From the NCBI GenBank assembly GCA_015075585.1, contig JABTUB010000001.1:496001-560000 (forward strand): a DNA stretch of 64,000 bases. Direction: 5' to 3'. Both the position numbers and the translations under genes were made by a program. The notes beneath the pieces are model-generated. The model was not told the origin of the DNA. It searched no databases and saw only the letters and a list, made by a program, of their open reading frames with translations. Source of the DNA: Chloracidobacterium sp. (GTDB taxonomy: Bacteria > Acidobacteriota > Blastocatellia > Pyrinomonadales > Pyrinomonadaceae). This document shows, one piece after another, positions 1 to 64,000 of this stretch (its first letter is position 1; every line of letters starts with the position of its first letter).

Positions 1-1
1 C

Positions 2-262
2 TTTAGCTGTGCCAACCTGCTGGGGCATTGTTTCATCAGCCACGATAAACCGAATCATGCGGTTACCTGGTTCCTGCGTGCACTTGAGACCGAAGGATTA
101 GGCCCCGAAGAGAAACAAGGCCTTTGGTATGAGCTTGCCGCCGCTTATGAAGCGTCAGGTGACATTGAAAATGCAGCCCGCTACTTCGACGCGATCTATG
201 CCGAGAATGTGGAGTTCCGCGACGTGGCCGAGCGGGTCCGCACCTTCGTTCCTACCATGTGA
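2..262 (+). CDS. TPR-repeat protein, C-terminal fragment
   Basis: An open frame enters from the left edge and stops at TGA 260-262, giving 86 residues. The segment ELAAAYEASGDIENAARYFD is a clear tetratricopeptide repeat (helix A/helix B with the conserved small and aromatic positions), and the preceding stretch with HAVTWFLRALE looks like the second half of another one. The gene's start and most of its length lie outside the window, so its role cannot be named; TPRs mean a protein-interaction scaffold. It is followed by the small membrane gene at 313 on the same strand. Confidence 0.7.
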   Translation, partial: FSCANLLGHCFISHDKPNHAVTWFLRALETEGLGPEEKQGLWYELAAAYEASGDIENAARYFDAIYAENVEFRDVAERVRTFVPTM

Positions 263-312
263 GGCCTCTGCGAATTTCCGCATAAGCGCTGTAAAGATTA
301 TAATTTGACGGT

Positions 313-603
313 ATGGTCGAGCGCCTCACCGTCATTTTTTTTATTCTCCTGTGCTTCCTGTTAGGGTTCTACCTGATCCTTGCACCTTGGGATATGCTGT
401 TCGGTCAATGGTCGGAGAATTATCTTCTCGCATTCGTAGCTGATAGATCGGGCCTGCCGTCTATCCAGAGGGCGGTTTCCTCGACGTGGTTTCGCGGAGC
501 GGTAACGGGACTTGGCGTAATGAATATTCTCATCGCAGGTTGGGAGGCGGCGAATTTCGGCCGCAGCGTCAAGCTTTTAGAATCCGGGGCCGACAACGAA
601 TGA
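313..603 (+). CDS. Small two-helix membrane protein, unknown function
   Basis: A 96-residue protein not recognised as a named family. Residues about 7-28 (FFILLCFLLGFYLILAPW) form a strong hydrophobic helix, and a weaker second one lies near residues 62-79 (AVTGLGVMNILIAGW). The start ATG has no ribosome binding site but a TATAAT hexamer ends only 8 bases before it, which suggests a nearly leaderless transcript. The stop overlaps the thiE start (ATG 600, TGA 601-603), so the two are probably cotranscribed and translationally coupled. The pairing with thiamine genes does not by itself show a role in thiamine metabolism. Confidence 0.65.
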   Translation: MVERLTVIFFILLCFLLGFYLILAPWDMLFGQWSENYLLAFVADRSGLPSIQRAVSSTWFRGAVTGLGVMNILIAGWEAANFGRSVKLLESGADNE

Positions 604-1223
604 ACTCTCCGATCACATATCTCATTACGGACGGCAGGGCAACGGACGAAACCCTTGAGGCGTCAATGGTGCGGCTGGAAAAGCTTTTCGACGCTGCGCT
701 CAAGAATGGCGTAACGCACTTTCAGATCCGGGAGAAGCAGCTTTCCGGGGAGGGGCTTTTCTCGCTCACGCAGCGGCTTACCGTGCGGAAGAGCGGCGCC
801 GAAATGAAACTGCTCGTGAACGATCGCGCCGACATTGCCGCTGCTGCCGGTGCTGACGGCGTACATCTGACATCAAATTCGCTGGGAGCCGATGTCGTCC
901 GCCGGAGATTCGGTTCTCTTTTGGTTTTTGTTTCGACACACAATGAAAGCAGCGTCGCCCGTGCGGAAGACAAAGGCGCCGACGCTGTCGTTTTCGGCCC
1001 TGTATTCTCAACTCCCGGTAAGGGGCCTGCACTTGGTGTCGAGGTTCTGCACGCGGTCTGCATCTTGCATCGGAACCTGCCTATCATGGCCCTCGGCGGC
1101 GTCGATGCCGAGACCGGGCCGGAGGCATTGCGGCACGGGGCTTCAGGCATCGCCGGAATACGAGCGTTCGGCAGTGCGAAAAAGATAGCCGAGACCATGA
1201 ATGCACTGAGGAACGGCAAGTGA
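600..1223 (+). CDS. thiE: Thiamine-phosphate synthase ThiE
   Basis: This 207-residue TIM-barrel protein couples HMP-pyrophosphate with thiazole phosphate to make thiamine monophosphate in the cytoplasm. Family motifs are present: THFQIREKQL (phosphate/pyrimidine pocket), LLVNDRADIA, GADGVHL, VFGPVFSTPGKG (loop that binds pyrophosphate) and IMALGGVD followed by GASGIAGIRAF. A longer reading of the frame back to 486 exists, but ATG 600 is preferred because it gives the usual family N terminus (YLITDG) and overlaps the upstream stop as ATGA. The stop TGA overlaps the GTG start of thiD, so thiE and thiD are translationally coupled. Confidence 0.95.
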   Translation: MNSPITYLITDGRATDETLEASMVRLEKLFDAALKNGVTHFQIREKQLSGEGLFSLTQRLTVRKSGAEMKLLVNDRADIAAAAGADGVHLTSNSLGADVVRRRFGSLLVFVSTHNESSVARAEDKGADAVVFGPVFSTPGKGPALGVEVLHAVCILHRNLPIMALGGVDAETGPEALRHGASGIAGIRAFGSAKKIAETMNALRNGK

Positions 1224-2038
1224 ACCGGCGGCGAAAGATCTGCCTCACGATTGCAGGCGTCGATCCTTCGGGCGGTGCGGGCGTACTTGCTGATATCAAG
1301 ACATTTACGGCATTCGGATGTTTCGGAATGGCGGCAGTTACCTCACTTACTTTCCAAAACACGATGGGTGTATTCGGCGCGGTTCATTCAACCGGAAGCT
1401 CGATGCGGGCACAGCTTGACGCGGTCTTTGACGATGCCGATATTGATGCCGTAAAGACAGGAATGCTGCCTTCGGCAGAGGTGATCGATGAGGTCGCCGA
1501 AGTGCTGTCAAGCAAAATGGCCGCGAACTTGATCGTCGATCCTGTGGTACGTTCGACATCGGGGTATGACCTTATAGACAGCGCGGCCCTTTCGGCGCTC
1601 GTTGAAAGACTTTTTCCGCTTGCCTTGCTTGTAACGCCGAACATTCCCGAGGCCGAACGGATCTCAGGCGTCGCGATCGAGTCTTTCGATGACATCGCCG
1701 CCGCCGCCGAGATGATCCGCTCAAAAGGTGCAAAGAATGTGCTTATAAAAGGCGGACATTTTGACGGAACAGCGGGTGAAGGCACAGCACGCGACCACCT
1801 GTTCAATGATGCCGGCTATTTTGCATTTGATGCTCCGATGATAGACTCCGTCTCGACGCACGGCACGGGCTGCACGTTATCTGCCGCGATCGCCTCGTGC
1901 ACGGCGCTCGGCCTTTCGCTTTCCGACGCGGTCTCGACGGCAAAAGCTTTTGTCAGCGAAGCGATACGAAGCGCGCCGGGAATAGGCCGAGGCAGCGGGC
2001 CGTTGGATCATTTTGTAAAGCCTATTTTGCCGGTTTGA
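1220..2038 (+). CDS. thiD: Hydroxymethylpyrimidine (phosphate) kinase ThiD
   Basis: A 272-residue ribokinase-fold enzyme that phosphorylates HMP and HMP-P, supplying the pyrimidine half for ThiE. The N-terminal TIAGVDPSGGAGVLADIKTF is the family signature, followed by GCFGMAAVTSLTFQNT, VDPVVRSTSG, LVTPNIPEAE and the C-terminal anion-hole/catalytic motif STHGTGCTLSAAIA with its catalytic Asp/Gly context. The start is GTG 1220, inside a GTGA overlap with the thiE stop. The 3' end overlaps by 17 bases the 3' end of the convergent membrane-protein gene (2022), so transcription from both sides must be terminated within coding sequence. Confidence 0.95.
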   Translation: MNRRRKICLTIAGVDPSGGAGVLADIKTFTAFGCFGMAAVTSLTFQNTMGVFGAVHSTGSSMRAQLDAVFDDADIDAVKTGMLPSAEVIDEVAEVLSSKMAANLIVDPVVRSTSGYDLIDSAALSALVERLFPLALLVTPNIPEAERISGVAIESFDDIAAAAEMIRSKGAKNVLIKGGHFDGTAGEGTARDHLFNDAGYFAFDAPMIDSVSTHGTGCTLSAAIASCTALGLSLSDAVSTAKAFVSEAIRSAPGIGRGSGPLDHFVKPILPV

Positions 2039-2951
2039 AGATCGGCGGCGAGAGGTAGGTAACGCCGAACGTAACGCCTGTACGCGGGCTGTTGCGGGTG
2101 AGGCCGAAGACCGCTGCGGTGTCAAAGCGAAGCCCCGACGCCCGGATCTGTGTTCCGATACGAAATTGACCGATACTTTCCGTTCCGACGGGGGCACCGT
2201 GAGCACGCGTATTCTGCCTTCCGTTCACTTCGCCGACGATATTTATCCGCCGGTTCACACGATATGTTCCCGAAAGGCCGTACAGCAAAAGGTCATTCTG
2301 CGAAAAACGTTCGAGCGGATCGGTCATTATCGTCATACCGAGATTGCCGACGAGGTTGAAGCGGCTGACACGGTCAAGCACACTGCCAAATCCCTTTTGC
2401 ACGATAACCTTGCCGAAGACGTTAAGCTGATTTGTGCCGACACCTTTTGCCTGGTCGGTATTCGGAAGCTGAAACCCGAATTTTAGACCGAACGCAGGCA
2501 TGTGTTTGGTCTCATTAACAAGTTTTATCTTGGTCGAAAGGGTGATGTCGCCGAAATCGCTTGTTGAGTTGCCGTTAATATTGAGCGGTATAGGCGATGT
2601 CGAGCGTGAATTGATGGCGACAAATTCGTACAGTGAGCCTTCGACCTGTATCTCGACATTTGCAGCAAGACCGGTACGTAAGCGAAGTACGCCGACTCTT
2701 GTCTGATCGCCTTTAATGCCGGAGAGCGGGAACTTTGCGTTCTGCAGAAAATCGACGCCCGCCGAGACCTCAAAAGCACCGCTTGGCGTTATATCGATGT
2801 CATCGGTCATCAAAGGCCGTTGCTGGCCGGCGCAAATGCCCGCGGCGATAGTGAGAAAAACGATGATTGTTAAGGAACGCAACACTCGTCGGCTATTGTG
2901 CCACGCATCTTTCAGATTGTAAATTTCAGTTATGGCTCCAACTTTGGACAT
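2022..2951 (-). CDS. Putative outer-membrane beta-barrel protein
   Basis: About 309 residues when started at ATG 2951; a shorter start at GTG 2885 would begin directly with a signal peptide (LRSLTIIVFLTIAAGICAGQ, cleavage after AGA/G-type site). The mature part alternates short hydrophobic and polar beta segments (GLKFGFQLPN, FNLVGNLGMTIM, LLLYGLSGTYRVN, GVTFGVTYLSPP), ends in an aromatic-poor strand, and has no enzyme motif. This is the pattern of an outer-membrane barrel of the MetA-pathway/transporter-like group common in Acidobacteriota. No family name is certain. The long upstream extension of the frame (to 3200) overlaps the divergent gene and is rejected. Confidence 0.6.
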   Translation of the reverse strand: MSKVGAITEIYNLKDAWHNSRRVLRSLTIIVFLTIAAGICAGQQRPLMTDDIDITPSGAFEVSAGVDFLQNAKFPLSGIKGDQTRVGVLRLRTGLAANVEIQVEGSLYEFVAINSRSTSPIPLNINGNSTSDFGDITLSTKIKLVNETKHMPAFGLKFGFQLPNTDQAKGVGTNQLNVFGKVIVQKGFGSVLDRVSRFNLVGNLGMTIMTDPLERFSQNDLLLYGLSGTYRVNRRINIVGEVNGRQNTRAHGAPVGTESIGQFRIGTQIRASGLRFDTAAVFGLTRNSPRTGVTFGVTYLSPPIFKPAK

Positions 2952-2987
2952 TGAGGGTAAAAATTGCCACAATCCAACTGTAATTTG

Positions 2988-3743
2988 ATGGAGAATATTA
3001 CGGAAAAACGAGATCCGGCCGATAGCGGCCTCAGACTTGTACCGGGATCTTCGGACCTGCCGGACACGGAGGCACCGCGACCGCAATTCGTCAACTTCAT
3101 CTTTTTCCGCATTTCGCCGGAATGGCGCAGGCTTTCGGCGAGCGAGAAGGCGGCATTCAAGAGCGAATTCTGCGAGGTTTATGAGAGCTTTCGCGAGCAT
3201 CTTCTGCTTTTCAGCTATTCGCTGGTCGGTTTCGACTCGAAGGCCGATCTGATGTTGTGGCGTATCGGTGAATCACTCGACACTGTACAGGAGATGACCG
3301 CGGCGCTTTATCGCACCGGCTTGGGCAGGTTTTTGGAAACAGCTTACAGCTACCTCTCGACCACGAAGACCCGCGTTTTTGTTGACAGCGGGGCCGATGA
3401 CCGCCTTCATGTCGTTGCGGGTTCGACAAAATATCATTTTGTGTACCCGTGTTCAAAGATAAGGGACTGGGCAGACCTTCCTGCCGAACGCCGAGATGCG
3501 ATAATTAAAGAGAATTTCATGGTGGGGCAGCGGTTCCCGAATATACGGATCCATATGACGCACACTTTCGGCTTCAGCGAGACGGAATATCTGATCTCAT
3601 TTGAGACGGATGAACCGCGGGCATTCCTCGCACTTGCTGAAGAGCTTCGCGAGACGGAGGCAAGCCGATTCGCTGTTCGAGGCACACCGATCTACATATG
3701 CCGCCGGCGTCCGCTTGGGGAATGTCTCGACGCACTCGGATGA
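2988..3743 (+). CDS. Chlorite dismutase / HemQ family protein with unusual heme pocket
   Basis: A 251-residue member of the Cld/HemQ superfamily (dimeric alpha-beta barrels). Family HemQ members decarboxylate iron-coproporphyrin to heme b. Recognisable parts: NFIFFRISPEWRRLS at the start of barrel one, the YPCSKIRDW motif (Tyr153, Lys157; the Tyr and Lys region that holds coproheme), FGFSETEYLISFETDEP, and the end LRETEASRF. The position that should hold the proximal heme His (EHGMIGR in Gram-positive HemQ) reads KENFMVG, so Asn176 replaces it. ATG 2988 is chosen over TTG 2964 upstream. The stop overlaps the acylphosphatase start. No other heme gene is nearby, so HemQ activity is uncertain. 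Confidence 0.8.
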   Translation: MENITEKRDPADSGLRLVPGSSDLPDTEAPRPQFVNFIFFRISPEWRRLSASEKAAFKSEFCEVYESFREHLLLFSYSLVGFDSKADLMLWRIGESLDTVQEMTAALYRTGLGRFLETAYSYLSTTKTRVFVDSGADDRLHVVAGSTKYHFVYPCSKIRDWADLPAERRDAIIKENFMVGQRFPNIRIHMTHTFGFSETEYLISFETDEPRAFLALAEELRETEASRFAVRGTPIYICRRRPLGECLDALG

Positions 3744-4015
3744 TAGTTGCACGGCACTTATTCATCAGCGGCCGCGTTCAAGGTGTCGGGTATCGGTACT
3801 TTGCGCAAAGAAGTGCCGCGCGGCATCAGGTATTGGGTTTCGTTCGCAACCTTGACGACGGGCGTGTGGAAGCATGGGTCGAAGGCAGCGTTGAAAGTGT
3901 GGATGCGTTTCGCGATGACATGGCCGCCGGCCCTGTGTATTCCGCCATTGAAAGTGTCGAAGAGCTGGTGGTCGATCCCGTCGGCTTGTACTCAACATTC
4001 AGGATCGAAAGATAA
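3740..4015 (+). CDS. acyP: Acylphosphatase
   Basis: A 91-residue protein that hydrolyses acylphosphates such as carbamoyl phosphate and 1,3-bisphosphoglycerate. The two family signatures are intact: [14 protein letters not shown], with the catalytic Arg at residue 19, and [12 protein letters not shown], with the catalytic Asn at residue 37. Length is typical. The start ATG 3740 overlaps the stop of the preceding Cld-family gene (ATGA), so the two are coupled. Further upstream in-frame ATGs exist but would add a tail that the family lacks. apt follows 11 bases later. Confidence 0.93.
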
Positions 4016-4026
4016 ACTATTGTTTT

Positions 4027-4548
4027 ATGAACGATTTACAACAACTTATCCGAGAAGTGCCGGACTTTCCGAAGCCGGGCATCAATTTCTACGACATCAC
4101 GACGCTGCTGCTTGATCCGCGAGGCCTTCACATGGCGATCGATGCGCTTGCCGATGCGGCAGGCGGCAAGCAGGCCGATACGGTGATCGGCGTCGAATCG
4201 CGCGGCTTCATCTTCGGTGCGCCGGTCGCATACAAGTTGGGTGCGGGCTTTGTTCCCGTAAGGAAGCCAAAGAAGCTGCCTGCCGAGAAGGTTTCGATCT
4301 CATACGAGCTTGAGTATGGCTCCGATACGCTTGAGATGCACAAGGACGCTGTCGGCGAAGGCCATCGAGTATTGATCGTTGACGATCTGCTCGCAACGGG
4401 CGGCACGGCGCGCGCCGTCGTCGATCTTGTCGAAAGTGTCGGCGGTGTCGTGGCGGGACTGCTTTTTGTCTGCGAGCTTAATTTCCTGAACGGCCGTGAG
4501 AAATTCAACGGATACGATATAACATCGCTCGTGCGTTACGATTCGTAA
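4027..4548 (+). CDS. apt: Adenine phosphoribosyltransferase
   Basis: A 173-residue type I phosphoribosyltransferase that salvages adenine to AMP using PRPP. It shows the N-terminal adenine-site region [36 protein letters not shown], the flexible loop with KLPAEKVS...YELEYG and the PRPP-binding signature [14 protein letters not shown]. Length and order match the family. It lies 11 bases after the acylphosphatase gene and 45 bases before a tRNA-Arg gene on the same strand; all may be read as one transcript. Confidence 0.96.
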
Positions 4549-4593
4549 GGCTTGCCTTTTGGCATACGACAGACTAGACTTTTGCATTTTCGT

Positions 4594-4670
4594 GGTCCCG
4601 TAGCTCAGCCGGATAGAGCGTTCGCCTCCTAAGTGAAAGGCCGCTGGTTCGAATCCAGCCGGGATCACCA
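4594..4670 (+). tRNA. tRNA-Arg (anticodon CCT)
   Basis: A 77-base cloverleaf including an encoded CCA end. The acceptor stem GGTCCCG pairs with CGGGATC (one G-T wobble). The anticodon stem TTCGC/GTGAA encloses the loop CTCCTAA with anticodon CCT, which reads AGG. The T-arm is GCTGG-TTCGAAT-CCAGC, and the D-arm is GCTC-AGCCGGATA-GAGC. A run of seven T follows directly after CCA, which may help termination. The discriminator base is A. Confidence 0.95.
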
Positions 4671-4917
4671 TTTTTTTGGAAACCCGTTGCAAATAGCCGT
4701 TTCTATTTAATGAACGGAAGAAAGCGTGTCGAGCACAGTGGCAAACATACTTCGGCCGCAGCTGAGTGCTAACGTGTTTCTTGGTTGTTCATGATTTTTC
4801 ATAACTCCTTGCTTATCGGGCGTAGAGAGGCGGCGTAAATGCGTCGCCTCTCTTCCGTTTGGACGTGCCGCAGCCCGCTTACTGAAAAGTCGCCCTTAAT
4901 GATCTATAGTTACGATT
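4671..4917. other. Intergenic region between tRNA-Arg and nnr
   Basis: No gene is seen. It begins with a T run after the tRNA. A perfect 9-base inverted repeat, AGAGAGGCG at 4824-4832 and CGCCTCTCT at 4845-4853, is followed by TCCGTTT and looks like a weak terminator or processing hairpin. A TATAGT hexamer at 4905-4910 ends 7 bases before the nnr ATG and is a good -10 candidate for a leaderless nnr transcript. Confidence 0.45.
4824..4860 (+). terminator. Terminator-like hairpin after tRNA-Arg
   Basis: Perfect 9-bp stem (AGAGAGGCG/CGCCTCTCT) with a 12-base loop, followed by a short pyrimidine-rich tail ending TTT. It is too poor in T for a textbook intrinsic terminator, but its place between the tRNA and the nnr promoter fits that job. 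Confidence 0.4.
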
Positions 4918-6537
4918 ATGCAAAAGGTGCTGACCGCAGAGCAGATGCGTACCGTCGATCGTCTTACGACGGAACGTTTCAATATCCCATCGCTTCTGCT
5001 GATGGAGAATGCGGCCCACGCTCTTGCACATGCCATTAGTGAGCGTCTGGGCGGTTCGGTTCGAGGCCGGAATGTCCTCATCCTCTGCGGCAAAGGCAAC
5101 AACGGCGGCGACGCTGCGGCGTTGGCGCGTCTATTGCGGATGCAGGGGGCGGCGGCAGATGTCTGCCTTTTCGGAAAGGTCGAGCAGACGGCGGGCGATG
5201 CAAGAGTGAATTTTCAAGCCGCCGAATGTCTGAGCGGCACATCATTTTCATTTTCAGAGGTCAGCACCATCGAAGACTTTCGGCACGGCCGCGATCTGTT
5301 CAGGCAAGAACATGGCCGCTTTGATGCTGTTGTCGATGGGTTATTCGGCTTTGGCCTTGACCGGCCGATTGCGGGTTTTTTTGCGCGATTGGCAGATGAA
5401 ATAAATACTATGTTCAGGGGAGATCGAGTGCCGCTGCGTGTTGCGATCGACCTGCCGTCGGGAGCAATGGCGGATTCCGCTTCTGTTGAAGGCCCTGTCG
5501 TTAAGGCTGATCTTACCGTTACTTTTACCGCGCCGAAGCTTGCGAATGTCGCAATACCTATCGCAGCGTACGGAGGCGAATTGATCGTGGCCGATATCGG
5601 CTCGCCCAAAGAACTGATCGACGAACAGGCCTCAAAGACCTTCGTCTCTGAGACCGCTGATGCGGCCGAATGGCTTGAACGCACGAGTTTTTCTGACGAT
5701 TCTTTTAAGAACAAACGCGGTCATACGCTTGTGATCGCAGGCTCGCGAGAATATTCCGGTGCGGCCGTGCTTGCTGCGAACGCTTCGATGCGTTCCGGGG
5801 CAGGCCTTGTAACTCTTGCAGTGCCGAAGGGCTGTCAACGCTTGGCGGCGCCGCGTCTTCTACCTGAAGTGATCTTACGCGGTGTCGCTGAAACGGATGG
5901 CGGAACGATCGCCGAGGCGGCTTTTGATGAGCTTGTGAAGGTTCTCGCAACGGCAGATTCGGTTCTTATCGGCTGCGGCCTTGCGAAAGACGAAAGCACG
6001 GCGGCGTTTATCCGCAAGGCCGTTGAGCACCGTAAGCAGCCGTTGGTACTCGATGCCGACGGCTTGAATCAAATAGCTCCGATCGAGTTCAAGAATTCGC
6101 CTGAGGCTCCGGCGTTGATCCTTACCCCGCACGAGGGCGAATTTCTGCGGCTTCTCGGCACTTCGGACAAAGCGGCCGTTGCTGATCGCATTTCGGCGGT
6201 GCGCGATATGGCAGTGAAACGCGGCGTGATCGTTGTGCTGAAGGGCGAGCGAGTGCTGATCGGCTCTCCGGACGGGCGCGTTGTCATAAATCCGACCGGT
6301 AATTCCGGGGTTGGCAAGGCAGGCAATGGCGACACTCTCTCGGGCATCATCGCAGGAATTACGGCGCAAGGGGCCAGATTCGGTATGGAGCCATTTGAGA
6401 CGGTGGTCTCCGCTGTATTCATCGCCGGCATGGCGGCTGACGTTGCTGAAGAATGGTACGGCAAGCGTGTGATGACCGCGTCCGACGTTCGTGAATGCCT
6501 TACCGCTTCCTTCGATCGGTTGGAGCGAAACAGATAA
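4918..6537 (+). CDS. nnr: Bifunctional NAD(P)H-hydrate epimerase / ADP-dependent dehydratase Nnr
   Basis: A 539-residue two-domain repair enzyme for hydrated NAD(P)H. Residues about 1-215 form the YjeF_N epimerase domain (MENAAHALA, LILCGKGNNGGDAAALARLL, DGLFGFGLDRPI, RVAIDLPSGAMADS). Residues about 240-535 form the ribokinase-like dehydratase (KNKRGHTLVIAGSREYSGAA, LDADGLNQIA, LTPHEGEFLRLLG, VVLKGERVLI, GNSGVGKAGNGDTLSGIIAG with the catalytic Asp). Both halves look complete. The stop TAA shares its last A with the tsaE ATG (6537), as is common for nnr-tsaE pairs. There is no Shine-Dalgarno site; a TATAGT hexamer lies just upstream. Confidence 0.95.
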   Translation: MQKVLTAEQMRTVDRLTTERFNIPSLLLMENAAHALAHAISERLGGSVRGRNVLILCGKGNNGGDAAALARLLRMQGAAADVCLFGKVEQTAGDARVNFQAAECLSGTSFSFSEVSTIEDFRHGRDLFRQEHGRFDAVVDGLFGFGLDRPIAGFFARLADEINTMFRGDRVPLRVAIDLPSGAMADSASVEGPVVKADLTVTFTAPKLANVAIPIAAYGGELIVADIGSPKELIDEQASKTFVSETADAAEWLERTSFSDDSFKNKRGHTLVIAGSREYSGAAVLAANASMRSGAGLVTLAVPKGCQRLAAPRLLPEVILRGVAETDGGTIAEAAFDELVKVLATADSVLIGCGLAKDESTAAFIRKAVEHRKQPLVLDADGLNQIAPIEFKNSPEAPALILTPHEGEFLRLLGTSDKAAVADRISAVRDMAVKRGVIVVLKGERVLIGSPDGRVVINPTGNSGVGKAGNGDTLSGIIAGITAQGARFGMEPFETVVSAVFIAGMAADVAEEWYGKRVMTASDVRECLTASFDRLERNR

Positions 6538-7004
6538 TGGAGGCGGCATACACAGGCAGCATATATGGAGGCTACGAACTGCCAACGCCCAAGGATACCT
6601 TTGCCCTTGGTGAGAAGTTCGCCGCCGCAATTCTTGCGGGCGACGTCGTCCTGCTTTTAGGCGAACTCGGCGCAGGAAAGACATTGTTCGTTAAGGGTGT
6701 TCTGAGCGGTCTCGGCTTTGATGTGGATGAGGTTACAAGCCCGACATTTGCCCTCGTAAACCTTTATCGAACCGAACGCTTGGATGTATATCACGTTGAT
6801 CTTTGGCGACTGAAAAAAGGCAGGCACGCGGCCGAGGCAGCGGGTCTTGATGACCTATTGGGTGACGGGCGAGCGGTCGTGCTGATCGAGTGGGCAGACC
6901 GTCTTGATGATGTAAGATTCGGCACACGTACATTCAAGGTAACTATCAAGGGTGACGGCGACGATGTTCGCCGTATCGCGATAGAGGCGATGCCGCGCAG
7001 ATAA
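6537..7004 (+). CDS. tsaE: tRNA threonylcarbamoyladenosine biosynthesis ATPase TsaE
   Basis: A 155-residue P-loop ATPase that drives the TsaBD complex in t6A37 modification of ANN-reading tRNAs. The Walker A motif LLLGELGAGKTLFVKGVLSG is intact, followed by SPTFALVNLY, the VYHVDLWRL motif (Walker B-like Asp) and VVLIEWADRL. Length is normal. The start ATG overlaps the last base of the nnr stop codon; a longer frame from 6495 lies inside nnr and is rejected. Translation is probably coupled to nnr. Confidence 0.95.
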   Translation: MEAAYTGSIYGGYELPTPKDTFALGEKFAAAILAGDVVLLLGELGAGKTLFVKGVLSGLGFDVDEVTSPTFALVNLYRTERLDVYHVDLWRLKKGRHAAEAAGLDDLLGDGRAVVLIEWADRLDDVRFGTRTFKVTIKGDGDDVRRIAIEAMPRR

Positions 7005-7049
7005 TTTTCTTCCTTAGGGCCCGCAAATTCGATTATAATTCTAGATGCT

Positions 7050-9182
7050 ATGGCTCTTGACAGCGCCGTAAAACACAAAGCATCACAAACAGCGAACGGA
7101 ACGGCGACAGAACAGCCGGCTGATCGAAGGCTGTATTTCAATCGCGAGCTAAGCTGGCTTGAGTTCAATGCACGCGTGCTCGAAGAGGCGATGGATGAGA
7201 GTTTGCCTCTGCTTGAGCGCCTCAAGTTCCTTGCGATCTTTTCGACAAATCTCGACGAATTCTTCATGATCCGCGTTGCCGGTATTTTGGAGCAGATCGC
7301 TGAGGGCGTTTGCGAGCTTTCGCCTGACGGGATGACGCCGCAGGAACAGATCACGGAGATATTTCGGCGTGTCCGGCCTATGCTTGATAAGCAGGCACGA
7401 TGCCTCGCAGGAAATTTATTGCCTGCATTAAGAAAAGCCGGCATCTCGATCGTTCCGTATGCGTCGCTGGCGGCGAAAGAAAAGAAGAAGATCGACAAGT
7501 ATTTTCACGACGATGTTTTCCCGATCCTTACGCCGCAGTCTGTCGATTCGAGCCATCCGTTCCCGTACATATCCAACCTGAGCCTCAACCTCGGGACAAT
7601 GGTGGCACCGGACCGCATAGCCTTGCCGCCGCCGCTGAGGCATCTTTTCAAACAAAAGCGATTTGGCCGGATCAAATTGCCGCCCGCAGTGCCGCGCCTC
7701 ATTGCGGTCGATCACAAGGAGGAGCGCTATGTGCTGCTCGAAGAGATAGTTGCGGCAAACCTCGGAGAACTTTTCCCGAACATGAGGACGAGCGACGCAT
7801 TTCTTTTCAGAGTGAGCCGCGATGCCGATATCGAGTTGCGCGAAGATGAGGCCGGCGATCTGATGCGTTCGCTCGAGCGCGAACTGCAGCGGCGCCGCGA
7901 CCGTTTTCCTGTGAGGCTTGAGCTTTCGAGTGCGATGCCCGTTAAGATGCATAAGATGCTCGTCGCGGGAGTCGGCGTTCGCGAGGAGTGCGTGGAGCCG
8001 ATCGACGGCTTTATGAATATCCCCGATCTGATGCAGCTCTACGGCCTCGATCGGCCTGCGCTGAAAGAGAAGCCGATCTCGCCCATATCGCTTCGGACCA
8101 TGGATGAGAAACGGTCGATGTTCGATCTGATCCGGCGCGGCGACATCCTGCTGCATCATCCGTATCATTCATTCAACATTGTCATTGATCTGCTTACGGA
8201 AGCCGTCGAGGATCCGAATGTAAAGGCGATCAAGATATGCCTTTATCGCACCGGTAAAGATTCACCGATCATCGGTTCGCTCATACGTGCGGCTCAGATG
8301 GGTAAGCAGGTAACGGCGCTTGTCGAGCTTAAGGCACGCTTTGATGAGGAAAATAATATCGAGTGGGCGAAACGCCTTGAAAAAGAAGGCGTACATGTCA
8401 TCTACGGCATCTCGACGCTCAAGACGCATTCGAAAGTGATGCTGATCGTCCGCCGTGAAAAGCAAAAGCTCGTGCGTTACGTCCACATCGCAACGGGCAA
8501 TTATAATTTGACGACCGCGCGCACCTATACCGATCTTGGGCTGTTGACGGCGGATGAGGTCATAGGCGCCGATGTTACGGATCTTTTCAATTTCCTGACG
8601 GGCTACTCGCAGCAGGATAAGTATCGCCGCCTTTTTGTGTCGCCGTTCCATGTGCGCGACCGCTTGATAACGATGATCCGGCGCGAAAAGAAGAATAAAC
8701 TCGCAGGCCGTAAAGCGTCGATCGTGCTGAAGGCGAACAGCCTTACGGATGATGAACTTATCAACGAACTGTACGAGGCGTCAAAAGCGGGTGTCGATAT
8801 CGATCTGATAATTCGAGGCACCTGTACGCTGCGGCCCGGAGTCAAAGGATTGTCGGAGAATATCCGCGTGCGTTCGATCGTCGGCAGGTTCCTTGAACAC
8901 AGCCGCGTGTATTGGTTCGCGAATGACGGCGTGCCCGACGTTCTGATCGGCAGCGCCGATCTGATGCACCGCAATATGGATCGCCGCGTCGAAGTGCTCA
9001 CGCCGATACGCGATGAGTCACTGAAGACATATCTGCGGGATGTTTTACTTGAGAATTATCTGAAAGATCAAGTCAACGCACGCCTGCTGAAGTCTGACGG
9101 AACATATAAACGTGTCGCTTCGCGGGCTTCGGGCGGATTCGATGCTCAAATGGCGTTTGTCGGCAAACTGATCGGCTCATAA
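7050..9182 (+). CDS. ppk1: Polyphosphate kinase 1
   Basis: A 710-residue PPK1 that reversibly transfers the ATP gamma-phosphate to polyphosphate. Domains in order: N domain with FNRELSWLEFNARVLEEA, head domain with DEFFMIRVAG further on, and two C-terminal PLD-like domains. The catalytic His lies in LVRYVHIATGNYNLTTARTY, and a second histidine motif in GSADLMHRNMDRRVEVL. The Arg/Lys-rich phosphate channel motif KAIKICLYRTGKDSPI is present. A TATAAT hexamer at 7034-7039 ends 10 bases before the ATG and no Shine-Dalgarno is seen. The 3' end is convergent with the CYTH gene, 2 bases apart. Confidence 0.96.
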   Translation: MALDSAVKHKASQTANGTATEQPADRRLYFNRELSWLEFNARVLEEAMDESLPLLERLKFLAIFSTNLDEFFMIRVAGILEQIAEGVCELSPDGMTPQEQITEIFRRVRPMLDKQARCLAGNLLPALRKAGISIVPYASLAAKEKKKIDKYFHDDVFPILTPQSVDSSHPFPYISNLSLNLGTMVAPDRIALPPPLRHLFKQKRFGRIKLPPAVPRLIAVDHKEERYVLLEEIVAANLGELFPNMRTSDAFLFRVSRDADIELREDEAGDLMRSLERELQRRRDRFPVRLELSSAMPVKMHKMLVAGVGVREECVEPIDGFMNIPDLMQLYGLDRPALKEKPISPISLRTMDEKRSMFDLIRRGDILLHHPYHSFNIVIDLLTEAVEDPNVKAIKICLYRTGKDSPIIGSLIRAAQMGKQVTALVELKARFDEENNIEWAKRLEKEGVHVIYGISTLKTHSKVMLIVRREKQKLVRYVHIATGNYNLTTARTYTDLGLLTADEVIGADVTDLFNFLTGYSQQDKYRRLFVSPFHVRDRLITMIRREKKNKLAGRKASIVLKANSLTDDELINELYEASKAGVDIDLIIRGTCTLRPGVKGLSENIRVRSIVGRFLEHSRVYWFANDGVPDVLIGSADLMHRNMDRRVEVLTPIRDESLKTYLRDVLLENYLKDQVNARLLKSDGTYKRVASRASGGFDAQMAFVGKLIGS

Positions 9183-9184
9183 CC

Positions 9185-9736
9185 TTATTTCTTGCGGTCG
9201 AACCTTGCCTCAACAACACCGTCCCGAAGTATGCCGAACTTCAAGGTCAGGCTCGGATAGCTTTTCAGCTCCACTTCAAGATGCTCGATGCCGAGGGTCT
9301 TTTCGGCATCACGAATACCATCGGGAGGCCCTTCGATCTCCATATAGCGGCCGAACGGAAGCTCGTCGAGCACGATCTCGACACCGCCCCAGTTCCAGGC
9401 CTTTCGGTGTTTTTCGTAAACAGCAGCAAGCGAAAAACCGAGCCGTTCGATGATCTCCTCCATTGCGGCGGCATCGCCGATCTCGGTCTCGAATTCGATC
9501 TGTTTCTTGAATTCGCTCGAAGGGTCGATCCTTTCCTTATAGGTGAGTGTCGCGGTGTCGTCCGTTTTGCGCACGCGAAGCACGATCGAACGGGCGTCCA
9601 CCGTGCCGCCGCGATGCAGATAATTTTCCTCCGATCGCTCATATGCGAACTCGGCCCCGATAGACACGAGCTTTTCGGCAAGCCGAGCGGCAATGTCTGC
9701 GTCGATCTTATATTTCTTTTCGATCTCGATCGCCAT
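9185..9736 (-). CDS. CYTH-domain (class IV adenylate cyclase / triphosphatase-like) protein
   Basis: A 183-residue triphosphate tunnel enzyme. The ExExK signature is at the N terminus (IEIEKKYKI), which fixes the start at ATG 9736 rather than further upstream. Inside the tunnel, LRVRKTD, TLTYKER and EFETEI supply alternating basic and acidic residues. FGRYMEIEGP and the central HRKAWNW give the CyaB/thiamine-triphosphatase-like subgroup. It could be an adenylate cyclase, thiamine triphosphatase or inorganic triphosphatase; sequence alone does not decide. Placement opposite ppk1 makes a tripolyphosphatase role attractive, but that is inference. Confidence 0.88.
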   Translation of the reverse strand: MAIEIEKKYKIDADIAARLAEKLVSIGAEFAYERSEENYLHRGGTVDARSIVLRVRKTDDTATLTYKERIDPSSEFKKQIEFETEIGDAAAMEEIIERLGFSLAAVYEKHRKAWNWGGVEIVLDELPFGRYMEIEGPPDGIRDAEKTLGIEHLEVELKSYPSLTLKFGILRDGVVEARFDRKK

Positions 9737-9896
9737 AGGTCTTACAGGTTCGATGGTATGGCAACGCGGCCGATGCAGCAAATCGGGCACCCGCAGGCCG
9801 GTGGGTCTTGACTACATCAGGCCAATCGTCAATACTTGAAACAATAGGTCAGAACATCGCTTTTACGCGATCGACACTGATTTTTGTGAGGAAATT

Positions 9897-10340
9897 ATGC
9901 CGTATCCGGAAGCAATGATCCATGGAATGCGCCAAGAGCTTTCTGCTCTCGGCATCGAAGAAACCAAGACACCTGATGCCGTTGAGGCGGCGATCCGCGA
10001 GACAGAAGGAACGGTGATGATCGTTGTAAATTCTGTCTGCGGCTGTGCGGCCGGCGGCGTTCGTCCCGGCATCGCGATGGCAATGCAGCATGCCGAAAAT
10101 AAGCCCGACCGCTCGATCACAGTTTTCGCCGGTGCCGATATCGATGCTACCGAGGCGGCTCGCGGGCACTTTGAAGGCTATATGCCGTCGTCGCCGTCGA
10201 TAGGGATCTTGAAGGACGGGCAACTTGTACAAATGTTCGAACGCCGCGACCTCGAAGGCCGACACCCCGCGATGATCGCTCAAACCTTGATGGAAGCGTT
10301 CGACAAATATTGCGTTCACTCGGATGCGGCGGCCAACTGA
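9897..10340 (+). CDS. brxB: Bacilliredoxin, BrxA/BrxB family (DUF1094)
   Basis: A 147-residue thioredoxin-fold protein of the YphP/YqiW family, which removes bacillithiol from S-bacillithiolated proteins. The active-site Cys-Gly-Cys lies in VVNSVCGCAAGGVRPG (Cys48, Cys50), followed by VFAGADIDATEAARG, SPSIGILKDG and the C-terminal FERRDLEGR and IAQTLMEAFDKYC. Length is normal. It stands alone and is followed by a good intrinsic terminator. Its presence implies, without proving, that the organism makes bacillithiol. Confidence 0.92.
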   Translation: MPYPEAMIHGMRQELSALGIEETKTPDAVEAAIRETEGTVMIVVNSVCGCAAGGVRPGIAMAMQHAENKPDRSITVFAGADIDATEAARGHFEGYMPSSPSIGILKDGQLVQMFERRDLEGRHPAMIAQTLMEAFDKYCVHSDAAAN

Positions 10341-10376
10341 GCCCGCGTCGTACGGGATATTAGCAGTACAATATTT

Positions 10377-10399
10377 CGGCCCCGGCAAGGGGCCTTTTT
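10377..10399 (+). terminator. Intrinsic terminator after brxB
   Basis: Stem GGCCCC (10378-10383) pairs with GGGGCC (10389-10394) across a 5-base loop and is followed by five T. It sits 37 bases downstream of the brxB stop on the same strand, the expected place for a rho-independent terminator. Confidence 0.8.
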
Positions 10400-10484
10400 C
10401 GTGTCCGAGAGATTTCTATTGCCATTGGGGTTGATTGCGGCTAAAATCGAACTCGTCAGAGCATCTTGACGCGTCAAACCACAG

Positions 10485-10937
10485 ATGTCGATACCGCAAC
10501 GCCAGTACATTCGCTTTTCGCTCGACCTGCGGGTGCGGATCTACGACAATTACGGGCAGCGGCGTGAAGCGGGCCTTACGCAAGTGAGTATCGGCGGATG
10601 TTTCATTGACTGGGACGACGAAATTCTCGTCGGCGACGAATTTCGAATGGAGATGCCGCTTCCGGACGGCAATTTCCTGCCGCTCGCCTGTAAGGCGATA
10701 TATCGGTTCGAGGATATGGGCATCGGCATAAAGTTCCTCGATATCTCGCAGTTCGAACAGCAGTTCATTTCAAAGATCATCGAAAAGCGCCTCGAGGATG
10801 AAGGCGTGCCGCTGCAGATCGATCCTTTTAACGTACCGCCGCGATTTATAAATGAAGAACCGTCGCCGCGCGTCATCGACATCAGACAAAAACGCGATCT
10901 GATCTTGGAACGGATAATGAGCTCCGACGGTTCCTAG
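10485..10937 (+). CDS. PilZ-domain protein
   Basis: A 150-residue single-domain PilZ protein. The c-di-GMP-binding Arg pair is present as RQYIR (residues 6-10), and the second motif reads QVSIGG, a slightly degenerate form of D/N-x-S-x-x-G. A beta-barrel follows (EFRMEMPLPDG, LACKAIYRFEDMGIGIKF), then a C-terminal helix (QFEQQFISKIIEKRLEDEG) and a charged tail. It is likely a c-di-GMP receptor acting on a partner through the C-terminal helix. The stop codon TAG lies inside the 18-base copy of the radA 3' end described separately. Confidence 0.85.
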   Translation: MSIPQRQYIRFSLDLRVRIYDNYGQRREAGLTQVSIGGCFIDWDDEILVGDEFRMEMPLPDGNFLPLACKAIYRFEDMGIGIKFLDISQFEQQFISKIIEKRLEDEGVPLQIDPFNVPPRFINEEPSPRVIDIRQKRDLILERIMSSDGS

Positions 10938-10951
10938 AAAAGCTCGTCCAT
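10934..10951. repeat. Direct repeat copy 1 of the radA 3' end
   Basis: On the minus strand this reads ATGGACGAGCTTTTCTAG, which matches 17 of 18 bases of the last 18 bases of radA (ATGGACGAGCTATTCTAG, 11709-11726). The two copies bracket the toxin-antitoxin cassette in the same orientation, like the attL/attR sites left by insertion at a gene's 3' end. Confidence 0.6.
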
Positions 10952-11197
10952 TTCACGGCATTTAAGCGTACTCTTTCGACATTGTCCACGCTTCGTGATG
11001 ACAAGCCAACTGACCATGCAACTCTTGTCTTCACGGGGCGTCAGGAAGCAGTTTTTCTATGAGGCATCGCTCAAGACGCCGTCGGTTCTGAAGCCGTTCC
11101 TTTTATCGATCTGACGGAAAATGAGTGAGTTAGAGTTTGCAGCATCGCTATTGATCGCAAAAGTCTAACCGCGACATTTACGTCGAAAGCGAGATCA
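10952..11197. other. Intergenic stretch inside the radA-flanked cassette
   Basis: About 246 bases with no supported gene. A 38-codon frame at 10998-11114 (+) has no family signature and is not called. There is no integrase or transposase remnant that can be recognised by eye. Confidence 0.4.
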
Positions 11198-11467
11198 TTA
11201 GGGGAACAACTTGTAGATATCTTTTCGGTCTACAAAACGTGCGAGAATAATTGTTTCGTTTTCAAAGTAAAATCCCAGGCGATGATCTCCGACGCGAGTT
11301 CGATAAGCCGTTTTATGGCCCTTGAGTTTCTTTGTGTTTGGTATGTTCGAGAGAGTTTCGGCTGATTCTATCAATTCGATCAATCTTTTTAACGATGCTT
11401 TGACCGACTTCAAGTGTATCTTATCGATATCTTTTGAAAAGCTTTGCAGAAATTGGACCTTCATCAA
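11198..11467 (-). CDS. RelE/ParE-superfamily toxin
   Basis: An 89-residue type II toxin. The RelE fold signatures are visible: VQFLQSFSKDIDKI at the N terminus, a long central helix pair, KKLKGHKTAYRTRVGDHRLG (the strand and Arg/His that form the active site in mRNase members) and the end ILARFVDRKDIYKLFP. Such proteins either cut ribosome-bound mRNA (RelE/HigB) or poison gyrase (ParE). The start overlaps the antitoxin stop by 4 bases, the usual antitoxin-toxin order. Base composition is visibly richer in A+T than the flanking radA and pilZ genes, consistent with transfer. Confidence 0.85.
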   Translation of the reverse strand: MMKVQFLQSFSKDIDKIHLKSVKASLKRLIELIESAETLSNIPNTKKLKGHKTAYRTRVGDHRLGFYFENETIILARFVDRKDIYKLFP

Positions 11468-11661
11468 GTTGATAATTTCTTCATTATCGAGTGGCGGCTC
11501 ACTTTCTTTGATCTGTCCGCCTTGCCTAGCAATTTCAGCATTCCGATATCTTCAAGTTCTGAACGTGTCAGCGTTGAACTGCCCACGCCGAGTTTCTTAA
11601 GCAGGTCGGCGATGAATTTGAATTCGCTTTCGCTTTTCGGCGTAACTACGATGGCTTTCAT
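11464..11661 (-). CDS. Antitoxin of the RelE-type pair
   Basis: A 65-residue small acidic/basic protein directly upstream of, and overlapping, the toxin gene (ATGA). The sequence (KSESEFKFIADLLKKLG, then SELEDIGMLKLLGKADRSKK) matches the short DUF2683-like antitoxins seen next to RelE/ParE toxins, with an N-terminal beta strand and toxin-wrapping C-terminal helix. No DNA-binding fold is obvious, so autorepression may need the complex. Low GC like its partner. Confidence 0.75.
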   Translation of the reverse strand: MKAIVVTPKSESEFKFIADLLKKLGVGSSTLTRSELEDIGMLKLLGKADRSKKVSRHSIMKKLST

Positions 11662-11708
11662 TCGTTAAATATACTTAAATCCATTCAATAAATAAAACGT
11701 TGGTTCAG

Positions 11709-11726
11709 CTAGAATAGCTCGTCCAT
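11709..11726. repeat. Direct repeat copy 2 (last 18 bases of radA)
   Basis: The native 3' end of radA including its stop codon; 17 of 18 bases match the copy at 10934-10951. See the finding on the flanked cassette. Confidence 0.6.
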
Positions 11727-13070
11727 CGCTTGTTCGAGATCGCGAACGCCGACAACACGCAGGCCGAGGAGCTTTTCGAGGCCTTTTTTGTTCGAGTGCG
11801 GCAATATCAGCTTCTTGAAGCCGAGTGCTTGAGCCTCGCGGGCGCGTGCTTGGGCTTGGAGGACGCCGCGCACTTCGCCCGTCAGGCCGACCTCGCCGAA
11901 TACGGCGGTATCATGCGGGATCGGCAGCCCCCGATAACTGGAAGCGATAGCCGCGATCACACCAAGATCCGCAGCCGGTTCGTCCACTTCTACGCCGCCA
12001 GCAACGTTGACAAAGATGTCGTCGCCGGCAAGCTGAAATCCCAGACGCTTCTCAAGGACGGCGATCAAAAGGCTTGCGCGATTGTGGTCGAAACCCTGCG
12101 TCATTCGGCGGCCGGTGCCGAACTTCGCACCGCTAACAAGTGCTTGTATTTCGAGGAGCATCGGCCGGGTGCCTTCAATGCTGACCGTTACTGCCGAGCC
12201 GGTTGCGTTGTCGGGCCTTTCGCCGAGGAACATTTCCGAAGGATTACCGACCGGAATGAGGCCCGCGTTGGTCATTTCAAAAACGCCGATCTCATTGGCC
12301 GCGCCAAAGCGGTTCTTTGCCGCCCGGATGATGCGGTGATTGTGATGGCGGTCGCCTTCGAAGTAGAGAACCGTGTCAACGATGTGTTCGAGTGTTCGCG
12401 GGCCTGCGATAGAGCCGTCCTTTGTAACGTGGCCGGTAACGAAGACCGGCGTGCCCGTGTGCTTTGCCAGCATCATCAGCTCGCTTGCGACCTCGCGAAC
12501 CTGCGATACGCTTCCGGGGGCTGACTCGATGCGGTCTGTGAAGATCGTCTGGATCGAATCGATAACGATCAGATCCGGCCGCAGCCTCGCCGCCTCGTCA
12601 AGGATCGTCCGCAGGCTCGTCTCGGCAAGTATGAAAAGATTTTCGGCATTTAGTCCGAGACGTTCGCCGCGCATCTTTATCTGCCGCTCCGATTCTTCAC
12701 CCGAAACATACAGAACGCTGTGGCCGCCCGAGCTTAGACGGTCGGCGATCTGGATAACGATGGTCGATTTGCCGATGCCGGGAGCGCCGCCGATAAGCAC
12801 GAGCGAACCGGCGACAATGCCGCCGCCGAGCACTCTGTCGAACTCATCGATCCCCGACGCGCTTCGCTTGTCATCCTGCGATTCGATACTCAAAAAAGGC
12901 ACGGGCGAAGCGGCGTTGCCAAGCTTTTGTGAGGTTGAAACGCGCGACGGCCTGAACTTCTCTTCGGCGAACGTGTTCCACTCGCCGCAGTCGGGACATT
13001 GCCCAAGCCACTTGCGTGCTTGACCGCCGCAGTTCTGGCAAACAAAGATCGTTGCTGGCTGTTTCGCCAT
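11709..13070 (-). CDS. radA: DNA repair protein RadA (Sms)
   Basis: A 453-residue RecA-like helicase/branch-migration factor. In order: the four-Cys zinc finger (FVCQNCGGQARKWLGQCPDC), the Walker A motif GGAPGIGKSTIVIQIA, LIVIDSIQTIF (Walker B), the RadA-specific KNRFG motif in AAKNRFGAANEIGVFEM, and a C-terminal Lon-like domain (GDDIFVNVAGGVEVDEPAADL). It ends MDELF. The last 18 bases are duplicated at 10934-10951, beyond the toxin-antitoxin cassette. The start ATG has a TATCAT hexamer 13 bases upstream on the minus strand and no Shine-Dalgarno. Confidence 0.96.
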   Translation of the reverse strand: MAKQPATIFVCQNCGGQARKWLGQCPDCGEWNTFAEEKFRPSRVSTSQKLGNAASPVPFLSIESQDDKRSASGIDEFDRVLGGGIVAGSLVLIGGAPGIGKSTIVIQIADRLSSGGHSVLYVSGEESERQIKMRGERLGLNAENLFILAETSLRTILDEAARLRPDLIVIDSIQTIFTDRIESAPGSVSQVREVASELMMLAKHTGTPVFVTGHVTKDGSIAGPRTLEHIVDTVLYFEGDRHHNHRIIRAAKNRFGAANEIGVFEMTNAGLIPVGNPSEMFLGERPDNATGSAVTVSIEGTRPMLLEIQALVSGAKFGTGRRMTQGFDHNRASLLIAVLEKRLGFQLAGDDIFVNVAGGVEVDEPAADLGVIAAIASSYRGLPIPHDTAVFGEVGLTGEVRGVLQAQARAREAQALGFKKLILPHSNKKGLEKLLGLRVVGVRDLEQAMDELF

Positions 13071-13160
13071 ATTCGGAAGTGAAATGATAACAGAGTTCGG
13101 CCGCGGTTGGCGTATTTGTCGAGAAACTCTGGAGAAATTCTTAACTTAGCAGTTTCATTT

Positions 13161-14330
13161 ATGGTAAGATTTCAGGGAATGAAGGTCGATGTCCTTATCC
13201 TACGGGTGGCGTTCATGGGTTTACTCATCTTGCTTGGGTACGTCCTTAATCCTTTTGAGCGAACTCACCGATTCGGGCTTGAAGGCGTTGCGAATGAGAA
13301 TACGCGGCGCATGATCAGTGCCGGCCTCGGTATGCTCATCGGCTTTGTTATCATCGGCTTTGAGATGCGCGTGCGTCGCGCAAGCCTCAAGACACTTATC
13401 GGCGCGGCCGTCGGCGCGATCTTGGGCATCATCGGGGCATTTCTTATCGGAATGCTCATATCGATCCAAAAAGAAGCTGCTGTGTCGGCTGAAATGCAGA
13501 CATTCCTGACCATTTCGCTGATGTTCTTAATGGGATATGTGGGGCTGATGGTGGGGGCCGCTAAAGGCGATTACATCGATCTCTCGGCACTCGGCGGCAT
13601 CTTCAGCGACAAGAATGCGGTCCGCGATTACAAGATACTCGATACGTCCGTGATCATTGACGGCCGCATCGCCGACGTCGCCGAAACAGGATTTTTGAAC
13701 GGTACGTTCATTGTCCCGCATTTTATTTTGACCGAGCTTCAGCAGGTTGCCGATTCTGCCGATTCATCAAAGCGGCAGCGCGGACGCCGCGGCCTCGATA
13801 TGCTCCAGCGGCTCCGCAACAATACAAAGCTCGATGTTCAGATCGTTGAGACCGATTTTCCGAATGTAAAAGAGGTCGATCTCAAGCTTATCGAACTCGG
13901 CACGCAGCTTGACGCGGTGATCGTTACCAACGATTTCAACCTCAATAAGGTCTCGCAGCTCCGCGGCGTCTCCGTGCTGAACATAAATGAGCTTGCCAAT
14001 GCACTCAAGCCGGTCGTTTTGCCGGGCGAAGCGATGCGGGTTTTTGTACTCAAGGAGGGCAAGGAGTACAACCAAGGTGTTGCTTACCTCGACGACGGCA
14101 CAATGGTCGTCATTGATAACGCTCGCCGTTTGATCGGCAAGACCGCTGATATCGCGGTTACGAGCGTGCTCCAAACGACAGCAGGAAAGATGATCTTCGG
14201 CCGCCTGTGGGAAGAAGGTCAGGACAACGGCGACAATAACAATTTCAATATCCACGATTCGCGCTCGGTCGGGTTTCGCAAGGCGACACGCGAGCTTCGT
14301 CAAACCACCATCATCGAAGAGATAGAATAG
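13161..14330 (+). CDS. Membrane-anchored PIN/TRAM-domain protein (YacL family)
   Basis: A protein of about 389 residues. The N-terminal part holds four hydrophobic helices (VAFMGLLILLGYVL, AGLGMLIGFVIIGF, LIGAAVGAILGIIGAFLIG, FLTISLMFLMGYVGLM). A PIN RNase domain follows, with acidic residues in ILDTSVIIDGRIADV, FILTELQQVAD, RRGLDMLQRL and DAVIVTNDFNLNKV. A C-terminal TRAM domain (LKEGKEYNQGVAYLDDGTMVV) should bind RNA. Family members are predicted membrane-tethered RNases. ATG 13161 or ATG 13179 could be the start; neither has a strong ribosome site. Confidence 0.9.
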   Translation: MVRFQGMKVDVLILRVAFMGLLILLGYVLNPFERTHRFGLEGVANENTRRMISAGLGMLIGFVIIGFEMRVRRASLKTLIGAAVGAILGIIGAFLIGMLISIQKEAAVSAEMQTFLTISLMFLMGYVGLMVGAAKGDYIDLSALGGIFSDKNAVRDYKILDTSVIIDGRIADVAETGFLNGTFIVPHFILTELQQVADSADSSKRQRGRRGLDMLQRLRNNTKLDVQIVETDFPNVKEVDLKLIELGTQLDAVIVTNDFNLNKVSQLRGVSVLNINELANALKPVVLPGEAMRVFVLKEGKEYNQGVAYLDDGTMVVIDNARRLIGKTADIAVTSVLQTTAGKMIFGRLWEEGQDNGDNNNFNIHDSRSVGFRKATRELRQTTIIEEIE

Positions 14331-14370
14331 CCTGCGGCTGATCGGCGGCTTTCATCGGGCATTTGCCATT

Positions 14371-15063
14371 ATGACGACCGTTATCATCGTAGCTGCGGGC
14401 ACCGGCGAGCGGTTCGGTGCGGAAACTCCAAAACAATTCGTCAATATCCACGGCGTACCTGTTCTCCGCCGTACGATCGAGCGGTTCGAGGCCGCCGAAA
14501 CGATCGACCGCATCGTCCTAGTGTTATCGGATGACGGCCGCCGCCGTTTTGAGGCAATGGATCTCGGATGCGGCATAACAAAATTGCAGAGCGTGGTCAT
14601 CGGCGGCAGCTCTCGGGCTGAGTCTGTACGGAACGGCTTGGCGGCGGTCGAAGCCGCGGAGGTTGTCGCCGTGCACGACGGCGCCCGGCCGCTTGTATCG
14701 GTTGCGGAGATCGATGAGGTCATTCGCAAGGCATCCGAGACGGGCGCGGCGTGCCTCGTTGCCGAGGTCAGCGACACGATAAAACACGTCGAGAACGGCG
14801 AGATCGTCCGTACGGTCGATCGCACACGGCTTCGCCGAGCGCTCACGCCGCAAGCATTTCGGATGGAGGTCCTGACGCGTGCCTTTGCCGATGCAGGAGT
14901 GTCGGCCGCCGCTGCTACGGATGAAGCGTACCTTGTTGAGGCGATCGGCGTTCCGATACACTGTGTAGAAGGCAGCACCCGCAATATCAAGATCACGCGG
15001 CCGGAGGATATCGCTGTCGCGGAAGCTCTTCTTGCAGAGATCGAGGCTGAACACAAGTTATGA
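14371..15063 (+). CDS. ispD: 2-C-methyl-D-erythritol 4-phosphate cytidylyltransferase IspD
   Basis: A 230-residue nucleotidyltransferase of the MEP isoprenoid pathway. The N-terminal CTP loop IIVAAGTGERFGAETPKQF is typical (A-A-G-x-G-x-R, with PKQF), followed by VLVLSDDGRR, VVIGGSSRAESVRNGL, VAVHDGARPLVS and the end RNIKITRPEDIAVAEALL. The stop TGA overlaps the ispF ATG (15060), a common ispD-ispF arrangement. It starts a new unit 40 bases after the PIN/TRAM gene. Confidence 0.96.
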   Translation: MTTVIIVAAGTGERFGAETPKQFVNIHGVPVLRRTIERFEAAETIDRIVLVLSDDGRRRFEAMDLGCGITKLQSVVIGGSSRAESVRNGLAAVEAAEVVAVHDGARPLVSVAEIDEVIRKASETGAACLVAEVSDTIKHVENGEIVRTVDRTRLRRALTPQAFRMEVLTRAFADAGVSAAAATDEAYLVEAIGVPIHCVEGSTRNIKITRPEDIAVAEALLAEIEAEHKL

Positions 15064-15542
15064 TGCTCATAGGGATCGGCACTGATATTCATCGCCTCGT
15101 GGCCGGGCGGCCGTTAATGATCGGCGGCACCCGCATCGAGTCTGACCTCGGTGCGCAAGGACACTCGGACGCCGATGTACTTCTGCACGCGGCAACCGAC
15201 GCGATACTCGGTGCGTTGGGGCTTGGCGACATCGGTACACATTTTCCGGACAATGATGCTAAATGGCGCGATGCCGCTAGCATACAGTTCCTCCGATATG
15301 CGGCCGGCCTCGCCCGCGAAATGGGCTATTCTGTCGAAAACCTTGACTCGACCATCGATCTCGAACGCCCGAAACTCAGGCCTTACATTGATGAGATGCG
15401 CTCCGTGATCGCTGATGCCGTCGGCGTCTCGGCTGAACGTGTTTCCGTAAAGGCAAAGACCGGCGAAATGGTCGATGCGGTCGGCCACGGCCTCGCCATC
15501 CGAGCGACCGCGATCGTACTTCTTATACGAGAAGCGGCTTAG
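15060..15542 (+). CDS. ispF: 2-C-methyl-D-erythritol 2,4-cyclodiphosphate synthase IspF
   Basis: A 160-residue trimeric zinc enzyme that follows IspD and IspE in the MEP pathway. Zinc ligands are visible in GIGTDIHRL (Asp9, His11) and GHSDADVLLHA (His of the last motif); further motifs are ALGLGDIGTHFPDND and AKTGEMVDAVGHGLAI. Length is typical. It overlaps ispD by 4 bases at its start and the convergent regulator gene by 4 bases at its end. Confidence 0.97.
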   Translation: MMLIGIGTDIHRLVAGRPLMIGGTRIESDLGAQGHSDADVLLHAATDAILGALGLGDIGTHFPDNDAKWRDAASIQFLRYAAGLAREMGYSVENLDSTIDLERPKLRPYIDEMRSVIADAVGVSAERVSVKAKTGEMVDAVGHGLAIRATAIVLLIREAA

Positions 15543-17446
15543 AACTTCACTCGCTCTTCGATCTCGTGAAATCGGTTGTCGGCGCGAATGCCGTCAATAC
15601 CCGGAGCGACCTTGAACCAAACCAATCCGGAGTAATGATCGTCGAGACTCTGTCGCACGAGTCGAAAGGCATTATCATTCTGCCCGAGTTTTGCATATCC
15701 AACTATCAGGAGATAAGGGTCAAGCAGATCGTAGGTGCCGCCCTTGACAAAGGCGCGCCAGAAGCCGCCGGAATTGGCAACGGCTCTTAGATCTGCAAAG
15801 AATCGTTCATTTTTGAGGTAATTATCCCGCGACCTTGTGCCGTTCTTATGCTGCAGAGTAACATATTTATCAAAGGCGTCAATTGCTTTGCTAAAATTGC
15901 CTTTTTCCAAATGAACCATTCCGAGAAATAAGTATGTGCGGGCATATTCGGGGTTAAGATCCTTTGCTTTTTCAAGCAAAGCGGCGGCCTTGTCGAGATC
16001 TCGCGCGTAATAATAGCTCAACGCCATATCTGTCCTGATCGGCATTGAGAGTGGGTCGAGCGCCAAGGCTCGTTCATATTCGGCCGCACTTTCATCAAAT
16101 CTGCCTTCCATAGTGAGAAACTCGGCGTACCAATGCCGCGCCGTTGCATAATTCGGAGCGAGTTCGATAGCGCGCCGATAATCAGCGCCGGCACCCGCGA
16201 AGTCCCAGTCGTAGTAGCATTTGTTGATAGCACGGTCTGCATAAGCCTCGCCCAACGTATCATCAATATCAAGAGCCTTTTGCAGATATCCGCGAACAAG
16301 CGAGTTCTTCTCCTCTATGCTCATGCCCATCTCGCCGAAGCTGCCAAGCGTGTAAGCGTCGGCAAGGCCGACGAAGGCCTTGGCAAACGTGGGGTCCCGT
16401 TCTGTCGCAGCCCTGAAAAATTCGGCACCTTTGACGATCTCGGACTCGTCACGCTTGTTCCAAAAGTACCGTCCTTTCAAATAAAGGTCGTAGGCGATAG
16501 GGTCATTTGTCTGCCGCTTCGCAAGCTTGGCCAGCTGCGGATCATTGGGCTGAAGCTGCAGCCGTTCGATCATCGCCTGCGAGGTCTCCTGCTGTAATGC
16601 GAGCATCTCCAGGGTCTGCCGGCGTACCTGCTGATGCCAAACAACGGTATTCGCGGCTGCATCGAACAGATCTGTCGTCACGATCATTACGTCGCCATTC
16701 TGCTCGAGATGTCCTGTCAATACAGCTGCAACGTTCAGTTCCTTCGCCGCAACCGCCAGGTCCGGAGCGTTCCCGAACTTTTCGGCCGAATTGCGATCAA
16801 TTATCTTGAACCCCGACAGCTTCGAGAGGTCGCTTGTAATGCCGTCGGCAAATCCATCTGCCAGATATCGGCTTTGTTCGCTCTCACTTTGGAACGGCAA
16901 GATCGCGAGGGAATCAAACTTCAGTGTTGGGCCGCGGCTTTCGAGAAACGATGAATCGCGGCCCCTGAAACCGGCAATGATGATCAGCAAGAGTACGATC
17001 ATCGCCGATGTGCCAAAGAATATCCAACGACGAGAACTTTTCGGCGATGCGGCTGCGGCAGATCCTGCATTCGCGGCAGATTTGCTCCCATCATCCGTAA
17101 TTGATTCGACCTCAGCGACGAAACGATAACCCTTTCGCGGCAAATTCTCAATAAAACGAGCGTGCCGGGCGTCATCATCAAGTACTTTTCTTAGGGCCGC
17201 AATTGCGACGGTAAGGTTGTTATCCTCGACAAACGAACCGGTCCAAACGGTTTCAAAGAACTCTTTCTTTGAAACGATCTCGCCGCGTCGTTCGACAAGT
17301 AGGCGAAGCACCTGGATCGTCCGCCGAGGCAGCGCGATCTTTGCTCCGTTGCGGCGCAGGGTCTCGTCGAGCAGATCGAGCTCGAATTCGCCGAACCTGA
17401 ACGCTCTCGGCGGATCCGTAAGAGAACTGGATACGATCTCATCCAT
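15539..17446 (-). CDS. OmpR-type winged-helix membrane regulator with TPR sensor
   Basis: A 635-residue CadC-like one-component regulator. Residues about 12-110 form an OmpR/PhoB winged helix (FRFGEFELDLLDETLRRNG, LLVERRGEIVSKKEF, ENNLTVAIAALRKVL, ENLPRKGYRFVAEV). A single helix follows near 138-158 (IFFGTSAMIVLLLIIIAGF), then an extracytoplasmic FlgO/TolB-N-like domain (SLAILPFQSESEQSRYLADG) and at least five TPRs to the C terminus. This layout is frequent in Acidobacteriota. It is divergent from the secreted propeller gene at 17608, and an 11-base direct repeat in between is a plausible operator. Confidence 0.88.
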   Translation of the reverse strand: MDEIVSSSLTDPPRAFRFGEFELDLLDETLRRNGAKIALPRRTIQVLRLLVERRGEIVSKKEFFETVWTGSFVEDNNLTVAIAALRKVLDDDARHARFIENLPRKGYRFVAEVESITDDGSKSAANAGSAAAASPKSSRRWIFFGTSAMIVLLLIIIAGFRGRDSSFLESRGPTLKFDSLAILPFQSESEQSRYLADGFADGITSDLSKLSGFKIIDRNSAEKFGNAPDLAVAAKELNVAAVLTGHLEQNGDVMIVTTDLFDAAANTVVWHQQVRRQTLEMLALQQETSQAMIERLQLQPNDPQLAKLAKRQTNDPIAYDLYLKGRYFWNKRDESEIVKGAEFFRAATERDPTFAKAFVGLADAYTLGSFGEMGMSIEEKNSLVRGYLQKALDIDDTLGEAYADRAINKCYYDWDFAGAGADYRRAIELAPNYATARHWYAEFLTMEGRFDESAAEYERALALDPLSMPIRTDMALSYYYARDLDKAAALLEKAKDLNPEYARTYLFLGMVHLEKGNFSKAIDAFDKYVTLQHKNGTRSRDNYLKNERFFADLRAVANSGGFWRAFVKGGTYDLLDPYLLIVGYAKLGQNDNAFRLVRQSLDDHYSGLVWFKVAPGIDGIRADNRFHEIEERVKF

Positions 17447-17485
17447 TGCCTTTCCGTCTCGGATGATTCTATGCCTATTTTGTGA

Positions 17486-17504
17486 AATTAGCCAAGAATT
17501 AGCC
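17486..17504. promoter_or_regulatory. Candidate OmpR-type operator (11-base direct repeat)
   Basis: AATTAGCC occurs at 17486-17493 and again at 17497-17504, one helical turn apart (11-base period). OmpR/PhoB-family winged helices bind tandem sites with this spacing. It lies 40 bases upstream of the adjacent regulator gene and about 105 bases before the divergent gene at 17608. The link is inference. Confidence 0.4.
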
Positions 17505-17607
17505 GAATTTTAATTACTTTGGCGGCTGTTCCTATGTATATCTGTTCGTTGGTCAGTTTTCTCGGAGGGAGACTGATCGATCAAATTCAACATCTGGAGC
17601 AACAGAA

Positions 17608-19965
17608 ATGAGACATCAATTGTTTAGAGTAGCATTGATCCTTGTGATCATTATCGCGTATTACGGGAACGCAAAGGCCCAAACACTGAAGGCTGACTAC
17701 CAATTCCAGGGAAATTTAGCAAGTTCCGTCGCAGGGGTACCGGAATTAGCGAATCTCACCGGTACGGGGAATGGGCCGAATACATTTGGTACTGAACAAG
17801 TTGACGGATTTTCGCGTCAGGTGCTCAACTTCCCGTTGAATAACGGAGTGGCGATCAACGCTCTGGGGCCGATAGTGCCGAACACGGAAAGCATGTCCTT
17901 GGTAATCTTGTTCAAGTTTGCAGCGGTAACAGGCAAAAGGCGGGTTCTGGATGCGTCCGGCGGAACTGCTCCTGACGAAGGCGGTTGGCTTATCGACGGA
18001 CGGATCGGTGAAAGCGAAGGCGGGTCACACCCGCCGACCGACGCAAACTCCTATTTTCAGATCACTATGGTTCGTTCCAACAATGTACTGACAATATATC
18101 GCGACAATATTTTTGCCGTTAGCGACGTTTCTGACGGAGGGCCGATCACAAGTCTAAGATTTTTTCAGGATTGGGCCGGAGCGAATCCGATCCAGGCTTC
18201 CGCTGGCTCCATTGCCAGGCTTCGCATTTACGATGGGCCTCTGTCCCTTGACCAGATCCACCAACTTGACAGAGTGCCGGAGGCGCCTTCGGGCAACAGG
18301 CCGATACTTTTTTATTCGTCGCGTAACGGGACGACCGAACTGTTTCGTATGAATACCGACGGAGCATCTCAGGTGCGCACAACGAATAATGAGGTGGCGG
18401 AAATTCTCGCAAAGTTTTCGCCGAATGGCCAGAAGATCGCTTATCAGCGTCGTGAGACACCGACCAGCCCATGGCAAATATGGACCGCAAATGCCGACGG
18501 AACCAACCCTGTTCGATTAACGAATACTGCTACGGTCGATAAATATCCTACATGGCGGCCCGACGGTCAGAAGATACTTTTCTCACGCTGCAGCAGCGGA
18601 AGCTGTGACCTATATACGATGAACCCGGACGGTTCGAGTCAAAGTGCGGTCGCTGTAACCGTTCCGGACGAGGATCTTGCCACCTATACTCCGGACGGCA
18701 CTAAGCTGGTGTTCAGTTGTAGCGATCAGAAGCAAACGAATTATCAGATTTGCGTTTCAAATGCGGACGGAAGCGAACGCACCGCGATCACCGGTACGTC
18801 AGCGCCCGTTCTTAACGTATATGCCAATGTCTCGCCGGATGGTACAAAGATAGCGTACATCAGGGATTCCGGCACGGGCGATGTCCGTGTTGTTGTAATG
18901 AACATCAATGGTACGAACCCTCTGACATGGCCTCAGACAAATAATCCTCAAATACCTGTCTGGTCGCCCGACGGCACAAAAATATTGTACTCCGGCCAAG
19001 CAGGAAATTTGCCGGAAGTCTTTGTTGCAAATTCTGACGGGACTTCACCGGTTCGGCTGACCACAAATTCGGCGATCGATATTGCTACCGATTGGTACAG
19101 GCCGCAGACCTCAACAACGCGTGTTCCCTTTGACTTTGACGGTGACGGGAAGACGGATATCGGGATCTATCGGCCGAATGGAGTGAACGGCTCGGAGTGG
19201 TGGATATCGAAGAGTTCGAATGACGGTGTGTTCGCCACACAGTTCGGTGCGGCGACAGACAGTGTCGTTGCGGCTGATTACACGGGCGACGGCAAGGCTG
19301 ATGTGGCGTTTTGGAGGCCTTCGACAGGCTATTGGTACGTTCTCCGCAGTGAGGATATGACGTACTATGCAACGCCGTTCGGAGCAAGCGGCGATGTGCC
19401 AGTGCCTGCGGATTACGATGCCGACGGCAAGGCCGACACAGCAGTGTTCCGTCCGTCGAACTCCACTTGGTACATAAACAACACAACGGGCGGCACTACG
19501 ATCACAGGCTTCGGAGCGGCAGGCGACAAACCCGTCGCAGCGGACTATGACGGCGACGGTAAGGCTGACATTGCCGTATTCCGTCCGAACGGTGCTAACG
19601 GTGCCGAATGGTGGATACGCAAGAGTTCGGATAACAGCGTGTTCGCAACACAGTTCGGCTCTTCGACGGACAAGGCAGTGCCTGCCGACTACACGGGAGA
19701 CGGCAAGGCTGACATTGCATTCTGGACATCAGGGGGAACGTGGTACATCCTTCGGAGCGAAGACCTGACATATTACGCGGATCAGTTCGGGACGACAGGC
19801 GATGTGCCTTCGCCGGGCGACTATGACGGCGACGGCAAGGCAGACGCAGCCGTGTTCCGTCCGACGGGCAGCACTTGGTATGTGAAACGCTCGACCGCCG
19901 GCCTTCTGATAAAACAGTTCGGCTCAACGGGCGACATCCCTGTCCCAAGCATCTTCGTCCGCTGA
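17608..19965 (+). CDS. Secreted LamG-like / TolB-propeller / VCBS-repeat protein
   Basis: A 785-residue exported protein. The signal peptide covers residues 1-25 (FRVALILVIIIAYYGNAKA). A LamG/concanavalin-like domain spans about 30-215 (ADYQFQGNLAS, RLRIYDGPLSLDQI). WD40-like PD40 repeats of a TolB propeller follow at about 225-490 (FSPNGQKIAYQ, WRPDGQKILFS, VSPDGTKIAYI, WSPDGTKILYS). The C-terminal 280 residues are six VCBS/FG-GAP repeats with calcium-type DxDGDGKxD loops. These form two copies of a three-repeat block. GGAG lies ahead of the ATG as a ribosome site. Likely a cell-surface or extracellular adhesion or binding protein; no catalytic motif. Confidence 0.85.
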   Translation: MRHQLFRVALILVIIIAYYGNAKAQTLKADYQFQGNLASSVAGVPELANLTGTGNGPNTFGTEQVDGFSRQVLNFPLNNGVAINALGPIVPNTESMSLVILFKFAAVTGKRRVLDASGGTAPDEGGWLIDGRIGESEGGSHPPTDANSYFQITMVRSNNVLTIYRDNIFAVSDVSDGGPITSLRFFQDWAGANPIQASAGSIARLRIYDGPLSLDQIHQLDRVPEAPSGNRPILFYSSRNGTTELFRMNTDGASQVRTTNNEVAEILAKFSPNGQKIAYQRRETPTSPWQIWTANADGTNPVRLTNTATVDKYPTWRPDGQKILFSRCSSGSCDLYTMNPDGSSQSAVAVTVPDEDLATYTPDGTKLVFSCSDQKQTNYQICVSNADGSERTAITGTSAPVLNVYANVSPDGTKIAYIRDSGTGDVRVVVMNINGTNPLTWPQTNNPQIPVWSPDGTKILYSGQAGNLPEVFVANSDGTSPVRLTTNSAIDIATDWYRPQTSTTRVPFDFDGDGKTDIGIYRPNGVNGSEWWISKSSNDGVFATQFGAATDSVVAADYTGDGKADVAFWRPSTGYWYVLRSEDMTYYATPFGASGDVPVPADYDADGKADTAVFRPSNSTWYINNTTGGTTITGFGAAGDKPVAADYDGDGKADIAVFRPNGANGAEWWIRKSSDNSVFATQFGSSTDKAVPADYTGDGKADIAFWTSGGTWYILRSEDLTYYADQFGTTGDVPSPGDYDGDGKADAAVFRPTGSTWYVKRSTAGLLIKQFGSTGDIPVPSIFVR
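19130..19962 (+). repeat. Six VCBS repeats arranged as a duplicated triplet
   Basis: Each repeat of about 43-48 codons starts with a DGDGK-type loop. Repeats 1 and 4 share PNG(V/A)NG(S/A)EWWI(S/R)KSS and FATQFG. Repeats 2 and 5 share YTGDGKAD(V/I)AFW and LRSED(M/L)TYYA. Repeats 3 and 6 share the shorter VFRP-STWY form. The order is therefore A-B-C-A'-B'-C', the mark of a block duplication. Confidence 0.75.
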
Positions 19966-19997
19966 TACGAACAAAACAAACACTCACACAACCACAA

Positions 19998-20031
19998 AGA
20001 GGCCGTCTGATACGCATTTCAGCCGGCCTCT
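19998..20031. terminator. Bidirectional terminator-like hairpin
   Basis: AGAGGCCG (19998-20005) pairs with CGGCCTCT (20024-20031) between two convergent genes. The flanks are not rich in T or A, so strength is doubtful. Confidence 0.35.
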
Positions 20032-20055
20032 CTCGATTCGGAAGATGATCTGCGG

Positions 20056-20448
20056 TCAGCGGATAAGGCGGACGATCTCGAACTTTGCGGTGTAGTTTTT
20101 CGGGTCGATAGTTTCGCCGCTCTTCGGTACGGGTGAGAGCGAGACCATTGTTACCGCCCAGCCGTCGATCGTATCGCCGCGGGCCCCCAAGTTGGTGTTG
20201 AATTCAAAGGTCTTTGTTTCCTTGGCACCGACGATCTTGACCTTTACCTTTGCGTTGCCTTCCCAGATGCAGTTCGCCCCGTCAGGGCAGCGTGAGTCCT
20301 CCATAACTTCGACGAGTTTGATCTTCAGTTTGCTCGTTTTAGCTTTTTTTTGGCAGCCGTTCTTGACGGTAAGCGTTTCGGTCTTTTGGGCCATCACATT
20401 TCCGGCGAGGCCGAGCGCGATGATCACCGCTACGATAAAAATCCTCAT
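20056..20448 (-). CDS. Small secreted protein with DSRCP...CxW motif
   Basis: A 130-residue exported protein. The signal peptide is FIVAVIIALGLAGNVMAQ (cleavage after VMA). The mature part contains EDSRCPDGANCIWEGNAKV, a Cys pair and Trp motif shared by many unnamed secreted proteins of Bacteroidota and Acidobacteriota, set in alternating beta strands. A disulfide-stabilised small beta domain is likely. Its function is unknown. It is convergent with the propeller gene and divergent from the M13 peptidase gene. Confidence 0.7.
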   Translation of the reverse strand: MRIFIVAVIIALGLAGNVMAQKTETLTVKNGCQKKAKTSKLKIKLVEVMEDSRCPDGANCIWEGNAKVKVKIVGAKETKTFEFNTNLGARGDTIDGWAVTMVSLSPVPKSGETIDPKNYTAKFEIVRLIR

Positions 20449-20614
20449 TACAATTCTCCCGGCGGCCGTTCCGCCTCACTGTTAGAACGCGATTTCGCTT
20501 ACGGCGTTGCAGCCAATGATAGCTTTGCTAACGCAAAAATGGAAGAAACCATAGTATAGTTTAGGCGTATTACCAGCGAAGCGGCGAGGGCCGCAAGCGG
20601 CCTTGTGAGGAATT

Positions 20615-22660
20615 ATGAGAGAGAGAGCCTTTAAGCGTGCGGTTGCCGCAATACTATTGGCGGCGTTCATTTCAGCCCTTCCGGGCAGTGTTCTCGCGGT
20701 AAATGTCGATCTGGCGGGAATGGACAGAAGCGTCGCTCCCGGCGATGATTTCTTCCTCTACACGAACGGCACTTGGTACAAGGATGCCGTCATACCGCCG
20801 GACCGCTCATCGCTGGGTACATTCCAGACGATCGCTGCCGAGGTCGCGCGGCGGAATGCGTCGCTGATCGCAGACGCCGAAAAGGAAAAGACGCCCGAGG
20901 CGCAAATGGTGGCCGACTATTACGCTGCTTATATTGACGAGAAAGCGATCGAGGCGAAAGGCCTCAAGCCGATCGCGGATGAGCTTGCTCAGATCGCTGC
21001 GATAAAGGACAAGACCGGCCTTGCCCGCGTGTTGGGTTCGCAAATGCGTGCGGATGTAGATCCGCTCAACATGACGAACTTCTACACGAACAGGCTCTTA
21101 GGCTTGTGGGTCTCAGCGGACCTCAACGATCCGAAGAGGAATGTGCCGTATTTACTTCAAGGCGGACTTGGCCTGCCGGATCGTGATTACTATTTTGATG
21201 AGTCAAAAGACGGAGTGGCGTTAAAAGAGAAATACCGCGAGCATCTCGGCAACGTGCTTCGGCTTGCAAAGGTTGCCGACCCGGAGGCAAAGGCCCGCCG
21301 AATCTATGATCTCGAAAATAAGATAGCCGCGACGCACGCCAGCCGCGAAGAATCGGCCGATGTTTCAAAGGCAAATAATCCATGGAAGACCGCCGATCTC
21401 TCGAAACAAGCTCCGGGGCTTGATTGGAAGGAATATTTCCGGGCCGCGGGGCTCGGTACGGTGCCGAAGATCATCGTTTGGCATCCGAATGCGGTCAAGG
21501 GCATTTCAGCGCTTACGGCCAGCGAACCGCTTGACACATGGAAGGAGTATCTTACGCTTCGGGTCATCGACCGATATGCGAACCTGCTGCCGAAGGCTTT
21601 CGCGGACGAGAATTTCGCGTTCTACGGAAAGGAGCTCGGCGGCGTATCGGTTCAAGGTTCGCGCCGCGGACGCGGCATCAATGCAACGAGTGACGCACTC
21701 GGCGATGTTGTCGCAAAGATGTATGTCGAAAAGTATTTCAGCCCGCAGGCCAAGGCTGCGATCCAGCAGCTTGTCGAAAATATTCGCAAGGCGTTCCGGC
21801 TTCGCATCGACAAGCTTGACTGGATGACACCCGAGACGCGCGAGAAGGCAAAGGCAAAGGTCGATACGCTGTATGTCGGCGTCGGCTATCCCGACAAATG
21901 GCGCAGCTATAACGGCCTGAAGATCGACAGGTTCGATGCTGTCGGCAATGACCGACGGGTGAGCCTTTTTGATTACAAGTACGCGCTAAGCAAGCTGAAT
22001 CATCCGGTCGATCAAAGCGAATGGTGGATCACCGCACAGACGGTCAACGCACTTAACCTGCCGCTGCAGAACGCACTTAATTTTCCGGCAGCGATCCTGC
22101 TGCCGCCTTTCTTCGACCCCGAGGCTGATCCTGTGGTGAACTACGGTGCGATCGGCACGATCATCGGCCATGAGATAAGCCACAGTTTTGACGCGACAGG
22201 CTCGCTCTTTGACGCATACGGCCGACTCTCGAACTGGTGGACGCCCGCCGATCTGGCACATTTTCAGGATGCCGGAAAGCGGCTTGCGGCTCAGTATGAT
22301 TCCTATGAGGCATTGCCGGGGCTCTTTCTGAAAGGACGGCAGCTTTTGGACGAGAATATCGCCGATCTTGCGGGCCTTTCGGCAGCATACGACGGTTATC
22401 GGGCGGCATACGGCGGCAAAGAGGCTCCTACCGTGAGTGATCTGACCGGCGATCAGCAGTTCTTTGTCGCGTTCGGCCAAGCATTTCGCGGTAAGATGCG
22501 CGAACAACTCTTGCGAATGCTTATTACGACCGACAGCCACTCGCCCGATCGCTGGCGAACCTATACGGTGCGGAACGTTGATGCATGGTATCGCGCCTTT
22601 GACGTGAAGCCGGGCCAGAAGCTCTATCTTGACCCGAAGGATCGCGTAAAGGTTTGGTGA
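20615..22660 (+). CDS. M13-family zinc metallopeptidase (neprilysin/PepO-like)
   Basis: A 681-residue gluzincin. A signal peptide occupies about residues 1-28 (AVAAILLAAFISALPGSVLA). The M13 N-terminal domain follows (VAPGDDFFLYTNGTW). The zinc site is His519-Glu-Ile-Ser-His523 in GTIIGHEISHSFDATG, and the third ligand is in ENIADLAGLSAAY (Glu580). The substrate motif that is usually NAYY reads NALN in this protein, and FPAAILLPPFF is conserved. The C terminus ends KVW, as is usual for the family. It is probably a periplasmic or surface oligopeptidase. Alone in its unit, 15 bases from the convergent idh gene. Confidence 0.95.
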   Translation: MRERAFKRAVAAILLAAFISALPGSVLAVNVDLAGMDRSVAPGDDFFLYTNGTWYKDAVIPPDRSSLGTFQTIAAEVARRNASLIADAEKEKTPEAQMVADYYAAYIDEKAIEAKGLKPIADELAQIAAIKDKTGLARVLGSQMRADVDPLNMTNFYTNRLLGLWVSADLNDPKRNVPYLLQGGLGLPDRDYYFDESKDGVALKEKYREHLGNVLRLAKVADPEAKARRIYDLENKIAATHASREESADVSKANNPWKTADLSKQAPGLDWKEYFRAAGLGTVPKIIVWHPNAVKGISALTASEPLDTWKEYLTLRVIDRYANLLPKAFADENFAFYGKELGGVSVQGSRRGRGINATSDALGDVVAKMYVEKYFSPQAKAAIQQLVENIRKAFRLRIDKLDWMTPETREKAKAKVDTLYVGVGYPDKWRSYNGLKIDRFDAVGNDRRVSLFDYKYALSKLNHPVDQSEWWITAQTVNALNLPLQNALNFPAAILLPPFFDPEADPVVNYGAIGTIIGHEISHSFDATGSLFDAYGRLSNWWTPADLAHFQDAGKRLAAQYDSYEALPGLFLKGRQLLDENIADLAGLSAAYDGYRAAYGGKEAPTVSDLTGDQQFFVAFGQAFRGKMREQLLRMLITTDSHSPDRWRTYTVRNVDAWYRAFDVKPGQKLYLDPKDRVKVW

Positions 22661-22675
22661 ACTGAGGCGATATCG

Positions 22676-23698
22676 CTACGCATTAGCGGCGTTGCCCGCC
22701 TTTATCTTGTCCTCGATGGCGCGTGCGAATTCATTCGTTCTCGCGGTGCCGCCAAGGTCGCGTGTGATGGCCCTGCCGTCGGCGAATACCGCAAGAATGG
22801 CGTCGTGCATTCGCGTTGCCGCGTCGCGCTCGCCAATGTGATTGAGCATTTGCACGGCTGACAGCATCAGCGCGGTCGGGTTCGCTATGCCTTGTCCCGC
22901 AATGTCAGGCGCCGAGCCGTGAACCGCCTCGAAGACCGCACCAAACTCGCCGATATTCGCTCCCGGAGCAAGGCCGAGACCGCCGATAAGGCCTGCGCAA
23001 AGGTCGCTGACGATGTCGCCGTAAAGATTTTCCAACACCATTACGTCGAACTGCTCAGGCCGCATCACGAGCTGCATACAGCAGTTGTCGATGATCTTAT
23101 CATCGGCCTCAATGTCCGGAAAATCCTTAGCGACATTATAGAAACACTCGAGGAACAGCCCGTCGGACAACTTCATTATATTCGCCTTATGAACCGCCGT
23201 TACCTTCTTACGGCCGTTTGCGCGTGAGTATTCAAAGGCATAGCGAGCGATGCGTGTCGAAGCCTTTTCAGTGATGATCTTAAGGCTTTCGACCACGCCG
23301 GGCACGACGATATGTTCGAGGCCCGCATATAGATCCTCAGTATTCTCGCGGACAATGACGAGATCGAGTTCGGGGTATCGGCACGGCACATTCGGCAATG
23401 CCTTGACAGGGCGAACATTTGCGTAAAGGTCGAGCGCCTTGCGCAGCCCGACATTTACAGACGTAAAACCCTTGCCGACGGGCGTCATTTGCGGGCCTTT
23501 GAGGGCAACTTTGTTGCGCCGGATCGACTCAATGGTTCGTTCCGGCAGCGTTGTGCCGAACTTCTCTTGAGCCTGTGCACCGAGTATCTGCGTTTCCCAT
23601 TCGATATCGGCACCGGCGGCCTCGATCACGCGAACCGTTGCTGCTACGATCTCGGGCCCGATGCCGTCGCCGGGAATGAGCGTAATGGTGTGTTTCAT
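22676..23698 (-). CDS. NAD-dependent isocitrate dehydrogenase (isopropylmalate dehydrogenase family)
   Basis: A 340-residue beta-decarboxylating dehydrogenase. ITLIPGDGIGPEIV opens the chain; LKGPQMTPVGKGFTSVNVGL is the isocitrate-type phosphorylation loop; VIVRENTEDLYAGLEH and the Lys/Tyr/Asp metal and substrate residues (VHKANIMKLSDGLF, MVLENLYGDIVSD) follow; and FEAVHGSAPDIAGQGIANP ends the site. The ENTEDLYAG form marks isocitrate or homoisocitrate dehydrogenase rather than LeuB. No Lys/Tyr NADP pattern is seen, so NAD is likely. The start is ATG 23698, not the TTG two codons upstream. It feeds the TCA cycle; 3-isopropylmalate activity is the main alternative. Confidence 0.9.
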   Translation of the reverse strand: MKHTITLIPGDGIGPEIVAATVRVIEAAGADIEWETQILGAQAQEKFGTTLPERTIESIRRNKVALKGPQMTPVGKGFTSVNVGLRKALDLYANVRPVKALPNVPCRYPELDLVIVRENTEDLYAGLEHIVVPGVVESLKIITEKASTRIARYAFEYSRANGRKKVTAVHKANIMKLSDGLFLECFYNVAKDFPDIEADDKIIDNCCMQLVMRPEQFDVMVLENLYGDIVSDLCAGLIGGLGLAPGANIGEFGAVFEAVHGSAPDIAGQGIANPTALMLSAVQMLNHIGERDAATRMHDAILAVFADGRAITRDLGGTARTNEFARAIEDKIKAGNAANA

Positions 23699-23764
23699 AA
23701 GCAATATCCTATAATAATAGAACTTTAACTGCGTTGCGGAGCTTTAACAAACTTCGGCGAAAAG

Positions 23765-24889
23765 ATGAGTGCGAACACGATAATAATAGGCGGCGGCGTC
23801 ATCGGCCTCAGCATCGCACGCGCTCTTCGACGCCGCGGCGAGCAGCATGTCGCAGTATTTGAAAAAGGCGTCTGCGGCCGAGAGGCGTCATGGGCAGCCG
23901 GCGGAATGTTGACGGCTCAAGCCCATACGTATCAGCAAGATACGTTTTACAGGCTGTCTGCGTCGTCACGCGATCTTTATCCGGCTCTTGCTGAAGAGCT
24001 GCTCTCGGAAACGGGTATTGACATCGAGCTTGACCGTACGGGAACGCTGATGCTCGCCTTCACCGATGATGAAGCAGATGATCTCGCTGACAGGCTTGCA
24101 AAGCAGTCCGCGGCCGGCCTTCACGCCGAGATCCTCGACAGGCCGGACGTGTTGGCGGCCGAGCCGGGCATTTCGCCCGTTGTTGCGGCGGCACTTCGCT
24201 TTGAGAATGACTGGCAGGTCGAGAATCGCCGGCTTGTCGAGGCACTTCGCCGATATGCGGCGTTGAACGGCATCGAATTAAGAGAGCATAGCGAGGTCGA
24301 GCGCGTCATCATCGAGAACGGCCGTGTTGCAGGCGTTTCGGCGAACGGCGACACTGTCGGGTGCGATCATGTCATTATTGCGGGCGGGGCTTGGTCCTCG
24401 GCGATCGGTGTCGGTAACGCACCGTTGCCCTTTGCGGTGTCGCCCGTGCGCGGACAGATCGTTGAATATACGACGCGAGAAAGGGCTGTCCGGCATGTTA
24501 TCTATTGCAGCGGAGGCTATTTGGTTCCTCGGCGCGGCGGGCGGATCCTTGTCGGTTCTACGCTGGAACACGCCGGGTTTGAAAAGACGACCACCGAAAA
24601 GGCGATGGCCGGCCTGCGCGACGTTGGCGAAAAGATACTGCCTCAGCTCGCCGATCAAGCGTTATCCGGCAGTTGGTCGGGTTTGCGGCCGTTCGCTCCT
24701 GATGAGATGCCGATACTGGGGCCGTTCGGCGGCATCGAAGGCCTTTTTGCTGCAACCGCGCATTACCTCAATGGCATCCTCCTGGCACCGATCACGGCGG
24801 AGATCATTGCCGACGCGGTCATTTACGGCGGGCGATCAGAATATTTTTCGGAGTTCGGGCCTGAAAGGGCAGCCGTAGCAGCGCCGTAA
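23765..24889 (+). CDS. thiO: Glycine oxidase ThiO
   Basis: A 374-residue DAO-family flavoenzyme that makes iminoglycine for the thiamine thiazole ring. The FAD Rossmann motif is IIGGGVIGLSIARALRRRG, followed by EASWAAGGMLTAQAHTY, which is characteristic of ThiO, then HVIIAGGAWSSAIG, SPVRGQIVEY, VPRRGGRILVGSTLEHAGF and the C-terminal WSGLRPFAPDEMPILG and ATAHYLNGILLAP. The thiazole synthase genes thiS/thiG are not in the window; thiE/thiD are 22 kb away. The divergent idh gene is 66 bases upstream. Confidence 0.9.
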   Translation: MSANTIIIGGGVIGLSIARALRRRGEQHVAVFEKGVCGREASWAAGGMLTAQAHTYQQDTFYRLSASSRDLYPALAEELLSETGIDIELDRTGTLMLAFTDDEADDLADRLAKQSAAGLHAEILDRPDVLAAEPGISPVVAAALRFENDWQVENRRLVEALRRYAALNGIELREHSEVERVIIENGRVAGVSANGDTVGCDHVIIAGGAWSSAIGVGNAPLPFAVSPVRGQIVEYTTRERAVRHVIYCSGGYLVPRRGGRILVGSTLEHAGFEKTTTEKAMAGLRDVGEKILPQLADQALSGSWSGLRPFAPDEMPILGPFGGIEGLFAATAHYLNGILLAPITAEIIADAVIYGGRSEYFSEFGPERAAVAAP

Positions 24890-24910
24890 GCCCGTATTCT
24901 ATTAAGAAAG

Positions 24911-26335
24911 ATGAAGTTTTTTCGAACATTGCTTGTGATCTCCTTTTGCGCGGCGGCATTTCTTGCACAATCGCATCGTGTGCAACCCAACGCGCCCTCA
25001 GATCCGGCGGAGGCGAAGCCGCAAGAGCCTATCCCTGTCAAGAGGCTCTATGATGAGGTGCAGGGCTATGTCAGGGCAAAGGCGGCTGAATTCGAGCAGA
25101 AAAAGATCGCCTTCAGTGAGGAAAAGCTCGATCAGATAAAGCTCGAACAACGGCAGCTCGCGGCAAAGTACGCGGCACAGGCCGAGACGAAAAAGGAGAT
25201 AACGCAAGAGGATCAGTACTATATCGGGATGCTGCATTGGATAGCCGGCAACATAGAAAAGGTCGCCGAGCAGATGCAGTTTTATGCTGCAATGCCCGAC
25301 GCGGCCCCCGACCGGGCACAAACGGCTCGGTCACTCGTTGTGGTCTCACTTGCACAGCTCGGGCGCCTCCCGAACGCTGAAGCGGTTCTGGGCGAGTATT
25401 TGAAAAACGAACGGAAAAAACCGACCGAAATAGCCCGGATGCAGGGAGAACTCGCCAAGGCTTACCAAAAGGCAAAGCAGTTTGACAAGATGGCGCCGCA
25501 TGCGTCGGCGGCCTACCAGGCGGCAAAGGTTCTGCTGAAAACGGCGTCATCACGTGCGCGAGGCCTCGACGAGATACTTGACGCAGGGCTGCTTGCATTC
25601 GAGGCGTATCGCGACCTTGGCGAGCAGCAAAACGCCGACCGTATCCTCGACGATATGCGTGCATCAGCACTTGAGACGCAGACGTCCAGCTTTTACTATT
25701 ACGCCGCTGACGCAAAGATCCGCTATATGATCGATACGGGCCGCAAACCGCAGGCTCTTGCACTCTATCGGGCATCGCTCGAAGAGGCAAAACAGGGCCT
25801 CCGCACACGCCCGCTGCAGGATGATGCCGTGCGGCGTCTTAAGGCTCGGGAGCGGCAATATCAGATCCTCGGCGAACCTGCGGCAGAACTCGCCTCCGTC
25901 GATCAGTGGATCGGTTCGGATGCCCGAACGATCGCGTCGCTGAAAGGACGCGTCGTGCTGCTCGATTTCTGGGCAACGTGGTGCGGCCCTTGCTTCGATG
26001 CCTTTCCTCACCTCAAGGAGTGGTACCAAGATCATAAGGACGGCGGGCTGACGATAATAGGTGTTACGCGCTATTATGGCTTCGTCAAGGGCGTGCCGGC
26101 CGACCCGGCGAGCGAACTCAACTATTTGAAGGAGTTCAAGGCCGAATACGCGCTTCCTTACGAATTTGCGGTTGCAAAGGGCCAAGCCGTTCAGCTTGAA
26201 TATGGAGCTACCGCATTGCCGACCGCCGTTCTTATCGATCGCAAAGGTGTCGTTCGATATGTGGCGACCGGTACAAGTTCGTCCCGGCTCGATGAGATCG
26301 GGCAAATGATCCAAAAACTTATCGCGGAAAAATAG
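24911..26335 (+). CDS. TlpA-like thioredoxin-domain lipid/periplasmic protein with helical repeats
   Basis: A 474-residue exported protein. A signal peptide covers about residues 1-19 (FRTLLVISFCAAAFLAQ). A helical region with TPR-like repeats fills 40-320 (AQLGRLPNAEAVLGEYLK, AKAYQKAKQFDKMAPHA, LGEQQNADRILDDM). A TlpA/ResA-type thioredoxin domain occupies about 330-474, with LLDFWATWCGPCFDAFPHL (Cys358, Cys361) and a cis-Pro in ATALPTAVLID. It should act as a periplasmic thiol reductant. The methyltransferase ATG follows immediately (26336) with no gap. A TATTCT hexamer ends 10 bases before the ATG. Confidence 0.9.
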   Translation: MKFFRTLLVISFCAAAFLAQSHRVQPNAPSDPAEAKPQEPIPVKRLYDEVQGYVRAKAAEFEQKKIAFSEEKLDQIKLEQRQLAAKYAAQAETKKEITQEDQYYIGMLHWIAGNIEKVAEQMQFYAAMPDAAPDRAQTARSLVVVSLAQLGRLPNAEAVLGEYLKNERKKPTEIARMQGELAKAYQKAKQFDKMAPHASAAYQAAKVLLKTASSRARGLDEILDAGLLAFEAYRDLGEQQNADRILDDMRASALETQTSSFYYYAADAKIRYMIDTGRKPQALALYRASLEEAKQGLRTRPLQDDAVRRLKARERQYQILGEPAAELASVDQWIGSDARTIASLKGRVVLLDFWATWCGPCFDAFPHLKEWYQDHKDGGLTIIGVTRYYGFVKGVPADPASELNYLKEFKAEYALPYEFAVAKGQAVQLEYGATALPTAVLIDRKGVVRYVATGTSSSRLDEIGQMIQKLIAEK

Positions 26336-26980
26336 ATGCCACGAGGCACGGCTACGGGTAAAACAAAAGCTCAGGGATTTTACGATCGGATCGCCGACGT
26401 TCAAAATCTCACGATGAAGATCAACGGCTATCGCCGTGCGGTGGCGCGTTATCTTCGTTTGTTGGATCTTAAGATCGGGCCGGATTCGCTCGTGCTTGAC
26501 GCGGGTTCGGGGACTGGCATCGTTACGCTGGCCTTTCACGATGCGGGCTTTCGGCCGCGGCGCGTGTTCGACCTCGATCTGTCGTTCAAGTCGCTGAAAG
26601 TGGCCCGTGCCGAGTTTTCCGAGCGGCGGCGTTATGAGAAGCGAACCTCGGTCGTACAGGGCAACGTGCTGAGGCTGCCGTTTGCCGACGGAACATTTGA
26701 CCTGCTGCTGACGTGCGGTGTGCTCGAGTACACGCCGCTCGATGTCGGCCTTGCCGAGGCGGCAAGGGTGCTGAAGAAAGGGGCACCGCTGGTGCTGATA
26801 CCGATCAAACCGTCGGTCGTCGGTTCGGTTTTGAAGCTTTTTTACAACTTCAAGATACACTCGCTATCGGAGGTTCGACGCGCGGCCCAGCCTCACTTCA
26901 ATATCGTCGGCAACTTCAAATTCCCGATCACTGAGCCGATCGGATGGTCAAAAACTCTATTTCTTCTTGAAAAGAAATGA
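26336..26980 (+). CDS. Class I SAM-dependent methyltransferase
   Basis: A 214-residue methyltransferase of the UbiE/Methyltransf_11 type. Motif I is VLDAGSGTGIVTLAFHDAG; an acidic ribose residue is in VFDLDLSFKSL; the FDLLLTCGVLEYTPL and AARVLKKGAPLVLIPIKPS stretches are motifs IV and VI. The N-terminal YDRIADVQNLTMKINGYRR resembles lipid or quinone methylases. The substrate is unknown. It directly abuts the thioredoxin-like gene and overlaps the phosphodiesterase gene (ATGA at 26977), suggesting an envelope-lipid unit. It is not a DNA methyltransferase: no DPPY or PCQ motif is present. Confidence 0.85.
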   Translation: MPRGTATGKTKAQGFYDRIADVQNLTMKINGYRRAVARYLRLLDLKIGPDSLVLDAGSGTGIVTLAFHDAGFRPRRVFDLDLSFKSLKVARAEFSERRRYEKRTSVVQGNVLRLPFADGTFDLLLTCGVLEYTPLDVGLAEAARVLKKGAPLVLIPIKPSVVGSVLKLFYNFKIHSLSEVRRAAQPHFNIVGNFKFPITEPIGWSKTLFLLEKK

Positions 26981-27741
26981 CACATCCGCTCATCGTCGCC
27001 CATCGTGGAGCGAGCGCCCGAGCGCCCGAGAATACGATCGCGGCGTTCCGCCGGGCGATAGCTGACGGCGCTGACGGTGTCGAATTCGATGTACGGCTTG
27101 CGGCGGACGGCGTTCCTGTAGTGATCCACGATGCCGACCTGCGGCGTGTCGCTTCGCAAAATGTACTTGTCGCCGATCTGACGGCCGAACAGCTTCGTTC
27201 GATCGACGTCGGGTCGCGGTTCATGCCAAAAGCCCGGCAACACGATCGTGAGACGGCGGAATTCGAGTGCGTACCGATGCTTAGCGAGGTGCTCCGGCTT
27301 TTATCCGGAATGCAAGGCCCTGTCTATATCGAACTGAAATGCGCCGATACGGGGTATAGGCCCCTGGCGGCTGCCGTCTGCCGCGTGCTGAGCGATCTTG
27401 AGCTGCCGCCGCGCGTCATTGTAAAGAGCTTTTCCCTCGCAGCAATTCGAGAGGTGAAGGCCATTCTCCCATACATTCGAACGGCGGCACTGTTCGAGCC
27501 GTCGCTCGGCGTTTACATTCGCGGAGCCAAGCAGATGATCGAGGACGCGAAGAGTGCCGGTGCAGATGAGGTCTCCGTTCATTATTCGCTCGCGACAAAA
27601 AAGTTCTGCCGGCTTGCCGCCGCTGCCGAGCTAAGCGTAGCTGTTTGGACGGTCGATGATGCCAAGTGGCTTGAGCGCTGCCGAAAGCGCGGCATCGGGA
27701 CATTGATAACGAACGATCCGCGGAGGTTCAAGGCTGCATAG
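26977..27741 (+). CDS. Glycerophosphodiester phosphodiesterase
   Basis: A 254-residue GDPD-family TIM barrel. The catalytic His and metal residues are in IVAHRGASARAPENTIAAF, ADGVEFDVRLAADGVPVVIHD (Glu, Asp, His) and VYIELKC (Glu). The C terminus AVWTVDDAKWLERCRKRG is typical. No signal peptide is seen, so a cytoplasmic enzyme that releases glycerol 3-phosphate from glycerophosphodiesters. It overlaps the methyltransferase stop by 4 bases. An imperfect hairpin follows its stop. Confidence 0.93.
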   Translation: MTHPLIVAHRGASARAPENTIAAFRRAIADGADGVEFDVRLAADGVPVVIHDADLRRVASQNVLVADLTAEQLRSIDVGSRFMPKARQHDRETAEFECVPMLSEVLRLLSGMQGPVYIELKCADTGYRPLAAAVCRVLSDLELPPRVIVKSFSLAAIREVKAILPYIRTAALFEPSLGVYIRGAKQMIEDAKSAGADEVSVHYSLATKKFCRLAAAAELSVAVWTVDDAKWLERCRKRGIGTLITNDPRRFKAA

Positions 27742-27753
27742 CCGCGGCAATCT

Positions 27754-27775
27754 TGCCCAAAATCAGGTTTGGGCA
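27754..27775 (+). terminator. Hairpin between the phosphodiesterase gene and cbs
   Basis: TGCCCAAA (27754-27761) pairs perfectly with TTTGGGCA (27768-27775) across a 6-base loop. No T run follows directly, so this may be a weak terminator or mRNA-end hairpin. Confidence 0.4.
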
Positions 27776-27813
27776 TACACTCGTTACTGAAAATACCTTT
27801 TTTGCGTTAGAAA

Positions 27814-29181
27814 ATGAGATATTACAACAACGTACTCGAATTGATCGGCCGGACACCATTGGTCAAGATCAATCACATAACAAAAGAACACAAGATCAAG
27901 GCTCCTATTTATGCAAAGATGGAGAGTCTCAATCCCGGCTATTCGGTAAAAGACCGGATCGGCGTGTCTATGGTGGATTGGGCCGAACGCGAAGGCGTGC
28001 TGAAGAAGGGCGGCACGATCATCGAGGCGACAAGCGGCAATACAGGAATAGGGCTCGCGTTGACCGCAGCGGTACGCGGCTATAAGTGCATATTTGTGCT
28101 CACAGATAAGGTCTCGATCGAGAAGAACCGATATCTGAAAGCTCTCGGCGCCGATGTAGTCGTCTGCCCGTCGGCCGCAAAATCCGGCTCGCCGGATCAT
28201 TATGTCGAGACCGCAAAACGAATTGCGAGTGAGACGCCGAACTCATTTTATCCCGATCAATACAATCATCCAGCAAATCCGGAGGCTCATTACCGAACCA
28301 CCGGGCCTGAGATTTGGGAGGATACCGAAGGCAAGATCACTCATTTCGTGGCAAGCATCGGCACCGGCGGAACCATCAGCGGCACCGCTCGCTACCTCAA
28401 GGAAAAGAACCCGGACATCAAGGTGATCGGTGCTGACCCGTACGGCTCGATCTTCAAGACCTATAAGGAATCAGGGCATGTGCCGGAGGCGACACCCTAT
28501 CTTGTCGAAGGCATCGGGCAGGCATTGCCGACCGGCAACGCCGATCTCAACATAATCGACGAGATCATCAACATCACCGACCGCGAGTCATTTGATCTGT
28601 CGCGGCAGCTTTCACGGAAGGAAGGTATTTTCTGCGGCGGTTCTACCGGTACGATATTCGCCGGCGCTCTAAGGGTCGCGAAAGAGCTGGATGAGAATTC
28701 GCTCGTCGTATTCATCGTTTGCGATACGGGCGAGCACTATTTGACAAAGTTTCACTCCGACGAATGGATGAAGGAAAAGCTCCTTCTCGAACCGGTGCGA
28801 ATTACAGCGAGCTTGATCGCGGATACAAAAAATCGTGTCGCGCCAGCAGAGTTGATCTTTGTTTCGCCGACCGATACGGTCGCCGACGCTCTGACCAAGA
28901 TGAATGATGCGGGCGTTACGCAAATGCCTGTGCTTGAGAACGGCACGCCGGTCGGGTCGCTGCACGAAAGCGGCATTCTCGGAAAGCTTTTGGGTGACAG
29001 GGAACTGCTTTCGGCAAACGTTTCTCAGATCATGGATCCGAGTTTCCCTATTCTCGGGCCGGATGCTAACTATAATGAAATAAAGGCGAAACTGCAGAAA
29101 CGCCGCGCGGTTTTGATCGAAGATTTCAAGCGGATCACTGCCATCATCACGCGCAGCGACCTGCTTGATCTGCCGAAGTAG
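27814..29181 (+). CDS. cbs: Cystathionine beta-synthase (PLP domain plus CBS pair)
   Basis: A 455-residue fold-type II PLP enzyme. The PLP Lys is in NPGYSVKDRIG, TSGNTGIGLALTA binds the substrate carboxylate, and GTGGTISGTARYL is the phosphate loop. EGIGQALPT and GGSTGTI complete the site. Residues about 335-455 form two CBS motifs (VSPTDTVADALTKMNDAGVT, LQKRRAVLIEDFKRITAIIT), which regulate activity, probably through adenosyl ligands. There is no heme-binding N-terminal extension as in animals. Reaction: serine or O-acetylserine plus homocysteine (or sulfide). The FHA cluster starts 20 bases later and may share its transcript. Confidence 0.92.
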   Translation: MRYYNNVLELIGRTPLVKINHITKEHKIKAPIYAKMESLNPGYSVKDRIGVSMVDWAEREGVLKKGGTIIEATSGNTGIGLALTAAVRGYKCIFVLTDKVSIEKNRYLKALGADVVVCPSAAKSGSPDHYVETAKRIASETPNSFYPDQYNHPANPEAHYRTTGPEIWEDTEGKITHFVASIGTGGTISGTARYLKEKNPDIKVIGADPYGSIFKTYKESGHVPEATPYLVEGIGQALPTGNADLNIIDEIINITDRESFDLSRQLSRKEGIFCGGSTGTIFAGALRVAKELDENSLVVFIVCDTGEHYLTKFHSDEWMKEKLLLEPVRITASLIADTKNRVAPAELIFVSPTDTVADALTKMNDAGVTQMPVLENGTPVGSLHESGILGKLLGDRELLSANVSQIMDPSFPILGPDANYNEIKAKLQKRRAVLIEDFKRITAIITRSDLLDLPK

Positions 29182-29200
29182 TCGGCGGAAATGAGGCACT

Positions 29201-29620
29201 ATGAGCAGCGATAAGTGGGAGCTTCCAAAACCTGTTTTTCGCACGACCAGCGGCTCGCTACCGCCGGATTTTCCCGCATCGGTGCGTTCAAGTGCTGCCG
29301 CTGCATCGAAGCCGGAGGCGTCGGCGGAGGCCGATCAGATATTGAGTTCGTTGTATGCTCCGCCGGTCGAGGCTGCTGAGGCCGCTACCGAGGCTGTCGC
29401 TGACGCGCAGCCTTCCGCGGAGGCCGTTATGCCGCAGCCGTATATTTCGGAGGAATTTACGGTCGAGGCGATCAAGGCTGCTCCGCCGGAGGCGAAGCGT
29501 AAAAGGAGCGGCAGGCTCGGCCTTCTGATCGGGCTCGTGATAACTCTGCTCCTTATAGCTCTTTTATGTATCGCGGCGTATCTGATCTTCTTCCGGCCGG
29601 TGTCCGATAATTTGTTCTAG
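29201..29620 (+). CDS. Tail-anchored Ala/Pro-rich protein at head of FHA cluster
   Basis: A 139-residue protein of no known family. Residues 1-100 are low complexity, rich in Ala, Pro, Glu and Ser, and probably disordered. A basic patch (EAKRKRSGR, about 98-106) precedes a strong C-terminal helix (LGLLIGLVITLLLIALLCIAAYLIFF, written here in two parts of the same helix, about 107-131), leaving only a few residues outside. The basic side should stay in the cytoplasm, so it is a tail-anchored inner-membrane protein. GAGG lies before the ATG. It precedes three FHA-transmembrane proteins, with which it is probably cotranscribed. Confidence 0.6.
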   Translation: MSSDKWELPKPVFRTTSGSLPPDFPASVRSSAAAASKPEASAEADQILSSLYAPPVEAAEAATEAVADAQPSAEAVMPQPYISEEFTVEAIKAAPPEAKRKRSGRLGLLIGLVITLLLIALLCIAAYLIFFRPVSDNLF

Positions 29621-29659
29621 CCGCAAAATGCGACGCAGAGCGCCGTCTTTCCGAAAGAA

Positions 29660-31288
29660 ATGTTTGTCGCACGCTTAAAACTCGGGTCCCAAGAAACCGA
29701 GCTGGCCAAGAGTGTAACAACCATCGGCCGCACGTCCGATAACGACATCGCCATTGATGACAGCAATGTTTCCCGTGTCCACGCTGAGATCGAGCGCCGC
29801 GGTGAAGACTATATTCTCATCGACCTGAACAGCAGCAACGGTACTGCGGTCAATGAGAATGCTCTTACTGATGAGATCGTTCTGAATGACGGCGACACGA
29901 TACTTTTCGGCGGTTCTGCCGAAGCGACGTTCCTCTACCGCGAACCTGAACCGGCAGAAGGCGCCGAGCGAGATCCGTCCGCCGGCACGCCCGGGACGGG
30001 TACTCCGCCGCACGCATCGTCAGGGTCAGGCGATCAGGCAGAACGTGCCGTTTTTGATGCGGAATATGCGGCTCTTCAAGGCTTGAGAATGTCTGTCGCG
30101 CCGTCAGGCGGCGGAGCTGCAAGTGCCGCGGCATCAACTGCAGCATCATCTTCGGGGGCATCGGCAGCGGTTTCAGGCTCGGACTCGATAAAGATAATTG
30201 CCGCTGTCGCTTGCGGTATCGCTCTGCTTGTCGCCGTCGGCGTCGGCGTGTTCTATCTGACACGCGGATCTTCGTGCAATGCGAAGGCATCGCTGGTAAG
30301 CCCGGAATCAGGCGACACGATCAGCCAGGCAACGGCGCTGACGTTGAACGTCTCGAACGGAGAGTGTGTCGCTAAAGCTGTGATCTCCATCGACGGTGAA
30401 GCGGTCGCGACGGCCGCGCCGCCCGAATTCAGCGCATCCGTCGATCCGGCCGATCATCCTGATCTGGCTGACGGTGCGGATCACAGCTTGACCGTTACGC
30501 TGACCGATGCTTCCGGAAATGTGGTTTTCACAACGCCCGGCACGATGTTGGCGTTCGAAACGCGCAAGGTCGCACCGCCTGCAACGCCGGCAGTCGCCAA
30601 CTCGAATACCGAGCCTGCTTCAAAGCCAATTGCCGCCACCCAGCTTTCGCTCGTGCAGATACAGCAGATGTGCCAGGCTTTTGTTAAGCAATTTTCAGGC
30701 GGATTTTCGTACAATATATCGAACAAGCAGTTTCTGCAGGACGTGCAGAAACGGACGGCGGATTACGCGGTCGAGGGCTATTCGCAGCGTGCGGCAGTTT
30801 ATCGCGACACGATAAATCTGGCTTTCGTCAGCGGGCAGAACCTCGATCCGGCATTGGGCTTCGTGCTTGCGATGAGCCGCAGCAAGTTCGTGCCGGCAAA
30901 GCAGGGCGATTTGGAAGGTTTGTGGCAGATGTCGAACACATTCGTTACTGACAACAAATACAACGGCCAGTGCGGCACCGAAACACTTTCCGATAAGTCT
31001 CAGAACTGCGCGGCCCGTGCGGCTGCAATGTATATGAAGACGCTGGTGTTTGACGTTTTCAAGGGCGATGTGGTCTATAGCGTCGCGGCGTTCGGTAAGA
31101 CCGCACAGGATGCCGCGGCGTGGAGCGCCGCGCTTCCGGCGAACCGCAGTGATATCGGAAGCGTGGTAAAAACGCAGACAGAACGCGAGCAGGTGATCAG
31201 ATTCTTTGCTGCGGGCATCGTTGCCGAGAATCCTCAGCGTTTTGGTTTATCAAAAGATACGCCGCTACCTTCGCTCTACCCGCATTAA
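29660..31288 (+). CDS. FHA domain - membrane helix - Ig-like - degenerate transglycosylase protein
   Basis: A 542-residue protein. An FHA domain fills about 1-95 with the full phosphothreonine-binding set: TIGRTSDNDI, VSRVHAEI and NSSNGTAVN. A low-complexity linker leads to one helix at about 177-200. The outside part has an Ig-like domain (209-300, VSPESGDTISQATALTLNVS) and a helical domain (330-535) that aligns with the lytic-transglycosylase domain of the next protein. Where that protein has its catalytic Glu320, this one has Arg407 (AMSRSKF against AMIESEH), and LEGLWQMSNTFV stands for LGMFQFTKATA. It is thus probably a non-catalytic, peptidoglycan-binding or regulatory relative. The next gene begins 3 bases after the stop. 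Confidence 0.75.
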   Translation: MFVARLKLGSQETELAKSVTTIGRTSDNDIAIDDSNVSRVHAEIERRGEDYILIDLNSSNGTAVNENALTDEIVLNDGDTILFGGSAEATFLYREPEPAEGAERDPSAGTPGTGTPPHASSGSGDQAERAVFDAEYAALQGLRMSVAPSGGGAASAAASTAASSSGASAAVSGSDSIKIIAAVACGIALLVAVGVGVFYLTRGSSCNAKASLVSPESGDTISQATALTLNVSNGECVAKAVISIDGEAVATAAPPEFSASVDPADHPDLADGADHSLTVTLTDASGNVVFTTPGTMLAFETRKVAPPATPAVANSNTEPASKPIAATQLSLVQIQQMCQAFVKQFSGGFSYNISNKQFLQDVQKRTADYAVEGYSQRAAVYRDTINLAFVSGQNLDPALGFVLAMSRSKFVPAKQGDLEGLWQMSNTFVTDNKYNGQCGTETLSDKSQNCAARAAAMYMKTLVFDVFKGDVVYSVAAFGKTAQDAAAWSAALPANRSDIGSVVKTQTEREQVIRFFAAGIVAENPQRFGLSKDTPLPSLYPH

Positions 31289-31291
31289 CTA

Positions 31292-32713
31292 ATGAAAGAT
31301 CTGATACTCGAATGTGCGACCGCAGATGAGACCTACGACATTACCGCCGTGGGCGATGTCATCAGTATCGGCCGCGGCTCCGATGCCTCGATACGGATCA
31401 ACGACGAAGGCTTATCCCGCCTGAATTCAACTATTTACAGGGACGGAAAGCGTATCTGGATAGTTGACGGATCGTCCACGAACGGTACATATGTCAACGG
31501 CGAGCCGGCCGCTGCTGTCGGCACACCTCTTAATGACGGCGATGTAATTCGGATCGGAACGGCGACAAAGCTGACAGTAAGGCTTCGCGAAGAGGCAAAA
31601 AGCGAAGCCTCGCCCGTGGAGGCAGAGCCGGCGGCGGGATCATCGGCGGCACCTGCAAAAAAGCCTTCGATGGTGCCGGTTATTCTGTTGGCAACTGCTC
31701 TGATGGTGATAAGTGCATCGGTCGTGTTCGGGATATTTGCCGTGTTCGGCAGTAAGACGCAGGATGTAGCAAATATTCCGAGGCACGATGACGACATTGA
31801 CGGGCAGGACGTCCCTTCTAAACCAAAAATGACATCAACGCCGACACAGACAGCAACGCCGTCCGCATCGAACGATAATACGGATGCTTCGTTGACGAAC
31901 TCCAACGCAGACTCGAGCGGGGCAGCCGTGCCGGGCGCTCCGACAAAGAAATACCAGGATATGAGTGACGCCGAGCGGCGTAAATACATTGAAACAAAGG
32001 CGATGTTCATCGCACAAGTGATCGGAAATAACTCGAGCGAAGCGATACCGGCCGCTGCCGTCGATAAGATAAAGGCCTTTGTTGATGCTTATGTTTCGCG
32101 AACAAAGGTCAAGCCGCTCAGCGGCTGCCGATTCGGCGACAATCTGCAGGCAACATACGAACGCGCGAGCAAGAATGCACCGTTCATTGTGCGTGCTTTC
32201 AACGAAAAAGGCATCGATCCGCGGATCGGCTTGTACCTTGCAATGATCGAATCGGAGCATTGCGTGTGTCTCCAAAGCCCGACCGGGCCTCTGGGTATGT
32301 TCCAATTTACAAAGGCGACCGCTGCTCTGCACGGCTTGAAGGTGTTTGCTGGTGCTTCGCCGTCAAATCCCGACGAACGCTGTGAACCCGCACCGGCCGC
32401 CGCCGCCGCTGCATCGTATATGAAAGCGCTAACTGGACGTTACGGCACCGGCCCTGCGAGCGTTCCGCTTGCCATCGGCAGTTATAATAGTGGTGAGGGC
32501 GGACTTAGCGCGAATCTTCAAAAGGCTCTGGAGTCGAACGCGGGCCTGCCGCGCGATTTTTGGACGCTGATCGCCAACGGCGATAAGCTCTCGAAACAGT
32601 TTCAGGCCGAGAATTTCAAGTATGTGCCGAAATTCTTTGCCGCGGCGATCATCGGCGAGAATCCGCAGGACTTCGGCCTCAACCTCCAGCCGATATCGAC
32701 CTATACGAAGTGA
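31292..32713 (+). CDS. FHA domain - membrane helix - lytic transglycosylase
   Basis: A 473-residue protein. The FHA domain (1-100) has SIGRGSDASI and SSTNGTYVNG, but the conserved His reads Asn (LSRLNSTIY). A helix at about 128-153 crosses the membrane after a basic PAKKPS patch. A Thr/Ser/Asn-rich linker (175-220) follows, then a transglycosylase domain of the SLT/MltD type: catalytic Glu320 in LYLAMIESEH, GPLGMFQFTKATA, LAIGSYNSGEGGL and YVPKFFAAAIIGENP. It should cut glycan strands in the periplasm while its FHA domain reads a phosphorylated partner in the cytoplasm. The stop overlaps the next ATG (32710). Confidence 0.82.
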   Translation: MKDLILECATADETYDITAVGDVISIGRGSDASIRINDEGLSRLNSTIYRDGKRIWIVDGSSTNGTYVNGEPAAAVGTPLNDGDVIRIGTATKLTVRLREEAKSEASPVEAEPAAGSSAAPAKKPSMVPVILLATALMVISASVVFGIFAVFGSKTQDVANIPRHDDDIDGQDVPSKPKMTSTPTQTATPSASNDNTDASLTNSNADSSGAAVPGAPTKKYQDMSDAERRKYIETKAMFIAQVIGNNSSEAIPAAAVDKIKAFVDAYVSRTKVKPLSGCRFGDNLQATYERASKNAPFIVRAFNEKGIDPRIGLYLAMIESEHCVCLQSPTGPLGMFQFTKATAALHGLKVFAGASPSNPDERCEPAPAAAAAASYMKALTGRYGTGPASVPLAIGSYNSGEGGLSANLQKALESNAGLPRDFWTLIANGDKLSKQFQAENFKYVPKFFAAAIIGENPQDFGLNLQPISTYTK

Positions 32714-33948
32714 TGCCGACACTTACGCTTAGATTTACCGATACTTCCGGCGAAAAAGTGACCGCGGAGGTGGAAAGGACGCCGTTCCTGATCGGCCGTC
32801 ATTCGTCGTGCGACCTGACGATCACCGACAGCCGCCTTTCACGGGAGCACTTGGTGATCGACCGCGAGGGCGATGAATACTTTGCCGTTGATCGAGGTTC
32901 GAGCAACGGTACACGATTGAACGGTGATGAGATCTTTGACCAAGTAAAACTAAGCAACGGTGATGAACTCGACCTCGGCGGGCTGGAGATGCAAGTTGAG
33001 ATCAGCACTACGCAAAAGGATGAGGCCTCGGCTGCGGCTGCGTCGCCCGAAAGCGCGAACCTTCCGCCAAAAGCCGCACTTGCAGCAACGCCGCCGGCAC
33101 CCGCCGGTATTTCAAAGACGTTCTTCATTATTGCGCCGCTGATGGCTCTCGCCGTATTGGTATTACTCGGTGTGATGCTTCTGACATCAACCGGCGGCCG
33201 GACGAGCACGAACAACGATGTTGCAGCGGGAACCGAGCCTTTTGATACGCCGACGACTCGCAATACGGCGGTAAAAAATGACGCCGCACCGACGCCGGAC
33301 ATCGGACAAACGCCCGTCAATTCCGGCAGCGATGTGAATTCCGGGCCTACGCCAAAGGCGTCGGACGAGAATTCGAAGATCGAACAGGCGGCATCGGCAT
33401 TTCTGCGCAGTGCGGCGGCCAACGATCCGCGTGCATTCATTACGGGTGCCCAGGCCCAGATCCTTGCACCAAAGGTGAGATCGGTCGCATCGGCATCGGC
33501 AACAGTCGACAACATCGCTTCTGCAAAGAAGAACGCGGCGGCGCTGAAGGCATTGGCTCAGGAGAAAAATCTTAAGCCGCAGTTCCTCGCCGTGGCAGCG
33601 ATCGCAAAGCTGGGCAATGATCGAGGTGACGTGCTCGCCACGGCACGCGCGATGGCACCGGCCCTTGATCAGTTCTCGATACAGATCGGCAATGAGCGGG
33701 GCGACGATTGCCTTCTGATGATAGCCGCGCTGGATCAGGGCGATCCTGTAAAGATGCGGAATATGCTGCAGGACCTCGCAACAAAGTCGAACGAATCATC
33801 TCGGACGATACGCACGATCTGGTTCTTGCAAAAGAACGGGAAAATAACCGATGCCGAGTATAATACTGCGTTGAACTTCCTCGCGGTCGGGACCGTTGTA
33901 CAAGACCCGCGGTCATTTGGCTTAACGGCCGAGCCGCTGGCACTATAA
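32710..33948 (+). CDS. FHA domain - membrane helix - highly degenerate transglycosylase-like protein
   Basis: A 412-residue third paralogue. The FHA domain (1-98) is canonical: LIGRHSSCDL, LSREHLVI and GSSNGTRLNG. A helix at about 136-158 (FFIIAPLMALAVLVLLGVML) crosses the membrane, a Thr/Pro/Asn-rich linker follows, and the outside domain (225-412) is helical. It keeps the tail shared by all three proteins (LAVGTVVQDPRSFGL against FFAAAIIGENPQDFGL), but the catalytic position reads Ala298 (VAAIAKL), and the GMFQF and SYNSG motifs are gone. It overlaps the preceding gene by 4 bases and ends 4 bases before the next. Confidence 0.72.
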   Translation: MMPTLTLRFTDTSGEKVTAEVERTPFLIGRHSSCDLTITDSRLSREHLVIDREGDEYFAVDRGSSNGTRLNGDEIFDQVKLSNGDELDLGGLEMQVEISTTQKDEASAAAASPESANLPPKAALAATPPAPAGISKTFFIIAPLMALAVLVLLGVMLLTSTGGRTSTNNDVAAGTEPFDTPTTRNTAVKNDAAPTPDIGQTPVNSGSDVNSGPTPKASDENSKIEQAASAFLRSAAANDPRAFITGAQAQILAPKVRSVASASATVDNIASAKKNAAALKALAQEKNLKPQFLAVAAIAKLGNDRGDVLATARAMAPALDQFSIQIGNERGDDCLLMIAALDQGDPVKMRNMLQDLATKSNESSRTIRTIWFLQKNGKITDAEYNTALNFLAVGTVVQDPRSFGLTAEPLAL

Positions 33949-33952
33949 GGCA

Positions 33953-34780
33953 ATGAAAGATGAAGAATGGGTAACGGGCGAGGTAAAGCTTCGCATTAAC
34001 GGCCAGCCTGTCGAGATGCAATTGACCGTGCCGGCATTCCCCGTCAAAGCACAGCGGATGCTGCCTATCTTTCAGAAGATGTCGTCGGCAGTGGTCGATG
34101 TGAGTGCGAATTTCGCGGTCGAATCGGGAAAGACGATCTCCTGTAAGGCGGGCTGCGGCGCCTGCTGCCGGCAAGCTGTGCCGATCTCGGAGGTCGAGGC
34201 TTATCATGTCGCAGATCTCGTTGAGGCTATGTCCGAGCCGCGACGTACCGAGGTGCGGCAGAGATTTGCCGATGCCTTGGCTCATTTTCGCGAGGTCAAA
34301 TGGTTCGATCAGTACGAGGAACTAAAACGGACGGCGAGTATAAGCGAGCCCGACCTGTCGGCAAAGGAATTCGAACGTGTTGTTCTCGACTATTTCCGCG
34401 ACGGCATCGCCTGCCCGTTCCTCGAGAACGAATCGTGCTCGATCCACATCGACCGGCCGCTGGTTTGCCGCGAATATCTCGTTACCTCGCCGGCTGAGAA
34501 TTGCCGCGATCCCAAGCCTACGAATATCGATCGCGTGCCGATATTTCTGCAGCCGTCAAAGGCCATGCCGCACGTCGGCCGGACGGCAAATATGGGAAAC
34601 GGCGTTACGATGATGCTGATCGAGGCGTTGGAATTCGTAGAAAAACATCCGGTAAGCGCACCGGAGCGGACGGGACGCGAGTGGGCGTCAGACTTTATGA
34701 ATAGGCTGACCGGCTCCGCGCAAAAGCCGGCTAATACACAGCCGAAACGTACATTGCGCCGCAAAAAGCGTCATAAATGA
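33953..34780 (+). CDS. YkgJ-family cysteine-cluster protein
   Basis: A 275-residue protein of the YkgJ/Fe-S-oxidoreductase-like Cys cluster family. The metal-binding pattern is CKAGCGACCRQAVPI near residues 63-77 and a second set in ACPFLENESCSIH and LVCREYLVTSPAENC. Families with this pattern are thought to hold zinc or an iron-sulfur cluster, with no settled reaction. The C terminus is strongly basic (RTLRRKKRHK). It starts 4 bases after the third FHA gene and so belongs to that transcript; tssK follows after a 69-base gap. Confidence 0.82.
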   Translation: MKDEEWVTGEVKLRINGQPVEMQLTVPAFPVKAQRMLPIFQKMSSAVVDVSANFAVESGKTISCKAGCGACCRQAVPISEVEAYHVADLVEAMSEPRRTEVRQRFADALAHFREVKWFDQYEELKRTASISEPDLSAKEFERVVLDYFRDGIACPFLENESCSIHIDRPLVCREYLVTSPAENCRDPKPTNIDRVPIFLQPSKAMPHVGRTANMGNGVTMMLIEALEFVEKHPVSAPERTGREWASDFMNRLTGSAQKPANTQPKRTLRRKKRHK

Positions 34781-34802
34781 TCGCGGCCGTGACCGGGCCA
34801 TA

Positions 34803-34835
34803 TTTACTATTTACCGCTCACGGTTTACTATTTAC
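34803..34835. repeat. Two 12-base direct repeats upstream of tssK
   Basis: TTTACTATTTAC occurs at 34803-34814 and 34824-34835 with a 21-base period (two helical turns), ending 14 bases before the tssK ATG. It could be a tandem operator. Similar words also occur in dispersed intergenic repeats of other genomes, so an element remnant is the alternative. Confidence 0.45.
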
Positions 34836-34849
34836 ACCGAGTTTATCCT

Positions 34850-36202
34850 ATGAGCAGATATCGCAAGATCGTATGGAACGAGGGGATGCTTCTCACGCCC
34901 CATCACTTTCAGCAGTGGGATAACTACCACGAGCAGCTGCTTCAGTCGCGTATTCGCTCTGTCGCACCTTTCGCTTATGGTGTCCTTGACCTGCAGATAA
35001 ACCACGAAGCGATCGCCAATGCGAATTTTCAGATCGTTAACTGCCGAGCGGTGATGCCGGACGGACTTTTTGTAAATGTTCCCGATGCAGAAGCCGTGCC
35101 CGATATGCGACCCGTCGGCGATCATTTTAGGGCCGAAGCCGAAAGGCTCGGCGTCCATTTGGCGATACCGGCCATGAAAACCGGCGAGGCGAATTACCAG
35201 GCAAGCGGTGCGAAGGCCGGACAGAATATCCGCTACTTGCAGGAAGGCGCAATGGTAAAGGATGAGACGAGCGGAACGAACGAACAGCCGCTCGCATACG
35301 CAAAGAGCAATTTGCGTATCATCTTTGATGATGAACTCCGCGACGGATTTACCGCGATAAAGATAGCCGAGCTTATACGCACTCCGACGGGCCAGCTGAA
35401 GATAGCCGAAGATCATATTCCGCCGGTGCTGCATGCGCCTGCATCGTCGTGGCTTGCCAATATGCTGCAGCAATTCGTCGAGATATTGATAACAAAGAGC
35501 GGCAGCCTCGGTGAGCAGCGGCGCCAGCGCAGGGCAGGCCTGGCGGATTTTACGACATCGGACGCCGGGATCTTTTGGCTGCTCCATACGATCAACTCGT
35601 CTATCCCTGCGATGTCGCATTTCTTCCGTTCGCCGCTTCTGCATCCTGAGCGGCTTTACCTGGAAATGGCGGGGCTTGCGGGTCGATTGATGACGTTCTC
35701 GACCGATATGTCGCCAAAGGATATCGTGAAATACGATCACGACGACCTTTACCTGACATTCAGCAGCCTGAACGCACAGCTTCGCGAATTGCTCGAGACC
35801 GTCATCCCGAGCCGCTGTGTCCCGATACCGCTCGAAAAGACACGCGATACGCTTTATGTCGGCCGTGTCGAGGACGAACGATTGCTGAAAGATGCCGCGT
35901 TCTATCTTGCTGTCCGCTCACAAATGCCCGAGGCAAAGCTTATCGAAGGTGTGCCGCGTGTCATCAAGATCGCCTCGCGTGATGTAGTTGATACGGTGAT
36001 CGGTTCGGCACTGCCGGGCGTTGTACTCACGCACCAAAGCCCTCCGCCCGCACCGATACCGGCTAGGATCGGCTTCAAGTATTTCCATCTCGATCCGAAC
36101 GGCCCCTATTGGGAAGGTATCAAGGGATCGAAGGTCATTGCGGTCTATGTCCCGGACGATATTGTAAGCCCCAACCTCGAAATGTACGCGGTAAAACCGT
36201 AG
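34850..36202 (+). CDS. tssK: Type VI secretion system baseplate subunit TssK
   Basis: A 450-residue TssK (VasE/ImpJ family), which links the T6SS baseplate wedges to the TssJLM membrane complex. The N-terminal signature IVWNEGMLLTPHHFQQ is near-canonical, followed by VLDLQINHEAIAN, GLFVNVPDAEAVPD, the helical middle (LANMLQQFVEILI) and the C-terminal head with KYFHLDPNGPYWEGI. Length is right for a full protein. It is the only T6SS gene in the window: no sheath, Hcp, VgrG, TssF/G, TssM or ClpV is seen. It lies downstream of the FHA cluster; FHA proteins are frequent T6SS regulators. Confidence 0.9.
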   Translation: MSRYRKIVWNEGMLLTPHHFQQWDNYHEQLLQSRIRSVAPFAYGVLDLQINHEAIANANFQIVNCRAVMPDGLFVNVPDAEAVPDMRPVGDHFRAEAERLGVHLAIPAMKTGEANYQASGAKAGQNIRYLQEGAMVKDETSGTNEQPLAYAKSNLRIIFDDELRDGFTAIKIAELIRTPTGQLKIAEDHIPPVLHAPASSWLANMLQQFVEILITKSGSLGEQRRQRRAGLADFTTSDAGIFWLLHTINSSIPAMSHFFRSPLLHPERLYLEMAGLAGRLMTFSTDMSPKDIVKYDHDDLYLTFSSLNAQLRELLETVIPSRCVPIPLEKTRDTLYVGRVEDERLLKDAAFYLAVRSQMPEAKLIEGVPRVIKIASRDVVDTVIGSALPGVVLTHQSPPPAPIPARIGFKYFHLDPNGPYWEGIKGSKVIAVYVPDDIVSPNLEMYAVKP

Positions 36203-36267
36203 GTATTCGGGCCGCGGGCCTGCGAGGCGGGTCAACGAAATCCCGACTTACGGCATCTAGTAGAGAG

Positions 36268-37080
36268 ATGATGATAAAAGCGTTCATTTCATTCCTGTTG
36301 CTTGCCGTGCTGTCGGCTGTCGCGGCGGCTCAAGCCACCAAAACTGTAAAACGCAACCTCACGCCGACGGAGATCGACGGCATCATTAAGAAATTCACCG
36401 ACAATGAACGGGCGTTCCGCAACGCACTAAGCGGCTACGTGTTCAACCGCAATGCTCGTGTTGACATTATAGGGCTTGGCGGTCAGGTCGCCGGTACTTT
36501 CGTTCGTAATTCATTTATGATGCTCAAGCCTGACGGCGAGCGTTTCGAGAAGGTGCTTTATTCGCCGATGCCCACGACACCGCCGGGCTTTGTTACGCCC
36601 GAAGACCTCGAAGACCTCGGCGGCGTCAATCCGTTCGCCCTCGAACCTGAGGCGATACCGAACTACAATTTCTCATACGTCGGTGTTGAGCATATCGATG
36701 ATTTTGACCTGTATGTCTTTGATGTTACGCCGAAGTTCATCCCGAACCCGAAAAAGTCGAAGCTGCGGCTCTTCACAGGCCGTGTTTGGGTCGATACGGA
36801 TTCGTTCATGATCCTCAAAACAAAAGGAAAGGCCGTGCCGGAGACGGACGACAATAAGTTTCCTGTAGTTGAGACCACGCGTGACCAGATCGACGGCAAG
36901 TATTGGTTCCCGATAGACTCCCGCTCGGACGATGAGCTTGTTTATAAGAACGGCAGTGTTACAAAGATCAAGATGCGTGTAACATTCAGCGACTATCGAA
37001 TGGGTGAGACCGACGTCAAGATCCTCGATGACGACGAGCCGGTCGAGCAGCCTTCGCCTACGCCGAAGAAAGACCGGTGA
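36268..37080 (+). CDS. LolA-like outer-membrane lipoprotein-sorting domain protein
   Basis: A 270-residue exported protein. The signal peptide is about residues 1-22 (MIKAFISFLLLAVLSAVAAAQ). The mature part is a half-barrel of the LolA/LolB type seen in large Acidobacteriota families: FVRNSFMMLKPDGERF, FDLYVFDVTPKF, LFTGRVWVDTDSFMILKTKG and YWFPIDSRSDDELVY. It ends with a Pro-rich tail. Role in lipoprotein transport is not shown. AGAGAG precedes the ATG 36268. The frame continues upstream to 36109 within tssK, but that part is rejected. Confidence 0.72.
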   Translation: MMIKAFISFLLLAVLSAVAAAQATKTVKRNLTPTEIDGIIKKFTDNERAFRNALSGYVFNRNARVDIIGLGGQVAGTFVRNSFMMLKPDGERFEKVLYSPMPTTPPGFVTPEDLEDLGGVNPFALEPEAIPNYNFSYVGVEHIDDFDLYVFDVTPKFIPNPKKSKLRLFTGRVWVDTDSFMILKTKGKAVPETDDNKFPVVETTRDQIDGKYWFPIDSRSDDELVYKNGSVTKIKMRVTFSDYRMGETDVKILDDDEPVEQPSPTPKKDR

Positions 37081-37088
37081 GTTGTTGG

Positions 37089-37937
37089 TTATTCCGGTTC
37101 GCCGGCTTCGGCAAGAGCATCGGCGATCGCTTCGCGGGTCTTTAGAAGCACAGGCATAAGGTCAGTGTCGGCGTTGAGGCCTGTCGTAGGGATCGGCGGG
37201 AGTATCACCATTTCAATACAGCCGGGAAAGGCAATGCCCGTATGTTTGCCGGCCAGATGATCGGTATTCTTGATCGCCACCGGCGCGATCGGCGCACCTG
37301 TTTGAAATGCCAGATGAAACGCTCCTTTTTTGAATGGCAGCAGCTCGCCCGGCAATGCACGCGTGCCCTCTACAAAGACGCCGAACGAGTAGCCTGCATC
37401 CATAACTTCGCGTGCCTTTTCCATCGAGCGGCGGGCACGTTCGGGATTCGAGCGGTCGATTGCGATGATATTCACAAAGCCCATGCCCTGGCCGAGGATC
37501 GGGGCTTTCAGCAGTTCTTTTTTTGCGACAAGCCCGATACGGCGGCCTGCGTAACGAAAAAGTGCTGCGGTGTCGAGATATGAACGATGATTCGCGGCGA
37601 AGACGTACGAAACGCCCGGCTCAAGATTTTCTGTTCCGGTAACTTTGACGCGAACTCCGCACAGCCGCAGCCACGTTTTTGCTCCCCAGAGCGCGATCGG
37701 GTACAGCCACAGACGACGGTTTATCGCCCAGAGGAACAAGAGCACCGGAATGCCGAGTACGACAAGCAGCACGCCGGCGACGAACCAGCACCACCAATAA
37801 CGAAGTTTTCCTATAAGGCGGCTTTTGTTAGACTCTTGAACAGGAAAATGAAGAAGCTTGTTATCAAAAAGGTGCAGCGTCTCCTGCGGCCCAGGAGCAT
37901 CAGCCGTGCGATCCGGTCGTTGGTCGGCAGTATTCAT
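37089..37937 (-). CDS. plsC: 1-acyl-sn-glycerol-3-phosphate acyltransferase PlsC
   Basis: A 282-residue membrane acyltransferase that makes phosphatidate. The catalytic HxxxxD motif is in AANHRSYLDTA; GLVAKKELLKAPILGQGMGF, the FVEGTRALPGELLPFKKGAF motif and IAPVAIKNTDHL complete the four family blocks. A helix near 50-75 (AGVLLVVLGIPVLLFLWAI) anchors it. The start ATG 37937 overlaps by 90 bases the 5' end of the divergent M14 gene if that starts at 37848. No in-frame ATG lies further inside, so either the M14 start is GTG 37962 or the two genes truly overlap. Confidence 0.9.
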   Translation of the reverse strand: MNTADQRPDRTADAPGPQETLHLFDNKLLHFPVQESNKSRLIGKLRYWWCWFVAGVLLVVLGIPVLLFLWAINRRLWLYPIALWGAKTWLRLCGVRVKVTGTENLEPGVSYVFAANHRSYLDTAALFRYAGRRIGLVAKKELLKAPILGQGMGFVNIIAIDRSNPERARRSMEKAREVMDAGYSFGVFVEGTRALPGELLPFKKGAFHLAFQTGAPIAPVAIKNTDHLAGKHTGIAFPGCIEMVILPPIPTTGLNADTDLMPVLLKTREAIADALAEAGEPE

Positions 37938-40313
37938 TCAGATCCGGTCCGACGTACGGCAGTGGTGCGCGCCGGCCTTAATATATGGTCTCTTTTATTT
38001 ATTGCACTTTTTTCTGCCGCGATCGCCGCACAAGTGCCAAGCCCGCGGTCGGTGCTTGGGTTCGAGCCGGCCGATGACCGAACTATCGCCGATTGGAAGC
38101 AGATAACAGATTATTTTGCCAAGCTCGATAGTGCAAGCAGGAACGTGCTTGTTAAGGAGATCGGCCGCTCCGTGAACGGCAAGCCGCTGATCGCTGCATT
38201 CATTTCGTCCGAGAAGAACATCAAGGAACTCGACCGGATCCGAGCCGTTTCTGCACGCCTTGCCGACCCGCGTACCGTAAGGTCCGACGAGGAACTTGAG
38301 CGGCTGATTCGCGACGGCAAGACGATCGTCGCGATATCATGCTCGATACATTCGACCGAGATCGTAGCGTCGCAGATGTCGATGACGCTTGCGTACGAAC
38401 TCGCCACTGCGACTGACGCAGCAACGAAAGAGATACTCGACAACACGGTACTGCTGCTTATTCCTTCGCCAAACCCCGACGGCATTGACATTGTCGCGGA
38501 TTGGTACCGGAAAACGCTCGGGACAAAGAGTGAAGGAACTGCGCCTCCCGAGCTTTATCATCATTATGCGGGCCACGATGACAACCGCGATTGGTTTATG
38601 CTCGATCTGCCCGAAACGCAGGCGGTAACACGGTTTTTCTGGCAGGAATGGTTCCCGCAGATCGTTTATGACGTCCATCAGCAGGGACGCAATGCATCGC
38701 GCTTTATTATTCCGCCGTTCTTCGATCCGGTGAATCCGCGGGTCTCGCCGTCGATCCTGCGCGAGGTCGGATCGATCGGCTACAAGGTGGCTGCCGACCT
38801 TCAGGCACAGGGCATTGCAGGTGTTGCGACGAATTCTACCTACGACACATGGTGGCACGGCGGCTTTCGCTCGGCGCCGTATTATCACAACTCGATCGGC
38901 ATCCTGTCCGAGGCAGCCAGTGCAGATCTGATGTCGCCTGTTACGGTTACGGCTGACGACCTGAAACACGCGAGGCCGGTACGCGGGCTTCCGAATTTGC
39001 TTGAAAGCTCGACCAACTATCCTGATCCGTGGAAGGGCGGCGTCTGGCGGCCCGCTGATATTGCGAAGATCGAGATGATCGCTTCAAGAAGCATCCTGCA
39101 AATGGCGGCGAAGTTCCGCTCGCGCTATCTGCGGCAGTTCTACGACCGCGGACGTGAGAATTTGCAGCCCAAGGACGGTGTGCCGCAGGCTTTCGTCATA
39201 ATGCCGGACCGCTCGAATGCCGAGACCGTTTCACGCCTGATCGAGATATTGATGACGCAGGGTATCGAGATATTCGAGGTTCCGGGATCGGTTGCGTCGC
39301 CTATATTACCGGCAGGAAGTTTTATGATCTTTACCGATCAGCCGCAGCGAAACAACATCCTGAGCCTGTTCGAGCGGCAGGCCTATCCGCACCGCATTTT
39401 GCCCAATGGCGAAGCGGAAGTGCCTTATGATGTCGCAGGCTGGACCCTGCCGCTGCAAATGGGCGTTCGGTACGCTGCGGTAACTGAGATCGCGGATATT
39501 GCGAACGTCCGCAAGCGAGTCAAACGCGTAGATGAGATCAATGACGCTCGCAAGGCTCTCGACCTAAAGCGCGTCAGCGGGCCTTTCGCAAAGAAGCCGA
39601 ACCCGTTAAAGACAAATCCGCGGATCGGGCTTTACAAGGGCTACGCGGCATCCATGGATGAGGGCTGGACACGCTTCGTGCTTGATACATTTCAAATACC
39701 GTACCGCTCACTGTCAGATGCGGATATGCGCGAAGGCAGGCTCGATGCCGACGTCATCATACTTCCGTCCGACAGCGAGCGGACCATCATCAGCGGCCTA
39801 AGTGCCGAGCGTTATCCGGCGGAGTTCGCAGGCGGCATCGGCGAAGCGGGCGTCGAGGATCTGAAAAGATTCGTCAGCCGCGGCGGCCGGCTTGTCTGCT
39901 TTGACGCATCATGCAAGCTTGTGATCGAGCGTTTTATCCTGCCGGTCAGGAATGTCTTGGCGACACTGAAACGAAGCGAATTCTACGATCCGGGATCGAT
40001 AGTTCAGATCGACATCGATCAGCGGCAACATCTTGCAAAGGGTATCGCCGGTACGCTGCCGGCATATTTTACCAACAGCTCGGCTTTCGAGGTCGCAGCC
40101 GACGGGCGTGCGAGTGTTGTGGCACGCTATGCTGAAAATAATGCGCTGTTGTCAGGCTGGATGCTCGGCGAGAGGTATTTGAACGGTAAAGCTGCCCTTG
40201 TAGAGGTTCCGTATGGTAAAGGTTCGGTCGTGCTTTTTGCTTTTCGTCCGCAGCATCGCGGTCAAAGCTGGGCGACCTTTCCGCTGTTATTCAACACGCT
40301 CGAAAAGCCGTAG
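37848..40313 (+). CDS. M14-family zinc carboxypeptidase-like exported peptidase
   Basis: About 821 residues from ATG 37848, which has CAGGAA ahead of it; GTG 37962 would remove the basic leader and start at the hydrophobic segment (IWSLLFIALFSAAIAAQ), which is the signal peptide in either case. The M14 zinc motif is in AISCSIHSTEIVASQ (His and Glu), with the third ligand and catalytic region in IVYDVHQQGRNASRF. LIPSPNPDGIDIVADW is a typical M14 block. The C-terminal 250 residues resemble a glutamine-amidotransferase-like domain (ADVIILPSDSERTI, FVSRGGRLVCFD). Probably periplasmic. The substrate is unknown. Confidence 0.88.
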   Translation: MKKLVIKKVQRLLRPRSISRAIRSLVGSIHSDPVRRTAVVRAGLNIWSLLFIALFSAAIAAQVPSPRSVLGFEPADDRTIADWKQITDYFAKLDSASRNVLVKEIGRSVNGKPLIAAFISSEKNIKELDRIRAVSARLADPRTVRSDEELERLIRDGKTIVAISCSIHSTEIVASQMSMTLAYELATATDAATKEILDNTVLLLIPSPNPDGIDIVADWYRKTLGTKSEGTAPPELYHHYAGHDDNRDWFMLDLPETQAVTRFFWQEWFPQIVYDVHQQGRNASRFIIPPFFDPVNPRVSPSILREVGSIGYKVAADLQAQGIAGVATNSTYDTWWHGGFRSAPYYHNSIGILSEAASADLMSPVTVTADDLKHARPVRGLPNLLESSTNYPDPWKGGVWRPADIAKIEMIASRSILQMAAKFRSRYLRQFYDRGRENLQPKDGVPQAFVIMPDRSNAETVSRLIEILMTQGIEIFEVPGSVASPILPAGSFMIFTDQPQRNNILSLFERQAYPHRILPNGEAEVPYDVAGWTLPLQMGVRYAAVTEIADIANVRKRVKRVDEINDARKALDLKRVSGPFAKKPNPLKTNPRIGLYKGYAASMDEGWTRFVLDTFQIPYRSLSDADMREGRLDADVIILPSDSERTIISGLSAERYPAEFAGGIGEAGVEDLKRFVSRGGRLVCFDASCKLVIERFILPVRNVLATLKRSEFYDPGSIVQIDIDQRQHLAKGIAGTLPAYFTNSSAFEVAADGRASVVARYAENNALLSGWMLGERYLNGKAALVEVPYGKGSVVLFAFRPQHRGQSWATFPLLFNTLEKP

Positions 40314-40351
40314 TAGGCAGGCGTTATAGGTGATTGTTGTATCATAAGAGA

Positions 40352-42673
40352 ATGATGCTGCGCGTAGTTCTTTTGTTCGTTCTCTTCGCACTGATGTCGG
40401 CGGTGAACGTTTTCGGCGGTGCCGGTGAATACAAGCTCGCGTACGAACCGCTGATACGCATCGGCCTTGCGACCAACGCAAGCTCTGTAACGATAACCTC
40501 GGGCGACTCGGCACTTACGGCCGCAAGCCCCGATGAGGCGTTGCGAACGCTGACAACCGCTCGCGTTACGGTGTCGGCGCGGGCATACCGGCCGCCTGTT
40601 GTCGAGAATTATCATATCGAGTTTCAGGGCATTCCGATGCAGGCAGATGCCGAAGCACTTGCAAAGGACATCCGCGAAGCGACCGGCGAACCTGCGAGCG
40701 TCGGCCCGGACGCAGGCGCAAATACCTGGAAGGTGCGAGCGGGCAAGGACAGGCCTACCATCGATGAGGCCGAGGAATTTCGGGCGGCATTGGCCGACAA
40801 AGGCTTTGAAGATGCCGTTACGGTGGCGGAGAAGGTAACGGTCATTTCTCCCGAGGCAGTCGCACTTTCGCGGCAGGTCAAAAGTGCTGGTGCAAGCGAG
40901 GTGCGGAGCCTTGTAAAGCCGACAGGCTCGGCAAATCCGACCGCTGACGGCCCGATCGACCCGAATCTGCGTGAAGTGATAGTGAACGCTGCATCGCTCG
41001 AATCCAGCTTCCGTTCGCTCAAGGCGGTCGCGTTCGGCTCGCTCAACGATCGGATGAATCCTGTCAGGCTGAACGGAAAGGCTTACCGCGGCAGACTCGA
41101 GGTATTCGTGAATTCCCGAGGCACATTGACCGTCGTGAACGTTGTGCCGCTTGAGGATTATCTGCTCGGCGTCGTCCCGAGTGAGCTTGGCCTGCCGCAG
41201 CTTGAAGCCCAAAAGGCACAGGCGGTAGCCGCACGCACATACGCGATCGCTAACATAGGCGGCTACGGCAACCAAGGCTTTGATATGGTGCCGACCGTTT
41301 GGTCGCAGGTCTATAAAGGCGTTTCTATAGAGACGCGGATGGGGACCGAAGCCGTCAGGCAGACGCGCGGCATCATCGCCACATATCAGGGCAAGCCGAT
41401 AAATGCCCTTTACACATCGACTTGCGGCGGCCGTACCGAAGACAGCGAGAATATTTTCGAGTTCGCCGAGCCGTATCTTCGGGGCGTCGAATGTTCGCTC
41501 GAAGGCCGCCGCCATTTCGATCCGTTCATCATAAAGACGACCCGCGCGGCGGTTCACCTGCGTGATGAAGCGAACCTTGAGTTGGTTCGTTTCGTGTCGC
41601 TGATGGCCGCGAACGGCTTTTATCTTTCGACGCAGCAGTTGTCAGATGATTGGTTCGATTCGGAGCCGAGCCAAAATGAGATGTCGAATTGGCTCAATAA
41701 TCTCGCTTCGCGCTTCGGTAAGCCCGCGCCGGCCGTTGCACGCGACACCGCAAAGCCGGCGGAACTCGCTCATGTGCTCGCGGGTTTCATCTATTCACCG
41801 GGGTATGCGGACACGATGCTCACCGAGTCGGACATAAATTACAACCTGATGTTCGATGATGCCGCCGAAGTGCCGCGTGACCGCCGAGCCGAAATGGCGT
41901 TGCTTCTTCGCGACGGCTATTTTGCGATCAATCCTGACCTAACATTGCAGCCGAATCGAGCGTTCACGAGGGCAAAGATGCTGCGGCTCATCAGGCAGAT
42001 ATATCAGAAGAAAAAGTGGATGCCCGAAGTGCTTACGGGTGAGGCAAAGGCAAGTGTTGACGGCAAGCTTGTGATAAAGAACGGACGCTCCGAAAAGACG
42101 CTTGCCGTGAGGCCCGACGTTTTTCTTTTTCGTCAGTTCGGCACATCTTTCTACGCGGTTCGAGAGGCGGCCCTTGTCGGCGGCGAACAGGTAAGCTATC
42201 AGGTCGATGCCCTCGGTGCGGTCAAGTATCTCGAGGTGCAGCCGACCGATCAGCCTGCGACAGCGGAGAATATGTCGCCGTGGGTCAATTGGACGAAGAC
42301 CGCATCGGCATCATCGGTTCAGTCGCGGCTTTCGCGTTACGTTCGCGGCATCGGCACGCTGTACGACATCAACGTGAAGAAGGTCGGCTATTCACGACGC
42401 CCGATCGAGCTTGAGATCGTAGGTTCGAACGGGATAAAGACGCTGAAAGGCGGCAAGATACGCTCGGCACTGCGCCTTCCCGAACAGCTTTTTGTGATGA
42501 ACAAGCGGTACGGCGGCTCATCGGTAACAAGCTACACTTTTACGGGACGCGGCTGGGGGCACGGCGTCGGTATGTGCCAATACGGAGCGTTCGGAATGGC
42601 AAAAATGGGCGTGAAATATCAGGACATCATCAAACACTATTACACAGGCGTCGATCTGACGCAGGCGTATTAA
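40352..42673 (+). CDS. SpoIID/LytB-domain exported protein
   Basis: About 773 residues from ATG 40352. A signal peptide covers 1-23 (LRVVLLFVLFALMSAVNVFGG). The SpoIID domain spans about 235-390 and 690-770: FVNSRGTLTVVNVVPLEDYL, GVVPSELG (Glu278, the catalytic acid of SpoIID transglycosylases), AQAVAARTYAIAN and STCGGRTEDSENIF, then GRGWGHGVGMCQYGAFGM near the C terminus. Between them lies a long insertion with S-layer-like helices. SpoIID cuts denuded glycan strands. The organism need not sporulate, since LytB-type members serve other wall functions. The HinP1I-like gene starts 12 bases later. Confidence 0.9.
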   Translation: MMLRVVLLFVLFALMSAVNVFGGAGEYKLAYEPLIRIGLATNASSVTITSGDSALTAASPDEALRTLTTARVTVSARAYRPPVVENYHIEFQGIPMQADAEALAKDIREATGEPASVGPDAGANTWKVRAGKDRPTIDEAEEFRAALADKGFEDAVTVAEKVTVISPEAVALSRQVKSAGASEVRSLVKPTGSANPTADGPIDPNLREVIVNAASLESSFRSLKAVAFGSLNDRMNPVRLNGKAYRGRLEVFVNSRGTLTVVNVVPLEDYLLGVVPSELGLPQLEAQKAQAVAARTYAIANIGGYGNQGFDMVPTVWSQVYKGVSIETRMGTEAVRQTRGIIATYQGKPINALYTSTCGGRTEDSENIFEFAEPYLRGVECSLEGRRHFDPFIIKTTRAAVHLRDEANLELVRFVSLMAANGFYLSTQQLSDDWFDSEPSQNEMSNWLNNLASRFGKPAPAVARDTAKPAELAHVLAGFIYSPGYADTMLTESDINYNLMFDDAAEVPRDRRAEMALLLRDGYFAINPDLTLQPNRAFTRAKMLRLIRQIYQKKKWMPEVLTGEAKASVDGKLVIKNGRSEKTLAVRPDVFLFRQFGTSFYAVREAALVGGEQVSYQVDALGAVKYLEVQPTDQPATAENMSPWVNWTKTASASSVQSRLSRYVRGIGTLYDINVKKVGYSRRPIELEIVGSNGIKTLKGGKIRSALRLPEQLFVMNKRYGGSSVTSYTFTGRGWGHGVGMCQYGAFGMAKMGVKYQDIIKHYYTGVDLTQAY

Positions 42674-42685
42674 CATTCATCGGAA

Positions 42686-43528
42686 ATGAAGTATTCCATG
42701 CGCAGTGCAAGACCGCAGGTTAGATGTGCCGCATTACTTGTCGGCATCGTCCTCGCGCTGTTCGCACCGCTGCACGCTCAAGGCACCGCCCCCGCAAAGA
42801 TAAAGCTTGGCTCTGAAACGGCCAAGAACGGTTTTAAGAATGAGGATGAGATCCGCGATAAGTTCAATGATTGGCGTAATGACCACGATGCCCGCGAGTG
42901 GCTGATCGCGATGAATTTTGATCCGTCGAAGATCGAGAGCGTCGTTGCCGCCAAGCCGCATGGTGAAAAGGCAGATGTTGAGATCACGGTAACAACGGCG
43001 GACGGCGTTCGTAAGGAGGGCATTTCAATAAAGCTCGTGTCGAGCGCGAACGGCTTTAATCAAGTAGATAAACGCTGGCTTGCGACCTACGCCCGTATGT
43101 GGAAAATGCCGGATGATGTTCATAATTCGCTGAAATTCTTTGTCGGCGAGGTCCCGCCCGCGGCAAAAAGCCGTGACCCCAAGCGGATGTATCTGAACGA
43201 GCTGAGTGATGACGAACGTCAAGCCGTTCTCGACTTCTTTACCGCGAATAAGGACAAGATCGCTGCCGATCTGATCGCGGGCAGCGGCGTTCACGCCGCG
43301 CGATGGGTAATGGTCGCGTATAAGGCAACTGATGATACACGCTGGGTCATACGCTCAGCGTCGGACGCGATCAAGTATTTCAGCGAAGGTGATGTTGAGC
43401 TGACGCGAACGGGCAATTTGAAGATCGGCCGCATCACAATGCAGCGCAAGGGCGGCGACGGCGGCCGCGAAACCGCTAAGATGCTTCAGTTCAAGATAAA
43501 TCCGGTACAGCTATTTCCCGCACAATAG
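42686..43528 (+). CDS. Exported HinP1I-like restriction endonuclease homologue
   Basis: A 280-residue protein. From residue 40 to the end it aligns without large gaps with the type II enzyme HinP1I (cuts GCGC), as remembered: LGSETAKNGFKNE, IKLVSSANGFNQVDKRWLA, KRMYLNELS, ARWVMVAYK and RITMQRKGGDGGRETAKMLQ all have direct counterparts. HinP1I catalytic Asp62 and Lys83 correspond to Asp97 and Lys116; Gln81 corresponds to Ser114. Residues 1-32 form a signal peptide absent from HinP1I (basic start, CAALLVGIVLALFAPLHA, then cleavage). No in-frame start skips it. No methyltransferase gene is nearby. It sits 12 bases behind the SpoIID gene and 1 base from a convergent gene. Confidence 0.85.
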   Translation: MKYSMRSARPQVRCAALLVGIVLALFAPLHAQGTAPAKIKLGSETAKNGFKNEDEIRDKFNDWRNDHDAREWLIAMNFDPSKIESVVAAKPHGEKADVEITVTTADGVRKEGISIKLVSSANGFNQVDKRWLATYARMWKMPDDVHNSLKFFVGEVPPAAKSRDPKRMYLNELSDDERQAVLDFFTANKDKIAADLIAGSGVHAARWVMVAYKATDDTRWVIRSASDAIKYFSEGDVELTRTGNLKIGRITMQRKGGDGGRETAKMLQFKINPVQLFPAQ

Positions 43529-43529
43529 T

Positions 43530-44879
43530 CTATCCGCAGCGTCCATTGCGCCATAGTGCCTTGTAACAAGCCCACGAAAACACAAGCCCGGCATCTGCCT
43601 GAGCCTTTCGCTTCCGATCGTATTCGCGACGGTCCCAGAACGATCCGCCGCCCACGAATGAATAAACTGTGATCGAGAGTTCGATATTCGGCTCCATGCA
43701 TGGATTGTTTGGCGGCGCCCAACACTCATATGATTCAAGCTTTTGTATGCGCTCGATCTTTTTTGTCTTGAACTGTGCCGGAAGGTCGTACGGATTCCAC
43801 ACTTGACCTGACGTATTGCTATCTACGGCGATCGGAAGCGGTTCAAGATGGACAACATAGAGCCTTGATCCTCCGCCGTCGCGAACAAGATCGGACGGAA
43901 CATCACTCCATTTATCAGTAAATCCCCTGGCCTTAACTCGTATGCGCACTTCGGTGTGAATCCCTGCCCTTTCGGGCATCGTTACGTTCATAGGCTGTGT
44001 TCTGCCCTGCGCGTTGGTGGTTCCCCTCGCGTATGCCAGGTCGCCAAGGCCGGCTGTGCCGGTTAAGTTTAGTTCAACGCTCGCTCCGGGTATCGCTTTT
44101 CCGGTTTTCGAGTTGACGGCCTCAACTACCAACCTGAAATCCTCAACTTTTTTCTTTTCCCGAAGTTTGATCACGATCTGATCCGAAGTAGCAGTTCTGC
44201 GGTCATTTGGGTCAATGTCCTGCAGAGAACCGATGAGGGCTACACCCGTGGCAGTTTCCCAACCATTAGCCTTGACCTTAACCTGTACCTCAGTTCCAAT
44301 GACGAACGGCTCGTTAAAAACCGCTATTCCACTTGCGTCGGTCAAAATCGCTTTAAAGTCGGATTCGGTTTCCGGGCTCCATGCGTCAACATTTGCGTTT
44401 TTCAGCGGAATAGTCGTTAGTCCACCCGAACTATCGGTTTTTTCTCCGAGGACTTTGACGGTTAGTTTTCGGGAGGTGAATAAGATATCTTTTTCGAGCG
44501 TAATACCGACGTTTTTTGTCAACTGACCCGGCTGATCTGGGGTCGGAACCGAAATATAAACTTCTTTCTTTTTATAGAATTTATTCTCGACGTAAACCTT
44601 GTACGTGCCGGGCGAGACGAAGATAAGCGCAAATCCCATGTCATCGATGGCAAAGAAGGCATCGGTTGACTGGTTATAAATAACCTTGGCCGCCCGAACG
44701 TCATAGATAACACTGCCCGGGACCTGCGATGCTATCCTGATCTTGGTTCCGGCAACCGTGCCGCCGTCGGAAGCGCTTACGTCGATTCGCAAGGTAAACT
44801 CCTTTTGGGCAGCGACCGGCAGCGAAGAAAGTCCTACAAGCAAGTACGTCCCAGCTAAAATAAAGAATAGTCTTTTCAT
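43530..44879 (-). CDS. Secreted multi-Ig (carboxypeptidase-regulatory-like) protein
   Basis: A 449-residue exported protein. The start ATG 44879 is fixed by a strong ribosome site, AGGAGG, 5 bases ahead, one of the best in the window. The signal peptide is about 1-23 (RLFFILAGTYLLVGLSSLPV). Three or more beta-sandwich domains follow, with CarboxypepD_reg/Big_1-like cues: TDASGIAVFNEPFVIG, NSKTGKAIPGASVELNLTG and TNAQGRTQPMNVTMP. The C terminus has four Cys (CWAPPNNPC, SWACYKALWRNGRC), possibly disulfides. No enzyme motif. It probably works as an extracellular structural or binding protein. Confidence 0.7.
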   Translation of the reverse strand: MKRLFFILAGTYLLVGLSSLPVAAQKEFTLRIDVSASDGGTVAGTKIRIASQVPGSVIYDVRAAKVIYNQSTDAFFAIDDMGFALIFVSPGTYKVYVENKFYKKKEVYISVPTPDQPGQLTKNVGITLEKDILFTSRKLTVKVLGEKTDSSGGLTTIPLKNANVDAWSPETESDFKAILTDASGIAVFNEPFVIGTEVQVKVKANGWETATGVALIGSLQDIDPNDRRTATSDQIVIKLREKKKVEDFRLVVEAVNSKTGKAIPGASVELNLTGTAGLGDLAYARGTTNAQGRTQPMNVTMPERAGIHTEVRIRVKARGFTDKWSDVPSDLVRDGGGSRLYVVHLEPLPIAVDSNTSGQVWNPYDLPAQFKTKKIERIQKLESYECWAPPNNPCMEPNIELSITVYSFVGGGSFWDRREYDRKRKAQADAGLVFSWACYKALWRNGRCG

Positions 44880-45064
44880 AATCGCCTCCTGAGACAGGAT
44901 GTACCCGAAACACGCTCTAATTTCGTTACCGAAGAGAGCGCCTTTATCCGGTTTGTCGGAGGTCGGCAATAGAAAACGTTAAGCGCCGCAATTCTATGAT
45001 AGTTTTTCTGGTAATACAAGAGAAAATGAGTGGTTTACCGACATCGATGGTTTAGAATCAAAGG

Positions 45065-45154
45065 ATGCGGTTTTCAAAACAACAGATCACCGGAGCGTTC
45101 GTGATACTCGCGGTGATCTGTTTCGTAACCTTGATCAGGCTAGTTATGAATTAG
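45065..45154 (+). CDS. Candidate 29-residue single-helix membrane protein
   Basis: A short frame (MRFSKQQ, then ITGAFVILAVICFVTLIRLV, then MN) that codes for a short basic N terminus and one hydrophobic helix. A TAGAAT hexamer at 45053-45058 lies just upstream, in the same geometry as several larger genes of the window. It occupies the middle of an otherwise empty 271-base gap and its stop overlaps the convergent osmC stop. Without comparison to relatives this stays tentative. Confidence 0.35.
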   Translation: MRFSKQQITGAFVILAVICFVTLIRLVMN

Positions 45155-45576
45155 TTGTCGAATTTTGCGTCCATCGTGATCTCGGCGTTAAAGAGCTTCG
45201 AAACGGGACAGCCGTTCTTTGCGTTATTTGCTGCGGTCATGAATGCGGCTTGATCGGCTCCGGGAATCTTTGCATGTACGTCCAGATGAGCCTTTGTGAT
45301 CGTAAATCCCGAATCGTCCTTGTCGATCGTTACCGACGAGGTCGTCTTGATGTAGTCAGCCGTCAGGCCGGCATTGGCGAGCATCAGCGACATCGCCATT
45401 GAGAAGCAGCCTGCGTGGGCCGCAGCGAGTAATTCTTCGGGATTCGTACCTTTGCCGTCCTCAAATCGAGTGCCGAATGAATAAAATGCGTTCTCGATAA
45501 CGCCGCTTTCGGTCGAGACGACGCCCTTGCCTTCTTTTATGCTGCCGTTCCATTCGGCAGAAGCTTTTCGTATCAT
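45151..45576 (-). CDS. osmC: OsmC/Ohr-family peroxidase
   Basis: A 141-residue OsmC-family thiol peroxidase. The two reactive cysteines are in LLAAAHAGCFSMAMSLMLA and AKNGCPVSKLF; the N-terminal SAEWNGSIKEGKGVVST and the GTNPEELLAAAHA motif place it in the OsmC rather than the Ohr subgroup. It reduces organic hydroperoxides in the cytoplasm. Monocistronic on the minus strand. Confidence 0.92.
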   Translation of the reverse strand: MIRKASAEWNGSIKEGKGVVSTESGVIENAFYSFGTRFEDGKGTNPEELLAAAHAGCFSMAMSLMLANAGLTADYIKTTSSVTIDKDDSGFTITKAHLDVHAKIPGADQAAFMTAANNAKNGCPVSKLFNAEITMDAKFDN

Positions 45577-45691
45577 AATTCCTCCAAAAAAGATAAAACA
45601 TCTTTACTTCAAGAATACCATATCGGGATGCTTTGACTCATTTTGCCCGGGCTGCGTTCCACTTGCCGCGGCCGCGTGATAATCTCGAATT

Positions 45692-46648
45692 GTGGACGAA
45701 AACCGAGCCGAGATCTACGCGATCGCAGGGCCGACCTGTTCGGGAAAAACGAAGCTGGCCGTTGACCTGGCATTGCAGATCGGCGGCGAGGTGATCAATT
45801 TTGATTCGGTACAGATCTACAAAGACATCGAGGTCGCAACCGCGAAGCCGACCGCTGACGAAATGTGCGGCGTGCCACATCATCTGATCGACTATGTCGA
45901 TCCGAACATCACATATACGGCGGCGGATTGGGCGGGCGATGCAGTGAAAAAGATAGCCGAAATAGAGGAACGCGGCAATCGCGTCATCCTCGTCGGCGGC
46001 ACGGGCTTTTACCTTCGCACGCTGCGTCGCCCGCTTTTTGAAGCGCCGGCGACCGACCCGCGGCTTCGCGAGCATTTCCGCTCACTGCATCGAAGCCACG
46101 GTGCACATTACCTGCATGAAATGCTTGCAGAACTTGATCCGGAGCTTGCCGACACGCTGGAATTGAACGATTATGTGCGTGTCATACGCGGCCTCGAATA
46201 TTTCTATCAAACGGGCCGCAGATTGTCTGAGGTGCAGCCGGAGCGACAGGAGCCGCCTGAGTTTGCGTCGCGCATTCGGTTATTTGTCCTCGACCCGCCG
46301 CGCGATGTTCTCTACGAAAAAATAAACCGACGGACCGAGGCCCATTTCGCCGCGGGCCTCGTCGAAGAGGTCGAACGCCTCCGTGCCGAAGGCGTTCGCG
46401 ATGACACGAACGCACTCCGAGCGCATGCGTATCGCCGTGTCTGTGAATTTCTTCGCGGTGAGCGTGATCTCGCGTCCGCGATCGAAAGATCAAAGCAGGA
46501 CGTGCGGCATTATGCGAAGCGGCAATTGACATGGTTTCGCAGCGAACCTGACGCGATATGGCTAAAGGGTTTCGGAACAGACGACGGACAACTCGCCGCC
46601 TTGCTTGAACAGGTTAGTAATGAGCGAAGCGAAAGTATTGTCGCATAA
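45692..46648 (+). CDS. miaA: tRNA dimethylallyltransferase MiaA
   Basis: A 318-residue enzyme that prenylates A37 of tRNAs reading UNN codons. The P loop is AGPTCSGKTKLAVDLAL; DSVQIYKDIEVATAKPT and GVPHHLIDYVDP follow; VILVGGTGFYLRTL and QDVRHYAKRQLTWFR are the other family blocks. It uses DMAPP from the MEP pathway, four genes of which are in this window. The start is GTG 45692, with a GATAAT hexamer 9 bases upstream and no Shine-Dalgarno. hfq follows 49 bases later. Confidence 0.95.
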   Translation: MDENRAEIYAIAGPTCSGKTKLAVDLALQIGGEVINFDSVQIYKDIEVATAKPTADEMCGVPHHLIDYVDPNITYTAADWAGDAVKKIAEIEERGNRVILVGGTGFYLRTLRRPLFEAPATDPRLREHFRSLHRSHGAHYLHEMLAELDPELADTLELNDYVRVIRGLEYFYQTGRRLSEVQPERQEPPEFASRIRLFVLDPPRDVLYEKINRRTEAHFAAGLVEEVERLRAEGVRDDTNALRAHAYRRVCEFLRGERDLASAIERSKQDVRHYAKRQLTWFRSEPDAIWLKGFGTDDGQLAALLEQVSNERSESIVA

Positions 46649-46697
46649 TGAAAATCTGTTATAATCATAAAAATTTGCCAAAACTAAAGAGGAGATT

Positions 46698-46922
46698 ATG
46701 GAAAAGCAGGCCGCTCAAAACATCCAAGACGCCTTTTTGAACTCCGCCCGTCGCGAACGAGCCTCTGTCACTGTCCATTTGCTTCACGGCTCGACATTGT
46801 CGGGCCGCATCAAGAGTTTTGATAAATTCTCGGTCCTGCTTGACGTCTCCGGAACGGATGTTCTGATATTCAAGCACGGCGTTTCCACCATCTCGATAGA
46901 ACGGCGGCCCGCCGCGGAATAG
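46698..46922 (+). CDS. hfq: RNA chaperone Hfq
   Basis: A 74-residue Sm-like protein. Sm1 is NIQDAFLNSARRERASVTVHLLHGSTLSGRIK (shown here only to mark the region); the Sm2 motif is LIFKHGVSTI in place of the enteric VYKHAIST, keeping the Lys-His pair of the proximal site. The rim patch is RRER. No long acidic C-terminal tail follows. GAGGAGA before the ATG is a good ribosome site. The miaA-hfq order is conserved in many bacteria. The stop TAG overlaps the GTG start of tmk by 1 base. Confidence 0.94.
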   Translation: MEKQAAQNIQDAFLNSARRERASVTVHLLHGSTLSGRIKSFDKFSVLLDVSGTDVLIFKHGVSTISIERRPAAE

Positions 46923-47557
46923 TGATCTTGGAAGGGAAATTCATAACGCTCGAAGGCATCGACGGCAGCGGCAAATCGACACAGTTGAAGATGCTCGCTG
47001 ACGCTTTGCGCAGACAGGGCATCGAAGCGGTAACGACACGCGAGCCCGGCGGCACGCCTTTAGGTCGTCGCTTGCGCGAGGCGTTCCTGGAAACGCACGA
47101 GGCTGTTTCACCCATCGCCGAGCTGCTGCTCTTTGCTGCCGACCGCGCCCAGCATGTCGAGCATTTGATAAAACCATCGCTTGCCGAGGGCAAGATCGTC
47201 ATATCGGATCGTTACGCTGACGCGACCGCTGCGTATCAGGGTGCCGGCCGCGGGTTTCCGTTGGATACCATCGCAGAGGTCATACGCCTCGCAACCGCAG
47301 GCCTCAGCCCCGATATGACCCTCTTCTTTGATATTCCGGTCGAGTCGGCCGTACAACGGATGCAGGTGAGGCCCGATTCGGAGGCAAAAGCGAACCGAAT
47401 GGACGCTGAGACGGCGGAATTCTATGACAGGGTACGCAGAGCGTATTTGGATATTGCGGCACGCGAGAGCGATCGCTTTGTCGTTATTGATGCCTCGCAT
47501 ACGGTCGAAGAAGTACACAGGAAAGTAATGTTGGCGGTCGGCCGGTTGATCTCTTAA
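46922..47557 (+). CDS. tmk: Thymidylate kinase
   Basis: A 211-residue dTMP kinase. The P loop is LEGIDGSGKSTQLKML, the DR(Y) motif is VISDRYADATAAYQGAGRG and the TTREPGGTPLGRRLR block binds dTMP. The Arg in TREPGG and a LID region complete the site. The start is GTG 46922, overlapping the hfq stop, with TTG 46928 as an alternative. The holB ATG follows directly after the stop (47558), the classic tmk-holB pair. Confidence 0.95.
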   Translation: MILEGKFITLEGIDGSGKSTQLKMLADALRRQGIEAVTTREPGGTPLGRRLREAFLETHEAVSPIAELLLFAADRAQHVEHLIKPSLAEGKIVISDRYADATAAYQGAGRGFPLDTIAEVIRLATAGLSPDMTLFFDIPVESAVQRMQVRPDSEAKANRMDAETAEFYDRVRRAYLDIAARESDRFVVIDASHTVEEVHRKVMLAVGRLIS

Positions 47558-48595
47558 ATGTTTACGCAACTCATTGGTAATGAAGGAAATAAACGGCTGC
47601 TCATGCGGCTGCTTGCCGAAGGGCGTTTGCCGCCGTCTTTCCTCTTTGCCGGGCCTGAAGGTGTCGGTAAGCGGCAGTTCGCCGTCGAGGTCGCTAAAGC
47701 GGTCGTTTGTACGAATTCGGTGAACGGCGAGGCTTGCGGCGAGTGCAGTGCGTGCCGCCGCTGCGAGGTTTTCCAGCAGGCGAAAGAGGACGATAAGGAC
47801 GGGCACAAACTGATACAGTGGAGCGCGCACCGCGATGTCGGAATGGTGGTACCGTATAATCGCCACATCCTTGTGGATGCGATACGTGATCTCGAAAAGG
47901 AAGCGAACTTCAGGCCGTTCGAGGCCGCTGCACGGGTTTTTATCGTTGATGATGCCGACCGTATGAATGATGCGGCGGCGAACGCGATATTAAAGACGCT
48001 CGAAGAGCCGCCTGCGGCATCGTACATATTTCTGCTGACCTCGCGACCCGACTCGATGCTCGCGACCATACGCTCACGGTGCCAGATGATCCGCTTCTCG
48101 CCAATTCAGACGAATGCGATAGAAGAATTTTTGATCCGCGAAAATGGTTACTCAGCCGATGAAGCAAGGCTCGCGGCTGCCGTCTCGTACGGCAGCATCG
48201 GACGTGCCTTGTCCATAAAGCCTGCGGAATATCGTGAGCGTACCGAACTGATGATCGCCGTGATCAGAAGCATTGTACGCATCGGTGATGCCGCGGCGCT
48301 GATGAACATATCAAAAGAGCTTACCGAAGCCAAAGAAAAAGAGCATTTTGAAGAAAACCTCGATATACTTGAATCGTTGATTCACGATGTGTGGACGCTT
48401 AGCGTCGGCGCAGGTGCCGAGCGTGTCGTTCATTCAGAATACGCGGCGGAGTTGGTACAGGTCGCTAAAATGCGGCCGAGCAGCACGTTTGCCGGCTGGA
48501 TCGACGCGATCGAAGAGCTTCGGCTGAGCCTCGACGTTAATATCAACAAGAAGGTTGCGACCGACGCACTCTTTGTTACAATGGCGAACGGATGA
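47558..48595 (+). CDS. holB: DNA polymerase III delta-prime subunit
   Basis: A 345-residue AAA+ clamp-loader subunit. The P-loop-like segment GPEGVGKRQFAVEVAK, the four-Cys zinc module (CGECSACRRC), VFIVDDADRMNDAAANAILK (Walker B) and TLEEPPAASYIFLLTSRPDSML with the SRC motif (IRSRCQMI) identify it. The C-terminal collar domain is shorter and less conserved. The stop overlaps the next ATG (48592). Works with tau/gamma and delta to load the beta clamp. Confidence 0.93.
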   Translation: MFTQLIGNEGNKRLLMRLLAEGRLPPSFLFAGPEGVGKRQFAVEVAKAVVCTNSVNGEACGECSACRRCEVFQQAKEDDKDGHKLIQWSAHRDVGMVVPYNRHILVDAIRDLEKEANFRPFEAAARVFIVDDADRMNDAAANAILKTLEEPPAASYIFLLTSRPDSMLATIRSRCQMIRFSPIQTNAIEEFLIRENGYSADEARLAAAVSYGSIGRALSIKPAEYRERTELMIAVIRSIVRIGDAAALMNISKELTEAKEKEHFEENLDILESLIHDVWTLSVGAGAERVVHSEYAAELVQVAKMRPSSTFAGWIDAIEELRLSLDVNINKKVATDALFVTMANG

Positions 48596-49053
48596 GCGTT
48601 ACCGAAACATTTGCACAAGCACCAGTTCAGCATGCGGAGCCGACGACCTCATCGTCGGCCGCGCGCCTGTCTGCCGGTGCGGGCGCGGCTGCGTTGTTGG
48701 GCGGATCGGCTTTTGTAGCGTATTTTGATCCGACGCAGGTGCATTTCTTTCCCGTGTGCCTTTTATATTCTGTAACGGGATTTGCATGTCCGGGCTGCGG
48801 GCTTACACGCGGATTTCATTCGCTTTTCCACGGTGATCTTGTCGGGGCACTCGGGTTCAATGCGTTCGTGCCTGTTTGGGCGGTGATCATAGCCTGGACC
48901 TTTATATCGCTGAGTTTGCTTGCGATACGCGGACGCGGCTTGAAGATGTGGCCGACAAACCCTCGGTTCCTCTACGGCTTTATGTGTTTACTGGTAGTTT
49001 TCGGCGTCGTTCGCAACATTCCTGCTTGGCCGTTCACATTTCTGTTCCCGTAA
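48592..49053 (+). CDS. DUF2752 membrane protein
   Basis: A 153-residue protein of the DUF2752 family. The signature is CLLYSVTGFACPGCGLTRGF, a Cys-Pro-Gly-Cys-Gly-x-Thr-Arg motif, set between three hydrophobic helices (AGAAALLGGSAFVAYF, AFVPVWAVIIAWTFISLSLL, YGFMCLLVVFGVVRNI). The function of the family is unknown. It overlaps holB by 4 bases; the pairing may just reflect dense packing. Confidence 0.88.
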   Translation: MSVTETFAQAPVQHAEPTTSSSAARLSAGAGAAALLGGSAFVAYFDPTQVHFFPVCLLYSVTGFACPGCGLTRGFHSLFHGDLVGALGFNAFVPVWAVIIAWTFISLSLLAIRGRGLKMWPTNPRFLYGFMCLLVVFGVVRNIPAWPFTFLFP

Positions 49054-49080
49054 GCAGCCGTCCGATAGGATGAACTAAGT

Positions 49081-49119
49081 AGCCGCCGCTATGTACTCTG
49101 TGCAAGCGGCTTTTCTTTT
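49081..49119 (+). terminator. Intrinsic terminator after the tmk-holB unit
   Basis: AGCCGC (49081-49086) pairs with GCGGCT (49106-49111) and is followed by TTTCTTTTT. It ends the plus-strand unit and overlaps the 3' end of the convergent ispG gene. The 19-base loop is long, which lowers confidence. Confidence 0.45.
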
Positions 49120-50195
49120 TCCGCCTCGTTCTTTTTTAGCTCTTCACGCAGGAGTTCGACCTCGCGTACAAAGTCCTCGACGATATCATTGCCTGAGACA
49201 CGCCTCATCGGCACGCCGTCCTTAAAGATCATGCCGACATTACGTCCGAATGTTATTCCGAGTTGCGAGTCATGGGCTTCGCCCGGGCCGTTGACGGCGC
49301 ATCCCATGATCGAAAGATGCAGCGGTTCTTCCACATGGGCGAGACGGCGTTCGACCTCGGTTACGATCTCGACGAAATTCGGGATGTCGAGACGCCCGCA
49401 CGTCGGACACGCGACGATGGTAACGCCGCGTTTTCTCAGTTCCATCGATTTGAGGATCTCCCAACCGACACGTACCTCTTCGTGAGGTTCGGCGGCGAGC
49501 GAGACGCGGATAGTATCGCCGATGCCCTCGTGGAGCAAGATGCCTAGGCCTATCGCCGATTTAATAGTGCCGCCAAATGGCGTTCCGGCCTCGGTAACGC
49601 CGAGGTGCAGCGGATAATCGACCTTCTCGGCCATAAGGCGGTATGCCTCGACCATACGGTTCACGTCCGATGCCTTGAGCGAGATCACCGTATCGCTGAA
49701 GCCAAGGTCTTCGAGGATGCGTATATGCCGCATTCCGCTTTCGACCATGGCTTCCGGAGTTGCCGATCCGTATTTGCGGAGAAGATCTTTTTCGAGCGAG
49801 CCGCCGTTCACGCCGATGCGGATCGGCACCTTTCGTGCTTCGGCCGCTCGGACGACCTCGCGAACACGGTCGATCGAGCCGATATTGCCCGGATTTATCC
49901 GAAGTTTATCAATGCCCGCGTCAAGTGCTTTTAAGGCAAGTTTGTAGTGAAAATGAATGTCCGCAACGATCGGTACATCGGTACGTTTACGGATCTCATA
50001 CATCGCCGCGGCCGACGCATCGTTCGGGACGGCGATACGGACGATCTCGCATCCGGCGTTGACCATTTCTTCGATCTGCCGGAGCGTACCCTCAACATCG
50101 GTCGTATTGGTCTTTGTCATCGACTGGATCGCTATCGGAGCGCCGCCGCCGATCTGAATATCCCTAACCTTAACTGCCCTTGTTACACGAGCCAT
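49089..50195 (-). CDS. ispG: (E)-4-hydroxy-3-methylbut-2-enyl-diphosphate synthase IspG
   Basis: A 368-residue [4Fe-4S] enzyme of the MEP pathway. The N-terminal TIM barrel (PIAIQSMTKTNTTD, VDYPLHLGVTEAG) is followed by the cluster domain with CPTCGRLD and IMGCAVNGPGEA, whose three Cys and a C-terminal Glu ligate the cluster. ATG 50195 starts the family-like MARVTRAVKVRDI; the longer frame is rejected. It lies 34 bases behind rseP on the minus strand in the order dxr-rseP-ispG. Confidence 0.96.
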   Translation of the reverse strand: MARVTRAVKVRDIQIGGGAPIAIQSMTKTNTTDVEGTLRQIEEMVNAGCEIVRIAVPNDASAAAMYEIRKRTDVPIVADIHFHYKLALKALDAGIDKLRINPGNIGSIDRVREVVRAAEARKVPIRIGVNGGSLEKDLLRKYGSATPEAMVESGMRHIRILEDLGFSDTVISLKASDVNRMVEAYRLMAEKVDYPLHLGVTEAGTPFGGTIKSAIGLGILLHEGIGDTIRVSLAAEPHEEVRVGWEILKSMELRKRGVTIVACPTCGRLDIPNFVEIVTEVERRLAHVEEPLHLSIMGCAVNGPGEAHDSQLGITFGRNVGMIFKDGVPMRRVSGNDIVEDFVREVELLREELKKNEAEKEKPLAQST

Positions 50196-50229
50196 AAAAC
50201 TTCCATTACCAATTGCTGCAAAGCGGCGA

Positions 50230-51594
50230 TCATTGACCGAACATCTTTGAAACATCAAAGAACGTAACGGTTACGACGAGGAACAGGACGATCGCAAGCC
50301 CCGTAAGCTGGATGCGTTCACGCGCGGCCATCGACAGTGTCTTGCCGAACCACGACATCACTTTTTCGATGCCAAGCACCATGATCTGCCCGCCGTCCAG
50401 CATCGGTATCGGCAGCAAATTCATTACGCCCAGACTCAGGCTGATGAACATCAGTATCGAAATGAGGCCTATAAGGCCGCTCGAAAATGCTGTGTTTACA
50501 ATAACTTGGCCGATGCCTATCGGGCCTGAGACCGTGTCCTTGGCGGAACGCTCGCCGGTGCCGACCTGCCCCAACGCCTTGCCCGTAAGGCGAAGTATCC
50601 GCAGATTCTGGTCAACTGCGTAGCTCGCAGCTCCCGCGGCGCCGACAGGTTCGAGATTGTGAAGCAGGTTCTGATCAAAAGCGATGCCGATGCGCCACTC
50701 GTTATCCTTTTGCACGGCGTTCGTCGTGAGTTCGAGCCTCTGGCCTGCACGATCGACGGTCAGCTTTATCGGCTGCTCCTTATTCTCGCTGATGAGTTGT
50801 TTCATCTCCTGCGTATTGCGAATGGCTTTGTCGTTGACCGATAAGATCCAATCGCCTTTTTGCAGTCCCGAGGTCGCCGCAGGCATCGTGCTGTCGATCA
50901 TCCCGACGACCACCGGTTCGACACCCGCGTCAGGGGCCATATCAAGAAAGCCGCCCGACTGGCCCTGTTCGGTTACCTTTGTCGGCGTGATCGTAAGGGC
51001 TACGCGCTTTCCGTCGCGTTCAACGACGATCGGCGTTTCGATGTCAGGTATAAGCAGGGCATCGTCGCTCATACGCTCCCACGAAGGATTGTCCACGCCG
51101 TCAAAGCTCACAATGCGGTCGCCGGGCTGCAATCCTGCTTTTGCCGCCGCTCCGCCTGCCTTTACGGCACCGACGATCGGTGCGGGATTTGCAGGCACGC
51201 CATAGCTGAGAGCCATTGTGAACGGTATCGCCAATGCGAGGACGATATTCATAAAAGGCCCACCGAGCATAACGAGAAATTTCTGCCAACGCGGCCGCAG
51301 TTCGTAGAGTTCGCTTTCGGGAACAGTGTCGCTTTGGTCATCGGCGGCCTCAAGTCCGGTATTTGATTCGTCGCCATACAGCTTAACGTAGGCACCAAGC
51401 GGTATCGCTGAGATGCGATAATCCGTGTGCCCGATCTTAATACCGAACAGACGCGGCCCCAGGCCGAACAACGAGTACGCATCGACACGCATGCCGAACA
51501 GTTTTGCGATGGCAAAATGCCCGAATTCGTGGATGTTTATGGCCACTCCGAGGACAAAGACTATTGCCAAGACTGCTATCAGGAAATCGATCAT
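50230..51594 (-). CDS. rseP: Site-2 metalloprotease RseP
   Basis: A 454-residue intramembrane zinc protease. HExxH is His22-Glu23-Phe-Gly-His26 in NIHEFGHFAIAKLFG, the GxG loop RISAIPLGAYVKL follows, and the third ligand is in NLLPIPMLDGGQIM. Two PDZ domains lie in the middle (VKAGGAAAKAGLQPGDRIVS and STMPAATSGLQKGDWILSV). Family members cut anti-sigma factors and signal-peptide remnants. The dxr-rseP order is conserved. Confidence 0.95.
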   Translation of the reverse strand: MIDFLIAVLAIVFVLGVAINIHEFGHFAIAKLFGMRVDAYSLFGLGPRLFGIKIGHTDYRISAIPLGAYVKLYGDESNTGLEAADDQSDTVPESELYELRPRWQKFLVMLGGPFMNIVLALAIPFTMALSYGVPANPAPIVGAVKAGGAAAKAGLQPGDRIVSFDGVDNPSWERMSDDALLIPDIETPIVVERDGKRVALTITPTKVTEQGQSGGFLDMAPDAGVEPVVVGMIDSTMPAATSGLQKGDWILSVNDKAIRNTQEMKQLISENKEQPIKLTVDRAGQRLELTTNAVQKDNEWRIGIAFDQNLLHNLEPVGAAGAASYAVDQNLRILRLTGKALGQVGTGERSAKDTVSGPIGIGQVIVNTAFSSGLIGLISILMFISLSLGVMNLLPIPMLDGGQIMVLGIEKVMSWFGKTLSMAARERIQLTGLAIVLFLVVTVTFFDVSKMFGQ

Positions 51595-51608
51595 TGGTGT
51601 TTTGATGC

Positions 51609-52772
51609 TTATACCGCCGCTGCGGTTTCATTGATCTTGATTATAGCGCTTTCGCGGGCTTTGCTGTCAGCCGCCAGCACCGCTTCGAGCGTATCCGCGG
51701 CGGAGGTTTTATGCTCATCCATTGTCTGCCGGACAACCTCGGCGATGCGTCCGAAGGCGATCTTACCGTCGAGAAACGCCTGAACGGCAACCTCGTTCGC
51801 GGCGTTCAATGCGGCCGGCATCGTACCGCCGGTGCGCAGCGCTCGATAGGCAAGGTCCAGACAAGGGAAGCGTGCCGTGTCAGGATCTTCGAAATCAAGA
51901 TGCCCGATCGCGGTCAGGTCCAGCGGGGAAAGGCAGTTCTCGCATCGCTCCGGATACGTCAAAGCGTACTGGATGGCGTGTTTCATATCAGTAACGCCCA
52001 TTTGAGCGATGATCGAGCCGTCCACCATCTCGATCATCGAATGAACCACCGATTGCGGATGAATGATCACCGATATGCGGTCGGCGTCCAGCCCGAAGAG
52101 CCAGCGTGCTTCCATCACCTCAAGCCCTTTATTCATAAGGGTTGCGGAATCTATAGTGATCTTTTCGCCCATCTTCCAATTAGGATGTGCGAGAGCCTCT
52201 TCCCGTGAGGCGTTCTCGATCTCGTGCGCCGGCCGCGTCCGAAAAGGGCCGCCCGATGCGGTCAATATCAGGCGTTTGACCTCGGACATCTTTTCGCCGC
52301 GCAGGCACTGGTGAATGGCATTATGCTCGCTGTCAACCGGCAGAATTTCGGCACCGCTGCGTTCCGCGGCGCGGGTCATCAGTTCACCGGCAATAACAAG
52401 CGTCTCTTTGTTCGCAAGAGCGATGCGTTTGCCGGCCTCGATTGCCCTTAAGGTCGGGACAAACCCGACGGCACCAACCGTAGCGGAAACAAGTGTGCAG
52501 GACTTTTCGTGGGCAGCAACGGCAACGAGGCCGGCGTTGCCGTATTCGATCCGAGGTCTATTGCCCTCCAATAAGCTCTCTAACTCCGCAGCCGTTTGTT
52601 CATCTGCGACCGCGACCAACTCTGGCTCAAATTGGGCTATCTGGCGGGCAAAAACAGCCATATTACGCCCGGCAGCCATTGCAGCGACGCGAATGTTGCC
52701 CAGGTGTTGCACTACTTTTAGCGTGTTGCAGCCGATCGAACCGGTCGAGCCGAGGATGGAAATCACCTTCAT
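51609..52772 (-). CDS. dxr: 1-deoxy-D-xylulose 5-phosphate reductoisomerase
   Basis: A 387-residue NADPH enzyme, the first committed step of the MEP pathway. The nucleotide motif is ISILGSTGSIGCNTL, followed by ALANKETLVIAGELM, PVDSEHNAIHQCL (metal Asp/Glu), LTASGGPFR, HPNWKMGEKITIDSATLMNK and HPQSVVHSMIE. All known catalytic blocks are present. It heads the dxr-rseP-ispG unit. Confidence 0.97.
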   Translation of the reverse strand: MKVISILGSTGSIGCNTLKVVQHLGNIRVAAMAAGRNMAVFARQIAQFEPELVAVADEQTAAELESLLEGNRPRIEYGNAGLVAVAAHEKSCTLVSATVGAVGFVPTLRAIEAGKRIALANKETLVIAGELMTRAAERSGAEILPVDSEHNAIHQCLRGEKMSEVKRLILTASGGPFRTRPAHEIENASREEALAHPNWKMGEKITIDSATLMNKGLEVMEARWLFGLDADRISVIIHPQSVVHSMIEMVDGSIIAQMGVTDMKHAIQYALTYPERCENCLSPLDLTAIGHLDFEDPDTARFPCLDLAYRALRTGGTMPAALNAANEVAVQAFLDGKIAFGRIAEVVRQTMDEHKTSAADTLEAVLAADSKARESAIIKINETAAAV

Positions 52773-52888
52773 AAACGCCTAGCTAGATTATCACACCTTA
52801 CTGTCTGTAATAGCTGTAACACATCAATTGGAGGTTGATCGCCACGTATCGTGATGATGCGCGAAATTTCGGATGATCTGGTTAGCCA

Positions 52889-53239
52889 TTAATTAAGGGT
52901 CTTCTTAAAGCCGGCGAGCATTTTCTTGACTTCAATGATAGCCTCAGACAGATCAGTAAAAACAGAGGCCTCGATAAACCCAAGGTCGTGGGCCATCAAT
53001 GCGTAATATTCCAACCGCACTGCCAAAGAAAGGGCATAATTCAAGGAGCCGGCAAAGTCTTCGTCCCGCTGTTTGCCGGCACCCTCGGCAATGTATGCCG
53101 GGATGTCAACCGCAGTTTTTCGCAGTGAATGCCTGAGTCCGAACACCTCTTCGCGCGGAAATTCGGCAGTAACTCGATAAGTTCCTAAGGCCAACTCGTG
53201 TGCCTTTTGCCAAACTTTTAGGTTGCGAAAATCCTGCAT
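52889..53239 (-). CDS. Four-helix-bundle protein (23S rRNA IVS / S23 family)
   Basis: A 116-residue protein of the S23 family. The signatures are LKVWQKAHELALGTYRV, FGLRHSLRKTAVDIPAYIAEGAGK (in two adjoining parts) and FAGSLNYALSLAVRLEYYAL. First seen inside 23S rRNA intervening sequences, free-standing copies are common and have no agreed role; they often travel with small repeats. Here a 67-base inverted-repeat element lies just upstream of the ATG and extends into hisS. GTG 53248 is an alternative start. Confidence 0.85.
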   Translation of the reverse strand: MQDFRNLKVWQKAHELALGTYRVTAEFPREEVFGLRHSLRKTAVDIPAYIAEGAGKQRDEDFAGSLNYALSLAVRLEYYALMAHDLGFIEASVFTDLSEAIIEVKKMLAGFKKTLN

Positions 53240-53248
53240 ATTGATCAC

Positions 53249-53315
53249 AGCTTTCAGCCGTCAGCTAGTAGCCGTCAGCCTTTGCTGAAAGCTAACGGCT
53301 GACAGCTGAAAGCTG
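53249..53315. repeat. REP-like inverted repeat between S23 gene and hisS
   Basis: A cluster of related words: AGCTTTCAGCCGTCAGCT at 53249-53266, AGCCGTCAGCC at 53270-53280, and in inverted form GCTGAAAGCTAACGGCTGAC and CAGCTGAAAGCT at 53284-53314. The outer arms pair over about 18 bases with a mismatch. The element supplies the last seven codons and stop of hisS. Confidence 0.65.
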
Positions 53316-54650
53316 TTCCTTAACTATCACAGCCGCTTTATCGACAGGCTCGCGAAAACGTTCGCGTGTTGCCAGATTTTGAAACGAAACCATGCCTTCC
53401 GCAACGTCTGTTGAGTTAACGGTGAAGATCCACGGAACTTTTATAGAATTGGCGTATTTCCATTGCTTATCTTCTTTATCGGCTTGTGGATAAACGGTCA
53501 CGCGGATGCCGTGGCCCCGCAGTTCATTCGCCAGCTTTAGCGAATCCGCGATCGTTTCTTCGCTAAATATCGTCACGAACACATCCGCAGGTGTCGATTC
53601 GACGATCTTGGGCGGGAACATTCCGCGTTCTTCCATTACGACGAGGATGCGTTCAAGTCCTAAAGAAAAGCCGCAAGCCGGTATCTGCTCCTTTTCGAAC
53701 ATTCCGATCAGCCCGTCATATCTACCGCCGCCGCCGAGGCTGCCCGAAAGGTCCGGGACATTTATTTCCATGATCGAACCCGTATAGTACGAAAGCCCGC
53801 GAGCGAGGCTTGCATCGATCTTTACCGAAGGCGTCGCCGCGAGCGAAAGTATGCGGTCGAGATCGGCCAGGCCTTGTTTACCGGCAGCATGATCCCCTAT
53901 GAAATCGCCGAGGATCTCAAGGATCAACATATTGCCGGCGTCCGTAAGCCGTTCAAAAAGAGCAATAAGGCGTTCACCGCCGATGAGGCCGCGCTCGGCA
54001 AATTCTTTAAGCACACCTTCGCTCCCGATCTTATCGAGTTTATCGAGAGCGATGAGGGCATCGCCGTGTCGGTCATCCGCGATACCGACGGCGTCGAGCA
54101 TGCCGCGCAGCACTTCACGATGATTTAGTCTGATGATGAAGTCCGCAAACCCGAGCCTTGAAAGCACCTGTTTCACCGCCGAGATCAACTCGGCTTCGAT
54201 CACAGGTGAATTCGATCCGATGCAGTCAACGTCGCATTGATAGAATTCGCGAAAGCGTCCGCGGGCAGGACGGTCGGCGCGCCAAACGGGCTGAATCTGA
54301 TAGCGTTTGAAGAACTTTGGCAGGCGTTCGCGTTCATTTGCAACGACGCGTGCAAGCGGCACGGTCAGATCATAGCGGAGTGCGAGATCGGCAAGGTCCG
54401 ACTCTTTTGCATCTGCAGAAAGTGCGGCCGTGAACTTTTCGCCGCGTTTCAATATCTTGAATATGAGCTGGTTGCCTTCTTCGCCGTATTTGCCGGTGAG
54501 TGTTTCAAGATTTTCGAATGCGGGCGTCTCAAGCGGCTCAAAACCATAGCGCTCGTACACTTCTTTTATGATGCCGACAACGTATTCTCTCTTACGAATG
54601 TCGGCGGGGAGGAAGTCGCGTGTGCCTCGTGCGGGTTTCGTGCTTGCCAT
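53292..54650 (-). CDS. hisS: Histidyl-tRNA synthetase
   Basis: A 452-residue class II synthetase. Motif 1 is in KPARGTRDFLPADIRKRE onward, motif 2 is FKRYQIQPVWRADRPARGRFREFYQCD (in two parts), and the His-binding motifs are LARGLSYYTGSIMEI and GGGGRYDGLIGMF; AGC-type SLGLERILVVME is motif 3. The C-terminal anticodon-binding domain is present. The final residues QLSAVSR and the stop are encoded within the REP-like repeat, so the native C terminus has probably been replaced. Confidence 0.96.
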   Translation of the reverse strand: MASTKPARGTRDFLPADIRKREYVVGIIKEVYERYGFEPLETPAFENLETLTGKYGEEGNQLIFKILKRGEKFTAALSADAKESDLADLALRYDLTVPLARVVANERERLPKFFKRYQIQPVWRADRPARGRFREFYQCDVDCIGSNSPVIEAELISAVKQVLSRLGFADFIIRLNHREVLRGMLDAVGIADDRHGDALIALDKLDKIGSEGVLKEFAERGLIGGERLIALFERLTDAGNMLILEILGDFIGDHAAGKQGLADLDRILSLAATPSVKIDASLARGLSYYTGSIMEINVPDLSGSLGGGGRYDGLIGMFEKEQIPACGFSLGLERILVVMEERGMFPPKIVESTPADVFVTIFSEETIADSLKLANELRGHGIRVTVYPQADKEDKQWKYANSIKVPWIFTVNSTDVAEGMVSFQNLATRERFREPVDKAAVIVKEQLSAVSR

Positions 54651-54688
54651 AGCTTAGAAAGGTCTCTTCAAACAGCCGCCCCGAACAC

Positions 54689-55207
54689 TTAACGCGCGGC
54701 GGAATAGATATTCTTCAACTCGACATAGTTCTTCCAAGACTTGTCGAGATATGCGATCTCATCATCGGTAAGGTCGCGTTTTACGCGCGCCGGTACACCA
54801 AGTGCGAGCACACGCGGCGGGATCACCGTTTTTGGCGAGACGAGCGAGCCGGCGCCGATGATGGCTTGTTCGCCGATATGTGCTTCGTCCATAACGGTCG
54901 CACCCATTCCGATAAGGCATTGACGCTCGACGCGGCAACCGTGCAGCGTTACGCGATGGCCGACAGTTACTTCTTCACCGATGATCGTCGGGCCGAAGTT
55001 CTGGCTGACATGGATCATCGTCATATCCTGCAGATTTGTGCGTGCTCCGATGCGTATGTAGCTGACATCGCCGCGAATGACCGAGCCGAACCAGACATTC
55101 GCATCCTCGCCGATCTCAACATCGCCGATGACGAAAACATCGTCGGCAAGATAAACGCTCGGGTGAATTACCGGCTTGGTGTCTTTGAAATCAAGTATCG
55201 TGGCCAT
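54689..55207 (-). CDS. Gamma-class carbonic anhydrase family protein
   Basis: A 172-residue left-handed beta-helix trimer. Hexapeptide repeats fill the middle (DVEIGEDANVWFGSVIRGD), and the zinc His residues are in MTMIHVSQNF and VTVGHRVTLHGC. It resembles YrdA/PaaY. Family members may be carbonic anhydrases or transferases. The start MATILDF is ATG 55207. It lies between hisS and murJ on the same strand. Confidence 0.92.
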   Translation of the reverse strand: MATILDFKDTKPVIHPSVYLADDVFVIGDVEIGEDANVWFGSVIRGDVSYIRIGARTNLQDMTMIHVSQNFGPTIIGEEVTVGHRVTLHGCRVERQCLIGMGATVMDEAHIGEQAIIGAGSLVSPKTVIPPRVLALGVPARVKRDLTDDEIAYLDKSWKNYVELKNIYSAAR

Positions 55208-55225
55208 CTTACAAAAAGCTTTATC

Positions 55226-56959
55226 TCAGCGAGCGAATTTTCGCTTCAGCATTCCGAAAAGTTCCTCTAACTCGTGCACCTTGAGCAGTTTGGCGACAAT
55301 GATGAATGAAAGCCCGCCGAAGGCGATCGGGACGAACGCCTCGGCAAATCGCAGCCAAAATCCGTTCATACCGAACTGCGTAAGCATTGCCTTATAGACA
55401 GCATAACAGACAGCCGACAGTATGGCCGAAGCCACTGCAATCTTGATGAATGATGAAAGGATCGCACGGCCGTTCAAACGCTTGATGCGGCCGCGCAGCA
55501 ATATGCCGAGTGCGAAGAAATTTACGAGTGCCACGAGTGATGTTGCCAGAGCGACGCCTACGTGGCCGTAACCGTAAGGCGTTTCAGGTGTTACGCCATA
55601 GTGCGAAAATACTTCCCGCAAGGTGTAGCCGCCTACGAAGTTGACCGCTATTGACGCAACCGCAATAAGCATGGGCGTCTTTGCATCATCGAGAGCGTAG
55701 AACGCCGGCGAGAGTATCTTTATGGCCGCATAGCCGGTCAGGCCGATCGAATAACCGAGGAGTGCGGCCGCGGTCATCGTCGTCGCACCGGGATCGAACT
55801 TGCCGCGTTCGTAGATCAGACGGATTATCGGTTCGCCAAGCACGATAAGGCCGCAGGCCGAAGGCAGCGTCATCAGAAACACGAGATTCATTGAAGACGA
55901 AATGGTGTTGCGGAACTCCGACATCTTGCCTTCACTGGCGAGCCGCGACATAACAGGGATAGCCGCCGTGCCGACCGCCACGCCAAAAAGGCCGATCGGG
56001 AACTGCATAAGGCGAAAAGCGTAGTTCAGCCAGCCTTGGGCACCGTCGATCTGCGAGACGAAATACGTGTTTATCAGAACATTTATCTGAACTGCCGATG
56101 TGCCGAGGATCGCGGGCGTTATTAGAGCGATGACCTTGCGGACACCTTCGTCTGCAAGCGAAATTAAAGGCGAGAAGCGAAATCCGACCTTGTAGAGCGA
56201 TGGTATTTGTATCGCCAACTGCGCGCCGCCGCCTATCAGCGTACCGATCGACATACCGATGATCGCCCACTGCGCAGCCGCGCTCGGCACGGCATTCTTA
56301 TCAGGCGACATTGTCCAGCCGCCTCCGCTGAGCCAAAATGCAAGTCCGAGGCCTACCGCGATCGAGACGACGTTGAAAACTGTCGATGCCGAAGCCGGAA
56401 TGCCGAAAATGTTCTTTGTATTGAGTACGCCCATCGCCACTGCCGCAAGTGCGACGAGCAGGATGAATGGGAACATTATCTGCGTCAAGGTGGTCGCGAG
56501 AGCCGCCTTTTCCAGTGAAAAGCCGTCCGCCACAAGATCGACGAATTGTTTTGAAAATATGATGCCGACGATGCAGATGATGCTGAGCGTTACGGCAAGC
56601 AGGCTGAAGATAAGGCTCGCGAGCCGCCATGCGGCATTTTCACCTTTGGTGACCTGAATATCCGTAAATACCTTTACGAATGCGACCGAAAGTGCTCCTT
56701 CCGCAAAAAGGTCGCGCAGCACGTTCGGGATCCGAAATGCCACGACATAAGCATCGATAAGGAATCCCGCACCGAAGAATCGGGCGAAAAGCATCTCGCG
56801 GGCAAGCCCGAAGAGGCGCGAGAACATCACCGCGATCGATACGATGCCCGCCGATCTGGCGACGCTTTGTTGTTTTGTAGGCGAAAGCTTTTCGGGTACT
56901 TCCGGTTCGGCTTCAATCTCCGGCATTATCGCCGAATCTGTCTTTTCAAGCTCGTTCAT
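55226..56959 (-). CDS. murJ: Lipid II flippase MurJ
   Basis: A 577-residue MOP-family membrane protein with about 14 helices. Typical segments are VARSAGIVSIAVMFSRLFGL, FGAGFLIDAYVVAFRIPNVL, RDLFAEGALSVAFVKVF, and LQFPIGLFGVAVGTAAIPVM. Charged residues of the central cavity (Arg in FSRLFGLAREM and RIPN) are present. It moves lipid II to the periplasmic face for peptidoglycan synthesis. Confidence 0.95.
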   Translation of the reverse strand: MNELEKTDSAIMPEIEAEPEVPEKLSPTKQQSVARSAGIVSIAVMFSRLFGLAREMLFARFFGAGFLIDAYVVAFRIPNVLRDLFAEGALSVAFVKVFTDIQVTKGENAAWRLASLIFSLLAVTLSIICIVGIIFSKQFVDLVADGFSLEKAALATTLTQIMFPFILLVALAAVAMGVLNTKNIFGIPASASTVFNVVSIAVGLGLAFWLSGGGWTMSPDKNAVPSAAAQWAIIGMSIGTLIGGGAQLAIQIPSLYKVGFRFSPLISLADEGVRKVIALITPAILGTSAVQINVLINTYFVSQIDGAQGWLNYAFRLMQFPIGLFGVAVGTAAIPVMSRLASEGKMSEFRNTISSSMNLVFLMTLPSACGLIVLGEPIIRLIYERGKFDPGATTMTAAALLGYSIGLTGYAAIKILSPAFYALDDAKTPMLIAVASIAVNFVGGYTLREVFSHYGVTPETPYGYGHVGVALATSLVALVNFFALGILLRGRIKRLNGRAILSSFIKIAVASAILSAVCYAVYKAMLTQFGMNGFWLRFAEAFVPIAFGGLSFIIVAKLLKVHELEELFGMLKRKFAR

Positions 56960-57000
56960 GAGTGTAGCGCTGATGCGGATTATCTCACGTCATTGCCGGC

Positions 57001-57032
57001 AAAAGAAAAGGAGGCGGCCGCAAAGCCGCCTC
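57001..57032 (-). terminator. Intrinsic terminator after dacB
   Basis: On the minus strand, GAGGCGGC pairs with GCCGCCTC (57011-57018 with 57025-57032) and is followed by CTTTTCTTTT. It lies 26 bases past the dacB stop and separates dacB from murJ. Confidence 0.8.
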
Positions 57033-57057
57033 GATAACGGATGTTCGAGCAGAGGCC

Positions 57058-58455
57058 TCAGTAGATCACTTGACCGACGGCGTTTATGATGCGGGTGCGC
57101 GCAAGGCGTGCATCAAGCGAGGTCGCCTGATATTCGAGCGTCGCCGGGCCGCCGAATTGGCTCTGTACGAGCGAGACGAAATTGTTCTGAAATGAGCGGA
57201 ATCGCGGGACATTGCCGCGCTGATTGAAGATCACAAAAAGCAGCCTGCCGTTGCGGGTATTCATCTCGCCGGCAAGTGCGCTGACGCCGGAATCTGTAAC
57301 GCCGAGCGTTCCGGTCTTGCCCACTACGCTGCCCGCAGCGAAATCAGAGGCGAATCTCGACTCGAGCGTACCTTTATCGACGCCGGCGACGGGCATAATG
57401 TCGCTGAACGTCATCCGATATCTTGCGAGGTCGCTGCGGAGTGCCCGCAGGATCGACATCATCGCATTGGGCGTAACACGGTTGTAGCCGAGGCCGCTCG
57501 CGGTCTGGATAGAGAATTCGTTCGCCGGTACCGCTGCATTCTGCTGGACGAGCCGTGCGACGGCGTATGGGCCGCCAAGCATATCGCCTAGACGCTCGGC
57601 TAGGAAATTGTTCGAGTAGCAAAGGGTCGCCTTTATGATCTCACGCATCGGAGCCGATTCGTGTGTGAAAAGATGCGTCAGGCTGCTCGGTATCGGCTGA
57701 ACATACGAGCCGCCCGTAAAGCTTACGCTCGGATTGCTCGCAACCGACGACATACGACCCGAATTCTGCAGGAACATCAGCCAGACCTTTGTTGCGGCTG
57801 CCGAGCGTGTGGCGGAATTCAGCGCATCGTGCAGCATCTCAGCAGAACGCATTGCCGAACCGTTATAGTTCATTGCAAAGTTGTCTGTAACTACAAGATC
57901 GCCCGTGATCGAACGGATGCCGAGGCGGTTCAATTCGCTTGCAAGCGTTACTGCGTGTTCATAACCGAACATCGGGTCCCTGCCCGAGATATAGAGATTG
58001 CCGATGAGTGTCGCCGTGCTGCGGTCGATCGCTCCGTCGGTATAGATGTTCGTGGCAAAGCGGAACTCCGGCCCGAAGGTTTTCAAAACAGCATAGGCTG
58101 TCGCAACTTTGACGTTCGAAGCGGGATTGAACAAAAGGCCGGAATTGCTTTCAAGCACGGTCTTGCCGTCGAGCGTTTCGATCAGAATGCCCGTATAGCC
58201 CGGTATAGAGACCTCGGCAAGAGCAGGAAAGTTCGTCCTGACACTGCTCGCCGCAGGGACTGCGGACGCCGCAGTTGTTGACGCTGAACCTGTCTTTTTA
58301 ACGAGCGGATCGACAGGGCGAACCGCCGGTGTCGGCGTTGGCGATACTACCTTTATGTCTTGGAGGAACGGTGCAGGCTGAGCAAAGCCTGCTGCTGCAA
58401 AGGCAAAGACGCTGAGGCATAACCCGATGGCTTTCGTTGTGATGGACACTCGCAT
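57058..58455 (-). CDS. dacB: D-alanyl-D-alanine carboxypeptidase/endopeptidase, PBP4 type
   Basis: A 465-residue S13-family penicillin-binding protein. A signal peptide covers about 1-25 (LCLSVFAFAAAGFA). The three active-site motifs are SNVK (Ser113-Lys116, in NPASNVKVATAY), SNN (in CYSNNFLAERL) and KTG (in VVGKTGTLGVT). A Pro/Ala/Thr-rich linker precedes the domain. It trims peptide stems in the periplasm. ATG 58455 is chosen over upstream starts because it begins with the signal peptide. Confidence 0.92.
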   Translation of the reverse strand: MRVSITTKAIGLCLSVFAFAAAGFAQPAPFLQDIKVVSPTPTPAVRPVDPLVKKTGSASTTAASAVPAASSVRTNFPALAEVSIPGYTGILIETLDGKTVLESNSGLLFNPASNVKVATAYAVLKTFGPEFRFATNIYTDGAIDRSTATLIGNLYISGRDPMFGYEHAVTLASELNRLGIRSITGDLVVTDNFAMNYNGSAMRSAEMLHDALNSATRSAAATKVWLMFLQNSGRMSSVASNPSVSFTGGSYVQPIPSSLTHLFTHESAPMREIIKATLCYSNNFLAERLGDMLGGPYAVARLVQQNAAVPANEFSIQTASGLGYNRVTPNAMMSILRALRSDLARYRMTFSDIMPVAGVDKGTLESRFASDFAAGSVVGKTGTLGVTDSGVSALAGEMNTRNGRLLFVIFNQRGNVPRFRSFQNNFVSLVQSQFGGPATLEYQATSLDARLARTRIINAVGQVIY

Positions 58456-58654
58456 TCTTTCGCTTTTCTTGCTGTCGGCGGGCAAGTACTCCCCGGTTCG
58501 GCGGGAACGACAGCCTACGAATGATGATATCACATTGGCGAGCATCTTTTGCATCACATTTTTGCAATGCACTCATCGTGCAACGCCGCCGCCCCAAAAG
58601 AGTTCGGCGCGAAGCTTTGATGAACCTGCATCGCGTGATGATGCCAGCTATCCG

Positions 58655-60448
58655 CTACCTCACGGTCAACTCGAACGGCATTAGCAGCATAGCGTTGCCT
58701 TGCTGCATTTGATCGAGCAGTGCTGCGTAGCGGAATGATCGGCGGACGTCAGCAGGCAGGGCCTCCAAAACTGCAGTTTTTGCAATGTCCTCCTTTGTTT
58801 GCGAAACGGAAGCATTCTCAAGATCGAGAAGTGATTCGAAGAACGACTTCGGCGCCGGCATTACGACACGCTTGACGTCCTTATCCGGTGCAAGGTTAGC
58901 TAACTGTTTTGCGATATCGATCGCCTTTTCGAGGCCGCCGAACTCATCTATCAGACCGTTTTCCTTTGCCTGCGTACCTGTCCAAACGCGGCCTTGGCCG
59001 AGAGTATTCACTTTTTCATCGGTTATGTTGCGGCCCTTTGCGACCTTGGGAACAAAGCTGTCGAAGTAAATGCTGTTGGCCTGCTCCGTCATCTTTTGCT
59101 TTTCTTCAGGCGTCCAATGTTCGGTCTCGCGAAAGATGCCGGCGTTCTTGCCCCGCATTACATATTGGTTCGAGACGCCGAGCCAATCGTAGAGACCCTT
59201 GACGACAGGCTTGCCCATAAAGACGCCTATCGAACCGGTTACGGTCGATGGTTCGGCGACGATCTTATTCGCGTTGCAGCTAATGTAATAGCCGCCGGAT
59301 GCCGCGACATCAGCCATCGAGACGACGACAGGCTTCTTTGCCTTTGCATTTTCGATCGCGAACCACATCACATCGGACGCCAATGCAGAACCGCCCGGCG
59401 AATCGACGCGCAGTACGATGGCCTTTATTCGGTCGTCCTTTGCGGCATCGTTCACCGCTTGGACGATAGTGTCGGAGCCTACGACCTCGCCGTTCAGGGC
59501 ACCGCTTGATGATTTGCCGCTGTTGATAGCACCGGATGCATAGATAACTGCGACGCGCTCGCCGTTGTTGAGGCCGAGCGAATCCGAAGGTATCTCGCGA
59601 TAGCGTGTGTCGCTAATGGTTCGCAGCTCATCATCAGAGCCGTAGCCGAGGCGGGCCTTCAGCTGATCGTCAACCTGTACACGATAAATTGCATCGTCTA
59701 TGAGGCCGCTTTCTTTTGCCTGCATTGCGTGGTACGGCGCCGAATCGATCAACGCTTTTGCCTCATCCTCGGTCTTGCCGCGTGATTCAGCGATCGCCTT
59801 TACCAAGCGGCCGTAATATTCGTCGAGCAGAGCGTTGATGACCTCACGCTGGCCTTCGCCCATTTCTTTTTTCGTGTATTGATCGGGTGCGTTCTTGTAT
59901 TTCGGGCCGATCTGTATGACATCAGCCTCGACGCCGAGCTTGTCGAGCGAGCCTTTGTAGAACATCGCTTCGGCTGCAAGCCCATTCACATAAAGATCGC
60001 CGGGTGGCGGCATATAGATCTTTTCGGCGGCGGTCGCGATGTAATATTCCTTGTTCATCCCGAGCTCCATATAGGCATACACGGGTTTGCCGGTGCTGCG
60101 AACATCGGCGATCGCATCGCGAAGTTCGTCAGCTTTGCCCCATCCGATGCCCGGCATATTTATATCGAGCAGAACGGCGCCGATGCGCCCATCGACCTTT
60201 GCCTTCCGAAGCTGCGTCAGCAGCCCAGTGAATGATTGCTTTGCGCCGATGCCGAAAGCCTTGGCGAACGGGTCGTCGGCTGCATTATCAGGCAGGTCGC
60301 CGGTCACATTGAGCACCAGTACGGTGTTCTTTTCAACGCTAGGACGATTGATCGACTCGGCGATCAGCACGAGCCCAATGATGGCTGCCAGCCCGATAAT
60401 TAGGACGAGGCCGCCGACGATCAGCAATACTTTTATGGTCTTGGACAT
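58655..60448 (-). CDS. sppA: Signal peptide peptidase SppA, long (67K) form
   Basis: A 597-residue inner-membrane protease with an N-terminal helix (VLLIVGGLVLIIGLAAIIGL) and two ClpP-like crotonase domains. The catalytic Ser is in ADVAASGGYYISCNANKIV; the Lys lies in the N-terminal half near GIGWGKADELRDAI. LRVDSPGGSALASDVMW and TGSIGVFMGKP are family blocks. It digests remnant signal peptides. Monocistronic; divergent from the response regulator at 60650. Confidence 0.94.
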   Translation of the reverse strand: MSKTIKVLLIVGGLVLIIGLAAIIGLVLIAESINRPSVEKNTVLVLNVTGDLPDNAADDPFAKAFGIGAKQSFTGLLTQLRKAKVDGRIGAVLLDINMPGIGWGKADELRDAIADVRSTGKPVYAYMELGMNKEYYIATAAEKIYMPPPGDLYVNGLAAEAMFYKGSLDKLGVEADVIQIGPKYKNAPDQYTKKEMGEGQREVINALLDEYYGRLVKAIAESRGKTEDEAKALIDSAPYHAMQAKESGLIDDAIYRVQVDDQLKARLGYGSDDELRTISDTRYREIPSDSLGLNNGERVAVIYASGAINSGKSSSGALNGEVVGSDTIVQAVNDAAKDDRIKAIVLRVDSPGGSALASDVMWFAIENAKAKKPVVVSMADVAASGGYYISCNANKIVAEPSTVTGSIGVFMGKPVVKGLYDWLGVSNQYVMRGKNAGIFRETEHWTPEEKQKMTEQANSIYFDSFVPKVAKGRNITDEKVNTLGQGRVWTGTQAKENGLIDEFGGLEKAIDIAKQLANLAPDKDVKRVVMPAPKSFFESLLDLENASVSQTKEDIAKTAVLEALPADVRRSFRYAALLDQMQQGNAMLLMPFELTVR

Positions 60449-60603
60449 TTTATCTTCGTTTCCGCGGTGAAGTTTCGGTCGATATTTTGAATACGATACG
60501 AGCGGACAAAAGGTTTGTGAAGCGCTCTGTTCGAACTGCCGTAAATTCTAGCTAACGGGAGCCGCAAAGCCAATCCCCCGCATCAAACAGTGAACAACAC
60601 AAG

Positions 60604-60621
60604 CCCTCTTTGAGGGTTTTT
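60604..60621 (+). terminator. Terminator-like hairpin upstream of the response regulator
   Basis: CCCTC (60604-60608) pairs with GAGGG (60612-60616) over a 3-base loop and is followed by TTTTT. It lies 28 bases before the response-regulator ATG and 155 bases after the divergent sppA start, with no plus-strand gene ahead of it. Confidence 0.6.
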
Positions 60622-60649
60622 GCGATTGCGATATCATCTAGTATTTATT

Positions 60650-62062
60650 ATGGCAAAGCGTGGCCCGATACTTGTTTGCGACGACGAAGAGATAATGCGC
60701 GATGTGCTCGAGACCATTCTCTCGGGCGCGGGTTATCGTGTCGATCTCGCAAAGACCGGCGAAGAAGCTGTCGAAATGTATTCGCAGCGGCCCTACGATC
60801 TGGTGTTGATGGATGTGTCAATGCCGGGAATGGGCGGCTTGACCGCGCTTGATGAGCTTATAAAGCTAGACGAAGAGGCCGTCGTCCTGATGATAACGGC
60901 CTATGCGACGTTCGATACGGCGATCTCGGCCTGGGAAAAGGGTGCGGCGGGTGTTATCCGCAAGCCTTTTCAGAATGAACAGATACTTTCGCTCGTTGCC
61001 CGCGGCATTAAGAACCGCAAAAAGGACGAAGAGCGCCGCGTACTCCGTCAAGCGATGGCAAAGTCTGTCAAGCGCGATGATTTTATCGGCAGATCGAATG
61101 TTATGGAGGACGTGTTTCGCCTAGTAGAGCGCGTTGCCCCTGCGCGATCGACCGTTCTCATTTCAGGCGAAAGCGGCACGGGAAAGGAACTTGTCGCAAA
61201 GGCGATCCACGAGGCAAGCCCGCGCTCGGAAGATCCGTTCGTCGTCGTTAACTGCTCGAATATACCGTCGGAACTGCTCGAAAGCGAACTCTTCGGCCAC
61301 GCAAAAGGAGCATTTACGGGAGCGGTCGCCGCAAAGAAAGGCCTATTCGAGGTTGCCGACAGCGGTTCGATATTTCTTGATGAAATAGGCGACCTCAGAC
61401 CGGAGCTTCAGGTTCGCCTGCTTCGCGTGATCCAAGAGCGCGAATTCACGCCGCTCGGCGAGACAAGCCCGACAAAGGTCGATGTCAGGATAATCGCGGC
61501 GACCAACGTCGATCTGAAAGAGGCTGTGCGGAACGGGCAGTTCCGCGAAGACCTTTATTTCCGGCTGTCCGTGGTGCCGATCGAGCTGCCGAGCCTTCGT
61601 GACCGCCGCGAGGATATATTGCCGCTGATGCAGCATTTTATCAGAAAGTATAACGAGGAGAACGGTCGGCAGATATCGGAGAATGTCTCGGCTGAGGTGC
61701 TTTCACTTCTCGAGGCGTACAGCTATCCGGGCAACGTTCGCGAGCTTGAAAATATCATCGAACGCGCCGTTGTCATCGCCCCTAATGATGAGATCACGGT
61801 CGATTGCCTGCGGCCTGAGGTGCGCGACCCCGAACTTGCCTTTGAGATGCTGAGAAGTACCGAGGGAACATCGACACATCTCGATATCTCGCGCGGCATT
61901 AACTTTTATGACGAGGTAAAGCGGTTCGAGGTCGATCTGATACGCCGCGCACTCGACCAAACCGGCGGCCATCAATCGCGTGCGGCGCGTTTGCTCGGGC
62001 TGAACGCGACCACGCTGAACTCAAAGATCAAGACGCACAACATCCCGATCCGCAATCAATAG
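60650..62062 (+). CDS. Sigma-54-dependent response regulator (NtrC family)
   Basis: A 470-residue three-domain activator. The receiver domain (about 5-120) has the acidic pair in LVCDDEEIM and phosphoacceptor Asp55 in LVLMDVSMPGMGG. The AAA+ domain (about 145-370) has GESGTGKELVAKAIHEA, the sigma-54 contact loop GAFTGAVA and FLDEIGDLRPELQ. A Fis-type helix-turn-helix ends the chain (ALDQTGGHQSRAARLLGL). No histidine kinase lies adjacent, so its partner is elsewhere. A TAGTAT hexamer ends 5 bases before ATG 60650. Confidence 0.95.
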   Translation: MAKRGPILVCDDEEIMRDVLETILSGAGYRVDLAKTGEEAVEMYSQRPYDLVLMDVSMPGMGGLTALDELIKLDEEAVVLMITAYATFDTAISAWEKGAAGVIRKPFQNEQILSLVARGIKNRKKDEERRVLRQAMAKSVKRDDFIGRSNVMEDVFRLVERVAPARSTVLISGESGTGKELVAKAIHEASPRSEDPFVVVNCSNIPSELLESELFGHAKGAFTGAVAAKKGLFEVADSGSIFLDEIGDLRPELQVRLLRVIQEREFTPLGETSPTKVDVRIIAATNVDLKEAVRNGQFREDLYFRLSVVPIELPSLRDRREDILPLMQHFIRKYNEENGRQISENVSAEVLSLLEAYSYPGNVRELENIIERAVVIAPNDEITVDCLRPEVRDPELAFEMLRSTEGTSTHLDISRGINFYDEVKRFEVDLIRRALDQTGGHQSRAARLLGLNATTLNSKIKTHNIPIRNQ

Positions 62063-62097
62063 CGGCCGGCACTACGCTGCGAACGGAGAAGCGATAA

Positions 62098-62853
62098 ATG
62101 TCTTACGGCGCACTTGTCGCACTCATCATCATCTTTCTGCTTACGAGCATCATCGGCGTCGTTACGGGCAGCAATTCGCTCATTGCGGTTCCGGCGATGT
62201 TCCAGTTCGGTGTGCCTGCCCGTGAGGCTGTCGCAACGAATATGTTCGCCTTGGTCTTTATGGCGGCCGGCGGCACAATTCCGTTCCTGCGCAGCGGCGG
62301 CCTCGATATCCGGCGTACATCTCCGCTGCTCGTGATCACGCTCGTCAGTTCTGCGATCGGTGCTGCTCTTGTCGGCCTCATTACCGATCAGAGCATGAAG
62401 CTGATCGTCTCGGTCGCGATGATCGCGGTCGCTCTGTTCATTCTCTTACACAGAAATTCGGGGCTTGAAGAAAAAAGCGCGGTGAGCGCCGGGATGGCGG
62501 CCGTAACGTACGTCCTGACCTTTCTGCTCGGCGTTTACGGTGGCCTTTTCAGCGGCGGCTATGTAACGATCCTCACCGCTGTCCTTGTAGCGTTCTTCGG
62601 GATGACATTCTCCGAAGCGATCGCCTCTACAAAATTGATCAATGTGGTCTCATCAGCGATGGCATCGGCGGTTTTCTGGTGGGAAGGCCTGATCGATCTG
62701 AAATTGGGACTTATACTTGGCGTTACGATGTTCGTCGGCGGATATATCGGTGCGCATGCGGCGACAAAGATGGGTGAACTTTGGCTGCGGCGCATCTTTC
62801 TCTCAACCGTTTTTCTGCTTGCTCTAAAGACACTCTACGACCTATTCGCGTGA
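62098..62853 (+). CDS. TauE/SafE-family permease
   Basis: A 251-residue membrane protein with about eight helices in two inverted halves, each with its family motif: GVVTGSNSLIAVPAMFQFG in the first and GVYGGLFSGGYVTILTAVL in the second. FSEAIASTKLINVVSSAMAS follows the second. Family members are thought to export sulfite or sulfonates or take up other anions; the substrate is unknown here. It starts 35 bases after the response regulator and may be cotranscribed. Confidence 0.9.
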   Translation: MSYGALVALIIIFLLTSIIGVVTGSNSLIAVPAMFQFGVPAREAVATNMFALVFMAAGGTIPFLRSGGLDIRRTSPLLVITLVSSAIGAALVGLITDQSMKLIVSVAMIAVALFILLHRNSGLEEKSAVSAGMAAVTYVLTFLLGVYGGLFSGGYVTILTAVLVAFFGMTFSEAIASTKLINVVSSAMASAVFWWEGLIDLKLGLILGVTMFVGGYIGAHAATKMGELWLRRIFLSTVFLLALKTLYDLFA

Positions 62854-62865
62854 GCACGAACGAGG

Positions 62866-64000
62866 TCACGGTTCCTGCGGCCCGTTGGTTGTCACAGCTT
62901 CGTCAGGCGCCTGCTTCTTTGCGGCCCTTGGAGCCTTTGGCGGCGGTGTTGCAAGCGGCTTGGGTGTTGCTGCCGCAGCAGGCGTCGGCTGGACGGCCGT
63001 ATTCGCATTCGGTGTTTTTGGCGTTGGCGTCGGTTTCGGCTCGCCTGCGGGTATCGGCACTAAAATTATGCCGCCTTCATTCGGCATAAAGACACTGCCG
63101 CCGTTCGGGTCGATAGTAACGGTCTGTCCCGGCGGAGCGATTGCTTGCGGAGGCAATACCGAACCTTGCGGCGGTGCTCCGACCGGAGGAGCGCCTCCGT
63201 TTGCCCAAGGATTATAACCGTCACCGCCCGGGATCGTGCCCGGAGGCGTGCCCATCGCCGGGTCCATGATCGACGCGTCCGAATCGCCGACCATCTTCGT
63301 AAGGCTTTCTTCCTGCGCTCCGGTGGCGGGGCCGATCGGCTGCACCGGCATACTGTTCGGGTCGGTCGCCATTGCCATCGTCGTCGGATCGGTCTTCTTG
63401 CCCGAGGTGAAATAGATCAATGCCCCACCGATAAGGCCGATCCCCGCTAGTACAAGTGCCGCGGTTACCCACACGCTGTGTCCTGCGGCGGCGGCGGGTT
63501 TCACGGCTCCATCCGCGATAATTGCCTCGCTGCGCACTCGGCCGAGGTCCTCGGCAAGTGCCTCGATCGATCGATAGCGCTCGTCCGGCTCTTTTGCGAG
63601 AGCGGTCATTACGATCGGGCTGAGCGCCCTGTGCAGGTCGGGCCGGATCGTTTCAAGCGGTATAGGCGGCACAGCCTGTTGTGCGAGAACGTCCGGACGC
63701 GAGTTGCCGTCAAAAGGCGGCTTGCCTGTCAGCATCGCGTAAATGACCGCTCCCACGGCATATACATCGCTTCGTGCATCTGTTACCGAAAACTCTGCGT
63801 TCTGCTCCGGTGCGAGGTAACGCGGATCGGCATCGCGGGGCGGTTCTTGTGCATTGCTGCCAAAGCCCAAAACCTTAACGGAGTTTGCCGCACTTTCGCC
63901 GTCGATAAAGATGTTGCCGGGTGAAAGCGACCCGTGGATCAGACGTTTTTCGCTCGCAGCGAAGAGAGCCGCTGCTGTTTGAAGAGCAATGTTCAAAGCT
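62866..64000 (-). CDS. Ser/Thr protein kinase-like protein (pseudokinase), C-terminal part
   Basis: A frame of 378 codons enters from the right edge and stops at 62866. The C lobe of a Hanks kinase is clear: PRYLAPEQNAEF (APE), DARSDVYAVGAVIYAML and LAKEPDERYRSI. But the catalytic loop reads HGSLSPGN instead of HRDLKPxN and the DFG motif reads GFG, so both catalytic and metal Asp are missing. A helix (VWVTAALVLAGIGLIGGALI) crosses the membrane, and the outside part is Pro/Gly/Ala-rich and low complexity. The N lobe lies outside the window. Confidence 0.85.
   Translation of the reverse strand, partial: ALNIALQTAAALFAASEKRLIHGSLSPGNIFIDGESAANSVKVLGFGSNAQEPPRDADPRYLAPEQNAEFSVTDARSDVYAVGAVIYAMLTGKPPFDGNSRPDVLAQQAVPPIPLETIRPDLHRALSPIVMTALAKEPDERYRSIEALAEDLGRVRSEAIIADGAVKPAAAAGHSVWVTAALVLAGIGLIGGALIYFTSGKKTDPTTMAMATDPNSMPVQPIGPATGAQEESLTKMVGDSDASIMDPAMGTPPGTIPGGDGYNPWANGGAPPVGAPPQGSVLPPQAIAPPGQTVTIDPNGGSVFMPNEGGIILVPIPAGEPKPTPTPKTPNANTAVQPTPAAAATPKPLATPPPKAPRAAKKQAPDEAVTTNGPQEP

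Follow-up and report, generated by a model that had tools for sequence, protein, structure and literature searches.

How can a bacterium own a type II restriction enzyme that appears to be made for export and has no methyltransferase gene beside it? The textbook case of a toxic cytoplasmic enzyme that needs a matching methylase is the type II restriction enzyme, and an export tag on one is unusual, since these enzymes normally act in the cytoplasm and have the gene of a protective partner next to their own. In the literature searched we found no description of a secreted type II restriction endonuclease. The gene that raises the question lies in a 64,000-nucleotide stretch of DNA, which we call the window (Table 1). 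We think, with a probability of roughly 60%, that its product is an endonuclease of the periplasm (or beyond) that acts at GCGC on incoming or extracellular DNA, the chromosome being kept safe by its separate compartment, with methylation and avoidance of the site as probable further safeguards in this genus.

Table 1. Features of the endonuclease gene and its conserved neighbours in the window
Feature	Coordinates	Strand	Basis and remarks
Gene for a putatively exported restriction endonuclease of the HinP1I family (precursor of 280 aa)	42686..43528	+	PF11463, phmmer, AF2 model
Predicted Sec signal peptide, likely cut after ...LHA then Q (residue 32); start Met1 or Met5	42686..42781	+	n-region, hydropathy, cleavage motif
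Asp97 (HinP1I catalytic Asp62)	42974..42976	+	the same in all 90 relatives (45 exported, 45 cytoplasmic)
Ser114-Ile115-Lys116 (HinP1I Gln81-Val82-Lys83)	43025..43033	+	alignment of 90 relatives
GFNQVDKR block (HinP1I G90-H97)	43052..43075	+	G90, N92, Q93, D95 and K96 invariant in exported and cytoplasmic sets
QRKGGDGGR block (HinP1I Q221-R229)	43442..43468	+	Q221, R222, K223, G224, G228 and R229 invariant in both sets
SpoIID/LytB-domain protein	40334..42673	+	PF08486 E=2e-20, TIGR02669 E=5.5e-63; 12 nt upstream of endonuclease gene
MiaA (tRNA dimethylallyltransferase)	45692..46648	+	PF01715 E=8.6e-77; opens downstream conserved block MiaA-Tmk-HolB

What does the gene encode?

The similarity to HinP1I is far beyond chance. 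A profile search covered PF11463 (R-HINP1I) from position 1 to 208 of 208, with 210.3 bits against a cut-off of 25 (E=2.8e-62), and phmmer matched the HinP1I chain 1ynm_A to residues 39-277 (E=1.4e-68), which bears out an earlier, sequence-only reading of the protein as an end-to-end homologue over residues 40-280. That reading had also proposed a comparison of an AlphaFold model with the HinP1I structures. The AF2 model, made from an alignment of 70 related sequences, has a pLDDT of 91.9, and its top structural match is DNA-bound HinP1I (2fkc_A; E=4.9e-31, TM 0.92 by target length, rmsd 2.1), followed by apo HinP1I and then by MspI (1sa3_A, TM 0.60-0.64). A HinP1I-type gene is present in one copy in the 2.97 Mb, two-contig genome.

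Is the signal peptide a real feature of the protein?

Signal peptides were assessed by hydropathy, charge and cleavage motif, and by these measures the roughly 32 residues that HinP1I lacks have the classic layout claimed for them: a positive n-region, a 9-residue mean hydropathy of 3.28, and a signal peptidase I-like end followed by Gln. In-frame start codons occur within the first 80 codons at positions 1, 5 and 76 only, so that none skips the peptide yet keeps the start of the core, again as first proposed, and we therefore reject a downstream start that would bypass the peptide.

The comparison with relatives takes this beyond a single protein. It covers 90 non-identical sequences, 45 of an exported type and 45 of a cytoplasmic type, and the counts that follow are of sequences and not of independent events. 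The cytoplasmic-type proteins start a few residues ahead of the core motif GSxTAK, and the exported-type proteins are longer at the N-terminus, mostly by some 28-40 residues and in single cases by up to 60. All 44 exported-type sequences with a readable start have a Sec-like layout: positive charge at the start, then a core with a 9-residue mean hydropathy of 2.1-3.9, then a cleavage site of small residues that Gln usually follows; an [AG]-then-Q motif ends the peptide in nearly all members. A comparable hydrophobic extension is found in 7 further planctomycete copies. No cytoplasmic-type relative has such a layout; the nearest case, L097, has an optional hydrophobic upstream start, but has a start near the core too. 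The peptide is a trait of the clade and tells against a cytoplasmic site of action, and a chance fusion or an assembly error can be set aside, given 51 copies from two phyla, one of them in a single 8.92 Mb contig.

Two further observations bear on where these proteins live and how they arose. The mature part contains any cysteine at all in 5 of 45 exported sequences versus 31 of 45 cytoplasmic ones, and this near-absence is in keeping with an extracytoplasmic protein. A branch with 100/100 support divides the exported sequences from all others in the tree, and those from planctomycetes are nested among the acidobacterial ones, so that transfer between phyla after the gain of the peptide is the simple reading. 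Judged by these sequences, the fusion is no isolated case: it marks a whole branch of a type II restriction endonuclease family, conserved and apparently exported.

Where is the gene found, and with which neighbours?

The exported-type gene occurs in 36 of 40 sampled genomes of a single Pyrinomonadaceae (Acidobacteriota) genus, but was absent from the 20 other genera sampled in the family and from 37 genomes from other families of the class; within one planctomycete order, 16 of 150 genomes have it, including the single-contig genome just mentioned. All 22 acidobacterial loci with longer flanks retain at least one member of a common neighbourhood, which argues for vertical inheritance at one address. 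The typical order, seen at several loci of the genus, runs from SpoIID upstream through the endonuclease gene to MiaA-Tmk-HolB downstream; SpoIID is the nearest upstream conserved gene at several loci, and an insertion intervenes at others. The planctomycete copies sit elsewhere, beside helicase, BacA or topoisomerase genes, and have no SpoIID. The sequence-only reading had called SpoIID an operon partner, but a functional partnership does not follow: an inherited neighbour that is absent beside the planctomycete copies is probably not a functional partner, and we have rejected it as one. Mobile spread was likewise rejected, since no phage match to the endonuclease was found, and the two viral contigs and three Mollicute plasmid records that do match it (38-48% identity) fall in the range of the cytoplasmic group.

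A few kb upstream of the endonuclease gene, at 29621-36199, the window also holds genes for three proteins with an FHA domain, one of which has an SLT transglycosylase domain too, adjoining a T6SS TssK/VasE gene; these form part of a type VI secretion cluster.

Is there a methyltransferase after all?

Linkage to a methyltransferase (MTase) divides the two groups cleanly (METHYLTRANSFERASE): an MTase gene lies directly upstream in 44 of 45 cytoplasmic relatives (32 m5C, 12 N4-type; the L088 MTase looks frameshifted, L096 is cut by a contig end and L077 lies at one) versus 0 of 45 exported ones. No MTase was found among the ORFs scanned in the window, as the sequence-only reading had said, and none adjoins the endonuclease gene. 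The phrase 'without a methyltransferase' holds for linkage, but for the genome it is unproven. Among several other MTase genes, the genome has one for a solitary N4-type MTase about 60 kb upstream of the window (G000:C1:435867-436664, L166) that is 53-57% identical to the MTases beside nine cytoplasmic HinP1I relatives. It is found in 39 of 41 genomes of the genus at 68-85% identity and in 0 of 20 other genera of the family, where there are distant matches only, and its gene has a conserved location of its own, without a neighbouring HinP1I-type endonuclease. From its sequence, we regard it as a candidate partner of the exported endonuclease.

How close that kinship is can be judged in several ways. 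At the columns that separate HinP1I-linked from HindIII-like-linked MTases, the genus enzyme agrees with the former at 8 of 11 and with the latter at 1; its target-recognition region has indels relative to the HinP1I-linked MTases; and the MTase tree leaves its placement nearer one group or the other unsettled. The second group consists of related MTases at 45-49% identity that pair with a different gene, which we take, by eye, to be HindIII-like. As a separate matter, the cytoplasmic HinP1I relatives themselves pair with two unrelated MTase kinds, either m5C or N4-type (L086, L092-L107), and these partners have apparently been swapped more than once on the endonuclease tree.

The planctomycetes tell a different story. 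The solitary N4-type MTase is absent in 12 planctomycete carriers, and 7 of these, whose genomes may be incomplete, are also without any m5C MTase; with no consistent MTase found among them, export alone may be enough there. An L290-type m5C MTase was considered as the planctomycete cognate and rejected as not obligate (6 of 16 carriers versus 19 of 134 non-carriers). In our own genome, the full-length m5C MTase (L002) is an unlikely cognate: it adjoins an NgoFVII_C-domain gene, scores 296 bits versus at least 424 for intact HinP1I-linked m5C MTases, and belongs to a class of which 16 of 41 genus genomes have no member. That pair of genes (L002, 1468-3698), in which the m5C MTase comes first and the product of the second has an NgoFVII C-terminal DNA-binding domain, is probably a complete second restriction-modification (R-M) system of the genome.

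Does the genome avoid GCGC?

The sequence-only reading pointed to GCGC in the genome, and the site it named (1971-1974) is indeed one of 286 in the window, yet the sampled genome has only about half the expected density: observed over expected (O/E) is 0.55, by Markov expectation on sampled stretches totalling 324 kb, the second lowest of the 16 palindromic tetramers. For carriers of the genus pooled, GCGC is the lowest of the 16 at 0.46 (single genomes 0.26-0.70), versus 1.07 and the highest of the 16 in pooled sister genera without the gene (single genomes 0.91-1.25), and these ranges of single genomes do not overlap. Four genomes of the genus in which no endonuclease gene was detected are depleted too (0.52-0.71). 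Among planctomycetes, the values are 0.58 for carriers versus 0.68 for non-carriers (p=0.009, kinship ignored); the non-carriers are partly GCGC-poor as well, so that depletion there is weak evidence. No excess of GTGC or GCAC was seen, and cytosine deamination was therefore rejected as the cause of the loss.

Genomes that have long housed an orthodox type II system typically avoid its sites, and the avoidance can persist after the system is gone (PMC4687349). The depletion supports a long exposure of the genus to GCGC cutting and is silent on where that cutting happens; with the enzyme outside, it would need an extra step, such as exposure of the cell's own DNA ahead of export, an effect on the DNA of kin, or a cytoplasmic system in an ancestor. 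Other tetramers have their own histories. In the window and sampled stretches of the genus (L153-L165, L206-L214), CATG is strongly depleted too, at 0.48 in our own genome and 0.14 in G014, and is the lowest palindromic tetramer in several genus genomes. GGCC is almost missing (O/E 0.00-0.03) in some other genera of the family (L198, L200, L201 and L202, from G052, G045, G047 and G058), a sign of a different strong restriction history.

Taken with the MTase, the depletion can be read in other ways than ours. The solitary MTase might have another site altogether, with GCGC depletion left over from a complete R-M system that the ancestor of the genus once had and with the exported enzyme now relying on export alone. 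The indels in the target-recognition region and the pairing of its relatives with the gene that we named HindIII-like would suit this, as would the genus genomes that lack the endonuclease and retain both MTase and depletion, and avoidance that can outlive its system (PMC4687349). The agreement at the discriminating columns speaks against it, and so does an MTase distribution that is genus-wide and genus-only, the same as that of the endonuclease; we consider this a serious possibility, though not a likely one.

Unlikely, in our opinion, is a conventional type II system whose genes have come apart, with an endonuclease held at the inner membrane or partly inside that cuts DNA as it enters the cytoplasm, so that the cell needs the solitary N4-type MTase for self-protection. 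The co-conservation of an MTase of the HinP1I-linked subfamily is what this would predict, and orthodox type II systems of long standing are expected to bring about avoidance such as that of GCGC (PMC4687349). The peptides, however, end in cleavage motifs in nearly all members and are not anchors, an anchored protein of such topology would face outward, the loss of cysteine fits life outside, and the planctomycete carriers have neither this MTase nor another that is consistent among them.

Is the active site intact?

We take the active site of HinP1I to be Asp62, Gln81 (a metal site) and Lys83. The retention of the catalytic Asp and Lys, as originally claimed, is upheld, Lys116 being invariant in 90 of 90 relatives just as Asp97 is, but the claim overlooked the third position, where Gln81 is replaced by Ser in the whole exported clade. 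Ser is also found in 9 cytoplasmic homologues, several of which adjoin an intact MTase (for example, L066, L071 and L078), so that the substitution alone does not imply lost activity; it may have altered metal use or rate. The GFNQVDKR block is presumably a DNA-facing loop, by homology with the DNA-contacting loop of HinP1I. The QRKGGDGGR block is as well kept, with G225 and D226 nearly invariant in exported and cytoplasmic sets alike. Pairwise dN/dS within the exported clade is 0.08-0.19, a mark of purifying selection at the level of these sequences.

These residues bear on two more alternatives. A secreted nuclease that has lost its sequence specificity and serves scavenging or biofilm DNA turnover would be in keeping with export, with the lack of a consistent MTase in planctomycetes, and with Ser for Gln81 and other clade-specific changes, but the exported clade has retained the DNA-facing blocks in which the cytoplasmic relatives do not vary, and GCGC is the very tetramer depleted in the genus; we hold this to be unlikely. 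A domesticated envelope protein that binds DNA and does not cut it, for which the changed metal-site residue might be cited, is very unlikely indeed, given the Asp62 and Lys83 equivalents invariant in 45 of 45 exported proteins, the low dN/dS, and Ser in presumably active cytoplasmic enzymes beside an MTase.

How might an exported restriction enzyme work?

We favour an endonuclease that acts across the inner membrane from the chromosome. The precursor would be exported unfolded via Sec and cut by signal peptidase I, and the mature enzyme would fold in the periplasm (or be released beyond it) and cut double-stranded DNA at GCGC, be it phage DNA in transit, transforming DNA or the DNA of lysed cells. 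Self-damage would be avoided mainly by compartment, the active enzyme and the chromosome lying on opposite sides of the membrane, and the genus would probably have second layers of protection in the solitary N4-type MTase of the HinP1I-linked subfamily and in the loss of GCGC sites. Sequence specificity, which we infer, would suggest defence or control of DNA entry more than feeding, and a four-base cutter would be an odd choice for nutrition. A bolder version is an R-M system split across the inner membrane, in which the N4-type MTase, in the cytoplasm, would mark the GCGC sites of the chromosome, and the endonuclease, in the envelope, would break down any DNA with unmarked ones. Foreign DNA would thus be cut before entry, and kin DNA would survive, with uptake possible; we offer this tentatively, as something that we would not expect to hold in full.

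How does it compare with known systems, and why does it matter?

An exported clade, kept throughout one genus and, it seems, transferred to another phylum, would mean that a cell can live with such an enzyme in a second way, by holding it apart from its chromosome. The cell envelope would then be a site of sequence-specific DNA defence, and the clade would offer a direct test of the effect of restriction on natural DNA uptake.

The closest known system is R.HinP1I of Haemophilus (G^CGC; PDB 1YNM, 2FKC; PF11463), with which the protein shares the whole fold, the catalytic Asp and Lys, the DNA-facing blocks and 42% identity in structural alignment. R.HinP1I, in contrast, lacks a signal peptide and is part of an m5C R-M system with linked genes, whereas the exported enzyme has the peptide, Ser for Gln81 and no linked MTase. 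R.MspI (C^CGG), the next structural relative, is cytoplasmic, of other specificity and 14% identical. Cytoplasmic HinP1I relatives with an N4-type MTase (in Bacteroidota and Chloroflexota; L086, L103, L105) are of the same endonuclease family, and, L105 and L108 apart, the MTases of this group rank with the closest relatives found for the MTase of the genus; their endonucleases, however, begin directly at the core and adjoin their own MTase. Export itself has precedents in E. coli EndA and Vibrio Dns, non-specific endonucleases that have a signal peptide and act on DNA outside the cytoplasm, but these differ from a HinP1I-type enzyme in their unrelated fold and their lack of sequence specificity.
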